Assembly: GCA_947453965.1 (NCBI GenBank)
Contig: CANGIQ010000003.1
Location: forward strand, 62,001 to 126,000
Origin: Comamonadaceae bacterium
GTDB taxonomy: Bacteria > Pseudomonadota > Gammaproteobacteria > Burkholderiales > Burkholderiaceae_C
Length of the DNA stretch: 64,000 bases
Reading direction: 5' to 3'
Position 1 is the stretch's first letter; each line of letters starts with the position of its first letter. Made by a program: the position numbers and the translations under genes. This document shows, one piece after another, positions 1 through 64,000 of this stretch. The notes beneath the pieces are model-generated. The model had not been told where the DNA came from and made no database searches. It was given only the letters and a program-made list of their open reading frames with translations.

Positions 1-1214
1 CGCAGCAAAGTGTTGTCTTTGGGGTTGGGCATGGACCATTCGCCACCGCCTTCGCCGGTCTCGCTGAACTTGCCCAACACCGTGGGACGCACGTCGGCGC
101 GCCAGTTGTACAACTCTTCCTTGAGCTGGTACTCAATGACTTGGCGTTTTTCTTCGATCACCAAAATCTCTTGCAACCCGGTGGCGAACTCGCGTGTGAG
201 CTGCGCTTCCAGCGGCCACACCACGGTGACCTTGTGCAAGCGAATGCCGATGCGACGGCAGGTGTCATCGTCCAAGCCTAGGTCAAGCAGGGCCTGACGT
301 GTGTCGTTGTAGGCCTTGCCGCTGGCGATCAGGCCCAAGCGATCCCCCTTGCCACCATTGGGCCCTTCGATCACGTTGTGGTTCAAGCGGTTGGCGCGCA
401 CATAGGCGAGGGCCGCATACCACTTGTAGTCAAACAAGCGGGCTTCCTGGCTGAGTGCATCGTCAGGCCAGCGGATGTGCACGCCGCCCGGGGGCATCTC
501 AAACTCAGGAATCACGATGTTGACGCGATCGGGGTCAATCACTGCAGTGGCGCTGGACTCCACAATTTCTTGGATCGTCTTCATGCCTGACCACAAGCCG
601 GCAAAGCGGCTCATGGCAATGCCGTGCAAACCCAAATCCAGGATGTCTTGCACGCTGGCAGGGAAAAACACAGGCGTGCCACAGGCTTTGAAGATGTGAT
701 CGCTTTGGTGCGCCGCCGTCGAGCTCTTGGCAATGTGGTCGTCACCGGCCACGGCCAGCACGCCGCCCCAAGGCGTGGTACCGGCCATGTTGGCGTGTTT
801 GAACACATCGGCACAACGGTCCACGCCTGGACCCTTGCCGTACCAAATACCGAACACGCCGTCGAACTTGTTGCTGCCGGGTGGCGCAAAGCCGAGTTGC
901 TGGGTGCCCCACAAGGCGGTGGCGGCCAGTTCTTCGTTCACACCGGGTTGGAACACGATGTGTTGGGCTTTCAAATAGTCTTTGGCCTTCCACAAGGCTT
1001 GGTCATAGGTGCCCAAAGGTGAACCGCGGTAGCCGCTGATGAAGCCCGCCGTGTTTTTGCCTTGCAAGGCATCGCGTTGGCGCTGCAACATGGGCAGTTT
1101 GACCAAGGCCTGCACCCCACTCATGAAAGCACGCCCCACATCGAGGCTGTATTTGTCATCCAGCGTCACGGTCTCAAGTGCGCGGCGAATGTGCTCGGGC
1201 AAGGGTGCGTTCAT
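1..1214 (-). CDS. Indolepyruvate ferredoxin oxidoreductase, N-terminal part (runs off the window)
   Basis: The N-terminal 404 residues are visible; the rest lies beyond base 1. The start is the ATG at 1214. The translation carries the pattern of the large fused (alpha plus gamma) indolepyruvate:ferredoxin oxidoreductase of proteobacteria: an early ISGYRGSPLGTYDQALW segment of the pyrimidine-binding half, then HHIAF-type substrate-pocket regions and an EEKRQVIEYQLKEELYNW stretch. The family decarboxylates aryl- or branched-chain 2-keto acids to acyl-CoA using thiamine pyrophosphate and ferredoxin, in amino-acid breakdown. It is divergent from an AsnC/Lrp regulator 144 bp away, the usual arrangement for amino-acid catabolic genes, so that regulator probably controls it. 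Family assignment is firm; substrate is inferred. Confidence 0.88.
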   Translation of the reverse strand, partial: MNAPLPEHIRRALETVTLDDKYSLDVGRAFMSGVQALVKLPMLQRQRDALQGKNTAGFISGYRGSPLGTYDQALWKAKDYLKAQHIVFQPGVNEELAATALWGTQQLGFAPPGSNKFDGVFGIWYGKGPGVDRCADVFKHANMAGTTPWGGVLAVAGDDHIAKSSTAAHQSDHIFKACGTPVFFPASVQDILDLGLHGIAMSRFAGLWSGMKTIQEIVESSATAVIDPDRVNIVIPEFEMPPGGVHIRWPDDALSQEARLFDYKWYAALAYVRANRLNHNVIEGPNGGKGDRLGLIASGKAYNDTRQALLDLGLDDDTCRRIGIRLHKVTVVWPLEAQLTREFATGLQEILVIEEKRQVIEYQLKEELYNWRADVRPTVLGKFSETGEGGGEWSMPNPKDNTLL

Positions 1215-1317
1215 CTGCGTCTCCGTTGTGGTGATGTTGTTTTGGCAAAGTGTAGGGCGCAGGCCTGGATAAAGGTTTGCGTTTTACGCTTTGATTTCGA
1301 CTGTTTACGCAAGATTC

Positions 1318-1335
1318 TTTCTAGAATTCGAGAAA
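1318..1335. promoter_or_regulatory. Near-perfect palindrome, candidate AsnC/Lrp operator
   Basis: An 18-bp imperfect palindrome, TTTCTAGAATTCGAGAAA, has one mismatched pair and lies in the AT-rich divergent region between the oxidoreductase and the AsnC-type gene, 22 bp before the latter's start. AsnC/Lrp proteins commonly autoregulate from such sites. The palindrome is seen directly; its use as an operator is inference. Confidence 0.4.
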
Positions 1336-1357
1336 AACGAAACAGAGGGACGTTACC

Positions 1358-1834
1358 TTGGAGACACTGGACAAATTTGATCTCGCCATCTTGCGCGAAT
1401 TACAGACCGATGCGCGCCTGACCAACGCCGAGTTGGCACAGCGCGTAGGCCTGAGCGCGGCCCCCTGTTGGCGACGTGTCCGAGTGCTGGAAGAAGAGGG
1501 TTACATCACAGGCTACCGCGCCGAAATCAACCGTCACAAAATTGGCCTGGGCGTGTTGGCCTTTGTGCGCTTAGACGCCGAACGCAACTCGGGCGATGTG
1601 GCGCGCAAGCTCGAAGCCGCAATTCGCAAAATTCCAGAAATCGTGTCTTGCCACTACATCAGCGGCACCGGCACATTTGAGTTGCAGGTGGTGTCGCAAG
1701 ACTTGGAGAGTTTCAGCCAATTCGCGCGCGAGGTGCTGATCAACCTGCCGCATGTGAAAGACATGCACACCAGTTTTTCGCTCGGAGAAGTCAAAGCCAG
1801 TGGCGCCCTGCCGCTGACGCATCTCAAGCCCTGA
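1358..1834 (+). CDS. AsnC/Lrp family transcriptional regulator
   Basis: 158 residues, the normal size for the family. Residues 1-60 form the winged-helix DNA-binding part (LDKFDLAILRELQTDARLTN, then a recognition helix containing SAAPCWRRVRVLEEEGYI). Residues about 70-145 form the RAM/AsnC ligand-binding and oligomerisation domain, with a GTGTFELQVVSQD strand. The start is TTG: a purine-rich AGAGGGA lies about 7 nt upstream and no ATG gives the conserved N-terminus. It is divergent from the indolepyruvate oxidoreductase and convergent with the uncharacterised gene ending at 1850. Likely role: amino-acid-responsive control of the divergent catabolic gene and itself. The effector is unknown. 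Confidence 0.92.
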   Translation: METLDKFDLAILRELQTDARLTNAELAQRVGLSAAPCWRRVRVLEEEGYITGYRAEINRHKIGLGVLAFVRLDAERNSGDVARKLEAAIRKIPEIVSCHYISGTGTFELQVVSQDLESFSQFAREVLINLPHVKDMHTSFSLGEVKASGALPLTHLKP

Positions 1835-1849
1835 TGGCCTTGATCGCGC

Positions 1850-2359
1850 TCAGTGCATCAAGGTTTGCGTGGGTGCCGCTACATCCAGGGCGACGGGTGC
1901 AGACTCAAAGCCCACGCCCCATTGCGCCACCTCTTGGAGTTTGTTGAGCAAGGTGATCATGACCTGCAACACGGACTGGTTCATTTGCACATTGACGCTT
2001 TTTTGCGTGATGAGCTGAAACTCGATGGAGGTTTGGTCACCGTTTTGATTGATCACCAAGCCGGTCACCAACAGCGGTTCATTGCCTAACGGTTTTTGCG
2101 AAGGTGCTTGGTACGTCTCTTGAAAATTGGCACGCTGCGCCACGGCCTGCTGCTGAAACTCTTGCATGGCTTGCGCCACTTGGGGTGGGTGTTTTTTTTC
2201 CAGCGTCTGCACAGCCAATTGCTGACTGCCTTGAATCAGGCTTTTGACCACAAAGCGGGTGAGCCAAAAGCTGAACTCTTGGTCTTGCGATGTGTTGAAG
2301 CGAAACAGCACCCGATCTTCACGGGCCACCCATTCGCCATTGAATTGTTTGATACTCAC
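1850..2359 (-). CDS. Uncharacterised protein, 169 aa, downstream of mltA
   Basis: I do not recognise a family. It is 169 residues, glutamine-rich (several QQ runs in residues 45-90), soluble, with no signal peptide or membrane segment. It begins MSIKQFNGEWVAREDRVLFR and has a C-terminal half rich in amphipathic beta/alpha segments (residues about 100-155). It starts only 4 nt after the mltA stop codon, so it is probably co-transcribed and translationally linked. Codon use resembles the neighbours. It could be a lineage-restricted Burkholderiales protein, but I cannot propose a function. Confidence 0.75.
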   Translation of the reverse strand: MSIKQFNGEWVAREDRVLFRFNTSQDQEFSFWLTRFVVKSLIQGSQQLAVQTLEKKHPPQVAQAMQEFQQQAVAQRANFQETYQAPSQKPLGNEPLLVTGLVINQNGDQTSIEFQLITQKSVNVQMNQSVLQVMITLLNKLQEVAQWGVGFESAPVALDVAAPTQTLMH

Positions 2360-2363
2360 AAGG

Positions 2364-3569
2364 TCACCTCGGCCACAACACCCACAGCCTTAACGGCTGT
2401 TTCATACGTCCCGCAAAATCCCCGGCCTCGGGGCCTGTGCCTGCGAAATAGTCGGCACGCACCGCACCCACAATGGCGCTGCCCGTGTCTTGCGCAAACA
2501 CCAGGCGTTGCAAATTGGCGTTGAGGCCTGCACTGGCCAACCACACGGGCGACGCGTAGGGAATGGAATCTTTGTCCACCGCAATCGAGCGCCCCGCTGT
2601 CAGCGGCACGCCTTGGGCACCGCGCGGCCCGAGGTCAGCATCGGCCGCGCTGCGCACCTCCGGCTTGAAGAACACATAGCGCGGATTGCTCCACAACATC
2701 TCTTGCACCAAACGCTGGTTGCTTTGCTGCGTGCTGCTGATCCATGCTTTGATGCCTGGCCACGAAGCATCTCGAATCAAGCCCCGGTCCAGCAACCAGC
2801 GGCCCACGCTTTGATACGGCTGCTCGTTCGAGCCAGCGAACGCCAAACGCACGACGCGTGTGCTGCCATCGGGGTTGGCGATGCGCACCCGGCCCGAGCC
2901 TTGGATATGCAGCACCAAGGCATCAATCGGGTCAGCCAGCCACGCGACTTCACGGCCGCGCAGGGCATCACGCGCTTGGGGTTGGGTGTCGATCTCTTGG
3001 CGGCTGAACCAAGAACGGCCCGTGCGGCGCGCCTCGGCCAAGCCATCGGGCGGGGCATACAGCGGCACCTCAAAACCAGGGCGCATTTGGGCTGAAGCCT
3101 CAAACAAAGGCTCGTAATAGCTGGTGAGCAAACCATCGCCCGAGCCTTCGATGGCCTCCACACGGTAGGGCTGCAAGTGCGCCATCATCCACAAGCGGCG
3201 GTCATTGTCATTGCTCAACACCAGCTGACGCACGTCTTGGCACAACGGTGCAAACAAAGGGCCGGGGCGTTCGCAGTTTTGCAACCAAGCATTCCAGGCC
3301 TCTTGCAAGTTGTCGCTGGTCCAACCGGGCAACTCGGCCCAAGAGGCCTGCACCCAACGGCTGCGGTAACTGGTCTGCGGGCTGGGCGTGCCGGGCATGC
3401 CTGCCAAAGCGCCGCTGGCACGTGGCAACTCAGCAGCTGGGCGTGCCGGCGCGCTGGGAGCAGGACGCGCATAGTCATCCACGGGCGCACGACGCGATGG
3501 CCCGGAGCCGCAGGCCACCAGGCTTCCTACAATCAGCGCCCACACCACACGCCACAGGAGTTGTTTCAT
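2364..3569 (-). CDS. mltA: Membrane-bound lytic murein transglycosylase A (lipoprotein)
   Basis: 401 residues from the chosen ATG at 3569. The open frame extends 49 codons upstream, but only this start places a lipoprotein signal correctly: MKQLLWRVVWALIVGSLVAC, with lipobox LVAC and Cys at residue 20. The body matches MltA: a beta-barrel MltA domain with LTSYYEPLFEAS and the LHIQGSGRVRIANPDG segment. A C-terminal 3D domain contains three conserved aspartates around FAQDTGSAIVGAVRADYFAG. The enzyme cleaves peptidoglycan glycan strands to 1,6-anhydromuramic products at the outer membrane. No clear Shine-Dalgarno precedes this ATG, and the upstream bases are also coding on the other strand (see the 47-residue ORF). 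Confidence 0.93.
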   Translation of the reverse strand: MKQLLWRVVWALIVGSLVACGSGPSRRAPVDDYARPAPSAPARPAAELPRASGALAGMPGTPSPQTSYRSRWVQASWAELPGWTSDNLQEAWNAWLQNCERPGPLFAPLCQDVRQLVLSNDNDRRLWMMAHLQPYRVEAIEGSGDGLLTSYYEPLFEASAQMRPGFEVPLYAPPDGLAEARRTGRSWFSRQEIDTQPQARDALRGREVAWLADPIDALVLHIQGSGRVRIANPDGSTRVVRLAFAGSNEQPYQSVGRWLLDRGLIRDASWPGIKAWISSTQQSNQRLVQEMLWSNPRYVFFKPEVRSAADADLGPRGAQGVPLTAGRSIAVDKDSIPYASPVWLASAGLNANLQRLVFAQDTGSAIVGAVRADYFAGTGPEAGDFAGRMKQPLRLWVLWPR

Positions 3570-3711
3570 GTTGTTGATTTTGCTTGAAGCTTTAGGCGCA
3601 GGCTGCATCTTGGTGCTGATCGTGTGGTGGACCATGTTCTCAGGCCGCAGCGAGACCGAAGCCGAGCACGAAGCGGCCCAAACCCAAGCGCGCCAAGACT
3701 CCAAAGACTGA
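3568..3711 (+). CDS. Small single-pass membrane protein, 47 aa (hypothetical)
   Basis: This 48-codon ORF begins at ATG 3568 with an AGGAG Shine-Dalgarno 7 nt upstream. The product starts MLLILLEALGAGCILVLIVW, one hydrophobic helix (residues 1-24), followed by a charged tail rich in E, A, Q and D ending QARQDSKD. Its ATG overlaps the mltA start on the opposite strand: the tetranucleotide CATG at 3567-3570 starts both genes. It ends 1 nt before the stop of the convergent response regulator. The good ribosome site and the hydrophobic-then-acidic layout argue for a real gene. Function is unknown, perhaps a membrane-anchored accessory peptide. Conservation could not be tested. Confidence 0.6.
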   Translation: MLLILLEALGAGCILVLIVWWTMFSGRSETEAEHEAAQTQARQDSKD

Positions 3712-3712
3712 C

Positions 3713-4351
3713 TCATTCGCCACGCAGCAAATTCGCCAACTCCACCGCGGACTTGACGGCCATTTTGTCGAACACCCGCGCCCGATGCACCTCAACCGTG
3801 CGCACGCTGATGTCGAGCTGATCGGCAATGAGTTTGTTGGGCAAGCCTTCCACCACCAAACGCATTACATCGCGCTCGCGTTCGGTCAACTCGGCCAGGT
3901 TCTGTTGCAAGCTTTGCTTGGCACGCACGCTTTGTAGCTTGTGCGCGGAATGCTGCAAGGCTTGTTCAATGCGATCGACCAGCGCATTGTCAGAAAAGGG
4001 TTTTTCACAAAAATCAAACGCACCGCGTTTGACGGAATCGACCGCCGTGGGCACATCGGCGTGGCCGGTGAGAAAAATCACCGGCAACACATCAAGCAGT
4101 TGACGCTCTAACAGTTGCTCAAACAGGGCCAAACCGCTCATGCCAGGCATGCGCACATCCAACAACAAGCAACCCGGCTGCGAAGGCTGCCATGCGCCAT
4201 GCGGGTGGGCGTTGAGAAACGCGGCAAACGCATCGGCACTGTCAAACGACTCGCTGGGCAAGCGGCGCGAACGCAGCAACCATGCCAGGGCCTCGCGTAC
4301 ACCGGCGTCGTCATCGACGATGAAGACCAAGGCGTCTTGGGTGGGTTGCAT
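3713..4351 (-). CDS. FixJ/NarL-type response regulator
   Basis: 212 residues. The receiver domain (1-125) has the acidic pair DDD at 13-15, the phosphoacceptor Asp65 in LLLDVRMPGMSG, the Thr in FLTGHADV and Lys in CEKPF. The C-terminal LuxR/FixJ helix-turn-helix (about 145-210) reads LTERERDVMRLVVEGLPNKL then the recognition helix SVRTVEVHRARVF. It lies 17 nt downstream of the histidine kinase and is surely its partner. FixJ-type regulators of this architecture include C4-dicarboxylate (DctR-like), nitrogen-fixation and tetrathionate regulators. The signal here cannot be read from the sequence. Confidence 0.93.
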   Translation of the reverse strand: MQPTQDALVFIVDDDAGVREALAWLLRSRRLPSESFDSADAFAAFLNAHPHGAWQPSQPGCLLLDVRMPGMSGLALFEQLLERQLLDVLPVIFLTGHADVPTAVDSVKRGAFDFCEKPFSDNALVDRIEQALQHSAHKLQSVRAKQSLQQNLAELTERERDVMRLVVEGLPNKLIADQLDISVRTVEVHRARVFDKMAVKSAVELANLLRGE

Positions 4352-4368
4352 GGGTCAAATTCCTCGCA

Positions 4369-6360
4369 TCAAGGTTGGGGCAGGGTAAAGCTGAACACGG
4401 TGCCACGGGGTTGGTTGGGGTGGTGGCTCAAAAAACCACCATGCTGCTCGACCACGGTGCGACACAAGCTCAGCCCCAGGCCCATACCCTCGTCTTTGGT
4501 GGTGAAAAACGGGGTGAACAATTTTTCAGAAATCTCTTCGGCAATGCCGCAGCCCAAATCGGCCACAGTGAACTCCAGCCAACGGCTCACCGCATTCGAC
4601 GCAGCAGGACGCACAGCAAGGGTGAGCACTTTTTTGTGCGTCGAATCGTCGACCATGGCCTGCATGCCGTTGCGCGACAAATTCAGCAGCACCTGCTCGA
4701 CCATCGTGCGGTCACACAGCACCTGAGGCAAATCGGGCGGGCAACGCACCTCCACACGCACACCCAATTTGCGCGCCTGCAAACTCACCAGGGGCATCAC
4801 ATCGTCGAGCAAGGTGCGTGGCGCCACCGCTTCACGCGCTTGATCACGACGACGCACAAAGTCGTGCACGCTCTTGATCACTTTGCCCGCACGTTCGGCC
4901 TGTTGGCCAATGCGCTGGATGGCGCTGCTCAAGGTCTCGCTTAGCTGAGGGTCGTGCAATGCGCCGCCTTGCAGCAAATTCATGCTGCCTGTGGCATAGC
5001 TCGAAATCGCAGCCAAGGGTTGGTTGAGCTCATGACTCAAGAGCGAGGCCATTTCACCCACGGTGGCCAAACGCGCCGTGGCTTGCAGACGTTCTTGGCT
5101 GGCACGTGAGAGCTCTTCCACCCGGCGTTGCTCGCTGATGTCGAGCACGGCACTCATCCAACCGGTCTGCGTACCTACGGCATTGATGAGCGGGGCTTCA
5201 AAAATCAACACCGCAAAGCGCTCACCGCTCTTGCGCATGAACACCGACTCCACGCCCTCACGAGGCGGCGCGTTACCGGCCAAGCGCAAGGCTTGGCGTT
5301 GACCGTATTCATCAATACGCTCAGGCGGCCAATAGGGCGCCGGAATGCCATGACCCAGCAGCTCTTTAGCCTCAAAGCCCACCATTTCGCAAAACGCGGG
5401 GTTGACGTAGGTGATGCGGCCTTCGCTGTCACGCGCACGCAAACCCGTGACCAAAGAGTCTTCCATCGCTTTGCGAAATGCCAACGCATCCGCCAAATCA
5501 GATTCAACTTTTTGGCGCCGCCGCATGTCGCGCGCCAACATGACGAGCACGGTCACCAAGGCAATGGCCATGGCGGTGACCAAGGCGGTCAGCACATTGG
5601 GAAACAAGTCCGGCGCTGCGCGCCAACTGTCCATGCGCAACACCATGGTGTGGCCTGGCAAGTCCAACAACTGACGCGCAGTGAAGACACGGCTGCCACG
5701 ACGGCTGGTGCCATGCATGGCCAAGCGGGTGCCATCCGCTTCGGTGAACGACACCTCACGGCTGCGCGCGAGTTGTGGTCCCACCATATTGACCAGCATT
5801 TCATGCAAGGCGTAACTCGCCACGGTGTAACCCGTCAATTGCCCATCGGTGATGACGGGCAAACACAGGTCCATCACTTCAACGCCCAACCCGTCTTTTT
5901 GCGGCACATAGCTGCTGGTGCCGTAACCCGGCCCACTTTGTCGTTTGGCCACCGCACAGGCTTGCACCACTTCGGGCTGTTTGGCTGAGCGCCCCATGCG
6001 GGCAAACACGGGGGCACGAAATGGCGTGTCGACAGCAGCGATCACATTCAGATCCAGATCGCGCCACTCGATGCGCAACCACTCGCGGTGTTCACGCACC
6101 AAGTTGGCCGCATCTTGTGCCCAAGGCACGGAGGTGCGGTCTGCAAATTGCAGGGCCTGCAAACTTTGCGCGTTGCGGGTGAGCGCGGTGCGAATGTCGG
6201 TGACCGCATCGGAGGCATCACGTTCAATGCGTGTTTGCACTTGACTGACCTCGTAGCGCCCCGCCAACCACACCAAGGTGCTGAGCATGCTGAAGACCAA
6301 CAGCACCAGCAGCAGCCACAGCGACCACCGACGCCACATATGACGCGCAGGAAACCGCAT
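4369..6360 (-). CDS. Membrane PAS sensor histidine kinase (FixL/DctS-like)
   Basis: 663 residues from ATG at 6360. TM1 is at residues 12-34 and TM2 about 255-277, bounding a roughly 220-residue periplasmic sensor region. A cytoplasmic PAS domain follows (about 295-410, with ITYVNPAFCEMVGF), then a HisKA dimerisation helix with the phosphoacceptor His443 in SHELNQPLAAISSYATG, and a HATPase domain with N box (LLNLSRNGMQAM), DLGCGI G1 box and GMGLGLSLCRTVV G2 box. The SHELNQPL form is typical of kinases paired with FixJ regulators; domain order resembles Rhodobacter DctS. Its ATG overlaps the yhdP stop as TGATG, which suggests translational coupling. A TTG one codon upstream is an alternative start. 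Ligand unknown. Confidence 0.9.
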   Translation of the reverse strand: MRFPARHMWRRWSLWLLLVLLVFSMLSTLVWLAGRYEVSQVQTRIERDASDAVTDIRTALTRNAQSLQALQFADRTSVPWAQDAANLVREHREWLRIEWRDLDLNVIAAVDTPFRAPVFARMGRSAKQPEVVQACAVAKRQSGPGYGTSSYVPQKDGLGVEVMDLCLPVITDGQLTGYTVASYALHEMLVNMVGPQLARSREVSFTEADGTRLAMHGTSRRGSRVFTARQLLDLPGHTMVLRMDSWRAAPDLFPNVLTALVTAMAIALVTVLVMLARDMRRRQKVESDLADALAFRKAMEDSLVTGLRARDSEGRITYVNPAFCEMVGFEAKELLGHGIPAPYWPPERIDEYGQRQALRLAGNAPPREGVESVFMRKSGERFAVLIFEAPLINAVGTQTGWMSAVLDISEQRRVEELSRASQERLQATARLATVGEMASLLSHELNQPLAAISSYATGSMNLLQGGALHDPQLSETLSSAIQRIGQQAERAGKVIKSVHDFVRRRDQAREAVAPRTLLDDVMPLVSLQARKLGVRVEVRCPPDLPQVLCDRTMVEQVLLNLSRNGMQAMVDDSTHKKVLTLAVRPAASNAVSRWLEFTVADLGCGIAEEISEKLFTPFFTTKDEGMGLGLSLCRTVVEQHGGFLSHHPNQPRGTVFSFTLPQP

Positions 6361-9300
6361 CAATCGACCTTGGTCACTTTGGGGTTGGCCCAGGTGCCGT
6401 CCACATGAAACTCGGAGGTGCCGGCACGCACCAAGGGTTTGCTCAAAATCAGTTGCGCCAGATAACTGGTCAAGCCGACCAAGGGATTGATGGTGGCCAT
6501 GTACAAGGACGCCGTGCCGGCATTGATTTCAGGCACCACCACCACCTTCAAATCTTGGGTCTCGCGCGCCAAATCGGCACGCCCTTCAATCAAAGCGCCG
6601 GCCACCACGCCTTTCATTTGCAGGTTGTTGGTGATGGCCACACCTTGTTCAATGCGCACGTCGCCACGCACAAAATCAAACGCAAAACCGTCGCTGAACA
6701 AGTCGCTGAAATCCAAGCTCAAACGACGTGGCAAGGCTTGCAAATTGAGCACGCCCAACAAACGCGCAGCGCCTGGATCGGTCTTTAAAAACTGGCCTTT
6801 TTCAATCGATAAATTCAGCTTACCGCCCATACTCGCGTAGTCCAGCGTGATGGGTGAGCCCGCCCATGAAACCTGGCCCTCCAAGCGGCCATGGCCATCG
6901 CGCACCGCGTTGGGCGTGCCCAAACGGTCGAGGAGTTGACCGCTGTTGCGCACCTCCATCACAAAATTGAGTTGGGTGCGCCGAGCACGCGGGCCATCCG
7001 CGGCCCATGCACCGTTGGCGGTCAAAGTGGCCTCGGGCAAGATGATGTTGAGCTTGTTCAGCCGCCACTCCCGCGTGGCCTGCGCACCGGTGCGGTTGAT
7101 GGCGTCAATTTCAAGCCGTCCTAATTTTTTGCCCCGCAAGGTCAAATCATTCACCACAATGTCCAGCGTGGGGATGCTGCTGGGTTGCTCGGTCAGCATG
7201 CTCTCGACGTCGGGCACCAAGCTGGGTGGAATGTTCAAGTACGACAGGCGCGCAAACAGTTGCGCAGGCGTGTTGTCATTGCCGGGACGAATTTCGGCGG
7301 AGCCGTTGAGTTCATCCGCACTGATGTTCAAACGCCAGAGCTCGCCTTGACGCGTCCCCCCCACCAACACGCGGTGGATCACGCGCTCGGTCACTTTGAT
7401 TTGGTCTGCACGCAAGGCCAGAAAAGTCGGCACATAGTCTTGGCCATCATCCGCACTGTTTTCGATACCCATGGGCACCACCTGCGATTTGGCAGCCTTG
7501 CCTTTGGTCTGCGTGTTCAGCAATGGCGTGCCGGTGAATTGGGTGAGTGCCTCATTCCACGCATCCACATCGACCATGGGCAGTTGCAAGTTCAAACTCA
7601 CCCCGGCATCCCGCAATATCAATCCGTCTCCAACCGTCGTGCCGACTGCAATGCCGCCCCGCAAAACGCGTGCGCCCGACCCGCTCAAATCACGCACATA
7701 GGTGGCCGCTACCACCCGACCCAAACTGACTTTAATTTGGTCTTGCAACACCTTGGTCGTGGGCACCAAAGAGTCACGGGTCAGCTGTGACTCAAGGCGT
7801 AAAGGCAAGAGCATGGCTGCCGTTTTGTTCAGCGGTGCAGGCAAGGCCAAGGCCATGCCTTTGAGGTCACTGGTGATCAGCAGCTCCGGTTGGCCGCGCC
7901 GCAGACCCAAGGTGGCGGCGTATGCCGTGCTGCCCGTGGCCCGTTCGGCCAAACGTGAGGCAAAGCCAAACTCACGCGCCTGACGCAAGCCATCGGCGGT
8001 GAGGGTGCCTTTGATTCTGAGCTGTAAGGGAGTCTCTGCTTTGCTCACATCGAACGACAAGCCGCCGTCGAGTTGCGCCTCACCACCCAGCAAGCGCGCT
8101 TGTATGGCCTTGAGCTGCACACCTTGCTCTGTAAATTGCAACAACCCTCGGGTGCGCTTGAGCACAGGTGTGCCGGGAATGACCTGCAAGTCGTTGTCAA
8201 TGAAGTTCACGCTGCCTTGCACTTTGGATTGGCTCAAAGCGTTCAAAGGCAAGGTCAACGCCAATTTGAAGTCAGCATTGCCATTGGCTTGACTTTTCTC
8301 AAGCACCTTGGCGGTCAAGTCGTTGAGGGCCGAGCGTGAGATGAGATTCAGCACTTCGGGCAGGGGACCGCGCGACTCACCGCTGACATGCACCTCCGCT
8401 TGCGCCAGATTGGCAATGTGAGCTTCGAGCTTTTGCCAGTTCACATGTGGCGCACCGTCGAGCTGGCTGCTGCCTTTGAAATGCATGGCACTGCGCTCAA
8501 ACACCAGCTCACCGTTGAGCTCGGTCATCGCAGGCCAAACCGGTGCGACAACGGCACCTTTGGGTTGCGTGACAGGTGGCACATAGGCGTATCGACCCTG
8601 CGCAATTTGAGCGCTGATGCGGAACTCACCGAGCTTGGGATCGGTGAATGGCATGTCATTCAAATCACCCCGCAGCCGCAATTTGACTTTGCTGGCATCG
8701 CCCGCTTTCACGGCGTCGCGCACATAGCTGCGCACATCGGCGGGCAACACATTGGGCAGGTAGCGGTGCACTTGCGCCACATTGGCTCGGCTGAGCGTAG
8801 CGGTGAGGTCGAGCACACCCGGCAAGCGCGCAGCACCCACACCGGTTTTCCAACTGCCACTGAACTCACCCGTCAAATCGGCGTTTTGCACACTGCCTTG
8901 GCTGATTTGCACACCGATCTCATCACCCTTCAACTGCCAAGCGAGCTGCGCCGTGGCCTCATCCAACGGCACACGTGGTTCGTCCAACCCTAAGGGCAAG
9001 ATCAAACTACCGTTTTGAATGTGCACCCGCGCTTTGCCGCTGTGCTCGTTCACATCAAACTCTACATCGGCACCTTGCACACCCGGCATATTGGCCAACG
9101 CTTGGGGCGCCGAAGCATCGTGCAACCAATGCAACTGCTTAATTGAGCCGCGGGCACTGTACTGCGGTTGCGCATCACCGTTGGCACCGTGGCTGATGAG
9201 CCAGTTGGCTTTGAGTTGGTTGACTTGACCTTTGGGCTGCCAACGGGCCAAGGACGTGCGCAAAAGGTCTGGCAAGGGCAAGCGTTGGCTGATTTGGGCC

Positions 9301-10427
9301 AGTGCTTCTAAATCAAGCCGATCGGCGGTGACCGTGCCCGAGTTGAAGTTTGTGCCCCGCCAATTGACACGCAACACACCGCCAGGCCACTGCTCACCTT
9401 GCTGGGTATCGAACATCAGATCTTGGCTACTGACTTCCACTTCATCATCTTGCCAATGGCCACCTAAGCGACCGCGAATGTGACGCAGGCTCAAAGGTTT
9501 CAAGTCCGAGCCCAAATGCACATCCACCGCATCCAAAGCCACGTCGGCCATCACGCCCACGGCTTGACCCTGCACGATGTCGGTCCACACCCGCACCGCG
9601 CCTCGGCCCTCTTGCACCGACACGCCCGAGTCCAACGTCAGCCACTGGCGCAAGCTGGAGAGGTCCACATGCGGCACGTCCGCAAACAACTCACCCGTCC
9701 AATGCTGCACATCACCTTGGCGCTGCCATGGGGTTTGCTGAAATTTCCCCAGCAAGGTCAAGCGTTGTCCAAAGTCTGGCGGCGGCGTCACGTCGACGCG
9801 CAGATGGTGGTGATGCCACTGATTGCGCATCACCACATCGAGTTGCGTCAAGCTCAGCGTGGGGCCGTTGGGTCCGTGACGGGCTTCGTCGCGCCAATGC
9901 ACCACGCCTTGGCGCACCACGAACTCAGGTTGGGCAAAAAACCAGTCGGCGGCGCTGCCGTCACCTGCAGCGCGAGTGTCGAGTCCGGCCACCCAGACAT
10001 GGCCTTGGGTGTCACGGTGGATGTCGAGTTCGGGTTGGTCAATGACAAGTTGCTCAAACTGTCCGCGCAGCACAGAGCGTGGCGAAATGGCCGCCAACAC
10101 CCGTGGCAAGCGCAAGGCCTCGCGGTCTTGTGCGTCGAACAGCTGTACCTCGTTGATTTCAAATGCGGGCACCAGCCAGCCCCCTTGGGCACGAATGCTG
10201 CCAATGTGCATCCGCATTCCCATGGCGCGTGAGGCTTGTTGTTGCAACAGTTCACGGTAGTCATCGATTCGCGGCACAATAAAAACATGCAGCGCAGCCC
10301 ATGCCAAAAAAGCTGCCGCCCAAGCCACCACCACCATGCGCAAAGCAAAGTTAACCCCACGCATCCACCGCGAAGGCGGGAGGGCAGGGGCTGGGGTGGG
10401 TGCTAACGACTCAGACAAAATTTTCAT
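6360..10427 (-). CDS. yhdP: YhdP family AsmA-like envelope protein (lipid transport between membranes)
   Basis: 1355 residues from ATG 10427. The frame stays open further upstream to 11006, but that part lies antisense inside glnE and lacks a signal. One N-terminal membrane anchor (about residues 27-52, FALRMVVVAWAAAFLAWAAL) is followed by a very long beta-rich periplasmic body. The conserved C-terminus includes GLTSYLAQLILSKPLVRAG and a final DGTWANPKV. YhdP, with TamB and YdbH, is an AsmA-like bridge implicated in phospholipid movement to the outer membrane; E. coli YhdP is about 1270 residues. It starts 12 bp from the divergent glnE start. Downstream it overlaps the histidine kinase start, an unusual partner. 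Confidence 0.9.
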   Translation of the reverse strand: MKILSESLAPTPAPALPPSRWMRGVNFALRMVVVAWAAAFLAWAALHVFIVPRIDDYRELLQQQASRAMGMRMHIGSIRAQGGWLVPAFEINEVQLFDAQDREALRLPRVLAAISPRSVLRGQFEQLVIDQPELDIHRDTQGHVWVAGLDTRAAGDGSAADWFFAQPEFVVRQGVVHWRDEARHGPNGPTLSLTQLDVVMRNQWHHHHLRVDVTPPPDFGQRLTLLGKFQQTPWQRQGDVQHWTGELFADVPHVDLSSLRQWLTLDSGVSVQEGRGAVRVWTDIVQGQAVGVMADVALDAVDVHLGSDLKPLSLRHIRGRLGGHWQDDEVEVSSQDLMFDTQQGEQWPGGVLRVNWRGTNFNSGTVTADRLDLEALAQISQRLPLPDLLRTSLARWQPKGQVNQLKANWLISHGANGDAQPQYSARGSIKQLHWLHDASAPQALANMPGVQGADVEFDVNEHSGKARVHIQNGSLILPLGLDEPRVPLDEATAQLAWQLKGDEIGVQISQGSVQNADLTGEFSGSWKTGVGAARLPGVLDLTATLSRANVAQVHRYLPNVLPADVRSYVRDAVKAGDASKVKLRLRGDLNDMPFTDPKLGEFRISAQIAQGRYAYVPPVTQPKGAVVAPVWPAMTELNGELVFERSAMHFKGSSQLDGAPHVNWQKLEAHIANLAQAEVHVSGESRGPLPEVLNLISRSALNDLTAKVLEKSQANGNADFKLALTLPLNALSQSKVQGSVNFIDNDLQVIPGTPVLKRTRGLLQFTEQGVQLKAIQARLLGGEAQLDGGLSFDVSKAETPLQLRIKGTLTADGLRQAREFGFASRLAERATGSTAYAATLGLRRGQPELLITSDLKGMALALPAPLNKTAAMLLPLRLESQLTRDSLVPTTKVLQDQIKVSLGRVVAATYVRDLSGSGARVLRGGIAVGTTVGDGLILRDAGVSLNLQLPMVDVDAWNEALTQFTGTPLLNTQTKGKAAKSQVVPMGIENSADDGQDYVPTFLALRADQIKVTERVIHRVLVGGTRQGELWRLNISADELNGSAEIRPGNDNTPAQLFARLSYLNIPPSLVPDVESMLTEQPSSIPTLDIVVNDLTLRGKKLGRLEIDAINRTGAQATREWRLNKLNIILPEATLTANGAWAADGPRARRTQLNFVMEVRNSGQLLDRLGTPNAVRDGHGRLEGQVSWAGSPITLDYASMGGKLNLSIEKGQFLKTDPGAARLLGVLNLQALPRRLSLDFSDLFSDGFAFDFVRGDVRIEQGVAITNNLQMKGVVAGALIEGRADLARETQDLKVVVVPEINAGTASLYMATINPLVGLTSYLAQLILSKPLVRAGTSEFHVDGTWANPKVTKVD

Positions 10428-10439
10428 GGTGTTCACAAC

Positions 10440-13187
10440 GTGACTGGAATTATCCCCCTCTCGATGGACGACTTGAGCGCCTATTCGCGCTTTGTGCAGC
10501 GTCTGCGTCGCCGCTACGCGACGGAGTTGCCTCTGCTGCCAGCAGGAGCGCCCGAGATGGCGAGCATGCGCACCTGTTTTAAAGCCTTGCGCACCACACA
10601 CCCCAGCGCCGACGCCTTGCGCATCTTGCGTCAGCTGGTCATGGAACGTTTGGTGGTGTTGGACACTACGCAGCAAGCACCCCTGTCGGTGATCACCCGT
10701 GCGGTCACCGAATTGGCCGAATTTGCGCTCAACGAAGCCTTTGTGGAAGCCCAAACCCAGCTCGATGCCCGCCACGGCATGCCCACCACCCCCAGCGGCC
10801 AACGTGCGGTGCTCTGGATTGTCGGCATGGGCAAACTCGGCGCCCGCGAGCTCAATGTCTCCAGTGACATCGATCTGATTTATGTGTACGACGAAGACGG
10901 CGAGACCACGGGCTTGCCCGATGGCCGTGGCCGCGTCAGCAACCACGACTACTTTGCCAAAGCAGTCAAGATCATCTACAGCATGGTGGGCGACACCACC
11001 GAGCATGGCTTTGTGTTTCGCATGGACTTGGCCTTGCGACCCAACGGCAATTCCGGGCCCAGTGTGGTCTCACGCCAAGCCTTGGAAGAGTACTTCTTGG
11101 TACAAGGCCGCGAATGGGAGCGCTTTGCGTGGCTCAAGAGCCGTGTGGTGGCGCCCTTGCAAGAACCCAACAACGCCCTGCGCAATGCGTTCGAGCTGCG
11201 CGACACGGTACTGCCTTTTGTGTTTCGTCGCTACCTGGACTACAGCGTGTTTGAGTCCTTGCGTGGCTTGCACCAACAAATTCGCAACCATTCGGCCAAA
11301 CGCAGTGCGGGACGCCCCGAGCGGGCCAACGATGTCAAGCTCTCACGCGGTGGCATCCGCGAAATTGAATTCACGGTGCAGCTGCTGCAAGTGGTGCGCG
11401 GTGGGCATTTTCCGGAGTTGCGCACCCGCCCCACGCTCAAAGCGTTGCAACGCCTGAGTCAAGCCAACCTGATGCCTGCGGCCACGGCCGAAGCCCTGGC
11501 TCAGGCTTATGTGTTTTTGCGCCAAGTCGAGCACCGCATCCAATACCTGGATGACCAGCAAACCCATGTGCTGCCCACCCAAGATGGCGATTTGCACTGG
11601 ATGGCCTTGACCATGGGCTATGGCGATGTGTGCGACTTTTTGACCCAACTCGACAGCCACCGCGAGTTGGTGGCGCATGAGTTTGACCGCCTGTTAGGCC
11701 AGGGTGAAAACGACACCGCCAGCAACACCACCGGGGACTGCAAAGGCTGCAAGCCCACCACACAGCCCGCGTGCTTTGATTTGGAGTCGCTGTTGCCGCA
11801 CTTGGGCGAACGTTTGCGAGCCCGTGTTGCAGACTGGGCAGACCAGCCGCGCGTGCGGGCCTTGCGCGAGGAAGGCATGCAACGCTTGCTCAAGCTCTTG
11901 CAGCGCACCAACGCGTGGGTGGAAGAAGGACGCGTGAGCGAAGAAGCCGCCGTCCGCTGGAGCGATTGGATGGAGCCGCTGTTGCGCCGCGAAAGCTATT
12001 TGGCCCTGCTGATTGAACGACCCCGCGTGCACGAGCAGCTCATGCGCTTGCTCGGGTTGGCCCGTTGGCCCGCCAAGTATTTGTTGCAGCACCCCGGCGT
12101 GATTGATGAGTTGGCCAGCGAAGCCTTGCTGGCCGAGCGGTTTGTGGCTGCGAACTTTGAACAGGAGTTGGAACAACGCTTGGTCGCCCTGCAATCCATG
12201 GGGCAGGCCGATGAAGAAACACTGCTCAACCTGCTACGTCGTGCGCACCACGCTGAGGTGTTTCGCACCTTGGCACGCGATGTGGAAGGACGCATCACGG
12301 TCGAGCAAGTGGCGGATGATTTGAGCGCCTTGGCCGACTGCATTCTCAGAGTGACCTGCCGTTGGGTTTGGCAACACTTCAAGCAACGTCACCGCGATGA
12401 ACCGCAATTGGCGATTTTGGCGTATGGCAAATTGGGTGGCAAAGAGTTGGGCTACGGCAGCGACCTCGACATCGTGTTTGTGTACGAAGACAGCCACGAG
12501 CGCGCGGGCGAAATTTATGCCGCGTTTGTGCGCAAGCTCATCAACTGGCTGACCGTCAAAACCGGCGAGGGCGATTTGTACGAAATCGACACGGCCCTGC
12601 GCCCCAACGGCAACTCAGGTTTGTTGGTGTCACCCTTCGAGGCTTATGCCAACTACCAAGAACAACGCGGCGAGAACACCGCCTGGACCTGGGAGCACCA
12701 AGCCATGACGCGGGCGCGTTTTTGCCTCGGTACTCCTGGTTTGAAAGAGCGCTTTGACGGCGTGCGCGCCAAAGTCATCACAGCGCAACGCGACCACGCG
12801 GCATTGGCGCAAGAAATTGTGGCCATGCGCGACAAGCTGCGCGCCGCACACAGCGTCAAAGCTGATTTGTTTGACGTCAAACACAGCGCCGGGGGCATGG
12901 TGGATGTGGAGTTTGCGGTGCAGTATTTGGTGCTGGCCCATGCGCGTCAACACCCGGTGCTGCTGGGCAACGTGGGCAACATTGCCTTGCTACTCGCCGC
13001 CGAACAAGCAGGCTTGCTGCCTGCGGGTGTGGGCCAAGCCGCGGGCAGCGCTTACCGCGAATTGCGCCGCATTCAGCACCAAGCGCGCCTGGACGAGCAA
13101 CCGACCCAAGTGCCGCAAAAAGATCTGGACGCCGAAAGCAACGCCATCTTGGCCCTGTGGCACGCCGTGTTTGGCGCTCCGCACTGA
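10440..13187 (+). CDS. glnE: Glutamine synthetase adenylyltransferase / adenylyl-removing enzyme
   Basis: 915 residues with two nucleotidyltransferase cores: the N-terminal adenylyl-removing half around residue 130 (MGKLGARELNVSSDIDLIYV) and the C-terminal adenylylating half around residue 660 (YGKLGGKELGYGSDLDIVFV). Each carries the paired catalytic Asp in DIDL/DLDI, and each is followed by a long helical GlnD-type nucleotidyltransferase-associated domain (KRSAGRPERANDVKLSRGGI; KHSAGGMVDVEFAVQYLVLA). GlnE reversibly adenylylates glutamine synthetase in response to PII and glutamine. The start is given as GTG at 10440; the ATG at 10464 is a reasonable alternative and neither has a strong ribosome site. 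It is convergent with rfaE2. Confidence 0.96.
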   Translation: MTGIIPLSMDDLSAYSRFVQRLRRRYATELPLLPAGAPEMASMRTCFKALRTTHPSADALRILRQLVMERLVVLDTTQQAPLSVITRAVTELAEFALNEAFVEAQTQLDARHGMPTTPSGQRAVLWIVGMGKLGARELNVSSDIDLIYVYDEDGETTGLPDGRGRVSNHDYFAKAVKIIYSMVGDTTEHGFVFRMDLALRPNGNSGPSVVSRQALEEYFLVQGREWERFAWLKSRVVAPLQEPNNALRNAFELRDTVLPFVFRRYLDYSVFESLRGLHQQIRNHSAKRSAGRPERANDVKLSRGGIREIEFTVQLLQVVRGGHFPELRTRPTLKALQRLSQANLMPAATAEALAQAYVFLRQVEHRIQYLDDQQTHVLPTQDGDLHWMALTMGYGDVCDFLTQLDSHRELVAHEFDRLLGQGENDTASNTTGDCKGCKPTTQPACFDLESLLPHLGERLRARVADWADQPRVRALREEGMQRLLKLLQRTNAWVEEGRVSEEAAVRWSDWMEPLLRRESYLALLIERPRVHEQLMRLLGLARWPAKYLLQHPGVIDELASEALLAERFVAANFEQELEQRLVALQSMGQADEETLLNLLRRAHHAEVFRTLARDVEGRITVEQVADDLSALADCILRVTCRWVWQHFKQRHRDEPQLAILAYGKLGGKELGYGSDLDIVFVYEDSHERAGEIYAAFVRKLINWLTVKTGEGDLYEIDTALRPNGNSGLLVSPFEAYANYQEQRGENTAWTWEHQAMTRARFCLGTPGLKERFDGVRAKVITAQRDHAALAQEIVAMRDKLRAAHSVKADLFDVKHSAGGMVDVEFAVQYLVLAHARQHPVLLGNVGNIALLLAAEQAGLLPAGVGQAAGSAYRELRRIQHQARLDEQPTQVPQKDLDAESNAILALWHAVFGAPH

Positions 13188-13214
13188 CTTGCGCTGCGCA
13201 TCAACTGCGCGTGC

Positions 13215-13715
13215 TCAGCCCTGGCGAATTTTTTTCACAAGGGCGGTGGTGGAGTAACCATCCACGAACGGAATGGCTTGGGCACGCCCACCATAGGCCA
13301 TCACAACCTGGGTCTCTGCTAGCTGACTCATGTCGTAGTCGCCACCCTTGACCAACACGTTTGGGCGTAGTTCGGTGATGAGTTCCAGCGGTGTGTCTTC
13401 ATCAAACCACGTCACCAAACTCACCGACTCCAATGCAGCCATCAGCGCCGCGCGATCGGCTTCGTTGTTGAGCGGGCGGTCCGGGCCTTTGCCCAAACGG
13501 CGCGCCGAAGCGTCGCTGTTGAGTGCCACCACCAAGCTGCCGCCCAGCATGCGCGCCTGTGCCAGATAACTGGCATGGCCGCGGTGCAACACATCGAACA
13601 CGCCGTTGGTGAACACCACCGGACCTTGCGCGCGCAAGGCGTTCACACGCGCTACCGCGTCATGACGCGACACCAATTTGGCTAAAAAAGAGGGGGCGGG
13701 CAGCGTGGTGTTCAT
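13215..13715 (-). CDS. rfaE2: D-glycero-beta-D-manno-heptose 1-phosphate adenylyltransferase
   Basis: 166 residues, the stand-alone second domain of HldE. The cytidylyltransferase-like fold is marked by VVFTNGVFDVLHRGHASYL, carrying the nucleotide-binding HxGH motif, and by a C-terminal DGYSTTALVKKIRQG, where the STT is the usual ISSSKI-type equivalent. It activates heptose 1-phosphate to ADP-heptose for the LPS inner core. The kinase half is not nearby and is presumably encoded elsewhere, as is usual in Burkholderiales where the domains are split. It converges on glnE with 27 nt between the stops. Confidence 0.93.
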   Translation of the reverse strand: MNTTLPAPSFLAKLVSRHDAVARVNALRAQGPVVFTNGVFDVLHRGHASYLAQARMLGGSLVVALNSDASARRLGKGPDRPLNNEADRAALMAALESVSLVTWFDEDTPLELITELRPNVLVKGGDYDMSQLAETQVVMAYGGRAQAIPFVDGYSTTALVKKIRQG

Positions 13716-13752
13716 GCGCTAATTTTAGGCGCACGCGACGCAGTTCAAGCGT

Positions 13753-14703
13753 TCAAGACTTGCTGGTTTGCTGCTTGCGCCAGCGCTTGACCTCGTTGCT
13801 GATGCCCACCAGATCGCGCAACACCACCGCATAGGTTTGCTCGCGCCGTTGCAACGCGGCACATTGCCCGCCGGCCCACAGCTCCACCGTGACAGGCAAC
13901 AACTGACGCAATTCGCCCAAGCCGTCCACAACGTGGTTGGCGTTCATGCTCATGCTGAAACTCAAGGCCACCACATCAATGTGGTGCGCCACTGCGGCTT
14001 GGGCAATATCACGCAACGGCGTTTGCGTGCCTAAGGCGATGCAACGGCAGCCGTCCAGGGCCAACATGCTCTCGGCCATCAACAAGCCCAAGCCGTGCGA
14101 CTCTTGTGGGAATGTCGTGAGCAACACGACGGGCGCGCTATCTGCCGTGTGTTCGTTGAGTACATTGATCGCATGACGCAACAAGCCGGTGACGCACTCG
14201 GTGTAGGCATGCTCTTCAAACACTTCCAACTCGCCACGCATCCACGCGTCACCCACGGCCGTGGTCAAAGGCGCCACCAAATCAGTCACAAAGTACTTGA
14301 GCCCTTCGCGCGCCAGGACTTGGTTCAGTTGACGGCGCAGGCCTTCATTGTCATGAGCGGTCAACAAGGCGATGTATTGGCGTAAATCCACCTGCGTCGT
14401 GCTGGCACTTACAGACAAAGGCTGGGGGGACGCGACTTGGGCTTGGCTCAGCTGCTGGAGTTGCTCCACCGATTGCGCCACGATGCGGCCTGGCCGGTGG
14501 CCCTGGTCCATCAATCGCTTGATGATGCGCAATTTTTCAACCTGGGCCATCGGGTAGACCCGTTCGCCATGGGCATCACGACCTGGCGTTGGAAAACCAT
14601 AACGCCGCTCCCACACACGCAGTGTGTCTTTGCCAATGCCCGTATCGCGCTCAACGGCGGCGATGGATAAAACAACGTTGTTGAAGGGTTCGTGGATGTT
14701 CAT
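13753..14703 (-). CDS. MerR-family regulator with B12-binding domain (CarH/LitR-type photoreceptor)
   Basis: 316 residues in three parts. Residues 10-80 are a MerR winged helix with IAAVERDTGIGKDTLRVWER and RVYPMAQVEKLRII. Residues about 110-185 form the B12-binding four-helix bundle with the light-sensing signature W-x9-E-H, exactly spaced (Trp154, Glu164, His165). Residues about 190-300 are the Rossmann B12 domain with E-x-H-x-x-G (Glu201, His203, Gly206) in place of DxHxxG; that His is the lower axial cobalt ligand in the family. CarH/LitR proteins repress target promoters in the dark with adenosylcobalamin and release DNA on illumination. It is divergent from a seven-gene lipid/oxidative-stress run and very probably regulates it. 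Confidence 0.9.
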   Translation of the reverse strand: MNIHEPFNNVVLSIAAVERDTGIGKDTLRVWERRYGFPTPGRDAHGERVYPMAQVEKLRIIKRLMDQGHRPGRIVAQSVEQLQQLSQAQVASPQPLSVSASTTQVDLRQYIALLTAHDNEGLRRQLNQVLAREGLKYFVTDLVAPLTTAVGDAWMRGELEVFEEHAYTECVTGLLRHAINVLNEHTADSAPVVLLTTFPQESHGLGLLMAESMLALDGCRCIALGTQTPLRDIAQAAVAHHIDVVALSFSMSMNANHVVDGLGELRQLLPVTVELWAGGQCAALQRREQTYAVVLRDLVGISNEVKRWRKQQTSKS

Positions 14704-14718
14704 GGTGTGGCGCTATTC

Positions 14719-14740
14719 CAAATCAAAACCAAATCAAAAA
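14719..14740. repeat. 11-bp tandem direct repeat in the photoreceptor/gpx divergent region
   Basis: Two adjacent copies, CAAATCAAAAC and CAAATCAAAAA, differ only at the last base. They lie 16-37 bp upstream of the MerR-B12 start in an AT-rich stretch. MerR-B12 repressors of this class can bind direct or inverted repeats, so this may be part of the operator. The repeats are seen directly; function is inferred. Confidence 0.4.
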
Positions 14741-14753
14741 CCAAGGGATTCTC

Positions 14754-14766
14754 TTGTCCTAGACAA
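14754..14766. promoter_or_regulatory. Perfect 5-3-5 inverted repeat, candidate MerR-B12 operator
   Basis: TTGTC-CTA-GACAA is a perfect inverted repeat placed between the divergent photoreceptor and glutathione peroxidase genes. TTGTCC could also serve as a -35 element for the rightward promoter, with a weak AT-rich -10 near 14776-14781. Position and symmetry fit a MerR-family site overlapping a promoter. No binding evidence is available from sequence alone. Confidence 0.45.
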
Positions 14767-14796
14767 TATCCCAAGAATAAGCCATCATTGGTCATT

Positions 14797-15405
14797 ATGA
14801 AAGATAAATTTATGCGCCCTCTTTTGCACGCTTTTGTATGCGCCTTGGTTGGACTCAGCCCCCATCTGTCGTGGGCTGCCACAGACAGCGCGGCTGCGGT
14901 CGCCCCTGCGGCATGCCCTCGCGTGCTGCAACACACGGTGCTGCGCTTGCAAGACGAAAAACCACAGGCCTTGTGTCAGTACGCCGGACAGGTGGTTGTC
15001 GTGGTCAACACCGCCAGTTATTGCGGGTTCACGTCACAGTACAAAGGACTGGAAGCCTTGTCGGCCAAATACAAAGACCGCGGTTTGGTGGTGCTGGGTT
15101 TTCCGTCCAACGACTTTTCACAAGAGCCTGATAGCAACGCCAAGATTGCCGATTTTTGTGAAAACACCTTTGGCGTCAAGTTCCCCATGTTCGCCAAAAC
15201 CACGGTGCGCGGCCCCGACGCCTTGCCCCTCTACAAACAGTTGGCCGACATCACCGGCACCACGCCAAAGTGGAACTTTTACAAGTACATCATCAGCCGC
15301 GATGGCCAACACATCAAGAGCTTCAGCAGCATGACCGGGCCGCAAGACAAAAGCTTTGTGCAAGAAGTTGAAAAGCAATTGGCGCTCAAAGGGGCTGGTC
15401 AATGA
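14797..15405 (+). CDS. Exported glutathione peroxidase family protein
   Basis: 202 residues from ATG 14797; an ATG at 14812 (MRPLLHAFVCALVG) is the alternative. A signal peptide ends near SWAATDSAAA, so the mature enzyme is periplasmic. The thiol peroxidase core has the catalytic motif VVNTASYCGFTSQY with the peroxidatic Cys (not selenocysteine), the GFPSNDF glutamine-region segment (with Ser replacing the usual Cys before ND), and WNFYKYII. It reduces hydrogen or lipid peroxides with thioredoxin or glutathione. It is the first gene of the run divergent from the MerR-B12 photoreceptor and overlaps the next gene as ATGA. This suits protection of membrane lipids during light stress. Confidence 0.88.
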   Translation: MKDKFMRPLLHAFVCALVGLSPHLSWAATDSAAAVAPAACPRVLQHTVLRLQDEKPQALCQYAGQVVVVVNTASYCGFTSQYKGLEALSAKYKDRGLVVLGFPSNDFSQEPDSNAKIADFCENTFGVKFPMFAKTTVRGPDALPLYKQLADITGTTPKWNFYKYIISRDGQHIKSFSSMTGPQDKSFVQEVEKQLALKGAGQ

Positions 15406-16685
15406 CACGACGCATTGCCATTGTGGGTTCCGGTATTTCGGGCTTATCCGCTGCCCATCACTTGCACGGCCATGCCGAGATCACGCTGTTTGAAGCGGGT
15501 GATTATTTTGGCGGTCACACCCACACGGTGGATGTCACCTTGCCCACTGCCACAGGCTTGCAAACCCATGGCGTGGACACCGGCTTTTTGGTCTACAACG
15601 AGCGCACTTACCCAGGCTTGATCGGGCTGTTCGATGAACTGCAAATCGCCACCGCCAAATCGGACATGTCGTTTTCGGTGCAAGTGCCGGGCGCGCCTGG
15701 GCAGCGTGCCTTGGAATGGAATGGCGCTAACTTGAACACGGTGTTTGCACAACGCAGCAATGTGCTCAAGCCCCGCTTCTTGCGCATGCTGCGCGATGTG
15801 GTGCGCTTCAACACCTTGGCCACCGCCTTGGCCGAACGCAACCAAGACCATGAACTGGCGCAACCCTTGCGCGCGTTTTTGCAAACCCATGCCTTTGGCG
15901 ACAGCTTTCGTGACTGGTACTTGCTGCCCATGTTGGGCTGTATTTGGAGTTGCCCGACGGATCAGATGCTGGAATTTCCCGTGGCCACCATGATTCGGTT
16001 TTGTCACAACCACGGTCTGATTCAAGTCAACAACCGTCCGCAATGGCACACGGTGGCAGGCGGCGCGCGCCACTATGTGGAAAAAATTGTGGCCCGCATC
16101 CCCGACAAACGTCTGAACACCCCGGTGCTGCGCATTGAGCGCGACGCCCAAGGCACCACCGTACACACGCACTCGGGTAGCGAGCGCTTTGACGCTGTGA
16201 TCTTGGCCACCCACGCTGACCAGTCCTTGCAAATGCTGGCCACGCCCACACCGCAAGAACAGGCCACGCTGGGCGCCATCCGCTACCACCCCAACCGCGC
16301 GGTGCTGCACACCGACACCTCGGTCATGCCGCAGAAAAAACTCGCCTGGGCGGCATGGAACTACGAACGCGCGGCGCAGCACAACACCGAATCCGCGCGC
16401 GTGTGTTTGCACTACTGGCTGAATTTGTTGCAGCCTTTACCGTTCACGCAAGACGTGTTGGTGTCGCTCAACCCGGTGCGCGACATTGACCCCGCCCATG
16501 TGCTGGGCGCCTATGACTACGCACACCCCGTGTTTGACTTGGCCGCCATTCAAGCGCAAGCACACATGCCGCAATTGCAAGGCCAGCAACGCACCTGGTT
16601 CGCCGGCGCATGGATGGGCTATGGCTTTCATGAAGACGGTTTCAAAGCTGGGCGTGCTGCCGCACAGAGTTGGTTGGCAGCTTAA
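15402..16685 (+). CDS. FAD-dependent amine oxidase-like protein of the CFA/DUF1365 cluster
   Basis: 427 residues. The N-terminal FAD dinucleotide-binding fold is RRIAIVGSGISGLSAAHHL (GxGxxG at 9-14), followed by the acidic EAGDYFGGHTHTV strand end. Central conserved blocks include GCIWSCP and GGARHYVEKI, and the C-terminal FAD-contact segment is WFAGAWMGYGFHEDGFKAG. Such proteins are annotated as NAD/FAD-binding amine oxidases and sit beside DUF1365 and CFA-synthase-like genes. Related alphaproteobacterial clusters have been tied to modified (methylated or furan) fatty acids, so a lipid-modifying oxidase is likely. Its ATG overlaps the peroxidase stop by 4 nt. Exact reaction unknown. Confidence 0.88.
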   Translation: MTRRIAIVGSGISGLSAAHHLHGHAEITLFEAGDYFGGHTHTVDVTLPTATGLQTHGVDTGFLVYNERTYPGLIGLFDELQIATAKSDMSFSVQVPGAPGQRALEWNGANLNTVFAQRSNVLKPRFLRMLRDVVRFNTLATALAERNQDHELAQPLRAFLQTHAFGDSFRDWYLLPMLGCIWSCPTDQMLEFPVATMIRFCHNHGLIQVNNRPQWHTVAGGARHYVEKIVARIPDKRLNTPVLRIERDAQGTTVHTHSGSERFDAVILATHADQSLQMLATPTPQEQATLGAIRYHPNRAVLHTDTSVMPQKKLAWAAWNYERAAQHNTESARVCLHYWLNLLQPLPFTQDVLVSLNPVRDIDPAHVLGAYDYAHPVFDLAAIQAQAHMPQLQGQQRTWFAGAWMGYGFHEDGFKAGRAAAQSWLAA

Positions 16686-16703
16686 ACACACACTGAGCCC
16701 AAC

Positions 16704-17543
16704 ATGTCCACACCCCAACCCGCCGTGAACCCAGGTTCGCCATCTGCACTCGAAGGGCAGAGCGCGCAGGTAAACGCCACGGGTTCGCCTGCTGTGGGTT
16801 GGATCGGTTTTGGCCAAGTGCGTCACACACGCTTGCGGCCCAAGCACCACGCATTTGCCTATGCCACTTATTTTTTGATGCTGCCCATGCGCAGCATGGC
16901 ACAGCACGGCAGCCACAACTTGCCCGTCAACCGCTGGGGCGCCATCAGCTTTCACGATGCGGACCATGGCGATGGGCGCAGCGCAACGCAAGGCGGCGCG
17001 CTCGCCTGGCTGGATGCGTTGCTGCACAGCGAAGGCGTCGCCGACGCGACAGGCGAAGCTTGGTTGCACTGCTATCCACGCGTGCTGGGCTACACCTTCA
17101 AGCCCGTGAGCTTTTGGTATTGCCATGCAGCAGACAACACGCTGCGCGCCATCGTGGTGGAGGTGAACAACACCTTTGGCGAACGCCATTGCTATTTGCT
17201 GGACCAACCACGCTATGGCACAGAACAACGCGCCCGCAAAGTGTTTCATGTGTCGCCCTTTTGCGAGGTACAAGGCGACTACCGCTTTCGCTTCATGCGG
17301 ACCGCCGACCGCACGGTCGCCCGCGTCGACCACGACGATGCCCTCGGACCGTTGATTGAAACCAGCGTGAGCGGCCAACTCGAACCCATCACACCCGCAG
17401 CCCTGCGCCGCGCGCTGTGGGGCTACCCCCTGATGACGCTGATGGTGATGGCACGCATCCACTGGCAGGCCTTGAAGCTGTGGCTCAAGCGCGTGCCATT
17501 TTTCAGCAAGCCCACACCGCCCTCCGATTTTTTGACCCGTTGA
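16704..17543 (+). CDS. DUF1365 family protein
   Basis: 279 residues. It shows the DUF1365 layout: an early GQVRHTRLRPKHHAFAYATY, then a NRWGAISFHDADHGDG block, LGYTFKPVSFWYCHAADNTL, and VEVNNTFGERHCYLL. The family is uncharacterised biochemically but almost always co-occurs with FAD amine oxidase and cyclopropane-fatty-acid-synthase-like genes, and is presumed to act in the same lipid modification. It lies 18 nt after the oxidase and 19 nt before the methyltransferase, same strand. A membrane-association role is possible: residues 235-260 are amphipathic with LMTLMVMARIHWQALKLWLK. Confidence 0.88.
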   Translation: MSTPQPAVNPGSPSALEGQSAQVNATGSPAVGWIGFGQVRHTRLRPKHHAFAYATYFLMLPMRSMAQHGSHNLPVNRWGAISFHDADHGDGRSATQGGALAWLDALLHSEGVADATGEAWLHCYPRVLGYTFKPVSFWYCHAADNTLRAIVVEVNNTFGERHCYLLDQPRYGTEQRARKVFHVSPFCEVQGDYRFRFMRTADRTVARVDHDDALGPLIETSVSGQLEPITPAALRRALWGYPLMTLMVMARIHWQALKLWLKRVPFFSKPTPPSDFLTR

Positions 17544-17562
17544 TGTTGAGAAAAGTACCACC

Positions 17563-18798
17563 ATGAACACCTGCACCTCCTCGACCTGCGTCACCTCGTC
17601 CACCTCCGCCATGCCCGCTGCAGCGCGGCGTGTGGTGGGCTTGCTGCAACGACTGCAACACGGCACCTTGCATGTGCAATGGCCCGACGGCCGTGTGGAG
17701 CAATTTGGCACGCCACCTAGCTCCGGCACAGGTTTGAACGCCACCTTGCATTTACACAGCTGGGCGCCACTGACCCAAGCCCTGAAGTCAGGTGACATTG
17801 GGTTTGCTGAAAGCTACATTGCCGGTGAATGGACCACCAACAACTTGGCCGATTTGTTGCAACTCTTGGTAGCCAACCGCCGCGACATGGAAGAGGTGAT
17901 TTACGGCCATTGGCTCGGTCGCTTGTTCTACCGCGTGCGCCACTTGTTGCATCGCAACACGCGCAGCAACAGCAAGAAAAACATCCATGCCCACTACGAC
18001 TTGGGCAATGCGTTTTATGAACTGTGGTTGGACCCGACGATGAACTACTCATCGGCTTGGTTTGACAACGACCGCACCCAACCCATGGCCGATGCACAAA
18101 CCGCCAAAGTGCGCCGCGCACTGCGCATGGTGGACGCCAAAGCGGGCGACCGCATTCTTGAAATCGGTTGCGGTTGGGGTGCTTTAGCCGAGCTGGGGGG
18201 CACCGAGTTTGGCGCCCAGATGAGTGGTGTCACCCTGAGCCATGAGCAACTCGCCTTTGCCAACCAACGCATGCAAAAGTTGGGTTTGAGCGCCAGCAGC
18301 AACCTGCGCTTGCAAGACTACCGCGACATTGATGACGGCCCCTATGACGCGATTTGCTCCATCGAAATGTTAGAAGCTGTCGGCCAAGAATATTGGGCCA
18401 CCTACTTTGAGAGCGTGGCACGCTTGCTCAAGTCTGGCGGCAAAGCATGCATTCAAACCATCGTGATTGACGATGCGCTGTTTGAACGCTATGTGAAAAG
18501 CACCGACTTCATCCAACAATACATCTTCCCCGGCGGCTGCCTGCCTTGCCCGCGTGAGTTCCGCGCACAAGCCGCACGTGTGGGCCTGAAGGTGGTGGAC
18601 GAACTGGCCTTTGGTTTGGACTATGCCGAAACCTTGCGACGCTGGCGCCACCAGTTCATGGCCGACAAAGCGCAGGTGTTACAGCTGGGCTTTGACGAGC
18701 GCTTTGTGCGCATTTGGGAGTTCTACTTGGCCTACTGCGAAGCCGCCTTTGAACAACACAACATTGACGTTGTGCAATACACCTTGGTGAAACCATGA
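17563..18798 (+). CDS. Cyclopropane-fatty-acid synthase-like SAM methyltransferase
   Basis: 411 residues. An N-terminal lipid-binding domain (about 20-130, with GDIGFAESYIAGEW) precedes the class I methyltransferase fold. Motif I is ILEIGCGWGALAE (198-210). The family active-site blocks YDLGNAFYELWLDPTMNYSS (145-164), CSIEMLEAVGQEYW and YIFPGGCLPC are intact. Mycolic-acid cyclopropane synthase/CFA enzymes transfer a methylene from SAM to acyl-chain double bonds in membrane phospholipids. In this context the product could be a cyclopropane or a methyl-branched precursor. It overlaps the following lipoprotein gene by 4 nt (ATGA). Confidence 0.92.
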   Translation: MNTCTSSTCVTSSTSAMPAAARRVVGLLQRLQHGTLHVQWPDGRVEQFGTPPSSGTGLNATLHLHSWAPLTQALKSGDIGFAESYIAGEWTTNNLADLLQLLVANRRDMEEVIYGHWLGRLFYRVRHLLHRNTRSNSKKNIHAHYDLGNAFYELWLDPTMNYSSAWFDNDRTQPMADAQTAKVRRALRMVDAKAGDRILEIGCGWGALAELGGTEFGAQMSGVTLSHEQLAFANQRMQKLGLSASSNLRLQDYRDIDDGPYDAICSIEMLEAVGQEYWATYFESVARLLKSGGKACIQTIVIDDALFERYVKSTDFIQQYIFPGGCLPCPREFRAQAARVGLKVVDELAFGLDYAETLRRWRHQFMADKAQVLQLGFDERFVRIWEFYLAYCEAAFEQHNIDVVQYTLVKP

Positions 18799-19349
18799 TG
18801 AATCGACGCAAACTCTTGGCACACAGCGCCACTGGCATCACCGCCGTCAGTGCGCTGGGGTTAGTCGGCTGTGCAGGCCCTACGGTGGACGACTACGCGC
18901 AAGAAAAACCGGCGCTGGATTTGCGCAGCTACTTCAACGGCACGGTTGATGCCTGGGGCGTGTTCACCGATCGCCAAGGCAAAGTGGTGAAACGTTTCAC
19001 GGTCGAGATGCTGTGTACCTGGCAAGGTGAACAAGGCGTGCTGGATGAAAGCTTTGCCTACTCCGACGGCACGTCTGAGAAACGCATCTGGCGTTTGACG
19101 CACTTGGGTGAAGGTCGCTACCAAGGCACGGCGGGCGACGTGGTGGGTACCGCGAGCGGCCAAACCCGCGGCAACACCTTCCGCTGGGGCTACACCTTGG
19201 CCTTGCCAGTGAATGGCACGGTGTTGAACGTCAGTATGGATGACTGGATGTATTTGATGAACGAACGCGTCATGCTCAACAAAGCACGCATGAGCAAATG
19301 GGGCATCCATTTGGGTGATGTGACCTTGTCGTTCACACGTCGGGCTTGA
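18795..19349 (+). CDS. DUF3833 lipoprotein
   Basis: 184 residues starting MMNRRKLLAHSATGITAVSA, with a twin-arginine-like NRRK and a lipobox LVGC, so probably a lipoprotein with Cys at about residue 26. The body matches DUF3833: YFNGTVDAWGVFTDRQGKVV, then FAYSDGTSEKRIWRLTHLGE and WMYLMNERVMLNKARMSKWG. The fold is calycin-like, which suggests lipid binding, but the function is unproven. It is a standard member of the CFA/DUF1365/FAD-oxidase neighbourhood. It ends 1 nt before the SDR gene. Confidence 0.85.
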   Translation: MMNRRKLLAHSATGITAVSALGLVGCAGPTVDDYAQEKPALDLRSYFNGTVDAWGVFTDRQGKVVKRFTVEMLCTWQGEQGVLDESFAYSDGTSEKRIWRLTHLGEGRYQGTAGDVVGTASGQTRGNTFRWGYTLALPVNGTVLNVSMDDWMYLMNERVMLNKARMSKWGIHLGDVTLSFTRRA

Positions 19350-19350
19350 G

Positions 19351-20133
19351 ATGGCCTGGCTGCAACCCATGAACCCACCCATCACCGACTGGCAAGGTCG
19401 CAGTGTGTGGCTGGTGGGCGCATCCAGTGGCATTGGTTTGGCCACCGCACACGCGCTGCATGCAGCGGGCGCACGGGTGGTGGTGTCAGCGCGCAAAGCC
19501 GAATTGCTGCAACACTTTGTTGACACCCACGCCGGTGCCCAAGCCGTGGTGTTGGACGTGGGCGATGCCCAAGCCATCGCCCGCGCTGCAGCGTATATAG
19601 AAACACAACAAGGCTTGGATGTGGTGGTCTACTGCGCTGGCTATTACAAGCCGGTACGCGCCACCGCCTATGCCTTGGACGAAATGTTGCGCCACCAAGA
19701 GGTGAACTATGTCGGCGCTCTGCGCGTGCTCGATGCGGTGTTGCCGCCTTTATTGGCCCAAGGTCATGGCCACATCAGCTTGGTAGCCAGCGTCGCCGGC
19801 TACCGTGGCCTGCCACAGAGCCTGGCCTATGGCCCGACCAAAGCCGCTTTGATTCATTTGGCCGAAGCCTTGTATTTGGATGTGAGCGCCAAGGGCTTGG
19901 GCGTGAGTGTGGTCAACCCTGGGTTTGTGGAAACCCCGTTGACGGCGGACAACGACTTTCACATGCCGGCACTGATTCAGCCCGCCGAAGCGGCGCGTCA
20001 GATGCTGCGCGCTTGGGCACAAGGCGCGTTTGAAATTCATTACCCCAAGCGGTTCACGCGCTGGCTCAAGCTGATGCGTTTGTTGCCTTATCGACTTTAC
20101 TTTGCGCTCGTGCGTCGCACGACGGGGTTGTGA
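19351..20133 (+). CDS. Short-chain dehydrogenase/reductase (SDR)
   Basis: 260 residues, classical SDR. The cofactor motif is LVGASSGIGLATA (TGxxxGxG type), the catalytic Ser is in LVASVAGYRG, and Tyr/Lys are in YGPTKAALIHLAEA (YxxxK). A C-terminal segment VVNPGFVETPLT follows. It probably oxidises or reduces a lipid or acyl intermediate with NAD(P)H in the same pathway. The start is ATG 19351, 1 nt after the DUF3833 stop; ATG 19369 (MNPPITDWQ) is an alternative that removes six residues. Cofactor and substrate are not determinable here. Confidence 0.88.
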   Translation: MAWLQPMNPPITDWQGRSVWLVGASSGIGLATAHALHAAGARVVVSARKAELLQHFVDTHAGAQAVVLDVGDAQAIARAAAYIETQQGLDVVVYCAGYYKPVRATAYALDEMLRHQEVNYVGALRVLDAVLPPLLAQGHGHISLVASVAGYRGLPQSLAYGPTKAALIHLAEALYLDVSAKGLGVSVVNPGFVETPLTADNDFHMPALIQPAEAARQMLRAWAQGAFEIHYPKRFTRWLKLMRLLPYRLYFALVRRTTGL

Positions 20134-20179
20134 CGCATTGCACAATGGTGCAACACCACACGCCCACAGCGCCACCACC

Positions 20180-20641
20180 ATGCACCTGATACCAGCCACC
20201 ACGCCCGAAGCTGCATTGCAAAACGTGGTGCACTTTTTTGAGTATCTGCAACCCGCCGATGTGGCGCGCATCGCCGAGATTTACACAGCCGACGCCCAGT
20301 TCAAAGACCCATTCAACGAGGTGCAAGGCGTGGCCGCGATCACGCGTATCTTTGCCCACATGTTTGATGCGCTAGAGTCGCCGCGCTTTGTCATCACCCA
20401 ACAGGTGCAACAAGGCACGCAATGCTTTGTCACCTGGGATTTCTTGTTTGCCATGCGTCGCCTGGATGCGGGCAAAACGCAAACCATTCGCGGCGCCAGC
20501 CATTTGGTGCTGCGCCAAGAGTCAGGCATGTGGCGGGTAGCTGTGCACCGCGATTATTGGGATGCCGCCGAAGAGCTGTACGAAAAGTTGCCCTTGGTGG
20601 GTGCTCTGATGCGGTGGCTCAAACGGCGCGCGAACAGTTGA
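20180..20641 (+). CDS. SnoaL-like / NTF2-fold protein
   Basis: 153 residues starting at ATG 20180, chosen because the upstream extension lies in the tail of the SDR frame and intergenic sequence. The NTF2-like pattern is clear: helix PEAALQNVVHFFEYLQPADV, IYTADAQFKDPFNEVQGVAA, then beta strands ending WRVAVHRDYWDAAEELY. Members of this subgroup often travel with the SDR/DUF3833/CFA cluster. They may act as isomerases, cyclases or ketosteroid-isomerase-like binders; no specific role is known. It is the last gene of the rightward run, and its stop abuts the stop of the convergent GST within a TGATCA hexamer. Confidence 0.85.
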   Translation: MHLIPATTPEAALQNVVHFFEYLQPADVARIAEIYTADAQFKDPFNEVQGVAAITRIFAHMFDALESPRFVITQQVQQGTQCFVTWDFLFAMRRLDAGKTQTIRGASHLVLRQESGMWRVAVHRDYWDAAEELYEKLPLVGALMRWLKRRANS

Positions 20642-21256
20642 TCAAACCGGCGCGGTGTCCTTGAAGCTTTGACGTTGCGCCAAGCGCTCGTACAAGCCCC
20701 CCAGATTGGGGTGCTGATCGCGCCAGTCAATCGCTGGAAAACGAAAGTCCAAATAGCCCAAGGCGCTGCCCACCGCAATGTCGCTCAAGCTCAGGTGAAT
20801 ACCCACGCAGTGGCTGCGCTCGCCCAAGGCGCGGCTCATGGCGACCAGACTGTCGTTGATTTTTTTCATCTGGCGATCAATCCACGCTTGGCTGCGTTCG
20901 CCGTCTTGACGACCTGGCCAGGTGGCTTCTAAGCGCGCCAGAATGGCTGCATCCAACAAACCGTCGGCCAAGGCTTCCCAGGTTTTGACTTCGGCGCGTT
21001 CGCGGCCGCTGCCTGGGATGAGCTTGCCCACAGGCGAGAGCGTGTCCACATATTCCACGATCACGCGCGAATCAAACAAGGCTTCGCCGCCTTCCATGAT
21101 GAGGCAAGGGACCTTGCCCAAGGGGTTGGAGGCCGAAATGGTGGTGTCGGCGGCCCAGACGTCTTCAGGCACAAACTGGTAGTCCAGCTTTTTTTCGGCC
21201 ATGACGATGCGCACTTTGCGCACATAGGGGCTGGTGGTGGCACCAATAAGTTTCAT
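20642..21256 (-). CDS. Glutathione S-transferase family protein
   Basis: 204 residues from ATG 21256 (the longer frame has no support). The N-terminal thioredoxin fold has MKLIGATTSPYVRKVRIVMA with Ser9 as likely catalytic residue, a cis-Pro in GKVPCLI, and the glutathione-binding DSRVIVEYVD. The C-terminal helical domain has LSLSDIAVGSALGYLDFRF. It conjugates or reduces electrophiles with glutathione; substrate unknown. It converges on the SnoaL-like gene and is divergent from purB (86 bp between starts). Confidence 0.9.
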   Translation of the reverse strand: MKLIGATTSPYVRKVRIVMAEKKLDYQFVPEDVWAADTTISASNPLGKVPCLIMEGGEALFDSRVIVEYVDTLSPVGKLIPGSGRERAEVKTWEALADGLLDAAILARLEATWPGRQDGERSQAWIDRQMKKINDSLVAMSRALGERSHCVGIHLSLSDIAVGSALGYLDFRFPAIDWRDQHPNLGGLYERLAQRQSFKDTAPV

Positions 21257-21332
21257 ACATTGCTTGAGAATTGAATTGACGCCCATTTTATAGAGCCGCA
21301 TTGCATGCACTTGGCTTGGATGCACCACCTAA

Positions 21333-22733
<1,401 letters not shown>

Positions 22734-22747
22734 CCGGCAGCAGTTGC

Positions 22748-23308
22748 ATGGCGATCAAATCCACCATCTTCAAAGCGAACGTTCAGATCGCCGACATTGA
22801 CCACGGCTACTACGCCGACCACGCGCTCACCTTGGCGCGTCATCCCAGCGAGACCGACGAGCGCATGATGGTGCGCTTGGTCGCGCTGTCGCTGCAAGCC
22901 CATCAGTTGCAAGACATGTGCGGCGGCGACGGTGTGCTGGCGTTTGGCGCGGGCTTGTCTGACCCCGACGAGCCCGATGTGATGCTGACCGATTTCACCG
23001 GCCGCAAACGCTTGTGGATTGAGGTCGGCCAGCCGGAAGAAAAGCCGCTGCTCAAAGCCTGCAGCAAGGCTGACCAAGTGATGCTGTATGTGTTCTCCAG
23101 CTCAGGCGAAGTTTGGTGGAAGAACATGCAAAACAAACTCATCAAACCCACCACCTTGCAGGTGTGGCGCATTCCAAGCAGTGCTTCGCAAGACTTGGCC
23201 AAACTGGCCGAACGCAGCATGCAACTGCAAGCCACCATTCAAGAAGGGGTGGTGATGATGAGCAACGGCAAGACCACCGTAGACATCGAGTGCGAGCGCT
23301 GGAAATAA
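22748..23308 (+). CDS. yaeQ: YaeQ family protein
   Basis: 186 residues with the YaeQ signature: MAIKSTIFKANVQIADIDHG, HPSETDERMMVRLVALSLQA, and WIEVGQPEEKPLLKACSKAD. The acidic and lysine positions match the PD-(D/E)xK nuclease-like fold assigned to this family. In E. coli it was described as a suppressor linked to RfaH-dependent transcription, but a biochemical role is not established. It follows purB closely and converges on the DUF3717/DUF1289 gene with 3 nt between the stops. Confidence 0.92.
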   Translation: MAIKSTIFKANVQIADIDHGYYADHALTLARHPSETDERMMVRLVALSLQAHQLQDMCGGDGVLAFGAGLSDPDEPDVMLTDFTGRKRLWIEVGQPEEKPLLKACSKADQVMLYVFSSSGEVWWKNMQNKLIKPTTLQVWRIPSSASQDLAKLAERSMQLQATIQEGVVMMSNGKTTVDIECERWK

Positions 23309-23311
23309 GGC

Positions 23312-23755
23312 TTACTCAGCCTTCGCGTCGTCGCTCACATCGACCGATGCAGAGGCCAACGCACGCTCCGCGTATTTGTTGAAACGCCACGAGGTGCCGA
23401 TCATGGTGATACGTCGCCAGGTGCTGCGCTTCTCACCGGGCGACATTTCAGGCCAGTACTGAACTTCTTCAAAGGTACGACCGCAGCCTTTGCATTCCTC
23501 ATCGCCTTGGCTGGTCGAGCAAATGGCGATACACGGTGCGTCGGGTGTGGTGCGGTACCAAGCCAACCACGCCTCGTACGCTTTTTGAGGAAACCCCTTT
23601 TCTGCCGCCTCGTCGTGGTGGTAGTAAATCATCAAGGCATAGACCTCGGCCAAGGCCCGAAGTTCGGGCGCGAGGGTGACCCCATCGGGCGAAGGCTTTT
23701 GTTCGCGCCAATAGTTGATTGCCGCTTCAATGTCGGTGATGTGAATGCCAGCCAT
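23312..23755 (-). CDS. DUF3717 / DUF1289 two-domain protein
   Basis: 147 residues. The N-terminal part (1-65) matches DUF3717 (ITDIEAAINYWREQKPSPDG, then LAEVYALMIYYHHDE). Residues about 70-115 match DUF1289, a cysteine cluster with C-I-x2-C then CKGCGRTFEEVQYW and a following MSPGEKRSTWRRI helix, presumably metal-binding. DUF1289 is usually a stand-alone short Fe-S/zinc-like protein; the pairing is seen in Burkholderiales. No function is known. It is divergent from the 4-TM protein gene at 23835. Confidence 0.85.
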   Translation of the reverse strand: MAGIHITDIEAAINYWREQKPSPDGVTLAPELRALAEVYALMIYYHHDEAAEKGFPQKAYEAWLAWYRTTPDAPCIAICSTSQGDEECKGCGRTFEEVQYWPEMSPGEKRSTWRRITMIGTSWRFNKYAERALASASVDVSDDAKAE

Positions 23756-23834
23756 CGCGTTAGAGTCAAATGCCTAAAAAGGGGTGTGGAAGTAGGGCTG
23801 TGGATGATAGCTGGAATGCTATGCTGACTGCGCA

Positions 23835-24194
23835 ATGAAACTTATCTTCACTTGGTTACTTCACGCCACGGCCCTGATGGCGCTGGCGCATCTCTACAGC
23901 GGGGTTGAAATCACCAGCTTTGGCGCCGCCATGCTGGCTGCGTTCGTGATTGGCTTGTTCAATCTGATCGTGCGTCCGGCCTTGGTCGTGCTGACGCTGC
24001 CCGTCACGTTTTTCACCTTGGGCCTGTTTTTGTTTGTCATCAACGCCTTGATGTTTTGGGCTGCGGCCGGTTTGCTGGAAGGTTTTCAGGTGCACGGCTT
24101 TGGCTCCGCGTTGCTGGGCTCGCTGGTGTATTCCGCTTTCGGCGTGGTGATTGACTCAGCGCTCGAGCGCTTGTTCCCGCCGCAAGCGCTCTAA
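23835..24194 (+). CDS. Phage holin family-type 4-TM membrane protein (PF04020-like)
   Basis: 119 residues, almost wholly hydrophobic with four predicted membrane helices (about 5-22, 28-50, 55-78 and 88-108). The sequence matches the so-called phage holin family 4 superfamily (KLIFTWLLHATALMALAHLY; NLIVRPALVVLTLPVTFFTL). Despite the name these are ordinary chromosomal proteins of unknown function in most bacteria. Its last 39 nt overlap the 3' end of the convergent M48 peptidase gene. Confidence 0.85.
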   Translation: MKLIFTWLLHATALMALAHLYSGVEITSFGAAMLAAFVIGLFNLIVRPALVVLTLPVTFFTLGLFLFVINALMFWAAAGLLEGFQVHGFGSALLGSLVYSAFGVVIDSALERLFPPQAL

Positions 24195-25757
24195 CTCACG
24201 CAAACGGGCATCCACGATCGATGCCTCGACATGGCCCGCACGGTCTAATTTGCCTTCACGCGCCATCGCATGGGCCAATGCTTGCGCCGCTTTGAAGCGA
24301 TCCACCGCAGCGCCGTAATCCAACTCCACAGCACGCGACTCCGCTTGAGCACGAATCGCGCGCAAACCGTCCCCTTGCTGCTCATACGCACTACTGAGCA
24401 AGGTCCAAGCGGAGGCATCGCGTGGACGCTGGCTCAACCACAGGGCCAAATCATCGCTGGCTTGCTTGGCCTGCGCTGGTTTTCGTGTGGCGATACGGCT
24501 CTGCGCCAGCAGCATGCGGGTGGCACGGTCGTTCTGTGCCAACGCAAACGCTTTGACATCCAGCACCAACAAGGCCTGCGCAGCGTCACCACTGGCCAGG
24601 GCTAACTCGGCTGTCAATAAACGAATCACACGTTGCGCCGACACATCCAAACCAGACAAGGCTTGCAAACGCGCCAAGTGCTGGCGTGCTGCCGCGAACT
24701 CACGTTGTCGCATATCCGCCATCACGCCGGCATACAAAGCACCCGCTTGTCGTGCCAGGGGAAAGGCGCGGATATTGGCTGGGTCAGCTTGCGTGGCCAA
24801 GGCCCGCAACACATCCACGCCCGGACTGGTCAACACCTGCGCACGCGCAGCCATCATGGCGTGCAGGGGCGTGAGCGACAAGGCTTGACGTGCGGGCAGC
24901 AATTGCTGACGCGCCTGAGCATCCGCAATGCGCTCGGTGGTCATGGGGTGGCTGCGCAAATACGGAAAAGAGCCGTTGTCGTTCAAACGCGAGGCTTGTT
25001 GCAACTTCTCGAACATGGTGACAAAACCTTGGGGCTCAAAGCCCGCTTCGGTCATCACACCATAGCCTACGCGGTCGGCTTCGCGCTCCATGTCGCGCGA
25101 AAAATTGAGTTGGCTTTGGATGGCTGCGGCTTGGCCGCCCACCATCACCGCGTTGGCGGCACTCATGCCACTGGCGCTCGGCGTGCGGCTGGCAGCCAGC
25201 ATGCCCAAGATCATGGCGCCCATCACCAACGGGCCTTGTTTGCCTTGCTGCGAAATCATGCGCGCAATGTGGCGTTGCGTGACGTGGCTGAGTTCGTGCG
25301 CCAGCACCGAGGCCAGCTCATCAGGGCTGCTGACGGCGGCAATCAGCCCCAAATGAACCCCCAAGTAACCGCCTGGCAAGGCAAAGGCGTTGATGCTGCG
25401 ATCGCGAATCAGCGCCACTTCCCAAGCAAATTGCTGCTCTAACTCCAGGGTGAGTTCGCCACGTTGACGCGCAGAGGCAAGCAAGGTTTGCCACAGCGCC
25501 TGCACATAATCGCCCAGCACTGGGTCGTCCAAATAATCGGGGTCGCGGTAAATCTCGCGGGCAATGCTCTCGCCCAAACGGCGCTCCACACCCAAAGGCA
25601 CCTCGGCACCGTCACCTAAATTGGGTAAGCGCAAAGCCGTGGTTTGCGACTGCACGGGGGCGACCGGTATCAGCAATGCAGCACAGACAGAAGCAAGCAC
25701 CCAGCGCTTGGTCAGGGTGGTGCGTGGGTGTGCAGAAATCTGGTTTTTCAATGGCAT
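24156..25757 (-). CDS. M48 family metalloprotease with C-terminal repeat region (BepA/YfgC-like)
   Basis: 533 residues from ATG 25757. A further in-frame ATG at 25799 lacks support and would crowd moaC. A signal peptide (about 17-37, ending VAPVQSQ) exports it to the periplasm. The zinc site is HELSH at 154-158 with a downstream Glu in DMEREADRVGYGVM. The C-terminal third (about 300-533) is alpha-helical, TPR-like. BepA-type proteases act in outer-membrane protein quality control, including LptD maturation. It is divergent from moaC and converges with the 4-TM gene, overlapping it by 39 nt. Confidence 0.92.
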   Translation of the reverse strand: MPLKNQISAHPRTTLTKRWVLASVCAALLIPVAPVQSQTTALRLPNLGDGAEVPLGVERRLGESIAREIYRDPDYLDDPVLGDYVQALWQTLLASARQRGELTLELEQQFAWEVALIRDRSINAFALPGGYLGVHLGLIAAVSSPDELASVLAHELSHVTQRHIARMISQQGKQGPLVMGAMILGMLAASRTPSASGMSAANAVMVGGQAAAIQSQLNFSRDMEREADRVGYGVMTEAGFEPQGFVTMFEKLQQASRLNDNGSFPYLRSHPMTTERIADAQARQQLLPARQALSLTPLHAMMAARAQVLTSPGVDVLRALATQADPANIRAFPLARQAGALYAGVMADMRQREFAAARQHLARLQALSGLDVSAQRVIRLLTAELALASGDAAQALLVLDVKAFALAQNDRATRMLLAQSRIATRKPAQAKQASDDLALWLSQRPRDASAWTLLSSAYEQQGDGLRAIRAQAESRAVELDYGAAVDRFKAAQALAHAMAREGKLDRAGHVEASIVDARLRELERLRREQALER

Positions 25758-25822
25758 GAGAACGAATCTAAAGCTCGGCCCGTATGATGCGTGTCTCATG
25801 TTAACCCGCTGTCAATTGCCCC

Positions 25823-26299
25823 ATGTCCACACTCACCCACTTTGACGCACAAGGCCAAGCCCATATGGTGGACGTGGCCGACAAGGCCCACACCCGTCGC
25901 GTGGGCGTGGCCACCGGACACATCATCATGCAACCCGCCACCCTGGCCTTGATTCAAAACGGCACGGCCAAAAAAGGTGATGTGCTGGGCATTGCCCGGA
26001 TTGCTGGCATTCAAGCGGCCAAAAAAACCAGCGACTTGATTCCTCTGTGCCACCCCTTGGCACTCACACGCGTGGCGGTGGAGTTTGCCGTGGATGCGTC
26101 AAGCCACAGCGTGCATTGCACAGCCACGGTAGAAACCGTGGGACAAACCGGCGTGGAGATGGAAGCGCTAACTGCGGTGCAAGTGGCCTTGCTCACGATT
26201 TATGACATGTGCAAAGCTGTCGACCGCGGCATGACGATGACTGATGTGCGCTTGCTGGAAAAGCATGGGGGCAAGTCGGGGAGTTATGTGGCGGCTTAA
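25823..26299 (+). CDS. moaC: Cyclic pyranopterin monophosphate synthase (molybdenum cofactor step 1)
   Basis: 158 residues, standard length. Family blocks are [40 protein letters not shown], the active-site [12 protein letters not shown], and [20 protein letters not shown]. MoaC rearranges the MoaA product to cyclic pyranopterin monophosphate. No moaA or other moa gene lies in the window. It converges on the glycosyltransferase gene with 9 nt between the stops. Confidence 0.96.
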
Positions 26300-26308
26300 G
26301 CCCGCGAC

Positions 26309-27085
26309 TTAGCGCGAGGTTTCTTGCTGCTCTATCTGCCAAAGCTTCAAGTATTTGTAGTAGCTGGTTTCTGCGTTTGAAATCGATAGCGCCAAGCCAT
26401 GTGAGCCATCTAAAAACCCCGCGCGAATCACATAGGTTCGGAAAAACGCCCAGGCACCATGGCCCAAAGCGCCGGCCACCGATGAACGTTTGCCTCGCGC
26501 ATAGGCCTGTTGGGCTGAAGCGCTGGAATAGGCATCGACCTTGGACAACACCTGCGAAAAGTTCAGATAGCTGTAATGCAGCAAATGATTTTTCAAAGGC
26601 ACCACGCGTTGCGATGTGACCACGCGCTCATGAACCAAGTCGTCTGAGAACTTGGCAGCATCACGTTTGAACAAGCGCAGCACATGGTCTGGCTGCCAAC
26701 CGGCATGCCGAATAAAGCGACCGCAATACCAAGACAGACGCGGAATTTCAAACGCGGTGCTTTGAGGATGCGTTTGCAGGACTTGTTGAATTTCTGTCGC
26801 CAGTTCTGGCGTGACCCGCTCATCGGCGTCAATCGACAACACCCAGTCGCAGGTGGCCAGGTTCAACGCGCGGTTTTTCTGTGGCCCAAAGCCGAGCCAG
26901 TCTGCGGGTTGCGACACCTGGGCACCGTGTCGCATGGCGATGGCCACAGTGTCATCGGTGCTCTGACTGTCCACCACAATGATTTCGTTCACCAACCCTT
27001 TCAACGATTGCAAACAATCGTCCAGGTTATGCGCCTCGTTACGCGTGATCACAATGGCGGAAAGGGTAGGAAGCGTTGGCGTCAT
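26309..27085 (-). CDS. Glycosyltransferase family 2 (WaaE/KdtX-like)
   Basis: 258 residues, GT-A fold. The N-terminus is LSAIVITRNEAHNLDDCLQS, followed by VDSQSTDDTV and the metal-binding DxD in LSIDADERVTPEL. The mid-segment WYCGRFIRHAGWQPDHVLRL resembles WaaE-type beta-1,4-glucosyltransferases that extend the LPS inner core. It begins 12 nt after the PglL-like ligase and may instead supply the glycan for pilin. Both readings are compatible with context; the donor sugar cannot be told from sequence. Confidence 0.88.
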   Translation of the reverse strand: MTPTLPTLSAIVITRNEAHNLDDCLQSLKGLVNEIIVVDSQSTDDTVAIAMRHGAQVSQPADWLGFGPQKNRALNLATCDWVLSIDADERVTPELATEIQQVLQTHPQSTAFEIPRLSWYCGRFIRHAGWQPDHVLRLFKRDAAKFSDDLVHERVVTSQRVVPLKNHLLHYSYLNFSQVLSKVDAYSSASAQQAYARGKRSSVAGALGHGAWAFFRTYVIRAGFLDGSHGLALSISNAETSYYKYLKLWQIEQQETSR

Positions 27086-27097
27086 AGGTGTCCCAGT

Positions 27098-28801
27098 TTA
27101 ATGGGATGCGGCGTGTTGAACATCGGCCAAGCGGCGCTCTAAGGCCTCTGCCTCGGCATTCAATCCCAAAATTTTTGCACTCTCCATCAAGCGTTTGACC
27201 ACGCGCGCTTCGGGCGAATAGTGCATGAGCCGCTGGGCTTGCTGGTAAATGTCTGCCGCGTTGTCTGCTGTCACGGTTTGCGTGGTGAGCTCGGCAAATT
27301 CGGCCTGGTTGCGAAATAGCCAGGTTTGTTTGGCATGAAGCAAGGGGTTGTCGCGGTACGCCGCATTGCGCAGCTCAGGCGGGCGATAAATTTGGCCTAC
27401 ACGTCTGAAGTCATTCGCAGCATACAAGCAGCCCAAGAAAAGCAGGCTGCACATCAGCAACACGCCGTTTTGCTGCCGCATTGAAGGTACTTGCCCCACT
27501 GGCTCCAGCCCCTGTTCGGGCACAACCCACAACACGCCCAGCGCCAAACCCAAGGTGATTTGAAAAGGCCCGTACCATAACGGGTACTCCAACAGACTGT
27601 GAATACTCAGCACGCACAACACGCCCCAAGCCATGGCTCGTTCGGGGCGCAACTCGCGCCACGGTTGACGGCGCAACACCCAACGCAACGCAACGAACAG
27701 ACACAGCAATGCAAAAGGAACACCCAACTCCAATGCCAGGTGCAAGGGAAAGTCATGCGCGTTGTCCAGCATGTCGCAAAACCGCATGCTTGGGTAAGCC
27801 GTCATGAAATGCGCGAAATCCGTTTCGCCCCAACCCCAGCCCAGCCATGGATGCTGCGCAATGAGCGTGAGCACATTGCGCCACAACACACGCCGTCCCG
27901 CACACACCCCGTAATCTTGGGCTTGACCTGTGACCCGCAAAATCATGCTGGCGCCTTGTTGACCTGTCATCGCTTCAGCAAGCCACGGCATCAGCACAGA
28001 CCACAGCACCACTAGGCAAGGCGCGATCAGCGCCATGCACAGCAAGTTGTGCGCGCGCTGCCCGGTATGTCGGACCCAGCCCCACGCCCACAGAGCCGCC
28101 AACGCACCGATCACACCCCACTGGACGGCGCCTGTGCGCGAGAGTGAACACGCCACACCGGCTGCCATGAGGTGCATCAGCACCCAGCGCAGAATTTGCA
28201 GGCTGCGCCGAACACGGTGCGAGGCCAGATCCATCGCCTCCCAAGCAAGCAATGCCACCAGACCGATGCTGGTCAGCGATGCAAACTGGTTGCGCTGACG
28301 CAGATTGGCAAAGGCATCACCTTTCATGGGTTGGTTCACCCAAGGGCTCAAGTCATGGGCCAAATCCAAATACTGCAACACACCCAACACGCTGCTCACA
28401 GCAGCGGCAAACACCCAGGCACCGACCACCCACATCAACAAACCATTGCTGCGCAGGGCGACACGGCGCCCCAACTCAATCATCAACCACACACACACGA
28501 GTGCAGCCAGCAAGCCCGCGGTCAAAGCGCGGTCGATCACTTCAGGCACCCACAGCACAGACGCCAGCAACCACACACACAACAGGCCACCCAACCACGT
28601 GCGCGGTTGAACGCGAGTAGCAAGCACAGCCGGCAGGTCCACCACAAACAACAAGGCACACGATGCCAACATCCAACTCACCAGCAACGGAATCACCGAA
28701 GTGGAAGGACTGCTGGTGAACGGGTTGAGCCAAGGCGCACTCAGGCACAGCATGAGCAACATGTTGCGCCACCATGTCGAGGGGGTGTTTGAAAAAGCCA
28801 T
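27098..28801 (-). CDS. O-antigen ligase / PglL-type O-oligosaccharyltransferase (probable pilin glycosylation ligase)
   Basis: 567 residues from ATG 28801; an ATG at 28819 would add MLENLV. About a dozen hydrophobic helices fill residues 15-430. The family hallmarks are FANLRQRNQFASLTSIGLVA in the periplasmic start region and GWGWGETDFAHFMTAYP plus NAHDFPLHLALELGVP of the Wzy_C domain. A soluble C-terminal tail (about 470-567) is helical. Such enzymes transfer lipid-linked glycans to LPS or to proteins. Sitting directly after pilA, it most resembles the PglL/TfpW/PilO group. A terminator-like hairpin lies between the two genes. Confidence 0.87.
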   Translation of the reverse strand: MAFSNTPSTWWRNMLLMLCLSAPWLNPFTSSPSTSVIPLLVSWMLASCALLFVVDLPAVLATRVQPRTWLGGLLCVWLLASVLWVPEVIDRALTAGLLAALVCVWLMIELGRRVALRSNGLLMWVVGAWVFAAAVSSVLGVLQYLDLAHDLSPWVNQPMKGDAFANLRQRNQFASLTSIGLVALLAWEAMDLASHRVRRSLQILRWVLMHLMAAGVACSLSRTGAVQWGVIGALAALWAWGWVRHTGQRAHNLLCMALIAPCLVVLWSVLMPWLAEAMTGQQGASMILRVTGQAQDYGVCAGRRVLWRNVLTLIAQHPWLGWGWGETDFAHFMTAYPSMRFCDMLDNAHDFPLHLALELGVPFALLCLFVALRWVLRRQPWRELRPERAMAWGVLCVLSIHSLLEYPLWYGPFQITLGLALGVLWVVPEQGLEPVGQVPSMRQQNGVLLMCSLLFLGCLYAANDFRRVGQIYRPPELRNAAYRDNPLLHAKQTWLFRNQAEFAELTTQTVTADNAADIYQQAQRLMHYSPEARVVKRLMESAKILGLNAEAEALERRLADVQHAASH

Positions 28802-28829
28802 GACCAGATTTTCCAACATGCGAAGGCTG

Positions 28830-28863
28830 GCGCCAAAACAACAAAGGCGCTGGAAAGCGCCTT
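28830..28863 (-). terminator. Rho-independent terminator after pilA
   Basis: On the minus strand a perfect 7-bp stem (AAGGCGC / GCGCCTT) with a 6-nt loop is followed by a T-rich tail (TTTGTTGTTTT). It lies 24 nt past the pilA stop and upstream of the ligase start. It probably attenuates transcription, giving abundant pilin and less ligase. Confidence 0.75.
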
Positions 28864-28886
28864 ATGTTGCGAAAAAAGTCACTCGG

Positions 28887-29399
28887 CTATTTGCATTCAC
28901 TGGGCACGTACTTCGTGTCCAGCGCATCGTCACGCACCGTCACACCTGCAAATGTTTGCCCACCTTTGGCCAAACATTTCCATTGCACCACGCCATTGAT
29001 CAAGAGATTTGAAGCTGAAGGGGCTGGCAGTGTAGACGCCGTGTTGCCCTGTTGGGTGTAAGGCACCAACAGCAAAGTGCCCCCACCTGCCGCCGCCGTG
29101 GTGGTGATGGTGATCACGCCAGTCGTGGGGGCAATGTCGATGCTGGTGACATTTTTGGTGGCACCGCCAAAGTTGTAGTCGGCTTTGTAATTGTTGGTCG
29201 TCGTCGCGACATTGCCGCTGCTCACCACTTCCAACACCGTGTTTTTGGCGGCAGAAGCCAGCCCCAAGCCTTCGCTCACACGGGCACGCACGGTGTAGTC
29301 TTGGTAGGCGGGCAGGGCCACTGAAGCCAAGATGCCAATGATGGCCACCACGATCATGAGTTCGATCAAGGTGAAGCCTTGTTGGCGAATGCGTTGCAT
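28887..29399 (-). CDS. pilA: Type IV pilin, major subunit (PilA/PilE-like)
   Basis: 170 residues starting at ATG 29399 (MQRIRQQG^[12 protein letters not shown]). The short basic leader ends in Gly8, the prepilin peptidase site before Phe, and is followed by Glu at mature position 5 and the hydrophobic assembly helix. The globular part ends with a C-terminal disulphide pair (WKCLAKGG ... VPSECK) enclosing the D-loop, typical of type IVa pilins. It contains many Thr/Ser runs (residues 65-125) that could accept glycans. A PglL-like ligase lies just downstream. A strong terminator separates it from terC upstream, so it has its own promoter in the 75-bp AT-rich region; TAGAAT near 29445 is a possible -10. 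Confidence 0.95.
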
Positions 29400-29473
29400 G
29401 GCGAGTTCCTGAAGTGTCGTTGTAAGTGAAATGAATTCTAAAGAGCACCTACGCAGCAACTGCCATGCGTGAG

Positions 29474-29508
29474 TTCAAAAAAAAGCGAGCGGTGAAACAC
29501 CGCTCGCT
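29474..29508 (-). terminator. Strong rho-independent terminator after terC
   Basis: On the minus strand a perfect 11-bp stem (AGCGAGCGGTG / CACCGCTCGCT) with a 3-nt loop is followed by eight Ts. It lies 20 nt past the terC stop and isolates pilA from terC. Confidence 0.9.
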
Positions 29509-29527
29509 GAGATGAAACTTTGACGAA

Positions 29528-30229
29528 TTAAGCGTCTGCTGCTTCGTGCTTGGCGTCGCGCATTTCGATGAACTTGCCCCAAGCCACCACCACAGCAGCA
29601 CCCGCAGCAGCGGCCGCGTAGTGCAACCAAGGATTGGCTGCCACGGTGTCGCGCAACAAGACGTCGCTGACGATGGTCTCGCCACCGACCCAACCGATCA
29701 ATGCAGCGCCCAACAAAATGATGACAGGGAAGCGTTCCATCAGCTTGATCATCATCGAGCTACCAAACACCACCAGGGGAATGCTGATGGCCAAACCAAT
29801 GATCAACAACGTTTGGTCGCCTTTGGCTGCAGCAGCCACGCCAATCACGTTGTCCAAACTCATGACCAAATCGGCAATCAGGATGGTGCGGACGGCTGTC
29901 ATCAAATTCGCGTGTTCTTTGGCTTCTTCGTCGCCCTCTTCTTCATCGGCCAGAAGTTGTGCGCCAATCCAAAGCAGCAGCAAGCCGCCGATGATTTGCA
30001 AGCCTTCGAGCTCCAACAAACGGGCGGCAATGATGGTCAATCCGATACGCAACACCACCGCAGCGCCCGAACCAAACATGATGGCCTGCTTTTGTTGCTG
30101 GGGAGGCAAACCGCGTGCGGCCAAGGCAATCACCACCGCGTTATCACCCGACAAAAGAATGTTGATCCAAATGATCTTCATCAACCCGACGATGAAGTCT
30201 GGGTTTTGAAAGCTTTGCAATAAGTCCAT
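29528..30229 (-). CDS. TerC family integral membrane protein
   Basis: 233 residues with about seven hydrophobic helices. The TerC hallmarks are both present: ILLSGDNAVVIALAARGLPP in the first repeat and LIADLVMSLDNVIGVAAAAKGD in the second (GDN and SLDN acidic pairs thought to bind metal). An acidic EEEEGDEEAKEH loop lies between. TerC/Alx/YceF-type proteins are linked to manganese export or metalation of exported proteins. No manganese (yybP-ykoY) riboswitch consensus is seen in the short leader. It sits between sucD and pilA, as in other Burkholderiales. Confidence 0.92.
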   Translation of the reverse strand: MDLLQSFQNPDFIVGLMKIIWINILLSGDNAVVIALAARGLPPQQQKQAIMFGSGAAVVLRIGLTIIAARLLELEGLQIIGGLLLLWIGAQLLADEEEGDEEAKEHANLMTAVRTILIADLVMSLDNVIGVAAAAKGDQTLLIIGLAISIPLVVFGSSMMIKLMERFPVIILLGAALIGWVGGETIVSDVLLRDTVAANPWLHYAAAAAGAAVVVAWGKFIEMRDAKHEAADA

Positions 30230-30298
30230 GGACGCTCCGTTGTTGTTTTGAAAGCAGCAAAGATGAAAACAAACTGCTTTTTTAAGACCACAAAGTGT

Positions 30299-30324
30299 AA
30301 CGGGCCCGACAAAGCGGGCCCGTT
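30299..30324 (-). terminator. GC-rich hairpin after sucD, probable terminator
   Basis: A perfect 10-bp stem (AACGGGCCCG / CGGGCCCGTT) with a 6-nt loop lies 27 nt downstream of the sucD stop and upstream of terC. The following bases are only weakly T-rich, so termination efficiency is uncertain. Confidence 0.6.
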
Positions 30325-30350
30325 GGTATTACTGCTTATGCAGCAATGTC

Positions 30351-31247
30351 TTATTTCAGTTGCGCTTTGAGCAACTTGCCCAGTTCAGAGGGGTTACGTG
30401 TGATGGTGAAACCACACTCTTCCATGATGGCGAGTTTGGCGTCCGCTGTGTCGGCACCACCGGAAATCAACGCACCGGCGTGGCCCATGCGCTTACCGGG
30501 AGGGGCAGTCACGCCAGCGATGAAGCCCACGATAGGCTTCTTCATGTTGGCCTTGCACCACTGAGCGGCTTCGGCTTCGTCGGGACCACCGATTTCACCA
30601 ATCATGATGACGGCGTCCGTGTCTGGATCGTCGTTGAACGCCTTCATCACATCGATGTGCTTCAAGCCGTTGATGGGGTCACCACCGATACCGACGGCGC
30701 TGGATTGGCCCAAGCCCACTTCGGTCAACATCGCCACAGCTTCATAGGTCAAAGTGCCCGAACGGGACACCACGCCAATGCGGCCTTTGCGGTGGATGTG
30801 ACCGGGCATGATGCCGATCTTGATTTCGTCAGGCGTGATCAAACCAGGGCAGTTGGGGCCCAACAGCAAGGTCTTCTTGCCGCCAGCTGCTTCCTTGGCT
30901 TTCATCTTGTTGCGCACTTCGAGCATGTCACGCACTGGAATGCCTTCGGTGATACAGATGGCCAAGTCGAGGTCCGCTTCCACAGCTTCCCAGATCGCAG
31001 CAGCAGCGCCTGCGGGTGGCACATAGATCACAGACACGGTGGCGCCAGTTTCTTTGGCAGCGTCTTTGACGGTCGAGAAAATTGGCACGCCGAAAATGGA
31101 CTCGCCAGCCTTCTTGGGGTTCACACCGGCCACGAAACAGTTTTTGCCGTTTGCGTATTCGATGCACTTTTCCGTGTGGAACTGACCGGTTTTGCCGGTG
31201 ATACCTTGGGTGATGACCTTGGTGTTTTTATTGATGTAGATGGACAT
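30351..31247 (-). CDS. sucD: Succinyl-CoA synthetase alpha subunit
   Basis: 298 residues. The CoA-binding Rossmann domain begins [20 protein letters not shown]. The ligase signature [20 protein letters not shown] is present, and the phospho-histidine loop is [19 protein letters not shown], the His being phosphorylated in catalysis. With SucC it interconverts succinyl-CoA and succinate with ATP or GTP formation in the TCA cycle. It starts 10 nt after sucC and is certainly co-transcribed. Confidence 0.97.
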
Positions 31248-31257
31248 GTTGTTTCCC

Positions 31258-32418
<1,161 letters not shown>

Positions 32419-32590
32419 GAGATCTCTCTTAGGAATCGGTGGATTTGTGTTGCACTACACGCCCGCTGCCACGCACAGGTGGCGACGCGCAGAGCCCTAA
32501 GAACTGTATCATGCTGCATCGCGTCAAACTTTTAACAGGCTTACAGCGCCTGCGTTTGGCTTGTGCCCCTTTCAACCCCCAAGAACTGCC

Positions 32591-33508
32591 ATGGCCAAGG
32601 TCTTTATTGATGGTGAAGCCGGTACCACCGGCCTGCAAATTCGCGAACGCTTGGCGCACATGCCCACCATTGAGGTGGTGAGCATCGACCCCGCCAAACG
32701 CAAAGACGCGCAAGCCAAACGTGAACTCATGGCCAGCGTGGACATGGTGATCTTGTGCCTGCACGACGACCACGCGCGTGAATCCGTTGCCATGATCGAT
32801 GGTTTAACAGGCCAACAACCCAAAATCATCGATGCGTCTACGGCTCACCGGGTCTCACCAGGCTGGGTCTATGGCTTTCCAGAACTGACCGCAGGCCAAC
32901 GCGATGCCGTGGCCAAAGCCCAGCGCGTGGCCAACCCCGGCTGCTACGCCACGGGCGCCATCGCTTTGCTGCGGCCTTTGGTGGATGCAGGCTTGGTGCC
33001 GGCTGATTTTCCGGTTGCCCTGCCTTCGGTCAGCGGCTATTCAGGCGGTGGTCGCACCATGATTGAAGATTACGAGGCCGGCAAAGCCCCCTTGTTTGAA
33101 GCCTATGCCTTAGGGCTTGAGCACAAGCACATCCCAGAAATCATGGCCTACACCGGCTTGACCCGTCGCCCCTTGTTTGTGCCGTCGGTGGGTAACTTCC
33201 GCCAAGGCATGTTGGTGCAATTGCCCATCCATTTGGACATGCTGCCCGGCAAACCCAAAGCGGCCGATTTGCACGACGCGCTGGCCCAACACTATGGCCA
33301 AAGTCCAGACGGCTGGGTCAGCGTGCAAGCCGCCACCGACAACGGCAAGCTCGACGCCACGGCCTTGAACGACACCAACAAACTGGAAATTCGCGTCTTC
33401 GCGAACGAAGCGCACCGTCACGCGGTGTTGATGGCCCGCCTGGACAACCTGGGCAAGGGCGCCAGCGGTGCGGCAGTGCAGAACTTGCAGCTGATGTTGG
33501 GCGTTTAA
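32591..33508 (+). CDS. argC: N-acetyl-gamma-glutamyl-phosphate reductase, short (type 2) form
   Basis: 305 residues from ATG 32591 ([20 protein letters not shown]). The short length and the DGEAGTTG nucleotide loop mark the second ArgC subtype. The catalytic Cys lies in [18 protein letters not shown], followed by [17 protein letters not shown]. The enzyme reduces N-acetylglutamyl phosphate in arginine synthesis with NADPH. It stands alone, divergent from sucC, and its TAA overlaps the recX stop by three bases within TTAA. Many Burkholderiales carry a second, longer argC elsewhere, so this copy may be redundant or specialised. Confidence 0.93.
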
Positions 33509-34005
33509 AAGTCTTCGGCCCCTGACACGACTTTGCGCACCACGTCTGGCGCAAAACCGCGACTGACCAAAAAGCGCACTTGCTTGGCGCGTGCGGCTGG
33601 GTCGACTGGCGGCTCGCCAAACTTTTTTCGCCAGACCTCGCGGGCTCGCTCTAGCTCGGTGCTGCGCATGTCTTGCACGGCTTGGGCGATGGCCTCTGTA
33701 GGCAATCCCTTGGCTTGCAATTCTTGACGCACCCGGGATGCACCGAGCTTGCGAGAGCGACTGTTAACCACCGACTCCACCACGCGTTGCGCGTTGATGA
33801 AGTCTTTGGCCTCTAAAAAATCCAACGCCTGGGCCAACTCGCCCGGCGTTTCTTCAAAACGTTTGAGCTTGCGCTCCAGCTCTTGGCGCGAGTGCTCGCG
33901 CAAAGAGAGCAAACGCAGCGCGCGGCCTTTGAGTGAGGGTTGCAAGCCCGACGCCTTTTTGGCCTGGGGCTTTTCCTCGTCGTGGCTTGGCGCGTCGTGT
34001 GTCAC
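33505..34005 (-). CDS. recX: RecA regulatory protein RecX
   Basis: 166 residues, three-helix-repeat architecture. Characteristic stretches are [40 protein letters not shown] and [20 protein letters not shown]. RecX modulates RecA filaments. It begins 29 nt after the recA stop and is co-transcribed with it. Its stop overlaps that of convergent argC. Confidence 0.93.
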
Positions 34006-34034
34006 AGAACGGTTGCTGTCGTGAACCTTGAGCC

Positions 34035-35162
<1,128 letters not shown>

Positions 35163-35222
35163 GAGAATCTCCGTGAAATCAAGGACTTACCTGGAATTTC
35201 CAGCCACTGCGTTTATCAACAG

Positions 35223-35238
35223 CTGGATGCTTGACCAG
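35223..35238 (-). promoter_or_regulatory. LexA-like SOS box upstream of recA
   Basis: On the minus strand the sequence TACTGGTCAAGCATCCAG contains CTGG-N8-CCAG, matching the CTG-N10-CAG form of the LexA box. It lies 61-76 bp before the recA start and directly after the probable -10. The motif is degenerate relative to the E. coli consensus, so assignment relies on position. Confidence 0.55.
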
Positions 35239-35239
35239 T

Positions 35240-35267
35240 ACTTTAACACAAAGTCAAAACTTGTAAA
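35240..35267 (-). promoter_or_regulatory. Probable recA sigma-70 promoter
   Basis: On the minus strand TTTACA (35267-35262) and TAAAGT (35245-35240) are separated by 16 bp, a reasonable -35/-10 pair. The LexA-like box begins immediately downstream and would cover the transcription start. Confidence 0.5.
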
Positions 35268-35302
35268 CACTTTTTTTGGTCAGTTTGCCTTACTATTTAG
35301 CC

Positions 35303-35821
35303 ATGGCTTCTTCACCCGATTTCTCCACCCCGCAAGATTGGCGGCAAGTCCACCTGGGCCGCTTGCTGGGCCACGCCATGCGTCGCTTCGACGCACGCGT
35401 GTTGCACCTGATGGCCCACAACGTCGATGTGCCCTTGGCGTTGTCCAACCTGGCAGCGCGCGCCCAGGTGAGCGCTGCCCACATCCACATCACACGCCAC
35501 CTGAGTTTGCAAGGCTCGCGCCTGAGCGAGCTGGCCGAGAACGCCGGCATGACCAAGCAAGCCATGGGCGACTTGGTCACGCAGTGCGAGGCCTGGGGCT
35601 TGGTGCAGCGCACGCCCGATCCACAAGACGCGCGCGCGCGACGCATTGTGTTCACCGACACAGGCTTGGCTTGGCTGCGTGCGTTTGAGCAAGCGGTGGC
35701 ACAAACCGAAGCCGAGTTCAAGGAAGAAGTTGGGGCCGATGTCGCCACGGTGGTGAGCCTAGGGTTAGAGGCCTATGCAGGCGCGTACTCGGACCTAGAA
35801 TCAGGTGCATCACAGACCTAA
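35303..35821 (+). CDS. MarR-family winged-helix regulator
   Basis: 172 residues from ATG 35303; a TTG at 35276 is in frame but sits inside the recA promoter region. The pattern is MarR-like: LGRLLGHAMRRFDARVLHLM, LSLQGSRLSELAENAGMTKQ (first helix-turn-helix part), AMGDLVTQCEAWGLVQRTPD with the wing DPQDARARRIVFTDTG, and a C-terminal dimerisation helix. It lies 25 nt upstream of a response regulator gene on the same strand and may share its transcript. Ligand and targets unknown. Confidence 0.88.
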   Translation: MASSPDFSTPQDWRQVHLGRLLGHAMRRFDARVLHLMAHNVDVPLALSNLAARAQVSAAHIHITRHLSLQGSRLSELAENAGMTKQAMGDLVTQCEAWGLVQRTPDPQDARARRIVFTDTGLAWLRAFEQAVAQTEAEFKEEVGADVATVVSLGLEAYAGAYSDLESGASQT

Positions 35822-35846
35822 AACGCCAACAACACAGGAGACACCC

Positions 35847-36521
35847 ATGCGCATTCTGATTGCTGAAGATGACTTGGTTTTGGCGGATGGCTTGCTGCGC
35901 ACGCTGCGCGCCTCAGGCGCAGCAGCCGATCACGTGGCCAGCGGCAGCGAGGCCGACGCGGCCTTGATGACCACCGATGAATTTGATCTGTTGATCCTCG
36001 ATTTGGGCCTGCCCAAAATGCACGGCCTGGAAGTGCTCAAGCGCTTGCGCTCACGTGGCTCATCCATTCCCGTGCTCATCCTCACCGCCGCCGATGGCGT
36101 AGAAGAACGCGTCAAAGGCCTGGACTATGGCGCCGACGACTACATGGCCAAACCCTTCAGCCTGCAAGAGCTCGAAGCCCGCGTGCGTGCCCTCACGCGC
36201 CGCGGCATGGGTGGCACCTCGTCGTCTATCAAACACGGCCCGCTGGTGTACGACCAAACTGGGCGCGTCGCCACCATCGACGGCAAGATGGTGGAGCTCT
36301 CCGCACGCGAGCTCGGCTTGCTCGAAGTGCTGTTGCAGCGCAGCGGCCGCTTGGTGAGCAAAGACCAATTGGTCGAACGCCTGTGCGAGTGGGGCGAAGA
36401 GGTGAGCAACAACGCCATTGAGGTCTACATCCACCGCTTGCGTAAAAAAATCGAGAAAGGCCCAATCCGCATCGCCACCGTGCGCGGCTTGGGTTATTGC
36501 CTCGAAAAAATTCCGGGCTAA
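35847..36521 (+). CDS. OmpR/PhoB-type response regulator (TctD/QseB-like)
   Basis: 224 residues from ATG 35847, preceded by CAGGAG. The receiver has EDD at 7-9, phosphoacceptor Asp in LLILDLGLPKMHG, Thr in ILTAADG and Lys in YMAKPF. The C-terminal winged helix has LSARELGLLEVLLQRSGRLV and the recognition segment NAIEVYIHRLRKKI, ending VRGLGYCLEK. Its kinase follows 18 nt downstream. The pair resembles TctD-TctE of tricarboxylate uptake or QseBC; no TctAB transporter genes are nearby. Confidence 0.93.
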   Translation: MRILIAEDDLVLADGLLRTLRASGAAADHVASGSEADAALMTTDEFDLLILDLGLPKMHGLEVLKRLRSRGSSIPVLILTAADGVEERVKGLDYGADDYMAKPFSLQELEARVRALTRRGMGGTSSSIKHGPLVYDQTGRVATIDGKMVELSARELGLLEVLLQRSGRLVSKDQLVERLCEWGEEVSNNAIEVYIHRLRKKIEKGPIRIATVRGLGYCLEKIPG

Positions 36522-36539
36522 ACACCCCTCCGCGTTTCC

Positions 36540-37982
36540 ATGGTGAAGCTCTTTCAGCGCGAGCAACGCTCGCTGTTCGGCGAAATTCTCGACTGGATGC
36601 TCACCCCGCTGCTGCTGCTGTGGCCCGTCAGCTTGGCCTTGACCTGGCTGGTGGCGCAAAACATTGCTGGCCGACCGTTTGATCGCGGCTTGGAATACAA
36701 CGCACAAGCCTTGGCGCAGCTGGTCAAAAGCGATCAGCAACGCATGTACTTCAACCTGCCTTTGCCCGCGCGCGAAATTTTGCGCGCCGACGAAGCCGAC
36801 TTGATTTACTACCAAGTGCTGGGCAGCAAGGGCGAATTCATCAGCGGCGAGCGCGACTTTCCCCTGCCCCCCGACGAAGAAAAAAGCCTGCCCGGCGAAG
36901 TGCGCCTGCGCGATGACGAAATGCGCGGCGCCGATGTGCGGGTGGCTTACACCTGGGTGCGCGTGGACATGCCAGGCGCCAAACCGGTGTTGGTGCAGGT
37001 GGCTGAAACGCTGGAAAAGCGCTCGGTGTTGGCGACCGAAATTATCAAAGGCGTGATGCTGCCGCAGTTCGTCATCCTGCCGCTGGCCGTGCTGCTGGTC
37101 TGGCTGGCATTGGCGCGCGGCATTCAACCGCTGAACCAATTGGAAGAACGCATCCGTCTGCGCAAACCCGACGACCTGAGCCCGCTGGATGACCATGCCG
37201 TGCCGCTGGAGGTCGCCCCCTTGGTGGCCTCAATCAACGACTTGCTGACACGGCTCAAAGAATCCATCGCGACCCAAAAACGCTTTTTAGCCGACGCGGC
37301 CCACCAACTCAAAACGCCGTTGGCCGGTTTGCGCATGCAGGCTGACTTGGCGCAACGCGCCGACTCCAGCGCCGACGAGTTGAAGCAGTCGCTCAAGCTC
37401 ATTGGCCGCGCCAGCATTCGCGCCACGCACACGGTGAACCAGCTGCTGTCCTTGGCACGGGCGGAGAGCGGCAGCACCAACATTGCGCGCGCGCCGTGCG
37501 ACATGGTGGCCTTGGTCAGTGATGTGATTCAAGACTCGCTGCCGCGCGCCATGGACAAGCACATTGACCTCGGCTACGAAGGCGTGGAGGCGGGGGGCGG
37601 AGGCCTGCGCATCAACGGCAACGCCACCTTGCTCAAAGAAATGGTGCGCAACTTGGTCGACAACGCGATCAACTACACCCCATCGAGCGCCGAACAGCCC
37701 GGCGTGGTCACCCTGCGCCTGCTGATGGACCGCTTGGGCAAAGTGGTGGTGTTGCAAGTGGAAGATTCGGGCCCCGGCATTCCCGAGTCAGAGCGCGACT
37801 TGGTGTTCCAGCCCTTCTACCGCGCTCTGGGCACCGAGGCCGATGGCTCGGGCCTAGGCTTGCCGATCGTGATGGAAATTGCGCATCTGCACGCAGCCAC
37901 CGTGACACTGGAAGACGCCAACCCCGGCAAAGCCGCACCGGGCGCGCGCTTCACCGTGCGTTTCTCAAACGCCCAAACGTGA
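36540..37982 (+). CDS. Sensor histidine kinase with 2CSK_N-type sensor (TctE-like)
   Basis: 480 residues. TM1 is about 19-42 and TM2 about 170-190, with an extracytoplasmic 2CSK_N-like domain between them (DRGLEYNAQALAQLVKSDQQ at its start, as in TctE). A short HAMP-like linker, RGIQPLNQLEERIRLRKPDD, precedes HisKA with the phospho-His in FLADAAHQLKTPLAGLRMQA. The HATPase has MVRNLVDNAINYTPS (N box), VEDSGPGIPESERD (G1) and GSGLGLPIVMEIAHLH (G2). It pairs with the regulator just upstream. Possible stimuli are tricarboxylates or other organic acids, by family analogy only. Confidence 0.93.
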   Translation: MVKLFQREQRSLFGEILDWMLTPLLLLWPVSLALTWLVAQNIAGRPFDRGLEYNAQALAQLVKSDQQRMYFNLPLPAREILRADEADLIYYQVLGSKGEFISGERDFPLPPDEEKSLPGEVRLRDDEMRGADVRVAYTWVRVDMPGAKPVLVQVAETLEKRSVLATEIIKGVMLPQFVILPLAVLLVWLALARGIQPLNQLEERIRLRKPDDLSPLDDHAVPLEVAPLVASINDLLTRLKESIATQKRFLADAAHQLKTPLAGLRMQADLAQRADSSADELKQSLKLIGRASIRATHTVNQLLSLARAESGSTNIARAPCDMVALVSDVIQDSLPRAMDKHIDLGYEGVEAGGGGLRINGNATLLKEMVRNLVDNAINYTPSSAEQPGVVTLRLLMDRLGKVVVLQVEDSGPGIPESERDLVFQPFYRALGTEADGSGLGLPIVMEIAHLHAATVTLEDANPGKAAPGARFTVRFSNAQT

Positions 37983-38027
37983 TGCGGAACACCGGGTGTG
38001 AACCGCCCGGCGCAGCGCTGTCTACGC

Positions 38028-38687
38028 TCAAGCAGGCTTGAACAAATTCAGCTGCAAACGTTCGCGCTCAATCACACGTTGCACCGGCGGATGGGCCGCC
38101 ACTTTTTGCACAAACGCCCACAGCACCGGATAGTCTTCGGGGTTAATGCCCGCAATCGTGCCCCAGCGTGTGAGGGTTAAGGTGTAAGCATCCAAGGGCC
38201 CAAAGTGCTCGCCGGCCAACCAGGCGTGGCCTTGCTGCTGGGCCTGACTGACCAAGGCCTGCAACTCCGTCATCAAACCACGGTAGGTTTGCACCGCATG
38301 GGCTTTGATATCCGCTTGCACCTCAGCCGAGTTGCTGTACTTGTTGGGCATGAACACGTGCGTGAAGGTGGGGTGCACCGTGTTGTTCATCCACGCAAAC
38401 GCTTCCAGCGCCTTGGCGCGGGCCATGCCCGATGCAGGCAAAAAGCCCATCTGCGGAAACTTGCTGTCCAAGTAGCTGCAAATCGCCACGATTTGCGTCA
38501 CCGCCTGGCCATCGTCCACCAGCACAGGCACTTGGCTGCGCGGGTTGATGGCTTTGTAGGCCGCGTCATACTGCTCGCCCTTGTGCAGCTTGACCATGGT
38601 CGGCTCATAGGCCGTGCCACTGGCTTCCAACAAACAATGCGGCACAAACGAGCATGCGCCGGGGGCAAAGTACAAGGTCAAACTCAT
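38028..38687 (-). CDS. Glutathione S-transferase family protein
   Basis: 219 residues from ATG 38687 (MSLTLYFAPGACSFVPHCLL), of the beta-class type with Cys10-like residue in GACSF, cis-Pro at SQVPVL and the glutathione-contact QIVAICSYLD. The C-terminal helices include GPLDAYTLTLTRWGTIAGIN. It is convergent with the TctE-like kinase gene and divergent from ahpC, fitting a detoxification or peroxide role. Substrate unknown. Confidence 0.9.
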   Translation of the reverse strand: MSLTLYFAPGACSFVPHCLLEASGTAYEPTMVKLHKGEQYDAAYKAINPRSQVPVLVDDGQAVTQIVAICSYLDSKFPQMGFLPASGMARAKALEAFAWMNNTVHPTFTHVFMPNKYSNSAEVQADIKAHAVQTYRGLMTELQALVSQAQQQGHAWLAGEHFGPLDAYTLTLTRWGTIAGINPEDYPVLWAFVQKVAAHPPVQRVIERERLQLNLFKPA

Positions 38688-38836
38688 GGCGTTTCCAATC
38701 GGGGGTTGAGGTTGCGCCAAATTGTAGGCATGCCCTTGAATGGGGCGAATCAACCCAAAGCGCAAGAGCTATTCCTAATCGCGCCGATTGAAACAACCAA
38801 TGAACAAGCGGATCGATCGGGTTTAACATTCCTGCC

Positions 38837-38853
38837 AATGAGTTTGACTCATT
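38837..38853. promoter_or_regulatory. Inverted repeat upstream of ahpC
   Basis: AATGAG-TTTGA-CTCATT is a perfect 6-5-6 inverted repeat 35 bp before the ahpC start. It is not a match to the four-part OxyR consensus. It may be a regulator site or part of the 5' leader; evidence is symmetry and position only. Confidence 0.3.
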
Positions 38854-38887
38854 CGATAGTTTTTCCCAACCTACCAAAGGAATTCAC

Positions 38888-39451
38888 ATGTCTCTGATCA
38901 ACACCCAGGTTCAACCCTTCAAAACCCAAGCCTTCCACAACGGCAAATTCATCGAAGTCAGCGACGCCAGCCTCAAAGGCAAGTGGTCTGTTCTGATTTT
39001 CATGCCTGCTGCTTTCACCTTCAACTGCCCCACCGAAATCGAAGACGCGGCTGACAACTACGCAGCCTTCCAAAAGGCCGGCGCCGAGGTCTACATCGTG
39101 ACCACCGACACCCACTTCTCACACAAGGTGTGGCATGAGACATCGCCTGCTGTGGGCAAAGCCAAGTTCCCTCTGGTCGGCGACCCCACACACCAACTGA
39201 CACGCGCTTTTGGCGTGCACATTGAAGAAGAAGGTCTGGCCTTGCGCGGCACCTTCGTGATCAACCCAGACGGCGTGATCAAGACCATGGAAATCCACTC
39301 CAACGAGATCGCGCGCGACGTGTCTGAAACACTGCGCAAGTTGACCGCTGCTCAATACACCGCCGCTCACCCCGGTCAAGTGTGCCCAGCCAAGTGGAAA
39401 GAAGGCGCCAAGACTTTGGCTCCCTCGATCGATCTGGTCGGCAAGATCTAA
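38888..39451 (+). CDS. ahpC: Alkyl hydroperoxide reductase peroxiredoxin subunit
   Basis: 187 residues, the same length as E. coli AhpC. The peroxidatic Cys is in AAFTFNCPTEIEDAADNY and the resolving Cys in HPGQVCPAKWKEG; the HKVWHETS and LRGTFVINPDG blocks are present. A 2-Cys peroxiredoxin, it reduces hydrogen peroxide and organic peroxides and is recycled by AhpF encoded downstream. The 195-bp gap to ahpF carries two hairpins. Confidence 0.97.
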   Translation: MSLINTQVQPFKTQAFHNGKFIEVSDASLKGKWSVLIFMPAAFTFNCPTEIEDAADNYAAFQKAGAEVYIVTTDTHFSHKVWHETSPAVGKAKFPLVGDPTHQLTRAFGVHIEEEGLALRGTFVINPDGVIKTMEIHSNEIARDVSETLRKLTAAQYTAAHPGQVCPAKWKEGAKTLAPSIDLVGKI

Positions 39452-39466
39452 TCTTGGTCCCGATGT

Positions 39467-39513
39467 CGCTCTGCGCAGCAGAGCGGCTCGCAACCCACCC
39501 TGCTGAGGCAGGG
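39467..39513. repeat. Two GC hairpins between ahpC and ahpF
   Basis: Two inverted repeats follow ahpC: CGCTCTGC-GCA-GCAGAGCG at 39467-39485 (8-bp arms) and CCCTGC-TGAG-GCAGGG at 39498-39513 (6-bp arms, with GCAAC/GTTGC extending it after mismatches). Neither has a U-tract. They may protect the ahpC 3' end or reduce read-through into ahpF. A looser AGGTCA/TGACCT pair lies at 39589-39614. Confidence 0.5.
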
Positions 39514-39646
39514 CGTTGCGCACAGCGCATAAAGCACGTTTGCAGCGTGTGTTGTGCCCAACGAATTTCCCAACCTTTTGATGAAACCAGGTCAGCACCA
39601 CAAGCGCATGACCTAGGACGTTTGCACCCTGAAACAGGAGAACACC

Positions 39647-41212
39647 ATGCTCGACGACGCACTCAAAGCACAGCTTCAACAGTACCTTGGCATGCTGCGC
39701 CAGCCCATTCGCCTGATCGCCTCGCTCGACGACAGCGAGACCGGCAAAGACATGGGCGAGCTGCTGCAGACCATCCAAAGTTTGTCTGACAAGGTATCGC
39801 TCGACACCTCGGGCACCGATGCACGCAAGCCCTCTTTTGTGGTGGCACGTGACGGCGAAACGCAAGGCGTCCGCTTTGCAGGCTTGCCCCTCGGTCACGA
39901 GTTCACCTCCTTGGTGTTGGCTCTGTTGTGGACGGGTGGTCACCCACCCAAGGTCGAGCAAGACGTGATCGACAGCATCAAGAGTTTGGAGGGTGACTTC
40001 AACTTCGAGGTCTACATGTCTTTGAGCTGTCACAACTGCCCCGACGTGGTCCAAGCGCTGTCGCTCATGGCCATCGTCAACCCCCAGGTCAAAACCGTGG
40101 TGATTGAAGGCGGTGCGTTCCAAAAGGAAGTGGAAGAACGCCAAATCATGGCTGTGCCCATGGTGTTTTTGAACGGCCAGGTGTTTGGCTCCGGTCGCAT
40201 GAGTGTGGAAGAAATCGTGGCCAAGCTCGACACAGGCGCCGCCGTCCGCGACGCGGCCAAGCTCAACGACAAAGCCCCGTATGACGTGCTGATCGTCGGC
40301 GGGGGCCCCGCCGGTGCTGCGGCTGCGGTGTACGCCGCCCGCAAGGGCATTCGCGTGGGCGTGGCGGCAGAGCGCTTTGGCGGTCAAGTCAACGACACCA
40401 TGGCGATTGAAAACTACATCTCGGTGCTGGAGACCGACGGACCCAAATTTGCCGCCGCCTTAGAAGCCCAAGTACGCCACTACAACGTGGACATCATGAA
40501 CCTACAACGCGCCAGCCAAATCGTGCCCGCCCCCACAGCGGGTGGCTTGACCGAAGTGCACATGGACAACGGCGGCGTACTCAAAGCCAAGAGCGTCATC
40601 CTCTCCACCGGCGCACGCTGGCGCAATGTCAACGTGCCCGGCGAAGCCGAGTACAAAAACAAAGGCGTGGCCTACTGCCCGCACTGCGATGGCCCCTTGT
40701 TCAAAGGCAAGCGCGTGGCCGTGATTGGTGGCGGCAACTCCGGCGTGGAAGCGGCGATTGATTTGGCCGGTATCGTCGAACACGTGACTTTGGTGGAATT
40801 TGCCGATGCCTTGAAAGCCGACGCGGTGTTGGTCAACAAGCTCAAGAGCTTGCCCAATGTGGCCATTCATGTGAACGCGCAAACCACCGAAATCACCGGC
40901 GACGGCCAAAAAGTCAACGGCCTGAGCTACAAAGACCGTGCCAGCGAAGAAGTGCACCACGTGGCACTCGAAGGTGTGTTTGTTCAAATCGGCTTGGTGC
41001 CCAACACCGAGTTCTTGAAAGGCACGGTGGAGCTGAGCAAGTTCGGCGAGATCGTGGTTGATGCCAAAGGCCACACCAATGTGCCCGGTGTGTTTGCAGC
41101 CGGTGACTGCACCACCGTGCCCTACAAGCAAATCGTCATTGCGGCGGGCGAGGGCTCGAAAGCGGCGTTGTCAGCCTTTGACTATTTGATTCGCCAACCC
41201 GTCACCGCCTGA
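39647..41212 (+). CDS. ahpF: Alkyl hydroperoxide reductase flavoprotein subunit
   Basis: 521 residues. The N-terminal double thioredoxin-like domain has its CxxC in [18 protein letters not shown]. The FAD motif is [20 protein letters not shown], the catalytic CxxC is [14 protein letters not shown], the NAD(P) motif [19 protein letters not shown], and the C-terminal FAD contact [16 protein letters not shown]. It transfers electrons from NADH to AhpC. The start has AACAGGAG. It converges with the DUF3501 gene. Confidence 0.97.
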
Positions 41213-41230
41213 TCACGGCTTGGGCGCAAC

Positions 41231-41256
41231 GCGCACGTTAACCCCCTGACGTGCGC
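41231..41256. terminator. Bidirectional hairpin between ahpF and DUF3501
   Basis: Perfect 8-bp arms GCGCACGT / ACGTGCGC with a 10-nt loop lie in the 52-bp convergent gap. There is no T-run on either side, so it may act with Rho or as a 3'-end stabiliser. Confidence 0.45.
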
Positions 41257-41264
41257 ACGAAGGC

Positions 41265-41855
41265 TCAGCGCAGATCCGACACCAAACTCTGCACCGTGTC
41301 TGACGCCACGCGCTCATCGGCACTGTAGTGCGCGTGGTCGCAGCCCACGGTCAGTGCGGCGCCCGCCTTGACGGCCTCGCGCATGGCGGACGTCAACTCA
41401 AAGCGCACAAAGTGAACCGCTGAAGTTTTGACATCGGTCTCGCGGTCCAAGTCTTCGTCGGCAATCGCATACACGCGCGGCTGCCCTGCGATCTCAATAA
41501 ACAGGCGATCTTCTACGCCCATCAGCTGGGCCAGTGCGTGCTTGCGTTCTTCCACATCAGGATAGGTCAGCATCACGGTGGCCTTCCAGTTGTGGCCATC
41601 GGGCACCAAGGGTGCGTAAGCGTCAATCTCTTGCTGAATGCCCGCTTCTTCGAACACTTTTTCGATTCGCAGCATTTCCTGAATTTGATAGCGCATGGTG
41701 ATTTCGCTTTCAAACTGCACCCGCAGATGCTCGCCCAAGGTCACAGTGCGCAATTGGCGAAGCGCCATCACCTCAGGTTTGTGTAACACGCGCCATTTGG
41801 CATAGGTCTCCAGCGACATGAGGTTGTCTGGCGCGATGCGTCCGGTGCACTGCAT
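41265..41855 (-). CDS. DUF3501 family protein
   Basis: 196 residues from ATG 41855, which overlaps the rubrerythrin stop as TGATG; an ATG four codons upstream is possible. The DUF3501 pattern is clear: RQLRTVTLGEHLRVQFESEI, MRYQIQEMLRIEKVFEEAGI, KATVMLTYPDVEERKHALAQ and FVRFELTSAMREAVKAG. The family is uncharacterised but consistently lies next to rubrerythrin and Fe-S heterodisulphide-reductase-like proteins, suggesting a role in peroxide or redox defence. The Fe-S partner gene is absent here. Confidence 0.88.
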   Translation of the reverse strand: MQCTGRIAPDNLMSLETYAKWRVLHKPEVMALRQLRTVTLGEHLRVQFESEITMRYQIQEMLRIEKVFEEAGIQQEIDAYAPLVPDGHNWKATVMLTYPDVEERKHALAQLMGVEDRLFIEIAGQPRVYAIADEDLDRETDVKTSAVHFVRFELTSAMREAVKAGAALTVGCDHAHYSADERVASDTVQSLVSDLR

Positions 41856-42277
41856 CAGTCCACCCATTCGGTCAGGGCTTTTTGGTAGCGGTTGGCATGG
41901 GAGCGTTCGGCCTTGGCCAAAATTTCAAACCAATCGGCAATGTCATCAAAGCCTTCATCGCGTGCGGTCTTGGCCATGCCTGGGTACATGTCGGTGTATT
42001 CATGGTTTTCACCGGCCACCGCAGATTCCAGGTTTTGCCGCGTGGAGCCAATCGGCAAACCCGTCACCGGGTCACCCGACTGCTCTAAAAATTCCAAGTG
42101 CCCATGGGCATGGCCGGTTTCACCATCGGCGGTCGAGCGGAACAAGGCGGCCACATCGTTGCGTCCTTCAATGTCGGCCTTATTGGCAAAGTACATGTAA
42201 CGGCGATTCGCCTGTGCTTCGCAGTTGAAGGCTTCTTTCAGGCATTGCTCGGTGCGTGAACCTTTGAGTGCGACCAT
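41855..42277 (-). CDS. Rubrerythrin (short form, DUF3501-linked)
   Basis: 140 residues from ATG 42277 ([20 protein letters not shown]). The ferritin-like di-iron helices carry E[15 protein letters not shown], [33 protein letters not shown] and [14 protein letters not shown], supplying the Glu and His ligands. There is no C-terminal rubredoxin domain, so an outside electron donor is needed. It reduces hydrogen peroxide in the cytoplasm. It is translationally coupled to DUF3501 downstream. Confidence 0.92.
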
Positions 42278-42321
42278 GGAAGGTGTCCTAAAAATAAAAG
42301 GTGGACTGGGCGTGTCAACGT

Positions 42322-42522
42322 TCAAGGTTGGCTCGCGGCAGAAGCCGCCGGCTTGAGCGTCATCGCCTCGGCTTGCAGCTGCGCGCTCAAGCGCTCAGGC
42401 TCTTGCACACGTTGCGGCCCTACACCGAGGAGGCGCAAATAACCTTGCGTCCAGGCCCAAAACAACAGGTTGATCACGACCAACACCACCGCGGTGTTGC
42501 GCCAAAAAAAGGGATGTTTCAT
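42322..42522 (-). CDS. Small membrane protein, 66 aa, downstream of birA
   Basis: 66 residues with one N-terminal helix (about 8-28, RNTAVVLVVINLLFWAWTQG) and a 35-residue polar tail rich in Gln, Glu and Ala. Its ATG overlaps the birA stop as ATGA, so it is translationally coupled. I do not recognise a family. It looks like an inner-membrane anchored small protein with a periplasmic tail. Confidence 0.7.
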   Translation of the reverse strand: MKHPFFWRNTAVVLVVINLLFWAWTQGYLRLLGVGPQRVQEPERLSAQLQAEAMTLKPAASAASQP

Positions 42523-43355
42523 TGCGGTCGTACGCTCACTTCTGAACTGTTGATCACTTCCAGGCCTTGCGCGGTTTCCACCCGCAAAGCGCCTGTGGCA
42601 TCGACGCCGCGCGCCACACCGATGCGGCCATCGCTCAGGCTCACCGTCAAATCACGCAAAGCATCGCGCGCATGGAAGGCATTGTGCAACGGGGCAAAGC
42701 CACCTTGGGCGCCAGGGCTTTGAAACGCCAACAAGGTGGCCAACAAGGGTTGCGCTACGCGGCTCAGCGTTTGCGCCGCCGTGACCCCGGGCAGCAGGTC
42801 TTGCAGCCCCAAGGGCTCGGTCGACAAGCCCTGCGCCTGCGGCGCTGCGATGTTGATGCCCACGCCCACCACGCAATAGCGTGCCGGTGCAGAGGGGGCC
42901 TTTGCGGGCGTTGGAGGCACCGCGCTGCGTCCCGTGGCTACCGCTGTCTCAATCAAGATGCCCGCCAACTTGCCCCAGCCCATCGGCGTGCCCGGACGGG
43001 CCACCCACACATCGTTGGGCCACTTCAGGCGCAGGCCCAGGTCCGCGCGGGGGTCCAAGCTCTGCACCAGGGACAAACCCACCGCCAGCGACAGCCCCGA
43101 CCAGTCTTGGGGCGCCAGCATGAGGCCCAACGAAAAAGTCAGCGCATCGCCAGTTTTGCCGTGCCAGGGGCGGCCCAAGCGGCCGCGCCCTGCGGTTTGG
43201 CTTTCCGCCACCAACAGCACCGGATCGGTTTGACCCGCGCGCGCACGGCGCATCAGCTCAGTGTTGGTGGAATCGATTTCGGGCAGCACCTCGACCGTGA
43301 GGCCTGGCTGCAAACCCACCATCGCTTGCCACAGGTCTTCAGCGGGCCAGATCAT
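42519..43355 (-). CDS. birA: Biotin--[acetyl-CoA-carboxylase] ligase
   Basis: 278 residues from ATG 43355 (MIWPAEDLWQAM); a TTG at 43364 overlapping the SET-gene stop is an alternative. The BPL/LplA catalytic domain has EIDSTNTELMRRAR, the biotinyl-AMP loop SQTAGRGRLGRPWHGKTGD (GRGRxG), LRLKWPNDVWV and the KLAGILIE beta strand. The short C-terminal domain has GRIGVARGVDATGALRVE. It lacks the N-terminal helix-turn-helix of E. coli BirA, so it is a ligase only, not a repressor. An Ala/Pro-rich insert lies at about 142-160. Confidence 0.93.
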   Translation of the reverse strand: MIWPAEDLWQAMVGLQPGLTVEVLPEIDSTNTELMRRARAGQTDPVLLVAESQTAGRGRLGRPWHGKTGDALTFSLGLMLAPQDWSGLSLAVGLSLVQSLDPRADLGLRLKWPNDVWVARPGTPMGWGKLAGILIETAVATGRSAVPPTPAKAPSAPARYCVVGVGINIAAPQAQGLSTEPLGLQDLLPGVTAAQTLSRVAQPLLATLLAFQSPGAQGGFAPLHNAFHARDALRDLTVSLSDGRIGVARGVDATGALRVETAQGLEVINSSEVSVRPQ

Positions 43356-43360
43356 GGGGC

Positions 43361-43936
43361 TCAATGCTTTTTAGATTTGGCCTTGTGGGCCTTCTTGTCC
43401 GATTTTTTCTTATCTGATTTCTTGGCGTCGGACTTTTTGTCTTTGGGGAATTCAGAGGTGGAAGACAGCAAGGTGCCTCGGCACTTCTTGGCGCCACACC
43501 AGCAGGGGTATTCCAGTTTGAGCTTGGGCGTGAGCGGCGCATCAATCACCAAACCGTAGTCGTAGTTCAGCTCTTCACCGGCTTGGATGTCGCGCAGTGC
43601 TTTGATAAAAATACGACCATCGACCTCATCAGGCTCGCAGTTGGGTTTGCACGAATGGTTGATCCAGCGCGAAGAGTTGCCGCCGTACTTGGCGTCGATC
43701 ACATGGGTTTCGTCGATGTGAAAGTAAAACGTGTGGTTGGGATCTTGGGGATCGTGCGGGTGACGGCGCAGCGCTTCTTTCCAGGAAATGATCTCGCCCA
43801 CATACTCGATGATGGTTTCGCCTTGGGCGAAATCACTCAGTGCAAAAACCCCTTTGCCATGCACGCCAGAACGGCGGGTTTGAATGCGACGGCCCTTGAT
43901 GGGCGCAGGGGTCTGGGCGGGAGATTTTTGGGACAC
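43361..43936 (-). CDS. SET-domain protein lysine methyltransferase with lysine-rich tail
   Basis: 191 residues. A complete eukaryote-type SET domain is present: RRSGVHGKGVFALSDFAQGE (SAM-binding GxG region), WINHSCKPNCEPD (NHSCxPNC knot motif, 93-100) and EELNYDYG (catalytic Tyr region, 122-128). A post-SET zinc cluster follows, CWCGAKKC (145-152). The last 27 residues are almost all Lys, Ser, Asp and Ala (repeats of KKSDKK), resembling histone-H1-like tails. Target unknown; DNA-binding or ribosomal proteins are plausible. It is divergent from topB across a Z-DNA-prone region. Confidence 0.92.
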   Translation of the reverse strand: MSQKSPAQTPAPIKGRRIQTRRSGVHGKGVFALSDFAQGETIIEYVGEIISWKEALRRHPHDPQDPNHTFYFHIDETHVIDAKYGGNSSRWINHSCKPNCEPDEVDGRIFIKALRDIQAGEELNYDYGLVIDAPLTPKLKLEYPCWCGAKKCRGTLLSSTSEFPKDKKSDAKKSDKKKSDKKAHKAKSKKH

Positions 43937-43957
43937 TGAATTTTTCTGTTAACTTAA

Positions 43958-44006
43958 ATACGTACGCATGCATGTGCGCGCCCGTGGGCGCGCGTGCGCA
44001 CGCGCG
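43958..44006. other. Alternating purine-pyrimidine (Z-DNA-prone) tract with GC palindromes
   Basis: Between the divergent SET and topB genes, bases 43958-43981 and 43988-44006 alternate purine and pyrimidine strictly (24 and 19 nt). Embedded are GCGCGCCC-GT-GGGCGCGC (43976-43993), a perfect 8-bp inverted repeat, and the palindrome GTGCGCAC (43994-44001). Such sequence flips to left-handed DNA or cruciform under negative supercoiling. A role in supercoiling-sensitive topB expression is inference. Confidence 0.65.
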
Positions 44007-44048
44007 AGAGAAGCGAATTGTAGTGGTCAGTTTTTAAGGAACGTTGAA

Positions 44049-47006
44049 ATGAGCAAAACCCTCGTGATTGCCGAAAAACCTTCGGTCGCGCAAGACATCG
44101 TGCGCGCACTCACGCCTGTGGCGGGGAAGTTCGAAAAACACGACGATCACTTCGAGAGCGACACCTACGTCGTCTCCAGTGCGGTCGGCCATTTGGTGGA
44201 AATCCAAGCGCCCGAAGAGTTTGACGTCAAGCGCGGCAAGTGGAGCTTTGCCAACCTGCCCGTGATTCCCCCCTTCTTCGATTTGAAGCCGGTCGAAAAA
44301 ACCAAGAGCCGCTTGAACGCCGTGGTCAAGCTGGCCAAGCGCAAAGACGTGACAGCCCTCATCAACGCCTGTGACGCGGGCCGCGAAGGTGAATTGATCT
44401 TCCGTTTGATCGAACAATACGCTGGTGGCAAAAAGCCGCTCGACAAACCGGTGAAGCGCCTGTGGCTGCAGTCGATGACGCCGCAAGCGATTCGCGATGG
44501 CTTTGACGCCCTGCGCAGCGAAAAACAAATGCAAGGCCTGGCCGATGCCGCGCGCAGCCGCTCGGAGGCCGACTGGCTGGTGGGCATCAACGGCACGCGT
44601 GCCTTGACGGCTTTCAACTCACGCGAAGGCGGCTTCTTCTTGACCACCGTGGGCCGTGTGCAAACGCCCACCCTGTCGGTGGTGGTGGAGCGCGAAGAAC
44701 AAATTCGCAAATTCGTCAGCCGCGACTTCTGGGAAATTCACGCCTCGTTCAAGGTCGAAGCCGGCAGCTACCCCGCCAAGTGGTTCAACCCCGAACACAA
44801 AAAAGACGCGGACGATGCCGAGAAAAAACACGACCGCGTGTGGAGCGAAGCCGAAGCTTTGGCGATTGCAGACGCCGTGCGCAACCAACCAGCCAGCGTC
44901 ACCGAAGAAAGCAAACCGACCACCAAGGCCAGCCCCGGCTTGTTTGACCTCACCTCGCTGCAACGCGAGGCCAACGGCCGCTTTGGCTTCTCGGCCAAAA
45001 CTACTTTGGCACTCGCGCAAAGCTTGTACGAGCGTCACAAAGCCCTGACCTACCCCCGTACCGATTCGCGCCACTTGCCTGAAGACTATGTGGCGGTGGT
45101 CAAAGACACCTTCACCATGCTGGCCGACAGTGGCATGAAGCACCTGGAACAACACGCCACCGTGGCGCTGAACAACAACTACGTGCGCAAACTGCCGCGT
45201 GTGTTTGACGACAAAAAGGTCAGCGATCACTTTGCAATCATCCCGACCTTGCAAGCCCCCAGTGGTTTGTCGGAAGCCGAGCAAAAGCTGTACGACTTGG
45301 TGGTGCGCCGCTTCATGGCGGTGTTCTTTCCCAGCGCCGAATACATGGTGACCACGCGCATCAGCACGGTCAAAGCGGCGGGTAAAGACCACGCGTTCCG
45401 CACCGAAGGCAAGGTGTTGGTCAACGCCGGTTGGATGGCCGTGTACGGCAAAGACGCGGCCCAAGAGGCCTCGGACAACGAAGAAGACGGCAAGACCCTG
45501 GTGGCCTTGAAGCCTGGCGAATCGGCCAAGAACGAATCGGCTGATGCCAAAGGCCTCAAAACACGCCCCCCCGCACGTTACAGCGAAGCCACCTTGCTCG
45601 GTGCGATGGAAGGCGCAGGCAAGTTGGTGGAAGACGACGAGTTCCGCGAAGCCATGCAAGAAAAAGGCTTGGGCACGCCGGCCACACGCGCGGCCATCAT
45701 CGAAGGTTTGCTGAACGAGAAATACCTCATCCGCGATGGCCGCGAGATGATTCCCACCGCCAAGGCCTTTCAGCTGTTCACCCTGCTGCGCGGCTTGGGC
45801 GTGGAAGAGTTGTCCAAGCCCGAACTCACGGGCGGCTGGGAGCACAAGCTCTCGCTCATGGAACACGGCCAACTGAGCCGTGAAGCCTTCATGCGCGAGA
45901 TTGCCGAGATGACCGAGCACATCGTCAAGAAGGCCAAAGAGTTTGACCGTGACACCATTCCCGGTGACTACGCCACCCTGAAAACACCGTGCCCCAAGTG
46001 CGGTGGCGTGGTGAAAGAAAACTACCGCCGCTACGCCTGCGTGGGCAAAGATGGCAGCGCGTCAGACTCCGGCGAAAACGGTGCCGGCTGCGGCTTCTCG
46101 ATCAGCAAAATTCCCGGCGGCCGCACCTTTGACGTGGCCGAAGTGGAACAGTTTTTGACGGACAAAAAGATTGGCCCACTCGACGGTTTCCGCTCCAAAG
46201 CCGGTTGGCCCTTCACCGCTGAGATTGCCCTCAAGTACAGCGAAGAAGACCAAAACTGGAAACTCGAATTCGACTTTGGCGATGACGGCGCCGACTCGGG
46301 CGAAATCGTGGAATTCGGCGACGCGCCCTCGTTGGGCAACTGCCCCAAGTGCGGCAGCCCGGTGCACGAACACGGCAGCAACTATGTGTGCAGCAAGGCC
46401 GTGCCCACCCACGCGCAGGCCACGCCCAGCTGCGACTTCAAGAGCGGCAAGATCATCTTGCAGCAACCCGTGGCCGTGGAGCAAATGCAAAAACTACTGG
46501 CCGAGGGCAAAACCGATTTGCTCGACAAGTTTGTGTCCATGCGCACCCGCCGCCCCTTCAAGGCCTTTTTGCAGTGGGACGCCGAAGCAGGCAAGGTCAA
46601 CTTCGCGTTCGAGCCCCGCGTGAGCAAATACCCCGCACCTGGCGGCAAAACGCCCACCACCAACGCGCTCATCAAAGCCGCGGGTAAAAAAGTGCCCGCT
46701 AAAACGACAAAAGCGACCAAAGCCAAGGCCGAAAAAGTCGCCAAGCCCAAAGCACCACGCAAAGTCACCGCAGGCTTTTTGCCCAGCGCTGATCTGGCCA
46801 ATGTGATTGGCGCCGAAGCCGTGGCCCGCACCGAGGTGATCAAAAAACTGTGGGACTACATCAAGGCCAACGGCTTGCAAGACGCCACCAACAAACGCGC
46901 CATCAACGCCGACGCCAAGTTGAAACCCGTGTTTGGCAAAGACCAGGTCACCATGTTTGAGCTGGCCGGCATTGCCGGCAAACATTTGCGTCCCATCGGT
47001 GAATAA
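44049..47006 (+). CDS. topB: DNA topoisomerase III with C-terminal SWIB domain
   Basis: 985 residues from ATG 44049; the upstream frame lies in the alternating GC tract and is not credible. The Toprim domain has LVIAEKPSVAQDIVRALTP and the acidic DAGREGELIFRLIEQ. The catalytic Tyr335 is in ALTYPRTDSRHLP. The C-terminal region carries zinc ribbons near residue 645 (CPKCGGVV) and 763 (CPKCGSPV). A Lys/Ala-rich linker (about 876-906, KKVPAKTTKATKAKAEK) is followed by a SWIB/MDM2-like domain (908-980; GFLPSADLANVIGAEAV, then KKLWDYIKANGLQD). SWIB is chiefly a chromatin-remodelling domain; fusions to topoisomerases are known in some bacteria. E. coli TopB is about 650 residues. Confidence 0.93.
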   Translation: MSKTLVIAEKPSVAQDIVRALTPVAGKFEKHDDHFESDTYVVSSAVGHLVEIQAPEEFDVKRGKWSFANLPVIPPFFDLKPVEKTKSRLNAVVKLAKRKDVTALINACDAGREGELIFRLIEQYAGGKKPLDKPVKRLWLQSMTPQAIRDGFDALRSEKQMQGLADAARSRSEADWLVGINGTRALTAFNSREGGFFLTTVGRVQTPTLSVVVEREEQIRKFVSRDFWEIHASFKVEAGSYPAKWFNPEHKKDADDAEKKHDRVWSEAEALAIADAVRNQPASVTEESKPTTKASPGLFDLTSLQREANGRFGFSAKTTLALAQSLYERHKALTYPRTDSRHLPEDYVAVVKDTFTMLADSGMKHLEQHATVALNNNYVRKLPRVFDDKKVSDHFAIIPTLQAPSGLSEAEQKLYDLVVRRFMAVFFPSAEYMVTTRISTVKAAGKDHAFRTEGKVLVNAGWMAVYGKDAAQEASDNEEDGKTLVALKPGESAKNESADAKGLKTRPPARYSEATLLGAMEGAGKLVEDDEFREAMQEKGLGTPATRAAIIEGLLNEKYLIRDGREMIPTAKAFQLFTLLRGLGVEELSKPELTGGWEHKLSLMEHGQLSREAFMREIAEMTEHIVKKAKEFDRDTIPGDYATLKTPCPKCGGVVKENYRRYACVGKDGSASDSGENGAGCGFSISKIPGGRTFDVAEVEQFLTDKKIGPLDGFRSKAGWPFTAEIALKYSEEDQNWKLEFDFGDDGADSGEIVEFGDAPSLGNCPKCGSPVHEHGSNYVCSKAVPTHAQATPSCDFKSGKIILQQPVAVEQMQKLLAEGKTDLLDKFVSMRTRRPFKAFLQWDAEAGKVNFAFEPRVSKYPAPGGKTPTTNALIKAAGKKVPAKTTKATKAKAEKVAKPKAPRKVTAGFLPSADLANVIGAEAVARTEVIKKLWDYIKANGLQDATNKRAINADAKLKPVFGKDQVTMFELAGIAGKHLRPIGE

Positions 47007-47033
47007 TTTGGCTCAACCCATGAGAGCGACCGC

Positions 47034-48239
47034 ATGACCGTCCACGTCAACCCCATGATTGCCACGCCGCAAGCCATGCACTTCCCCGAGGTGCTGCGCC
47101 TGCAAAGTGGCGCCAGCCTGCGCGACTACACCCTCGCCTTTGAGACCTACGGCACGCTCAACGCCGACCGCTCGAATGCGGTGTTGGTCTGCCATGCGCT
47201 CAACGCGTCGCACCATGTGGCGGGCGTGTACGAAGGCCAAGACAAAAGCGAAGGCTGGTGGGACAACATGATTGGCCCCGGCAAGCCCGTGGACACCGAC
47301 CACTTCTTTGTGATTGGCGTGAACAACCTCGGCTCTTGCTTTGGCTCCACCGGCCCCATGCACACCAACCCCGACACCGGCAAGGTCTACGGCGCAGACT
47401 TCCCCGTAGTGACGGTAGAAGACTGGGTGAACGCACAAGCCTTGCTGCTCGACCGTCTGGGCATCACCCAACTCGCCGCTGTGTTGGGTGGCAGCTTGGG
47501 TGGCATGCAAGCTCTAAGTTGGACGCTGCAGTACCCCGACCGCGTGCGTCATGCCGTGGTGGTGGCGAGTGCACCCAACTTGACAGCAGAAAATATTGCC
47601 TTCAACGAAGTGGCACGCCGCGCCATCGTGACCGACCCTGACTTTCATGGCGGCCACTTCTACCAACACGGCGTGGTGCCGCAACGCGGTTTACGCATCG
47701 CCCGCATGGTGGGCCACATCACGTATCTGAGCGACGATGTGATGAACGAGAAGTTCGGTAGAGAGTTACGCGATGCAGTGGTGGGCAGTGCCACCGGCTA
47801 CAAGTACTCCACCCAAGATGTGGAGTTCCAAATCGAAAGCTATCTGCGCTACCAAGGCGACAAATTCAGCGAGTACTTTGACGCCAACACCTACTTGCTC
47901 ATCACCCGCGCGCTGGACTACTTCGACCCGGCCCGCACCTACGGTGGCGATTTGTCGGCGGCGTTTGCACGCACAGCCGCCAAGTTTTTGCTGGTGAGCT
48001 TCACCACCGACTGGCGCTTCTCCCCCGCACGCAGCCGCGAGATGGTGCAAGCCCTGTTGAACAACCAACGCGATGTGAGCTATGCCGAAATCGATGCGCC
48101 CCATGGCCACGATGCCTTCTTGCTCGACGACGCGCGCTACATGAATGTGGTGCGCTCCTACTTTGCGCGCATCAACAACGAACTGACACTGCGTGGCCTT
48201 GCAAAAAATATCACGCCACGCTCAGGAGGTGCCGCATGA
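47034..48239 (+). CDS. metX: Homoserine O-acyltransferase (MetX)
   Basis: 401 residues, alpha/beta hydrolase fold. The nucleophile elbow is [14 protein letters not shown] (Ser in GGSLGG); the acid and His are expected at [11 protein letters not shown] and [12 protein letters not shown]. It also has [13 protein letters not shown] and [20 protein letters not shown]. It acylates homoserine for methionine synthesis. Many proteobacterial MetX with a MetW neighbour use succinyl-CoA rather than acetyl-CoA, so the acyl donor is left open. metW overlaps its end as ATGA. Confidence 0.95.
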
Positions 48240-48820
48240 CGAATGACACCTTGCACGCCATCGCCGCCCTTGTACCTCCAGGCAGCCGTGTGCTCGACCT
48301 GGGCTGCGGTGACGGCTCGTTGCTGGCCCACTTGCAACAACACAAAGGCTGCACAGGCTACGGCGTGGAACTCGACGACAGCAATGTGCACGCCTGCGTG
48401 CAACGCGGTGTCAATGTGTTGCAACTCAACCTCGACTTAGGCTTGAGCGTGTTTGCCGACCAGTCATTTGATGTGGTGCTGCAAATCGACACCTTGCAGC
48501 ATTTGCGCAATGCCGAAACCATGTTGCGCGAAACCGCGCGTGTGGGCAAAACAGGCATCGTCGCCTTCCCGAACTTTGCGCACTGGCCGAATCGTTTGAG
48601 CATTTTGCAGGGGCGCATGCCCGTCACCAAACGCTTGCCCTACCAGTGGTACGACACACCCAACATCCGCGTCGGCACTTTTGCTGACTTTGCGGACTTG
48701 GCGCAGAAAAACAAGCTCCAAGTGCTGGACAGCTTTGGCCTGCAAGATGGTCAAGAAGTGCGCCTGTGGCCCAATGCCTTGGCTGGCACTGCCGTCTTCA
48801 AATTTCAACGCACCGCTTAA
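48236..48820 (+). CDS. metW: Methionine biosynthesis protein MetW
   Basis: 194 residues, class I SAM-methyltransferase-like fold with motif [41 protein letters not shown] and the family-specific [20 protein letters not shown] and [19 protein letters not shown]. It is translationally coupled to metX and needed with it for homoserine acylation in several proteobacteria, where it acts as an accessory or activator. Confidence 0.95.
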
Positions 48821-48843
48821 CGCGCGCCAACCGGAGACCCGCC

Positions 48844-49818
48844 ATGCAACGCAGACAATGGCTCCAACACACTGCCGCCAGCCTCTTGCCGGTGGCTTTC
48901 GCCAGTCCCACCGCATGGGCCCAAGCCTGGCCTGCACGCCCGATTCGTCTGGTCGTGCCCTTTCCTCCAGGCGGTTTGATTGACAACATGGCTCGGCTCA
49001 TCGGCCCCCGGCTATCCCAAGAGCTGGGGCAGCCCGTGGTCATCGACAACAAGCCCGGCGCCGGTGGCAACCTGGGAGCCAGCGAAGCTGCACGCGCCGC
49101 CGCCGACGGCTACACACTGGTGATGGCGTCGCCACCGTTGACCATCAACCCTGCGCTGTACAAAAAACTGCCCTACCAGCCTGAACACATTGCCCCCTTG
49201 GGTTTGCTGGGCCGCGTGCCCAATGTGCTGATGGTCAATCCCGCATCGGGCATCACCTCGGTGGCTGAACTCAGCGCCCGCATCAAGGCACGCCCTGGTC
49301 AACTCAACTACGCCTCCAACGGCCAAGGCACCTCGCTGCATTTGAGCGCCGAGCTGTACAAGAGCAAGGCGGGTTTGTTCATCACACACATTCCCTACCG
49401 CGGCGCGGCAGCGGCCATGACGGCCCTCATGGCCAACGAAGTCGACATGATGTTTGACAACCTGCCATCGGCTTTGGGCCAAATTCAAGCCGGCAAGCTC
49501 AAAGCCCTGGCCGTCACCACGCCGCAGCGTAGCAGCGTCTTGCCACAGGTGCCCACCATGGCTGAAGCGGGCGTTGCCGGTTATCAAGTCAGTGCGTGGT
49601 TTGGCTTGGCCTCGCCTGCGGGTTTGCCTGCTGCTGTGCAAGCGCGCATTGAACAAGCGCTTGAGCGCATCGCCAAACAACCTGAGGTGGTGGCAGCTTT
49701 GCAAAAACAAGGGGCGGAGCCCAGTTGGCTCGACAGCAAGGGCTTGGCCAACTTCATGCAAGCCGACGCGGCGCAATGGAAAACCGTGGCCGATTACGCA
49801 CGCATCAACTTGGACTGA
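48844..49818 (+). CDS. Tripartite tricarboxylate transporter-type substrate-binding protein (Bug/TctC family)
   Basis: 324 residues from ATG 48844; the upstream frame is the metW 3' end. A Tat-like or Sec signal starts MQRRQWLQHTAASLLPVAFA and ends near AWAQAWP. The Bug family marks are PIRLVVPFPPGGLIDNMARL, VVIDNKPGAGGNLGASEAAR, DGYTLVMASPPLTINPALYK and VNYASNG-like LNYASNGQGTSLHLSAELY. It binds a carboxylate in the periplasm. No TctA or TctB genes are near, as is common for the large Bug set of Burkholderiales. Confidence 0.93.
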   Translation: MQRRQWLQHTAASLLPVAFASPTAWAQAWPARPIRLVVPFPPGGLIDNMARLIGPRLSQELGQPVVIDNKPGAGGNLGASEAARAAADGYTLVMASPPLTINPALYKKLPYQPEHIAPLGLLGRVPNVLMVNPASGITSVAELSARIKARPGQLNYASNGQGTSLHLSAELYKSKAGLFITHIPYRGAAAAMTALMANEVDMMFDNLPSALGQIQAGKLKALAVTTPQRSSVLPQVPTMAEAGVAGYQVSAWFGLASPAGLPAAVQARIEQALERIAKQPEVVAALQKQGAEPSWLDSKGLANFMQADAAQWKTVADYARINLD

Positions 49819-49824
49819 TCTTTT

Positions 49825-51273
49825 ATGAATGCACCTGTTAGCCACGAACTGTTCGCCCATGTGAGCCAGGCCTGGGACAGCGACATCGTGTCGCAACTCA
49901 GCGACTACATCGCCATTCCCGCCAAGTCGCCCGCATTTGACGCCGACTGGGCACAGCACGGCCACATCGACCAGGTGGTGCAACGCGCCGCCGATTGGGT
50001 GTTGGCGCAAAAAGTGGCCGGACTGACGCTGGAAGTGATTCGCCTGCCCGGGCGCACACCGGTGTTGTTCTTTGAAGTGGCGGCCACGCGTCCCAGCAAT
50101 GCACAAAGCGAGACCGTGCTCATGTACGGCCACCTCGACAAACAGCCCGAGTTCAGCGGTTGGCGCAACGATCTCGGTCCTTGGACACCCAAGTTCGAAG
50201 ACGGCAAGCTCTACGGCCGTGGCGGTGCTGACGACGGCTACGCCATTTACGCCAGCATCGCCGCCATCCAAGCCCTGAAAGCGCAAAACACACCGCACCC
50301 TCGCATCGTGGGCTTGATTGAAACCTGCGAAGAGTCAGGCTCTTACGACTTGCTGCCCTATGTCGACGCCTTGCGCACCCGCCTAGGCAACGTCGGCTTG
50401 GTGATGTGCCTGGACAGCGGCGCCGGCAACTACGACCAGCTGTGGCTCACCACCAGCTTGCGCGGCATGGCCAGCGGCGTGTTGAAAGTGGAAGTGCTCA
50501 GAGAAGGCGTGCACTCAGGCGACGCCTCGGGCGTGGTGCCCTCAAGCTTTCGCATCATGCGCCAGGTGCTCGACCGTTTGGAAGACAGCGCCACGGGGCG
50601 CTTGTTGCCCGCGCAGTTTCATGTCGAAGTGCCAGCTGACCGCTTGCGCCAAGCGCAGGCCACGGCAGCCTTGCTGGGTGACGAACTGTACAAACGCTTT
50701 CCCTGGGCCCACCACGATTGCGGCGGCGCTACGTTGGTCACCTTGCCCATGACGCAAGACCCGCTGCAAGCCCTGCTGCAACGCACCTGGGCCCCCACGC
50801 TGAGCGTGACCGGGGCCGAGGGCCTGCCCGCCTTCAAAGACGCGGGTAATGTGCTGCGTCCTTCGACCGCATTCAAGCTCAGCTTGCGTCTGCCGCCACT
50901 GGTGGATGCGGCCCAGGCCGTGCAGGACCTCAAGGCCTTGCTGGAAGACAACGCGCCTTACCAAGCCAAGGTGACCTTCCATGCCGAAGGTTCGGCCAAC
51001 GGCTGGAACGCGCCCACCTCCGCCGCCTGGTTTGAACAGGCGCTGGACGCCGCCAGCCTGGCCCACTTCGGCGCGCCCTGCGCCACGATTGGCCAAGGCG
51101 GCACCATTCCGTTGATGAACATGCTCAGCCAAGGTTTCCCCAAGGCACAAATGATGGTGTGTGGCGTGCTGGGCCCCAAGAGCAACGCGCACGGACCGAA
51201 TGAGTTTTTGCACGTGCCGTTTGCGAAGAAGCTCACCGCTGCCGTGGCGCAGGTGATGGCGGCCATGCCATGA
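49825..51273 (+). CDS. M20 family metallopeptidase (dipeptidase-like)
   Basis: 482 residues. The M20 di-zinc site is visible: MYGHLDKQPEFSGWRNDLGP (His and Asp), GRGGADDGYAIYASIAAIQA, the catalytic Glu pair in IETCEESGSYDLLPYVDALR, CLDSGAGNYDQ, and a C-terminal His in GPNEFLH. It is likely a cytosolic peptidase or amidohydrolase cleaving dipeptides or N-acyl amino acids. It starts 6 nt after the Bug gene, and the lipase gene overlaps its end as ATGA, so these three may be one transcript. Confidence 0.92.
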   Translation: MNAPVSHELFAHVSQAWDSDIVSQLSDYIAIPAKSPAFDADWAQHGHIDQVVQRAADWVLAQKVAGLTLEVIRLPGRTPVLFFEVAATRPSNAQSETVLMYGHLDKQPEFSGWRNDLGPWTPKFEDGKLYGRGGADDGYAIYASIAAIQALKAQNTPHPRIVGLIETCEESGSYDLLPYVDALRTRLGNVGLVMCLDSGAGNYDQLWLTTSLRGMASGVLKVEVLREGVHSGDASGVVPSSFRIMRQVLDRLEDSATGRLLPAQFHVEVPADRLRQAQATAALLGDELYKRFPWAHHDCGGATLVTLPMTQDPLQALLQRTWAPTLSVTGAEGLPAFKDAGNVLRPSTAFKLSLRLPPLVDAAQAVQDLKALLEDNAPYQAKVTFHAEGSANGWNAPTSAAWFEQALDAASLAHFGAPCATIGQGGTIPLMNMLSQGFPKAQMMVCGVLGPKSNAHGPNEFLHVPFAKKLTAAVAQVMAAMP

Positions 51274-52109
51274 ATACGCCCGTACTTTCCACCCTGGGCG
51301 CCGCCGACCAACAGCTGGCGGTGTATGACTGGGGCTTGTCTGAACCTCACCCCGCTGACGCCACGCGTGGCACCGTTTTGCTGGTGCACGGCTTGGGCGA
51401 GCACATGGGCCGCTATGCGCACGTGGCCGCCCAGCTCAACGCCTGGGGATTTGCGGTGCGTGGCTACGACCACTATGGCCACGGTTTGTCCAGTGGTGCG
51501 CGCGGCACCTTGCCTACCCCCCATCGCCTGCTCGACGACTTGGCCCGCGTGATCGACCACACCCGCAACACCTTGCCGCAATCGGTAGGACGTTTGATCT
51601 TGCTGGGCCACAGCATGGGCGGCTTGGTGGTGGCGCGCGCGGTGGCCGAGCAGCTGCGACCAGTCGATGGGCTAGTGATGTCCTCACCCGCCTTGAGCAC
51701 CGGCCCCAACTGGCTTCAAAAAATGCTGCTGGCCACCTTGCCGCACATCGCCCCCCAACTGTGCGTGGACAACGGCCTCGATGCCCGCTGGGTGGCACGC
51801 GACACGCAGGTGGTGCAAGCCTACGAAAACGATCCGCTGGTGCACCGCAAAATCTCGGCCGCCTTGGGCGCTTGGATCGTGCAAGAAGGCCCCGCCACCT
51901 TGGCCCAGGCCGCGCAATGGCAGGTGCCCACCTTGTTGCTGTACGCCGGGCAAGACCGCTTGGTACGCCCCGAGGGCAGCGCCAAGTTTGCGCACAGCGC
52001 ACCCGCGCATCTGGTGACCGCACATTGCTATGAGGCGATGTACCACGAGATCTTCAACGACCCAGCAGTCGACCAAGTGTTCGCCGATTTGCGCGCTTGG
52101 TTGGTCTGA
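51270..52109 (+). CDS. Alpha/beta hydrolase, monoacylglycerol lipase-like
   Basis: 279 residues. The oxyanion region is LVHGLGEHMGRYAHVAAQL, followed by VRGYDHYGHGLSSGARGTLP, the nucleophile elbow LLGHSMGGLVVARAVAE (GHSMGG), the acid near LLYAGQDRLVRPEG and His in YEAMYHEIFNDP. This matches the serine aminopeptidase/monoacylglycerol lipase group (PldB-like). It probably hydrolyses lysophospholipids or monoglycerides in the cytoplasm; no signal peptide is present. Confidence 0.92.
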   Translation: MNTPVLSTLGAADQQLAVYDWGLSEPHPADATRGTVLLVHGLGEHMGRYAHVAAQLNAWGFAVRGYDHYGHGLSSGARGTLPTPHRLLDDLARVIDHTRNTLPQSVGRLILLGHSMGGLVVARAVAEQLRPVDGLVMSSPALSTGPNWLQKMLLATLPHIAPQLCVDNGLDARWVARDTQVVQAYENDPLVHRKISAALGAWIVQEGPATLAQAAQWQVPTLLLYAGQDRLVRPEGSAKFAHSAPAHLVTAHCYEAMYHEIFNDPAVDQVFADLRAWLV

Positions 52110-52114
52110 ACCCA

Positions 52115-52147
52115 CCGCGCGAACAAAAAAGCCCAGGCCCTCAGGCG
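52115..52147 (-). terminator. Weak rho-independent terminator overlapping the rsmE stop
   Basis: On the minus strand GCCTGAGGGCCTGGGC can fold into a 5-bp stem with two G-U pairs and is followed by six Ts. It overlaps the rsmE stop codon. The stem is weak. Confidence 0.35.
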
Positions 52148-52911
52148 AGCGTGAGCATGGCTAAAGCCGCCAAGGCCGCTGTTTCGGCCCGCAGCACGCG
52201 CGCGCCCAAACTCACGGGCACAAAACCCTGCGCACGTGCCGCCGCGTCTTCTGCGTCATTCAAGCCGCCTTCTGGGCCGTTGAGTAACACCCAGTTGCGA
52301 TTCGCTGTTGCCTGAGCAGGCGTGCCGGGTGCCGTATACAGCCCTTGTGTGAGCACGTTCAAGGCCTGGGTGCTGGCATGCAGCGACAACACGGCGTGAA
52401 CGGTGGACGCATCCGTTGAGGCTTGCGCTTGTTGGCGCGCAAGCCAGCTGTCCAGGCGCTCGGGTGCGTCGATCACAGGCACACGGTTGCGACCACATTG
52501 CTCGCAGGCACTGGCGGCCACGGCTTGCCAATGCGCTTGCTTTTTATCGGCGCGTTCGCCGCTCAAGCGCACCACGCTGCGCTCGGTCATGAGTGGGGTG
52601 ATGCGGTGTACGCCCAACTCGGTGGCTTTTTCGACGAGCCAATCCATGCGCTCGTTGGCGGGCATGCCCACCGCCAAATGCACTTGCTGTGTGGCTTCGC
52701 GCTCGATGCTCAGATGCTCGCCGACCACCACGCGCACATCGCTGCGGCCCATATGCTCCACCTCGGCGATGAACTCGCCGCCTTCGCCGTTGAACAGCGT
52801 CAGACGGTGGCCTGGCTGCATGCGCAGCACTTGCACATGACGCGCAGCCGTGGGTGGCAAGTCCACCGATTGACCGCTGATGAGCTGAAGAGGGCAGTAA
52901 AAACGCGCCAT
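52141..52911 (-). CDS. rsmE: 16S rRNA (uracil-1498-N3)-methyltransferase
   Basis: 256 residues from ATG 52911 (MARFYCPLQLISGQSVDLPP). The N-terminal PUA-like domain has ARHVQVLRMQPGHRLTLFNG. The SPOUT domain has KATELGVHRITPLMTERSVV, ACEQCGRNRVPVI and the knot motif LLNGPEGGLNDAEDAAARAQ with SLGARVLRAETAALAALAML. It methylates U1498 in helix 44. The amgK gene ends 2 nt upstream on the same strand, so they are co-transcribed. Confidence 0.95.
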   Translation of the reverse strand: MARFYCPLQLISGQSVDLPPTAARHVQVLRMQPGHRLTLFNGEGGEFIAEVEHMGRSDVRVVVGEHLSIEREATQQVHLAVGMPANERMDWLVEKATELGVHRITPLMTERSVVRLSGERADKKQAHWQAVAASACEQCGRNRVPVIDAPERLDSWLARQQAQASTDASTVHAVLSLHASTQALNVLTQGLYTAPGTPAQATANRNWVLLNGPEGGLNDAEDAAARAQGFVPVSLGARVLRAETAALAALAMLTLA

Positions 52912-52913
52912 AC

Positions 52914-54059
52914 TCAGGCCTTGCCGCCCGCGTTGGGCGTGAGGCGCGGAAAGGCCAGGCTGATGGCGGGCTCGGTGCCTTCGATTTTGTCGATCAAGCG
53001 CAGCAGCGGGGTGAGTTCGCTGTAGCGGCTGGCGGTGGCGCGGATGTACTGAATGAAGCGTGGTGCATCCGCCAGATATTTGGGTTTGCCATCGCGCAAG
53101 GTCAAGCGCGCAAAAATGCCCGCCACTTTGAGGTGGCGCTGCAAGCCCATCCATTCCACCGCACGCCAGAACTCGCCAAAGTCTTGCGACCAGCCGTCAT
53201 GGTCCATCAAGCCAACTTTGCGGGCGCGTTCCCAATAGCGGATCGAGATGTCGAGCACAAAGTCTTCGTCCCAGCTCAAAAACGCATCGCGCATCAGGCT
53301 GGCGATGTCGTAGGTGACGGGGCCATACACCGCGTCTTGAAAATCCAGCACACCCAAGCGGGGTTCGGCTGGATCGCGCGGCATCATCAAATTGCGTGGC
53401 ATGAAGTCACGGTGCACGTACACGCTGGGCGCCGCCAAGTTGCGTTGCACGATGGTGCGGAAAGTTTTGTCCAGCATCTCGCGCTGGGCGCTGTCGATGT
53501 TCAGTTGTCGATGTTGGGTCAGGTACCAATCGGGAAACAGCGACAGCTCACGCTGCAACAAGGCCTCATCGTAGGACGGCAACACACCCGGACGGCTACT
53601 TTGTTGGAGCGCCAACAAGGCGTCAAGGGCGCGCATGTACAGGCCGTGGTTGGCTTGGGGGTCGTCGGGCTGAATGACCTCCATCATGGTTTGCGAGCCC
53701 AGATCGTCCAGCAGCATGAAGCCCTGCGGCTCATCCCAGGCCAGAATGCGCGGCACGTACAAGCCCGCGTCTTGCATCAAGCGCGCGATGCGCACAAAGG
53801 GTTCGCAGTTTTCTTTCTCAGGCGGCGCGTCCATGACGATGCACGAGCCGATGGACGTGTCGACACGGAAGTAGCGTCTGAAGCTGGCATCCGCCGAGGC
53901 TGGACGCACGGTCTCGGGCAGCACACCGTGCTGGGCGGCTTGCACAGCCAACCAGTGATGAAAAGCGGCTTCGCGCTCGGGCTGCGTCCATTCAATCTTG
54001 ACAAATGAAGAAGCAGAAGAAGAGGGGCCCGAAGGCTGAAGGGTAGGCTGAGTGCTCAT
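52914..54059 (-). CDS. amgK: Aminoglycoside phosphotransferase-fold sugar kinase, AmgK-like (MurNAc/GlcNAc anomeric kinase)
   Basis: 381 residues. The kinase fold has the catalytic loop YVHRDFMPRNLMMPRD (HxDxxxxN) and metal motif LGVLDFQDAVYGPVTYDI. The ATP-binding N-lobe contains ASFRRYFRV and MDAPPEKENCEPF, the latter characteristic of AmgK. AmgK phosphorylates N-acetylmuramate at C1 in a peptidoglycan recycling bypass, with MurU. Its divergent position next to lptD is the usual one, but murU, normally immediately downstream, is replaced by rsmE. A longer N-terminal Ser/Pro-rich lead (1-20) is seen. Confidence 0.88.
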   Translation of the reverse strand: MSTQPTLQPSGPSSSASSFVKIEWTQPEREAAFHHWLAVQAAQHGVLPETVRPASADASFRRYFRVDTSIGSCIVMDAPPEKENCEPFVRIARLMQDAGLYVPRILAWDEPQGFMLLDDLGSQTMMEVIQPDDPQANHGLYMRALDALLALQQSSRPGVLPSYDEALLQRELSLFPDWYLTQHRQLNIDSAQREMLDKTFRTIVQRNLAAPSVYVHRDFMPRNLMMPRDPAEPRLGVLDFQDAVYGPVTYDIASLMRDAFLSWDEDFVLDISIRYWERARKVGLMDHDGWSQDFGEFWRAVEWMGLQRHLKVAGIFARLTLRDGKPKYLADAPRFIQYIRATASRYSELTPLLRLIDKIEGTEPAISLAFPRLTPNAGGKA

Positions 54060-54150
54060 GGATAATCTAAATTCTACAAATCAGCGCCGCCAGCCCCGCA
54101 CAGGGTTGCTTGGCTCACGGCGCTGCACTTCTTAAGGTTGTCCTGCGTTG

Positions 54151-56604
54151 ATGCTGTTGCCCGATTTTCCCCGCCATGCCCGCGCCCTGTCTGGTTTGGC
54201 GCTGGGCATGCTGGGCAGCATCGCGGTGCAGGCCCAAACGCAGACGCAAGCACCCAGCGCACCGCCCTTGGTGTTACGTCCCAGCAGCCTGTTGCAAGAG
54301 GTCATCAGCGACGAAACGCGCAAACAACTGCCCACGTTTTTGCAAAGCGATGCACTGCGTGGTCAAACCGATTTGCAAACCACGCTCGAAGGCCATGTAA
54401 CGGTTCGCCGCGGCGATATCTTGCTCAAGGCCGACCAAGTGGAATACGACCAAGTCCATGACTTCGTCAAAGCACGCGGCAATGTGACCATCAACCGCGC
54501 AGGCAATGTGTACCAAGGTCCCGCCTTGGATATTCAGCTCGATGCGTTTGAGGGTTTCTTCACACAACCCAGTTACCAACTATTGAAAAACCAGGCTCAC
54601 GGCAAAGCTGCGCGCATCGACTTCATCGACAGCGCCAACACCGTGCTGCACAAGGCAGATTTCACCACGTGTCAACGCAAACCCGGACCGAGTTGGACGC
54701 CAGATTGGTTTTTCAAAGGCGACAAGATCACGCTCGATACCGAACGCAACATTGGATTGGCCGAAGGCGCGAGCTTGCGCTTTAAAGATGTGCCCATCTT
54801 GCCGGTGCCGAATGTGGAATTCCCTTTGAGCGATGAACGCAAGTCCGGCTTGCTGCCCCCCACCATCGGCGTGGACAACATCGGTGGCTTGGAATACACC
54901 CAGCCGTATTACTGGAACTTGGCGCCCAACCGCGATCTGACTTTTTTCCCCACCTACTGGAGCAAGCGCGGCTTGCGTTTAGGCACCGAGTTTCGTTACT
55001 TGGAAGGCGTCGCACCTAACCCCGCTTTCATGGGCGAAATGCGCTTGGATTACATGGAAAAAGACGACCTGCGTGGCACGCGCCGCTGGGGCATGCAATA
55101 CAAGCACACGGGCTTGATGGATCCGCGATTTGCAGGCGGTAACTTGTCACTCCATCTGAATTTGAACCGCGTGAGCGACGACGATTATTGGAAAGACTTT
55201 GCCATGATTGGTGGCAGCGGGATTCAACGCCTACTGGCCAATGACGCGGTCTTGAACTGGACCAATGGTGAATTTAGCGCAGGCATTCGGGCCCAAAAAT
55301 GGCAAACCTTGCAAGATTTGGCAAACCTCGCCACCAACCGCATCACGCCACCGTTTGACCGTGTGCCGCAATTCACGGCGCGCATGCAGCGCACCAACGT
55401 GGGTGGGTTTGACTTCAGCATCGATGGTGATTTGACGCGCTTTGAATCGGCGCGCGATTACGAGTGCGCCAACAACGGCCTGTCGGCATGCACCCCGAAT
55501 GCCAGCCGGGCGGTGTCATGGGTGCAGCTGAGTCGTCCGTTCACATCGTCGGCGGCCTACATCACACCCAAGATACAAGTGCATGGCCGCAGCTACCAGT
55601 TTGACGGCGGCTTGCCAAGCAACGCGTTCTATGGCGATTACCAAGGCCGCACCAGCGCCAGCGTAACGGTGCCAACTTTCAGCTTAGATGCCAGCGTGGC
55701 CTTTGAGCGCAGCAGCCGCTTGTTTGACCGCGCCTGGGTGCAAACCTTGGAACCACGTGCATTCTTTGTGTACACACCGTACCGTGACCAAAACTACTTG
55801 CCCAACTACGACTCGGGGGGCAATGCTTTTAACTTTGCCAGCATCTTCACCGAAAACGCCTACGTGGGACACGATCGGATCTCTGACAGCAAGCTGCTCA
55901 CCTTAGGCGCGACCTCGCGTTTCATCGATCCCGCCACCGGGGCTGAAGGGGCACGATTTGGCGTTGCACAACGTCTGCGCATGCAAGAACAACGCGTGAT
56001 TTTGCCCGGCGATCCAATAGCAAAAGCTGGTGTGAGCGATCTTTTGGCGGGCGCCACCTTGAACCTGAGTCCGGCATGGGCCTTAGACAGCGCGGTGCAA
56101 TACAACCAAGACACCGCGAACTACCAGCGTCGCATGGTCGGCGGACGTTACAGCCCCGGCTCTTATCGCGTCATCAATGCCGCCTACCGCGCGCAAAACG
56201 ACGAGTCAGGCAATGCCACCTCGCGCCAAATTGATGTGGGCTGGCAATGGCCTTTGCATGACCTGTGGCGCGCCCGAGATGAAGACTTGGGCGAAGGTCG
56301 GGGTCTGGGCGAAGGACGCTGGTACAGCGTGGCGCGCATGAATTACAACCCCTTGGACAAGAAGGTGGTGGAGTCGGTCATTGGCTTCGAATACGATGCA
56401 GGGTGTTGGTTGGGTCGCGTGGTGACCGAGCGTTTGCAAGTGGCCGAAGGTTTGGCGCGTCAACGCTTGTTGTTTCAGCTTGAATTTGTGGGCTTCTCAC
56501 GGGTGGGCACCAATGCCTTGGGATCGCTGCGCACCAATGTGCCGCGCTACCAGCCCTTGCGCCAACCGATGATGACTCCTAGCCGTTTTGGCAATTACGA
56601 TTGA
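54151..56604 (+). CDS. lptD: LPS-assembly protein LptD
   Basis: 817 residues from ATG 54151; TTG 54148 is adjacent and in frame. A signal peptide ends near VQAQTQT. The periplasmic OstA jellyroll has VTVRRGDILLKADQVEYDQV and FVKARGNVTINRAGNVYQGP. The outer-membrane barrel follows (LPPTIGVDNIGGLEYTQPYY; YWNLAPNRDLTFFPTYWSKR). Cysteines are in FTTCQRK and near the C-terminus in YDAGCWLGRVV, the region of the rearranging disulphides. It inserts LPS in the outer leaflet. surA overlaps its stop as TGATG. Confidence 0.97.
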   Translation: MLLPDFPRHARALSGLALGMLGSIAVQAQTQTQAPSAPPLVLRPSSLLQEVISDETRKQLPTFLQSDALRGQTDLQTTLEGHVTVRRGDILLKADQVEYDQVHDFVKARGNVTINRAGNVYQGPALDIQLDAFEGFFTQPSYQLLKNQAHGKAARIDFIDSANTVLHKADFTTCQRKPGPSWTPDWFFKGDKITLDTERNIGLAEGASLRFKDVPILPVPNVEFPLSDERKSGLLPPTIGVDNIGGLEYTQPYYWNLAPNRDLTFFPTYWSKRGLRLGTEFRYLEGVAPNPAFMGEMRLDYMEKDDLRGTRRWGMQYKHTGLMDPRFAGGNLSLHLNLNRVSDDDYWKDFAMIGGSGIQRLLANDAVLNWTNGEFSAGIRAQKWQTLQDLANLATNRITPPFDRVPQFTARMQRTNVGGFDFSIDGDLTRFESARDYECANNGLSACTPNASRAVSWVQLSRPFTSSAAYITPKIQVHGRSYQFDGGLPSNAFYGDYQGRTSASVTVPTFSLDASVAFERSSRLFDRAWVQTLEPRAFFVYTPYRDQNYLPNYDSGGNAFNFASIFTENAYVGHDRISDSKLLTLGATSRFIDPATGAEGARFGVAQRLRMQEQRVILPGDPIAKAGVSDLLAGATLNLSPAWALDSAVQYNQDTANYQRRMVGGRYSPGSYRVINAAYRAQNDESGNATSRQIDVGWQWPLHDLWRARDEDLGEGRGLGEGRWYSVARMNYNPLDKKVVESVIGFEYDAGCWLGRVVTERLQVAEGLARQRLLFQLEFVGFSRVGTNALGSLRTNVPRYQPLRQPMMTPSRFGNYD

Positions 56605-57905
56605 TGGTGACCATGATTTTTTCATTACTACGCTGGGCCCCTCGGACCCGCCTTCTCGCCCTTGCTGGGGCCATGGCGTGCTTGGCGGTCCATGCACAAA
56701 CAGGGGCCGTCAATGCCACCTCGTCTGGTCGCGATTTCATCGTCGCGGTCGTCGACGCGGTGCCCATCACCAACCACGAGGTGAACGCACGGGTCGGGCA
56801 AATACGCCAGCAGCTGACCCAACAAGGGCGCAACATACCCGAAGCGGCCTCGTTGCTGCGCGACGCCCTGGAGCGCTTGATCAACGAAAAAGCACAGCTG
56901 CAACATGCCAAAGAAACCGGGGTGATGGTCGACGATGCGGCACTTGAACAAGCCGTCGCGCGCATGGCCGAAGACCCCACAACGGTCAGCACACGCCAAC
57001 GCCAGGAATTGCGCGAACAACTCACCCTACAACGCTTGGCCGAACGCAACGTGCCCGCCCGCATCAAGATCAGCGAATCGGACGTTGAGCGAGCCATGCG
57101 CGAACGCCAAAACGTCACGATCAATACCAACCCCGACATCGAGTTAGGCCACATTTTCATTGCCGTGCCCGAGACCGCCAGCAACGCACAAGTGGTTGAG
57201 CTGCAAGCCAAAGCTCAGAATGCGTTGGATCGCATCAAGCGTGGTGAAGATTTTGGGGCGGTGGCCAAAGAGGTGTCTCAAAGCGCTGAACGCGACAAAG
57301 GTGGCTTGATGGGCTTGCGCCCTGCCGACCGTTACCCCACTTTGTTTGTCGAGGCCACCCAAGCACTTGCGGTAGGTGAGGTCAGCACGGTCGTGCGCTC
57401 CGGCGCAGGTTTTCATATTTTGAAGCTGGTCTACAAGCGCAACACCAACACCGCGACCATCACGGAAACCCGGGCGCGTCACATCTTGCTACGCCCCAGT
57501 GGGCAACTCAGCCAAGTGGCGGCGCGTGCGCAACTGGCGAACTACAAGCGCGAAATTGAGGCAGGCCGCGCCGACTTTGCCAAACTGGCGCAAGAGCATT
57601 CGCAAGACGCGAGTGCGCCAAGCGGTGGCGATCTAGGCTGGGTCGCGCCTGGCATGTTTGTGCCGGAGTTTGAAGAGGTCATGAACAAACTCCAGCCCGG
57701 GCAAATGGCGGACCCCACGGTGTCGCGTTTTGGCGTTCACCTGATCCAAGTCCTGGCCCGCCGTGAAGCGCCGATCAGCGAACGCGAGTTGCGTGACATG
57801 GTGCGCAACAAACTGCGCGAGCAAAAGTACGAAGAAACCTACCAACTGTGGGCCCAAGAAGTGCGGGGACACGCTTATGTGGAATACCGCGATACGCCGC
57901 AATAA
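56604..57905 (+). CDS. surA: Periplasmic chaperone / peptidyl-prolyl isomerase SurA
   Basis: 433 residues from ATG 56604, overlapping the lptD TGA; ATG 56613 is an alternative. A signal peptide ends near CLAVHAQTG. The SurA N-domain has VDAVPITNHEVNARVGQIRQ. Two parvulin domains follow (about 170-270, LGHIFIAVPETAS ... GGLMGLRPADRYPTLF; about 285-385, RARHILLRPSGQ ... GGDLGWVAPGMFVPEFEEVM). It escorts outer-membrane proteins including LptD, so the lptD-surA coupling is functional. Confidence 0.96.
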   Translation: MVTMIFSLLRWAPRTRLLALAGAMACLAVHAQTGAVNATSSGRDFIVAVVDAVPITNHEVNARVGQIRQQLTQQGRNIPEAASLLRDALERLINEKAQLQHAKETGVMVDDAALEQAVARMAEDPTTVSTRQRQELREQLTLQRLAERNVPARIKISESDVERAMRERQNVTINTNPDIELGHIFIAVPETASNAQVVELQAKAQNALDRIKRGEDFGAVAKEVSQSAERDKGGLMGLRPADRYPTLFVEATQALAVGEVSTVVRSGAGFHILKLVYKRNTNTATITETRARHILLRPSGQLSQVAARAQLANYKREIEAGRADFAKLAQEHSQDASAPSGGDLGWVAPGMFVPEFEEVMNKLQPGQMADPTVSRFGVHLIQVLARREAPISERELRDMVRNKLREQKYEETYQLWAQEVRGHAYVEYRDTPQ

Positions 57906-57917
57906 GTCGAGAGCACG

Positions 57918-58676
57918 TTGAAACATATTGCACGCAAGCGCTTCGGTCAGCATTTTTTAACCGACGGCGCCATCATTGAAGGCATCGTCGACGCCATCAA
58001 CCCACACCCTGGCGAGCCAGTGGTCGAGATCGGCCCTGGCCTGGCCGCACTGACGCAGCCTTTGGTCGAACGTCTAGGGCATCTGAATGTCATTGAGTTA
58101 GACCGCGATCTGGCCGCTCGGTTGCGCGAACATCCCCACCTGAACGTGATTGAGTCTGATGTGCTGCGGGTGGACTTCACCCAACTCGCCGCTGAGCTGA
58201 ACGTACCCAAACTGCGCGTGGTGGGCAATTTGCCCTACAACATCTCGTCGCCCATTCTGTTTCACCTGCTCGAACACGTGGCCGTGGTGCAAGACCAGCA
58301 CTTCATGCTGCAAAAGGAAGTGATCGACCGCATGGTGGCGCAGCCCAGCACCAGCGACTACGGTCGACTCAGCGTGATGCTGCAATGGCGCTATGCGATG
58401 GAAAACGTGCTGTTTGTGCCGCCAGAATCATTCGATCCACCGCCGCGTGTGGACAGCGCGGTAGTGCGCATGGTGCCCTTGGCACAACCACCCCAAATCG
58501 ATGTCAAGCTGATGGAGAGCATGGTGCAGGTGGCGTTTAGCCAGCGTCGCAAATTGCTGCGCCACACCCTAGGCCGCTGGTTGGAAGCGCGTCAATTTGC
58601 GGGCACCTTTGATGTGCAGCGCCGTGCGGAAGAAGTGCCCACTGCAGAATACGTGGCTTTGGTGCAAAGCCTTTAG
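57918..58676 (+). CDS. rsmA: 16S rRNA (A1518/A1519-N6)-dimethyltransferase
   Basis: 252 residues starting at TTG 57918, the only start giving the conserved [15 protein letters not shown] beginning. Motif I is [15 protein letters not shown], the catalytic motif [22 protein letters not shown], and the C-terminal helical domain has [17 protein letters not shown]. It dimethylates two adenines near the 3' end of 16S rRNA. It lies 12 nt after surA; pdxA, which separates them in E. coli, is absent. Confidence 0.96.
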
Positions 58677-58719
58677 GTCACGTTGTCAAACATCGCGAAA
58701 AACGCATCACCGCACAAGC

Positions 58720-58749
58720 AAAAAGCCCGTCGATGAAGGGCTTTTTTTT
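58720..58749 (+). terminator. Rho-independent terminator after rsmA
   Basis: A 9-bp stem AAAAAGCCC / GGGCTTTTT with a 9-nt loop and eight Ts lies 43 nt past the rsmA stop. The A-run on the left could make it bidirectional, serving the convergent barstar-like gene too. Confidence 0.85.
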
Positions 58750-58785
58750 GGCAAACGGATGTGCGGCTCTTTCACCGCGCCCGTT

Positions 58786-59349
58786 TTAAGCAGCGGTCAA
58801 CCAGTAACCGGCGTTGAAGGGGCTGCTCATGCGCAAGGCCATGGGCGACACGTCCACCAGCTTGTCGGTGGGCATTTTTTCGCCTTCTTCCAAACCCTCG
58901 ATACCGTCCACGTCACTGCTGACGCCGACCTTATCGGCCGATGGCGCACGCGCCACGGAGAACGAATAGAAGCAGCGGAACGGTACTTTGCGGTCAGACC
59001 AAAAATCAGAGGCTTCGCGGAAGATATCGAGCAATTGCTCGCGGGCTTCTTTGTCGAACTTGGCATGTGCAGGAATGTGCTCCAACACCACGATGAAGCC
59101 CGGCTGTGGGCCCGACTTGTGCAACACATCGGTCAGGCTGTCAGACAAGGAATCAAAGTTCTTGCTGGCTTGGGCCGCAAAAGTGAACTCTTTGGCGATT
59201 AAATCCAAAATGTCTTGTTTGCTCTGAGTTTGGGCCAGATTGGCATACAAAAAGTGATGACCGAGACCTTGCGCAGCTTCTTGCAGATCTGGCACGCGGA
59301 AAGCGCGGATCGATTGGACGATGTTGGTTTTGACAGTACGCAGTGGCAT
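58786..59349 (-). CDS. Barstar family protein
   Basis: 187 residues from ATG 59349 (MPLRTVKTNIVQSIRAFRVP); the upstream frame is non-coding. The barstar-like core is at about 50-140: KQDILDLIAKEFTFAAQASK, NFDSLSDSLTDVLHKSG and FIVVLEHIPAHAKFDKEARE, followed by SDRKVPFRCFYSFSVAR. Barstar inhibits the ribonuclease barnase, but no barnase-like or toxin gene is next to it. In Burkholderiales such genes are often solitary housekeeping-like members. It is longer than classical barstar (about 90 residues) by both N- and C-terminal extensions. Confidence 0.85.
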   Translation of the reverse strand: MPLRTVKTNIVQSIRAFRVPDLQEAAQGLGHHFLYANLAQTQSKQDILDLIAKEFTFAAQASKNFDSLSDSLTDVLHKSGPQPGFIVVLEHIPAHAKFDKEAREQLLDIFREASDFWSDRKVPFRCFYSFSVARAPSADKVGVSSDVDGIEGLEEGEKMPTDKLVDVSPMALRMSSPFNAGYWLTAA

Positions 59350-59439
59350 AGCTATCGCCGTTTCTTTTCTAGGTTTTGTAAGAGAGAACATTCTTCGGGT
59401 TAACCCGAAAAATAAAAGCGTAAGTGTGATCGAAATGCC

Positions 59440-59478
59440 ACAAAAAAGCAAGGGCCCAGCCAAAGAAGGCCAGGCCCT
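59440..59478 (-). terminator. Rho-independent terminator after maeB
   Basis: On the minus strand AGGGCC-tg-GGC ... GCC-tg-GGCCCT forms a 6+3-bp stem with a 2x2 internal loop and 6-nt apical loop, followed by TTGCTTTTTTG. It lies 46 nt after the maeB stop. Confidence 0.75.
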
Positions 59479-59523
59479 GAAGGGTTATTAACCTAAAAGA
59501 CGTAATTAAAGCTGGGTCACGCT

Positions 59524-61833
59524 TCAGCGAACCGCGCTGGCATCCGCCACGGTCAGGGCGGTCATGTTGACGATGCGGCGCACGGTGGTGCTCGCGGTCA
59601 GGATGTGCACAGGCATGGCTGCCCCCAACAACACGGGGCCAATTGCAATATTGCCGCCAGCCGCTGTTTTGAGCAGGTTATAGGCAATGTTGGCGGCATC
59701 CAAGTTGGGCAAGACCAGCAAATTGGCATCGCCCATCAAGGTGGTGTCGGGCATGCTCGCTGCGCGGGCTCGGCCATCCAAAGCCACGTCGCCGTGCATT
59801 TCGCCGTCGACTTCGAGCCAAGGCGCTTTTTGCTTCACCAGGGCCAAGGTCTCGCGCATCTTCACCGCCGTGGGTTGGTTGCTGCTGCCAAAGTTGGAGT
59901 GCGACAGCAAAGCCGCCTTGGGGTGGATACCAAAACGGCGCATTTCTTCTGCGGCCATGACCGTGATTTCGGCCAATTGCTCGGCCGTGGGGTCATAGTT
60001 GATGTGGGTGTCGACCAAAAACACTTGGCGATCGGGCAACAACAAACCGTTCATGGCGGCATAGGTGCTGACGCCTTTGCGGTGGCCAATGACTTGGTCC
60101 ACATAGTTCAGGTGAGTCAGAGGTGTGCTCCAAGTGCCGCAAATCAGGCCATCGACCTCGCCTTTGTGCAGCATCATGGTGCCAATGAGTGACAAACGAC
60201 GGCGCATGTCGATCTTGGCCAACTGCTCGGTCACGCCTTTGCGGGCCGTGAGCTTGTAATAGGTTTGCCAGAAATCGCGGTAGCGGTGGTCTTGCTCGAC
60301 GTTGACCACTTGGTAGTCCACGCCTTCTTTCAGGCGCAAGCCAAAGTTTTCGATGCGTTGGGCAATCACGGCAGGGCGACCGATCAAGGTGGGCTTGGCC
60401 AAACCCTCGTCCACCACGATTTGCACCGCACGCAACACGCGTTCTTCTTCGCCCTCGGCATAGCACACGCGTTTTTTGGTGGCGCGTTTGGCCGCCGCGT
60501 AAATCGGCTTCATGATGGAGCCCGATGCATACACAAAGCCCTGCAGCTTTTCGATGTAAGCCTCCATGTCTTGGATCGGGCGCATGGCCACGCCGCTGTC
60601 GGCCGCGGCTTTGGCCACCGCAGGCGCGATCTTCATCATCAAGCGTGGATCGAAAGGCTTGGGAATCAGGTACTCGGGGCCAAACACCAGTTTCTCGCCC
60701 GCATACGCAGCAGCCACCACTTCGCTCTGCTCGGCTTGCGCCAATTCGGCAATCGCATAGACGGCTGCGATTTCCATTTCGTCGGTGATGGTGGACGCAC
60801 CAGCATCCAAAGCACCACGGAAGATGTAGGGGAAGCACAGGACGTTGTTGACTTGGTTGTGATAGTCGCTGCGGCCGGTGGCAATGATGGCGTCGTCGCG
60901 CACCGCTTGCACATCTTCAGGAGAAATTTCAGGGTTGGGGTTGGCCAAGGCCAAGATGATGGGCTTGGCCGCCATCTTCTTGACCATGTCTTGCTTGAGC
61001 ACGCCGCCCGCAGACAGGCCCAAGAAAATGTCGGCACCTTCGATGATCTCGCTCAGGGTGCGGGCATCGGTTTTTTGCGCGAACTGGATCTTGTCTTCGT
61101 CCATCAACTCGGTGCGGCCTTCGTAGACCACGCCAGCCAAGTCGGTGACGTAAATATTGCTGCGCGGCACGCCCATCTTGACCAACAAGCCCAGGCACGC
61201 CAAAGCCGCCGCGCCCGCACCGGAGGTGACGAGCTTGACGTTTTTCAAGTCTTTGCCGGCCACTTTGATGCCGTTCAAAATGGCAGCGCCCACCACGATA
61301 GCGGTGCCGTGTTGGTCGTCGTGGAAGACCGGAATCTTCATGCGCTCGCGCAATTTACGCTCGACGTAGAAGCAATCGGGTGCCTTGATGTCTTCGAGGT
61401 TGATGCCGCCGAATGTGGGCTCTAACGAGGCAATGATGTCGACCAGCTTGTCGAGGTCTTTCTCGTCGACCTCCAAGTCGAAAACATCAATGCCTGCAAA
61501 CTTTTTGAACAAAACGCCCTTGCCCTCCATCACGGGCTTCGACGCCAAGGGACCAATGTCGCCCAGGCCCAACACGGCCGTGCCGTTGGAGATCACGGCC
61601 ACCAAGTTGCCACGGCTGGTGTACTTGTAAGCGGCGTTGGGGTCTTTGACGATTTCTTCACAAGGTGCCGCTACGCCTGGGGAATAAGCCAGCGCCAAGT
61701 CATGCTGGTTGACCAATTGTTTGGTCGCATGAATCGCCACTTTGCCGGGTGTGGGGAACTCGTGGTATTCGAGTGCGGCACGGCGTAATTCGGCACGCGC
61801 TTCGGCGCTGTTGTGGGAGGGGTTCGAACTCAT
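59524..61833 (-). CDS. maeB: NADP-dependent malic enzyme with phosphotransacetylase-like domain
   Basis: 769 residues from ATG 61833, which has a good AGGAG ribosome site. The malic domain has [20 protein letters not shown], the catalytic region [20 protein letters not shown] and the metal site [20 protein letters not shown]. The NADP-binding region has [20 protein letters not shown]. From about 430 the protein continues as a phosphate-acetyltransferase-like domain ([40 protein letters not shown]), which in MaeB is regulatory, sensing acetyl-CoA. It decarboxylates malate to pyruvate. A long perfect hairpin lies in its leader. Confidence 0.96.
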
Positions 61834-61853
61834 TGAAATCTCCTGATTGTGCA

Positions 61854-61887
61854 AAGGGCAGTTGCTTGATGGCAAGCAACTGCCCTT
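61854..61887 (-). promoter_or_regulatory. Perfect 15-bp hairpin in the maeB 5' leader
   Basis: AAGGGCAGTTGCTTG and CAAGCAACTGCCCTT are perfectly complementary 15-nt arms around a 4-nt loop, ending 21 nt upstream of the maeB start codon. No T-run follows, so it is not a classic terminator. It could be an RNA leader structure limiting translation or stabilising mRNA, or a DNA operator. The structure is certain; its role is not. Confidence 0.65.
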
Positions 61888-62010
61888 GTTGGTAATTTCA
61901 TTTTAGGCCCAGCGACTTGGCGCCTGATGCGTGGATGCACCTACGCAAGTGGCTTTGCTTTTTACTTATTCGCAAAAGCACACTTAAGCGGTCACCCGCA
62001 TGGCACGTCC

Positions 62011-62190
62011 TTAAAACTCAACCGCCTCAAAGTCTGCCTTGGCCACGCCGCAGTCCGGGCAAGCCCAGTCTTCGGGCACGTCGGCCCACTTGGTGCCTGG
62101 GACGATGCCGTCTTCAGGACGACCCACCTCTTCGCTGTAAACAAAACCGCAAACGATGCAGATGAAAGATTTGAAATTCGCGTTGCTCAT
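62011..62190 (-). CDS. Rubredoxin
   Basis: 59 residues starting at ATG 62190 ([20 protein letters not shown]). Both rubredoxin iron knuckles are present: CIVCGFVY and CPDCGVAK, with the conserved [18 protein letters not shown] block. It is a small one-electron carrier and sits 38 nt downstream of a rubrerythrin gene, for which it is the natural electron donor. The 177-nt stretch between this gene and maeB holds the maeB leader hairpin and no further ORF that I can support. Confidence 0.93.
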
Positions 62191-62228
62191 GATGTGTTCC
62201 TTTGTTCATTCAATTCATAGAAATGGGC

Positions 62229-62717
62229 TTAGGCCGCAGCTTTGACTTTGTCGAGCTGGGCTTGGTAGTGGTTGGCGTGGCGCTCTTCGACTTTGGCCAA
62301 GGCGGCAAAACGTTTTTGCGCTTTCTCTAAGGTGGCCTTGAATTGCGCAGCGTGTACCTTGGACTCTTCGATTTGTTCATCCATCTCAACCACAGCGGCG
62401 GCATTGCCTTCGGCTTCTGCGGTTTTGCGGAAGGTGGGGTACATCTCGGTGTACTCATACGTTTCGCCGTCGATGGCAATTTGCAAGGCCTTGGCCGGTG
62501 TCATGCTGGCCTTGGGATAGAGCAAGTCAAGGTGGCCAAAGGCGTGCATGACTTCTTGGTCTGCCGTTTCTTCAAAAGCGCGGGCCGTTTCTTCCTCACC
62601 CATTTCACGGGCCAACTTGGCGAAGTAGCGGTACTTGATGTGCGCCATCGACTCGCCCGCAAAGGCGGCTTCGAGATTGGCCATGGTTTTGATTTCGGGG
62701 CGGGTGGCTGCAGTCAT
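62229..62717 (-). CDS. Rubrerythrin
   Basis: 162 residues, ferritin-like di-iron domain: NLEAAFAGESMAHIKYRYFA, FEETADQEVMHAFGHLDLLY, IDGETYEYTEMYPTFRKTAE and KVEERHANHYQAQL supply the Glu/His ligands. The C-terminal rubredoxin domain of classical rubrerythrin is missing and is supplied by the separate rubredoxin gene downstream. It reduces hydrogen peroxide. The ribosome site is GAAGGAG. The upstream region holds an AATCAATTGATT palindrome. Confidence 0.94.
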   Translation of the reverse strand: MTAATRPEIKTMANLEAAFAGESMAHIKYRYFAKLAREMGEEETARAFEETADQEVMHAFGHLDLLYPKASMTPAKALQIAIDGETYEYTEMYPTFRKTAEAEGNAAAVVEMDEQIEESKVHAAQFKATLEKAQKRFAALAKVEERHANHYQAQLDKVKAAA

Positions 62718-62765
62718 GTGGAACTCCTTCAGTTAACGAAATTAATCGGGACAGGAGGAATGATA

Positions 62766-62787
62766 GGTTCAATCAATTGATTTGACC
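62766..62787. promoter_or_regulatory. Palindromic site upstream of the rubrerythrin gene
   Basis: A 22-bp imperfect palindrome, with core AATCAATTGATT perfect over 12 bp and outer GGTT/GACC partly matching, lies 49 bp before the rubrerythrin start. A second CAATTG core follows at 62787-62792. AT-rich, palindromic and upstream of a peroxide-defence gene, it may bind a Fur/PerR-type or other redox regulator. This is a position-based guess. Confidence 0.35.
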
Positions 62788-62889
62788 AATTGAGATTTTC
62801 TAAGTCATTGATAGAGGCTATCGCATGGGCGCTCCTGTTCCCCACCGTGGGGCAGTCATTTCGGCCGGGGTTCTCTTGCTTTGGCGGTC

Positions 62890-62975
62890 GCTTGGCGGTG
62901 ATGCGGTGCGCGCTAGGGCTCACTGTCGCTGCGCGCCAGGATATCGCCTACGCGCGCACCGCATCACCGCCAAGC
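62890..62975. repeat. Large perfect palindrome, 24-bp arms
   Basis: Arms at 62890-62913 and 62952-62975 are perfectly complementary over 24 bp (outer end GCTTGGCGGTGATG, inner end GGTGCGCGC), with a 38-nt spacer whose ends TAGG/CCTA can pair as well. The whole 86-bp unit would form an exceptionally stable hairpin or cruciform. It resembles dispersed intergenic palindromic elements (REP/REPIN or MITE-like). Genome-wide copies cannot be checked here. Confidence 0.9.
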
Positions 62976-63021
62976 TAGAGCGTAGAAGTCAAAGGCTGGA
63001 CCACCTCTTTCGTGCGCACAA

Positions 63022-63101
63022 GAGGTGTGGGTGGGGTGAGCCCGCCCGACGCAATCGTGACGAAGTCTCTGAGGAGGGCGGGCTCACCCCATCCACACCT
63101 C
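63022..63101. repeat. Second large palindrome, 26-bp arms with one G-U
   Basis: Arms at 63022-63047 and 63076-63101 are complementary over 26 positions with a single mismatch (G-U in RNA); the shared core reads GGGGTGAGCCCGCCC. The spacer is 28 nt. A competing small hairpin pairs CACCTCTT (63002-63009) with AAGAGGTG (63020-63027), so two alternative folds exist. It lies 19 bp past the 3' end of pepP, so it may end that transcript or protect it. Confidence 0.9.
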
Positions 63102-63119
63102 GCCGCCACGCCAAAGAAA

Positions 63120-64000
63120 TCAACCGCGCATTAATGCTTCAATTTCAGAAGCAATGACAGGCACCCCGCGCGTGATCAACTCGCAACCACCAGAAGTAAC
63201 GATGGCATCGTCCTCAATGCGAATGCCGATGTTCCAAAACGCCTCGGGCACATCGTCTGCAGGTCGCACATACAGACCAGGCTCGATGGTGAGCACCATG
63301 CCCTCACGCAAGATGCGGCTGGGGCGGTTGATGATGGTTTCACCCGAGAGCGGGTCTTTGCGCGTGCTGGTTTCACCCTGCGAGGAAGGCTCTACATAGC
63401 TGCCGCAATCGTGCACATCCATGCCCAGCCAATGGCTGGTGCGGTGCATGTAGAACGGGAAGTAGGCGCGCTTTTCAATCACGTCTTGCACGCTGCCGTG
63501 CTTGGACTTGTTCAGCAAACCCAGATCTAACAATCCTTGCGCCAGCACTTTGACTGTCGCATCGTGCGGGTCTACAAACCGCGCGCCAGCTTTGGTCGCT
63601 GCCACTGCCGCGTCTTGGCTGGCAAGGACCAGGTTGTAAAGGTCGCGCTGTGGGCCTGTGAATTTGCCGTTGGCGGGGAAGGTGCGGGTAATGTCGCTGG
63701 CATAGCCATCCAACTCACAACCGGCATCGATCAACACCAACTCGCCATCGCGCACAGGGGCCGCGTCGGCACGGTAGTGCAGCACGCAGGCATTGGCCCC
63801 TGCGGCGACGATAGAGGTATAGGCCGGGAACTGCGAGCCGTGCTGGCGAAATTCGTGCAGCAACTCGGCGTCCAAGTGGTACTCGCGCACATCTTGGCCA
63901 GCGCGCAACATGCGGGCGCTGGTTTGCATGGCGCGGATATGGGCACGCGCACTGATGGCGCTGGCGCGGCGCATCACGTCTTGTTCGTGCGCGTCTTTGA
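63120..64000 (-). CDS. pepP: Xaa-Pro aminopeptidase, C-terminal part (starts beyond the window)
   Basis: At least 293 residues; the N-terminus lies past base 64000 and the frame is open to the edge. The M24 (pita-bread) metal site is complete: IDAGCELDGYASDITRTFPA (two Asp), HWLGMDVHDCGSYVEPSS (His), MVLTIEPGLYV (Glu) and NIGIRIEDDAIVT (Glu). It is the aminopeptidase P II type, removing N-terminal residues before proline with manganese. The final residues are SEIEALMRG. Downstream lies the palindromic repeat block. Confidence 0.95.
   Translation of the reverse strand, partial: KDAHEQDVMRRASAISARAHIRAMQTSARMLRAGQDVREYHLDAELLHEFRQHGSQFPAYTSIVAAGANACVLHYRADAAPVRDGELVLIDAGCELDGYASDITRTFPANGKFTGPQRDLYNLVLASQDAAVAATKAGARFVDPHDATVKVLAQGLLDLGLLNKSKHGSVQDVIEKRAYFPFYMHRTSHWLGMDVHDCGSYVEPSSQGETSTRKDPLSGETIINRPSRILREGMVLTIEPGLYVRPADDVPEAFWNIGIRIEDDAIVTSGGCELITRGVPVIASEIEALMRG

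Follow-up and report, generated by a model that had tools for sequence, protein, structure and literature searches.

The locus at positions 13753–20641 of the window (the whole analyzed stretch of 64,000 nucleotides from a Comamonadaceae bacterium) raises the question of what a cobalamin-type MerR regulator may control when it faces an operon of lipid-modification genes, and via which DNA site. The regulator gene (13753–14703, minus strand), assigned by Pfam, phmmer, and motifs to the MerR + B12-binding_2 + B12-binding proteins of the CarH/class I LitR type, faces seven co-directional genes at 14797–20641 on the plus strand, with junctions of −4, +18, +19, −4, +1, and +46 nt. By Pfam order, these are GSHPx, a thiol-type glutathione peroxidase predicted to be exported, with peroxidatic and resolving Cys motifs (14797–15405; Pfam match and motif check); Amino_oxidase, a UfaD-like FAD oxidase, putatively a fatty acyl desaturase (15402–16685; function from family and context, PMC7380195); DUF1365, a protein of the UfaO family of furan-forming oxygenases (16704–17543; Pfam and family membership); CMAS, a UfaM-like SAM methyltransferase of the CFA family (17563–18798; Pfam and alignment); DUF3833, a lipoprotein with a predicted calycin-like beta barrel (18795–19349); adh_short, a short-chain dehydrogenase/reductase, SDR (19351–20133); and SnoaL_2, an NTF2-like protein (20180–20641), the last three being assigned by Pfam. 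The tightly packed divergent arrangement given in the preliminary description is thus retained. Of the 76 family loci retrieved with the regulator, 63 have it in divergent orientation to the FAD-enzyme gene, and hence this pairing is not due to chance.

All three regulator domains (MerR_1, B12-binding_2, B12-binding) score above the Pfam cut-offs, and residues 10–303 align with Thermus CarH (5c8d; phmmer E = 5e-28). The W-x9-EH and E-x-H-x-x-G motifs occupy positions 154–165 and 201–206, respectively, exactly as described previously. As the match to the NCBIfam CarH equivalog TransRegCarH (E = 1e-38, 133 bits) falls far below the 400-bit cut-off, we refer to the protein as CarH-class and not as a TransRegCarH equivalog. 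It shares with CarH/class I LitR of Thermus, Myxococcus, and Bacillus the MerR domain, the two-part B12 domain, the W-x9-EH cap, the axial His motif, and the divergent target operon; the target itself differs, being carotenoid genes in those systems and a predicted furan-lipid/peroxidase operon here.

The light-responsive B12 signature (PMC11796333) consists of GxxW, EH, GxxH, and GxxxP; three of the four elements are intact in the window regulator, and GxxH reads QxxH, Gln thus replacing the Gly of the CarH/class I LitR signature. Among 77 family regulators, this position is held by Gln in 25 and by Gly in 31, and the GxxW, EH, axial His, and GxxxP positions are kept in 74–76, window included. 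In the rest of the B12 motif, x41-SxV/T-x22-27-GG, the spacing and the GG fit, but SxS replaces SxV/T. The replaced Gly and the deviating B12-motif position would suit a regulator that senses cobalamin status or redox instead of light, or acts independently of B12 like Myxococcus CarA; we find this very improbable, given that 73 of the 77 family sequences, window included, preserve both E-x-H-x-x-G and the W-x9-EH cap, which CarA lacks (PMC8156234). A cobalamin adenosyltransferase is also encoded in the genome. Judging by these signatures, the regulator is likely a CarH-class sensor that would respond to light and to B12.

The 93-nt divergent intergenic region contains, at 14754–14766, an unstranded dyad of the type TTTGTC-N3-GACAAA (TTGTC-CTA-GACAA; window copy TTGTCCTAGACAA). 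Matches to at least nine out of 10 dyad positions lie beside 66 of 77 family regulators, window included, vs. 19 of 1540 dinucleotide shuffles, and the exact dyad is found in 43 of the 77 loci vs. one of 1540 shuffles; in shuffles of the window's 157-nt stretch it arises six times in 5000. Among the named loci, the dyad occurs in 16 out of 22 with the regulator and in six out of 47 without it; cultured relatives carrying the regulator include Tepidicella xavieri DSM 19605 (L220) and Brachymonas denitrificans DSM 15123 (L216). Adjacent sites are 62–63 bp apart in 19 of 32 intervals; the window has a single copy, not a pair. The dyad also adjoins the regulator and the ufa operon on a plasmid of Azoarcus sp. 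KH32C, and one locus (L113) has the regulator, the exact dyad, and the peroxidase without ufa genes. The 9/10 dyad is missing from 11 of the 77 regulator loci, and the same-genus genome G080 has a version matching only seven positions of 10. Since the dyad is linked to the regulator and yet missing from the promoters of all 20 ufa operons without the regulator, we predict the dyad to be the regulator's operator.

Outside such loci the same pattern carries little information. In the ten genomes searched, exact matches were near background, for example four places vs. two for the reversed-pattern control in G080, two vs. three in G137, and zero vs. one in G060; therefore, the dyad is informative only beside the regulator. 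In the genome studied here, it occurs exactly in two places, the window and C4:125730. The 64-kb window has three 9/10 matches besides the operator, and three 20-kb stretches around photolyase-family genes contain two (L039:16777 and L040:13253), at kilobase distances from the genes themselves. We make no claim of a wider regulon, the exact counts in the nine other genomes being near the control and those here amounting to two places.

Other DNA signals were less conclusive. A sigma70-like promoter, TAGACA-N17-CATCAT (14760–14788, plus strand; nine out of 12 matches), has its −35 element within the dyad, but is weak, one being found vs. 0.4 expected in shuffles. Whereas the Thermus CarH operator consists of 11-bp direct repeats, the site here is palindromic and often paired 62–63 bp apart; the Thermus pattern nAnnTnnACAn has no exact match on either strand of the 93-nt region. 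The Pseudomonas-type site TGTACA-N12-TGTACA was set aside for want of clear enrichment: with two mismatches, it is seen at gap 12 in eight of 77 loci and at gaps 10, 11, and 13 in three, zero, and zero loci, most loci having three to four mismatches at every gap.

As to the product of the operon, ufaM, ufaD, and ufaO suffice for making a furan fatty acid, UfaO being a DUF1365 protein and UfaD having an NAD-FAD domain (PMC7380195). The FAD enzyme, the DUF1365 protein, and the CFA-family methylase occur together at the locus, the combination expected of the furan pathway. The methyltransferase shares with cyclopropane fatty acid synthase the CMAS family, the SAM domain, and the bicarbonate-site Glu and Tyr, and its best matches among solved structures are cyclopropane synthases, which fits an operon yielding cyclopropane or plain methyl-branched fatty acids, with the DUF1365 and FAD proteins acting otherwise. 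The residues point elsewhere: the bicarbonate ligands Glu239/His266/Tyr317 of CFA synthase (PMC11387697) align with Glu271/Gln298/Tyr354, and in the operon-linked proteins Gln at the His266 position is invariant (83 of 83 sequences), as is a nearby His to Ala replacement (83 of 83), a Cys to Ser replacement being nearly so (77 of 83; the E. coli-type Cys is kept in three). Moreover, the neighbors of the methyltransferase gene are DUF1365 and FAD genes, and furan rings are what the Rhodobacter counterparts of these neighbors produce. We consider the cyclopropane or plain methyl-branched product unlikely; Gln in place of His favors methylation and the furan over the cyclopropane. With UfaO a member of the DUF1365 family, the FAD enzyme compatible with UfaD, and the bicarbonate-ligand His absent from the methyltransferase, the range suggested initially (a methylated, cyclopropane, or furan-type lipid) narrows to the methyl-furan pathway, the cyclopropane option being disfavored. 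The operon enzymes thus appear to form a furan fatty acid set of UfaD-like, UfaO-family, and UfaM-like proteins, their products being assigned by family. The roles of the DUF3833, SDR, and SnoaL-like proteins are putative.

The peroxidase has a GSHPx domain, the catalytic Cys, and an export-type N-terminus as called by our own rule; all 77 relatives whose core could be read have a hydrophobic N-terminal segment, three of 80 lacking the core. Its place at the operon head, initially thought unusual, turned out to be common: it comes first in 35 of 63 ufa operons linked to the regulator and in 26 of the 47 named ones that have no regulator. On a tree of 72 rows out of 97 candidates (76 + 20 loci and the window), which leaves off ten far Burkholderia-like operons (L136–L143, L145, L146) and fifteen loci that do not have the three genes all at full length, the association of peroxidase and regulator is not significant (median p = 0.375). 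A photolyase-family gene lies within reach in one of 35 peroxidase-led loci vs. 11 of 28 other ufa loci; the tree offers too few independent pairs for an inverse peroxidase–photolyase link to be accepted.

Photolyase and carotenoid genes are absent from the locus, as noted initially, but the genome (47 contigs, 96% complete) carries three genes of the photolyase/cryptochrome family at other places. The PF00494 family (phytoene/squalene synthase) yielded just two genes, hpnC and hpnD next to hpnE, and hence no carotenoid synthase was found in this assembly.

The same outputs are known under another sensor. In the RpoE–ChrR regulons of Rhodobacter and Shewanella (PMC7074977, PMC4336711), an ECF sigma/anti-sigma pair controls a ufaD/ufaO operon and UfaM (Rhodobacter sphaeroides RSP1087–1091) or a CFA-type enzyme and a periplasmic glutathione peroxidase (Shewanella RpoE2, with PgpD and cfa), and singlet oxygen could, by analogy, mainly drive the present operon via ECF sigma/ChrR, the CarH-class protein being a minor or auto-regulator. 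An ECF sigma gene does lie approximately 1.6–2.6 kb upstream, beyond hldE, in two (L147, L150) of 13 regulator-less operons, out of 20, whose upstream frames were read by eye (five frames then being scanned); however, the L147 sigma gene adjoins a carboxymuconolactone-decarboxylase gene and not a ChrR gene. No ChrR pair was seen replacing the regulator in these 13 operons, so such a swap was not adopted; in L144 and L148 a ferritin-like, fatty-acid-desaturase-type gene is divergent from the operon. In the genome studied here, 96% complete, no ChrR exceeds the cut-off (best partial match 36.8 bits vs. 124.5), and the window has no TGATC-N14-19-CGTAWY promoter, a weak test with 0.12 expected by chance. 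Control mainly by ECF sigma/ChrR seems quite improbable. Ufa operons are common without the regulator (47 named), and therefore the ufa module does not require light control.

Taking the sequence evidence together, we regard a light-inducible envelope-protection operon, in which a B12 sensor drives furan-lipid and exported peroxidase genes, as the probable reading; at its core, the preliminary description (modified-lipid genes and an exported peroxidase in one operon, facing a CarH-class sensor) is supported, and the regulator-linked dyad and the conserved residues strengthen it. In the dark, the AdoCbl-loaded regulator would sit on the dyad and block its own and the operon promoters, binding and repression being what we infer for it; blue or green light would break the Co–C bond, and the regulator would release DNA, allowing expression. 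The UfaM-like enzyme would then methylate 18:1 phospholipid chains, the UfaD-like enzyme desaturate them, and the UfaO-like protein add oxygen, giving a methylated furan fatty acid, a quencher of membrane singlet oxygen, while the exported peroxidase would reduce envelope hydroperoxides and the DUF3833 lipoprotein may bind a hydrophobic ligand, be it a modified lipid or some other compound.

Light control of ufa genes by class II LitR/LOV proteins, and of ufa or periplasmic peroxidase genes by ChrR–sigmaE, is already known. In Pseudomonas putida and P. mendocina, the ufaM cluster is light-induced under class II LitR (PplR/PmlR; PMC9758184), and there, too, a MerR/LitR protein adjoins a cluster that includes ufaM, FAD oxidoreductase, and SDR genes. 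Unlike the CarH class, these proteins are thought unable to bind B12, PmlR2 acts with a LOV protein, the site is TGTACA-N12-TGTACA, and the cluster has a photolyase; glutathione peroxidase is not mentioned in that paper (term count zero). No report of a B12-dependent class I sensor controlling ufa or peroxidase genes was found in the literature searched. The parts are thus known; the B12-sensor wiring and the predicted DNA switch seem new.

Some of the relatives that have no ufa genes carry this sensor and dyad opposite genes for chemotaxis, so that membrane protection, and perhaps taxis, may have come under the B12 light switch by rewiring. We give about even chances to the broader proposal that includes this rewiring, namely that, in Burkholderiales relatives and on the Azoarcus plasmid, a B12 photoreceptor directly switches furan-fatty-acid synthesis and periplasmic peroxide defence via a TTTGTC-N3-GACAAA code, often present twice at a distance of about six helical turns and distinct from the direct repeats that Thermus CarH uses. 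This would join B12 photoreceptors with furan fatty acids, which scavenge singlet oxygen, two fields whose only meeting point in the literature searched is class II LitR of Pseudomonas. The dyad offers a concrete testable operator, and the invariant Gln a handle on the choice between methyl transfer and cyclopropane closure within one enzyme family. Furan lipids and the exported peroxidase would shield the envelope from light damage, and many Burkholderiales are predicted to remodel their membranes with furan lipids on light, through vitamin B12.

The preliminary description placed a CarH-type regulator and a divergent lipid-modification cluster at 13753..20641, and all of these elements are found there, as judged by profile matches, motif positions and junction lengths. 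The regulator (13753-14703, minus strand) matches MerR_1, B12-binding_2 and B12-binding, each over the cut-off, Thermus CarH (5c8d) aligns with it over residues 10-303 of 316 (E 5e-28), and both CarH signatures are borne out (W-x9-EH, residues 154-165; E-x-H-x-x-G, residues 201-206). According to domain matches, the seven tightly packed genes of the divergent operon are, in the order proposed, GSHPx, Amino_oxidase, DUF1365, CMAS, DUF3833, adh_short and SnoaL_2, with successive junctions of -4, +18, +19, -4, +1, and +46 nt. The same type of evidence assigns the flanks to an hldE-type adenylyltransferase (13215-13715, minus strand) and a glutathione S-transferase (20642-21256, minus strand). The examples inspected of the exported peroxidases (14797-15405 in the window) share extra Cys residues in a CP...RLQDEKPQ-LCQY-like stretch ahead of the catalytic core.

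Counterparts of ufaD, ufaO, and ufaM are consecutive in the window. As described in PMC7380195, these three genes make a methylated furan fatty acid, DUF1365 being found in UfaO and an NAD-FAD domain in UfaD, and the three remaining genes of the Rhodobacter operon are dispensable for it; the furan acid disappears upon exposure to singlet oxygen and is protective against it. In E. coli CFA synthase, bicarbonate acts as the proton acceptor and is held by Glu239, His266, and Tyr317 (PMC11387697), corresponding in our alignment, where the chain numbering is one higher than the published one, to Glu271, Gln298, and Tyr354 of the window methyltransferase. Gln occupies the His266 position in 83/83 operon-linked sequences, the window included, and the residue following Glu is Ala in all 83, compared with His in E. 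coli. The position of E. coli Cys139, which presumably lines the pocket, is Ser in 77, Ala in three, and Cys in three of these 83 sequences. Judging from the alignment, loss of the base ligand would fit methyl transfer without ring closure, as in UfaM. Halomonas ufaM expressed in E. coli yields the furan-acid intermediate (PMC12089945).

The light-responsive signature has been described as GxxW, EH, GxxH, and GxxxP (PMC11796333). Among 77 regulator sequences, GxxW keeps its Gly and its Trp in 74 each, EH its Glu in 75 and its His in 74, and GxxxP its Gly and its Pro in 76 each; the axial His is kept in 75. The Gly position of GxxH is Gly in 31/77 and Gln in 25/77, the window belonging to the Gln group, and therefore the sensor assignment is less certain. 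Since the window's genome encodes a PF01923 cobalamin adenosyltransferase, AdoCbl could be made by the host from cobalamin.

A de novo operator search in up to 450 nt upstream of the 77 regulators, window included, yielded one outstanding dyad, TTGTC-N3-GACAA. It is exact in 43/77 loci vs. 1/1540 dinucleotide shuffles, and matches at ≥9/10 positions in 66/77 loci vs. 19/1540, a comparison that overstates the odds because the loci are related; the remaining 11 of the 77 have no 9/10 site. With the dyad as the anchor of the alignment, the flanking positions show a nearly flat profile, and 19 out of 32 intervals between neighbouring sites are 62-63 bp. The window's copy, the predicted operator TTGTCCTAGACAA (14754-14766), arises exactly in 6/5000 shuffles of its 157-nt stretch. 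The single sigma70-like promoter in 14600-14900 has its -35 inside the dyad, which fits repression, though the promoter is weak. Between the regulator and the dyad (14719-14741) lies a pair of direct repeats of 11-12 bp, nearly identical to each other (AAATCAAAACC, AAATCAAAAACC). Of the same-genus genomes, G184 has the exact site, and the site in G080 matches at 7/10 positions and has TGTCCTAGAC as its core; a plasmid of Azoarcus sp. KH32C has one exact and one 9/10 site between the regulator and the FAD gene.

No dyad was found at the promoter in 20 ufa operons without the regulator, over a ten-fold longer scanned stretch; of two 9/10 matches in these operons, one is inside the FAD gene and the other 1.2 kb upstream of it. 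Genome-wide counts of exact dyads, taken in ten genomes, are close to the reversed-pattern control, and thus the dyad is meaningful only beside the regulator. From this linkage we infer that the regulator binds the dyad. The dyad is unlike the class II LitR site (PMC9758184) and unlike the direct-repeat operator of Thermus CarH (PMC8156234).

A set of 200 family genomes that includes the window's own gave regulator matches in 111, with E ≤ 4.4e-44 in 82; the 29 weaker matches mostly cover the MerR domain only. Apart from the window there are 81 strong places, and we fetched the surroundings of 76 (all but those in genomes G043, G048, G074, G089, and G169). According to tblastn with the window's proteins, the FAD-enzyme gene is divergent from the regulator in 63/76 loci, and the peroxidase lies between them in 35 of these 63. 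DUF1365 was found in 154/200 genomes. A scan of named genomes with the DUF1365 alignment gave 588 confirmed stretches, of which the best 80, thus biased to near relatives, include Limnohabitans, Polaromonas, Rhodoferax, Curvibacter, Acidovorax, and others. Among the 69 of these 80 with >4 kb upstream, the regulator is present in 22 and absent in 47; the peroxidase heads the operon in 8/22 and 26/47, and the dyad is found in 16/22 and 6/47, respectively. The named and unnamed sets overlap and are not independent, and loci L216 and L077 are apparently one contig. On a tree of 72 out of 97 candidate rows (ten far Burkholderia-like operons and fifteen loci without all three full-length genes excluded), the minimum number of changes is eight for regulator presence and 17 for peroxidase presence. 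Given the regulator and peroxidase counts, the peroxidase-led ufa operon is a usual module in these bacteria, with the B12 regulator as one of its controllers but not the only one.

L113:10533-11159 has an exported glutathione peroxidase, the regulator, and an exact dyad, with no ufa genes nearby. In two regulator-less loci, the gene divergent from the peroxidase-led ufa operon is of a ferritin-like fatty-acid-desaturase type and matches FA_desaturase_2 and AurF weakly (L144:4790-5656 and L148:4992-5861). Four loci without ufa genes nearby (L079, L097, L115, L157) have the regulator divergent from a chemoreceptor (MCP) or CheB-CheR-PAS gene, with exact dyads at the first three, and on a Comamonas endophytica plasmid a CarH-class regulator lies between two MCP genes.

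The window's own genome encodes on contig C4 (L038:8868-11305) a further MerR protein, one lacking the B12 domain, whose gene is in tail-to-tail overlap with a cryptochrome/photolyase-family gene; we take this MerR protein to be a class III LitR-like candidate. MerR proteins from Burkholderia, Caballeronia, and Methylomagnum share 31-35% identity with it over 81-83%, and in two Caballeronia records they adjoin folE. Squalene genes hpnC, hpnD, and hpnE are found on contig C1 (L238), and no PF00494 genes besides hpnC and hpnD were found in this genome.

Light control of related systems has been described: light induces the Pseudomonas ufaM cluster through class II LitR together with a LOV protein (PMC9758184, PMC8508746), and Vibrio cholerae no longer responds to blue light when it lacks both its MerR protein and ChrR (PMC5241685). 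A literature search, most subscription journals being outside it, found no report linking B12-dependent CarH/LitR to furan fatty acids. Taken together, the locus is real and conserved, and its best interpretation is a B12 photoreceptor in control of an envelope-protection operon for a furan lipid and a peroxidase. Precedents exist for the parts; what is new, and testable, is the operator code and the coupling of a class I sensor to a furan-lipid/peroxidase output.
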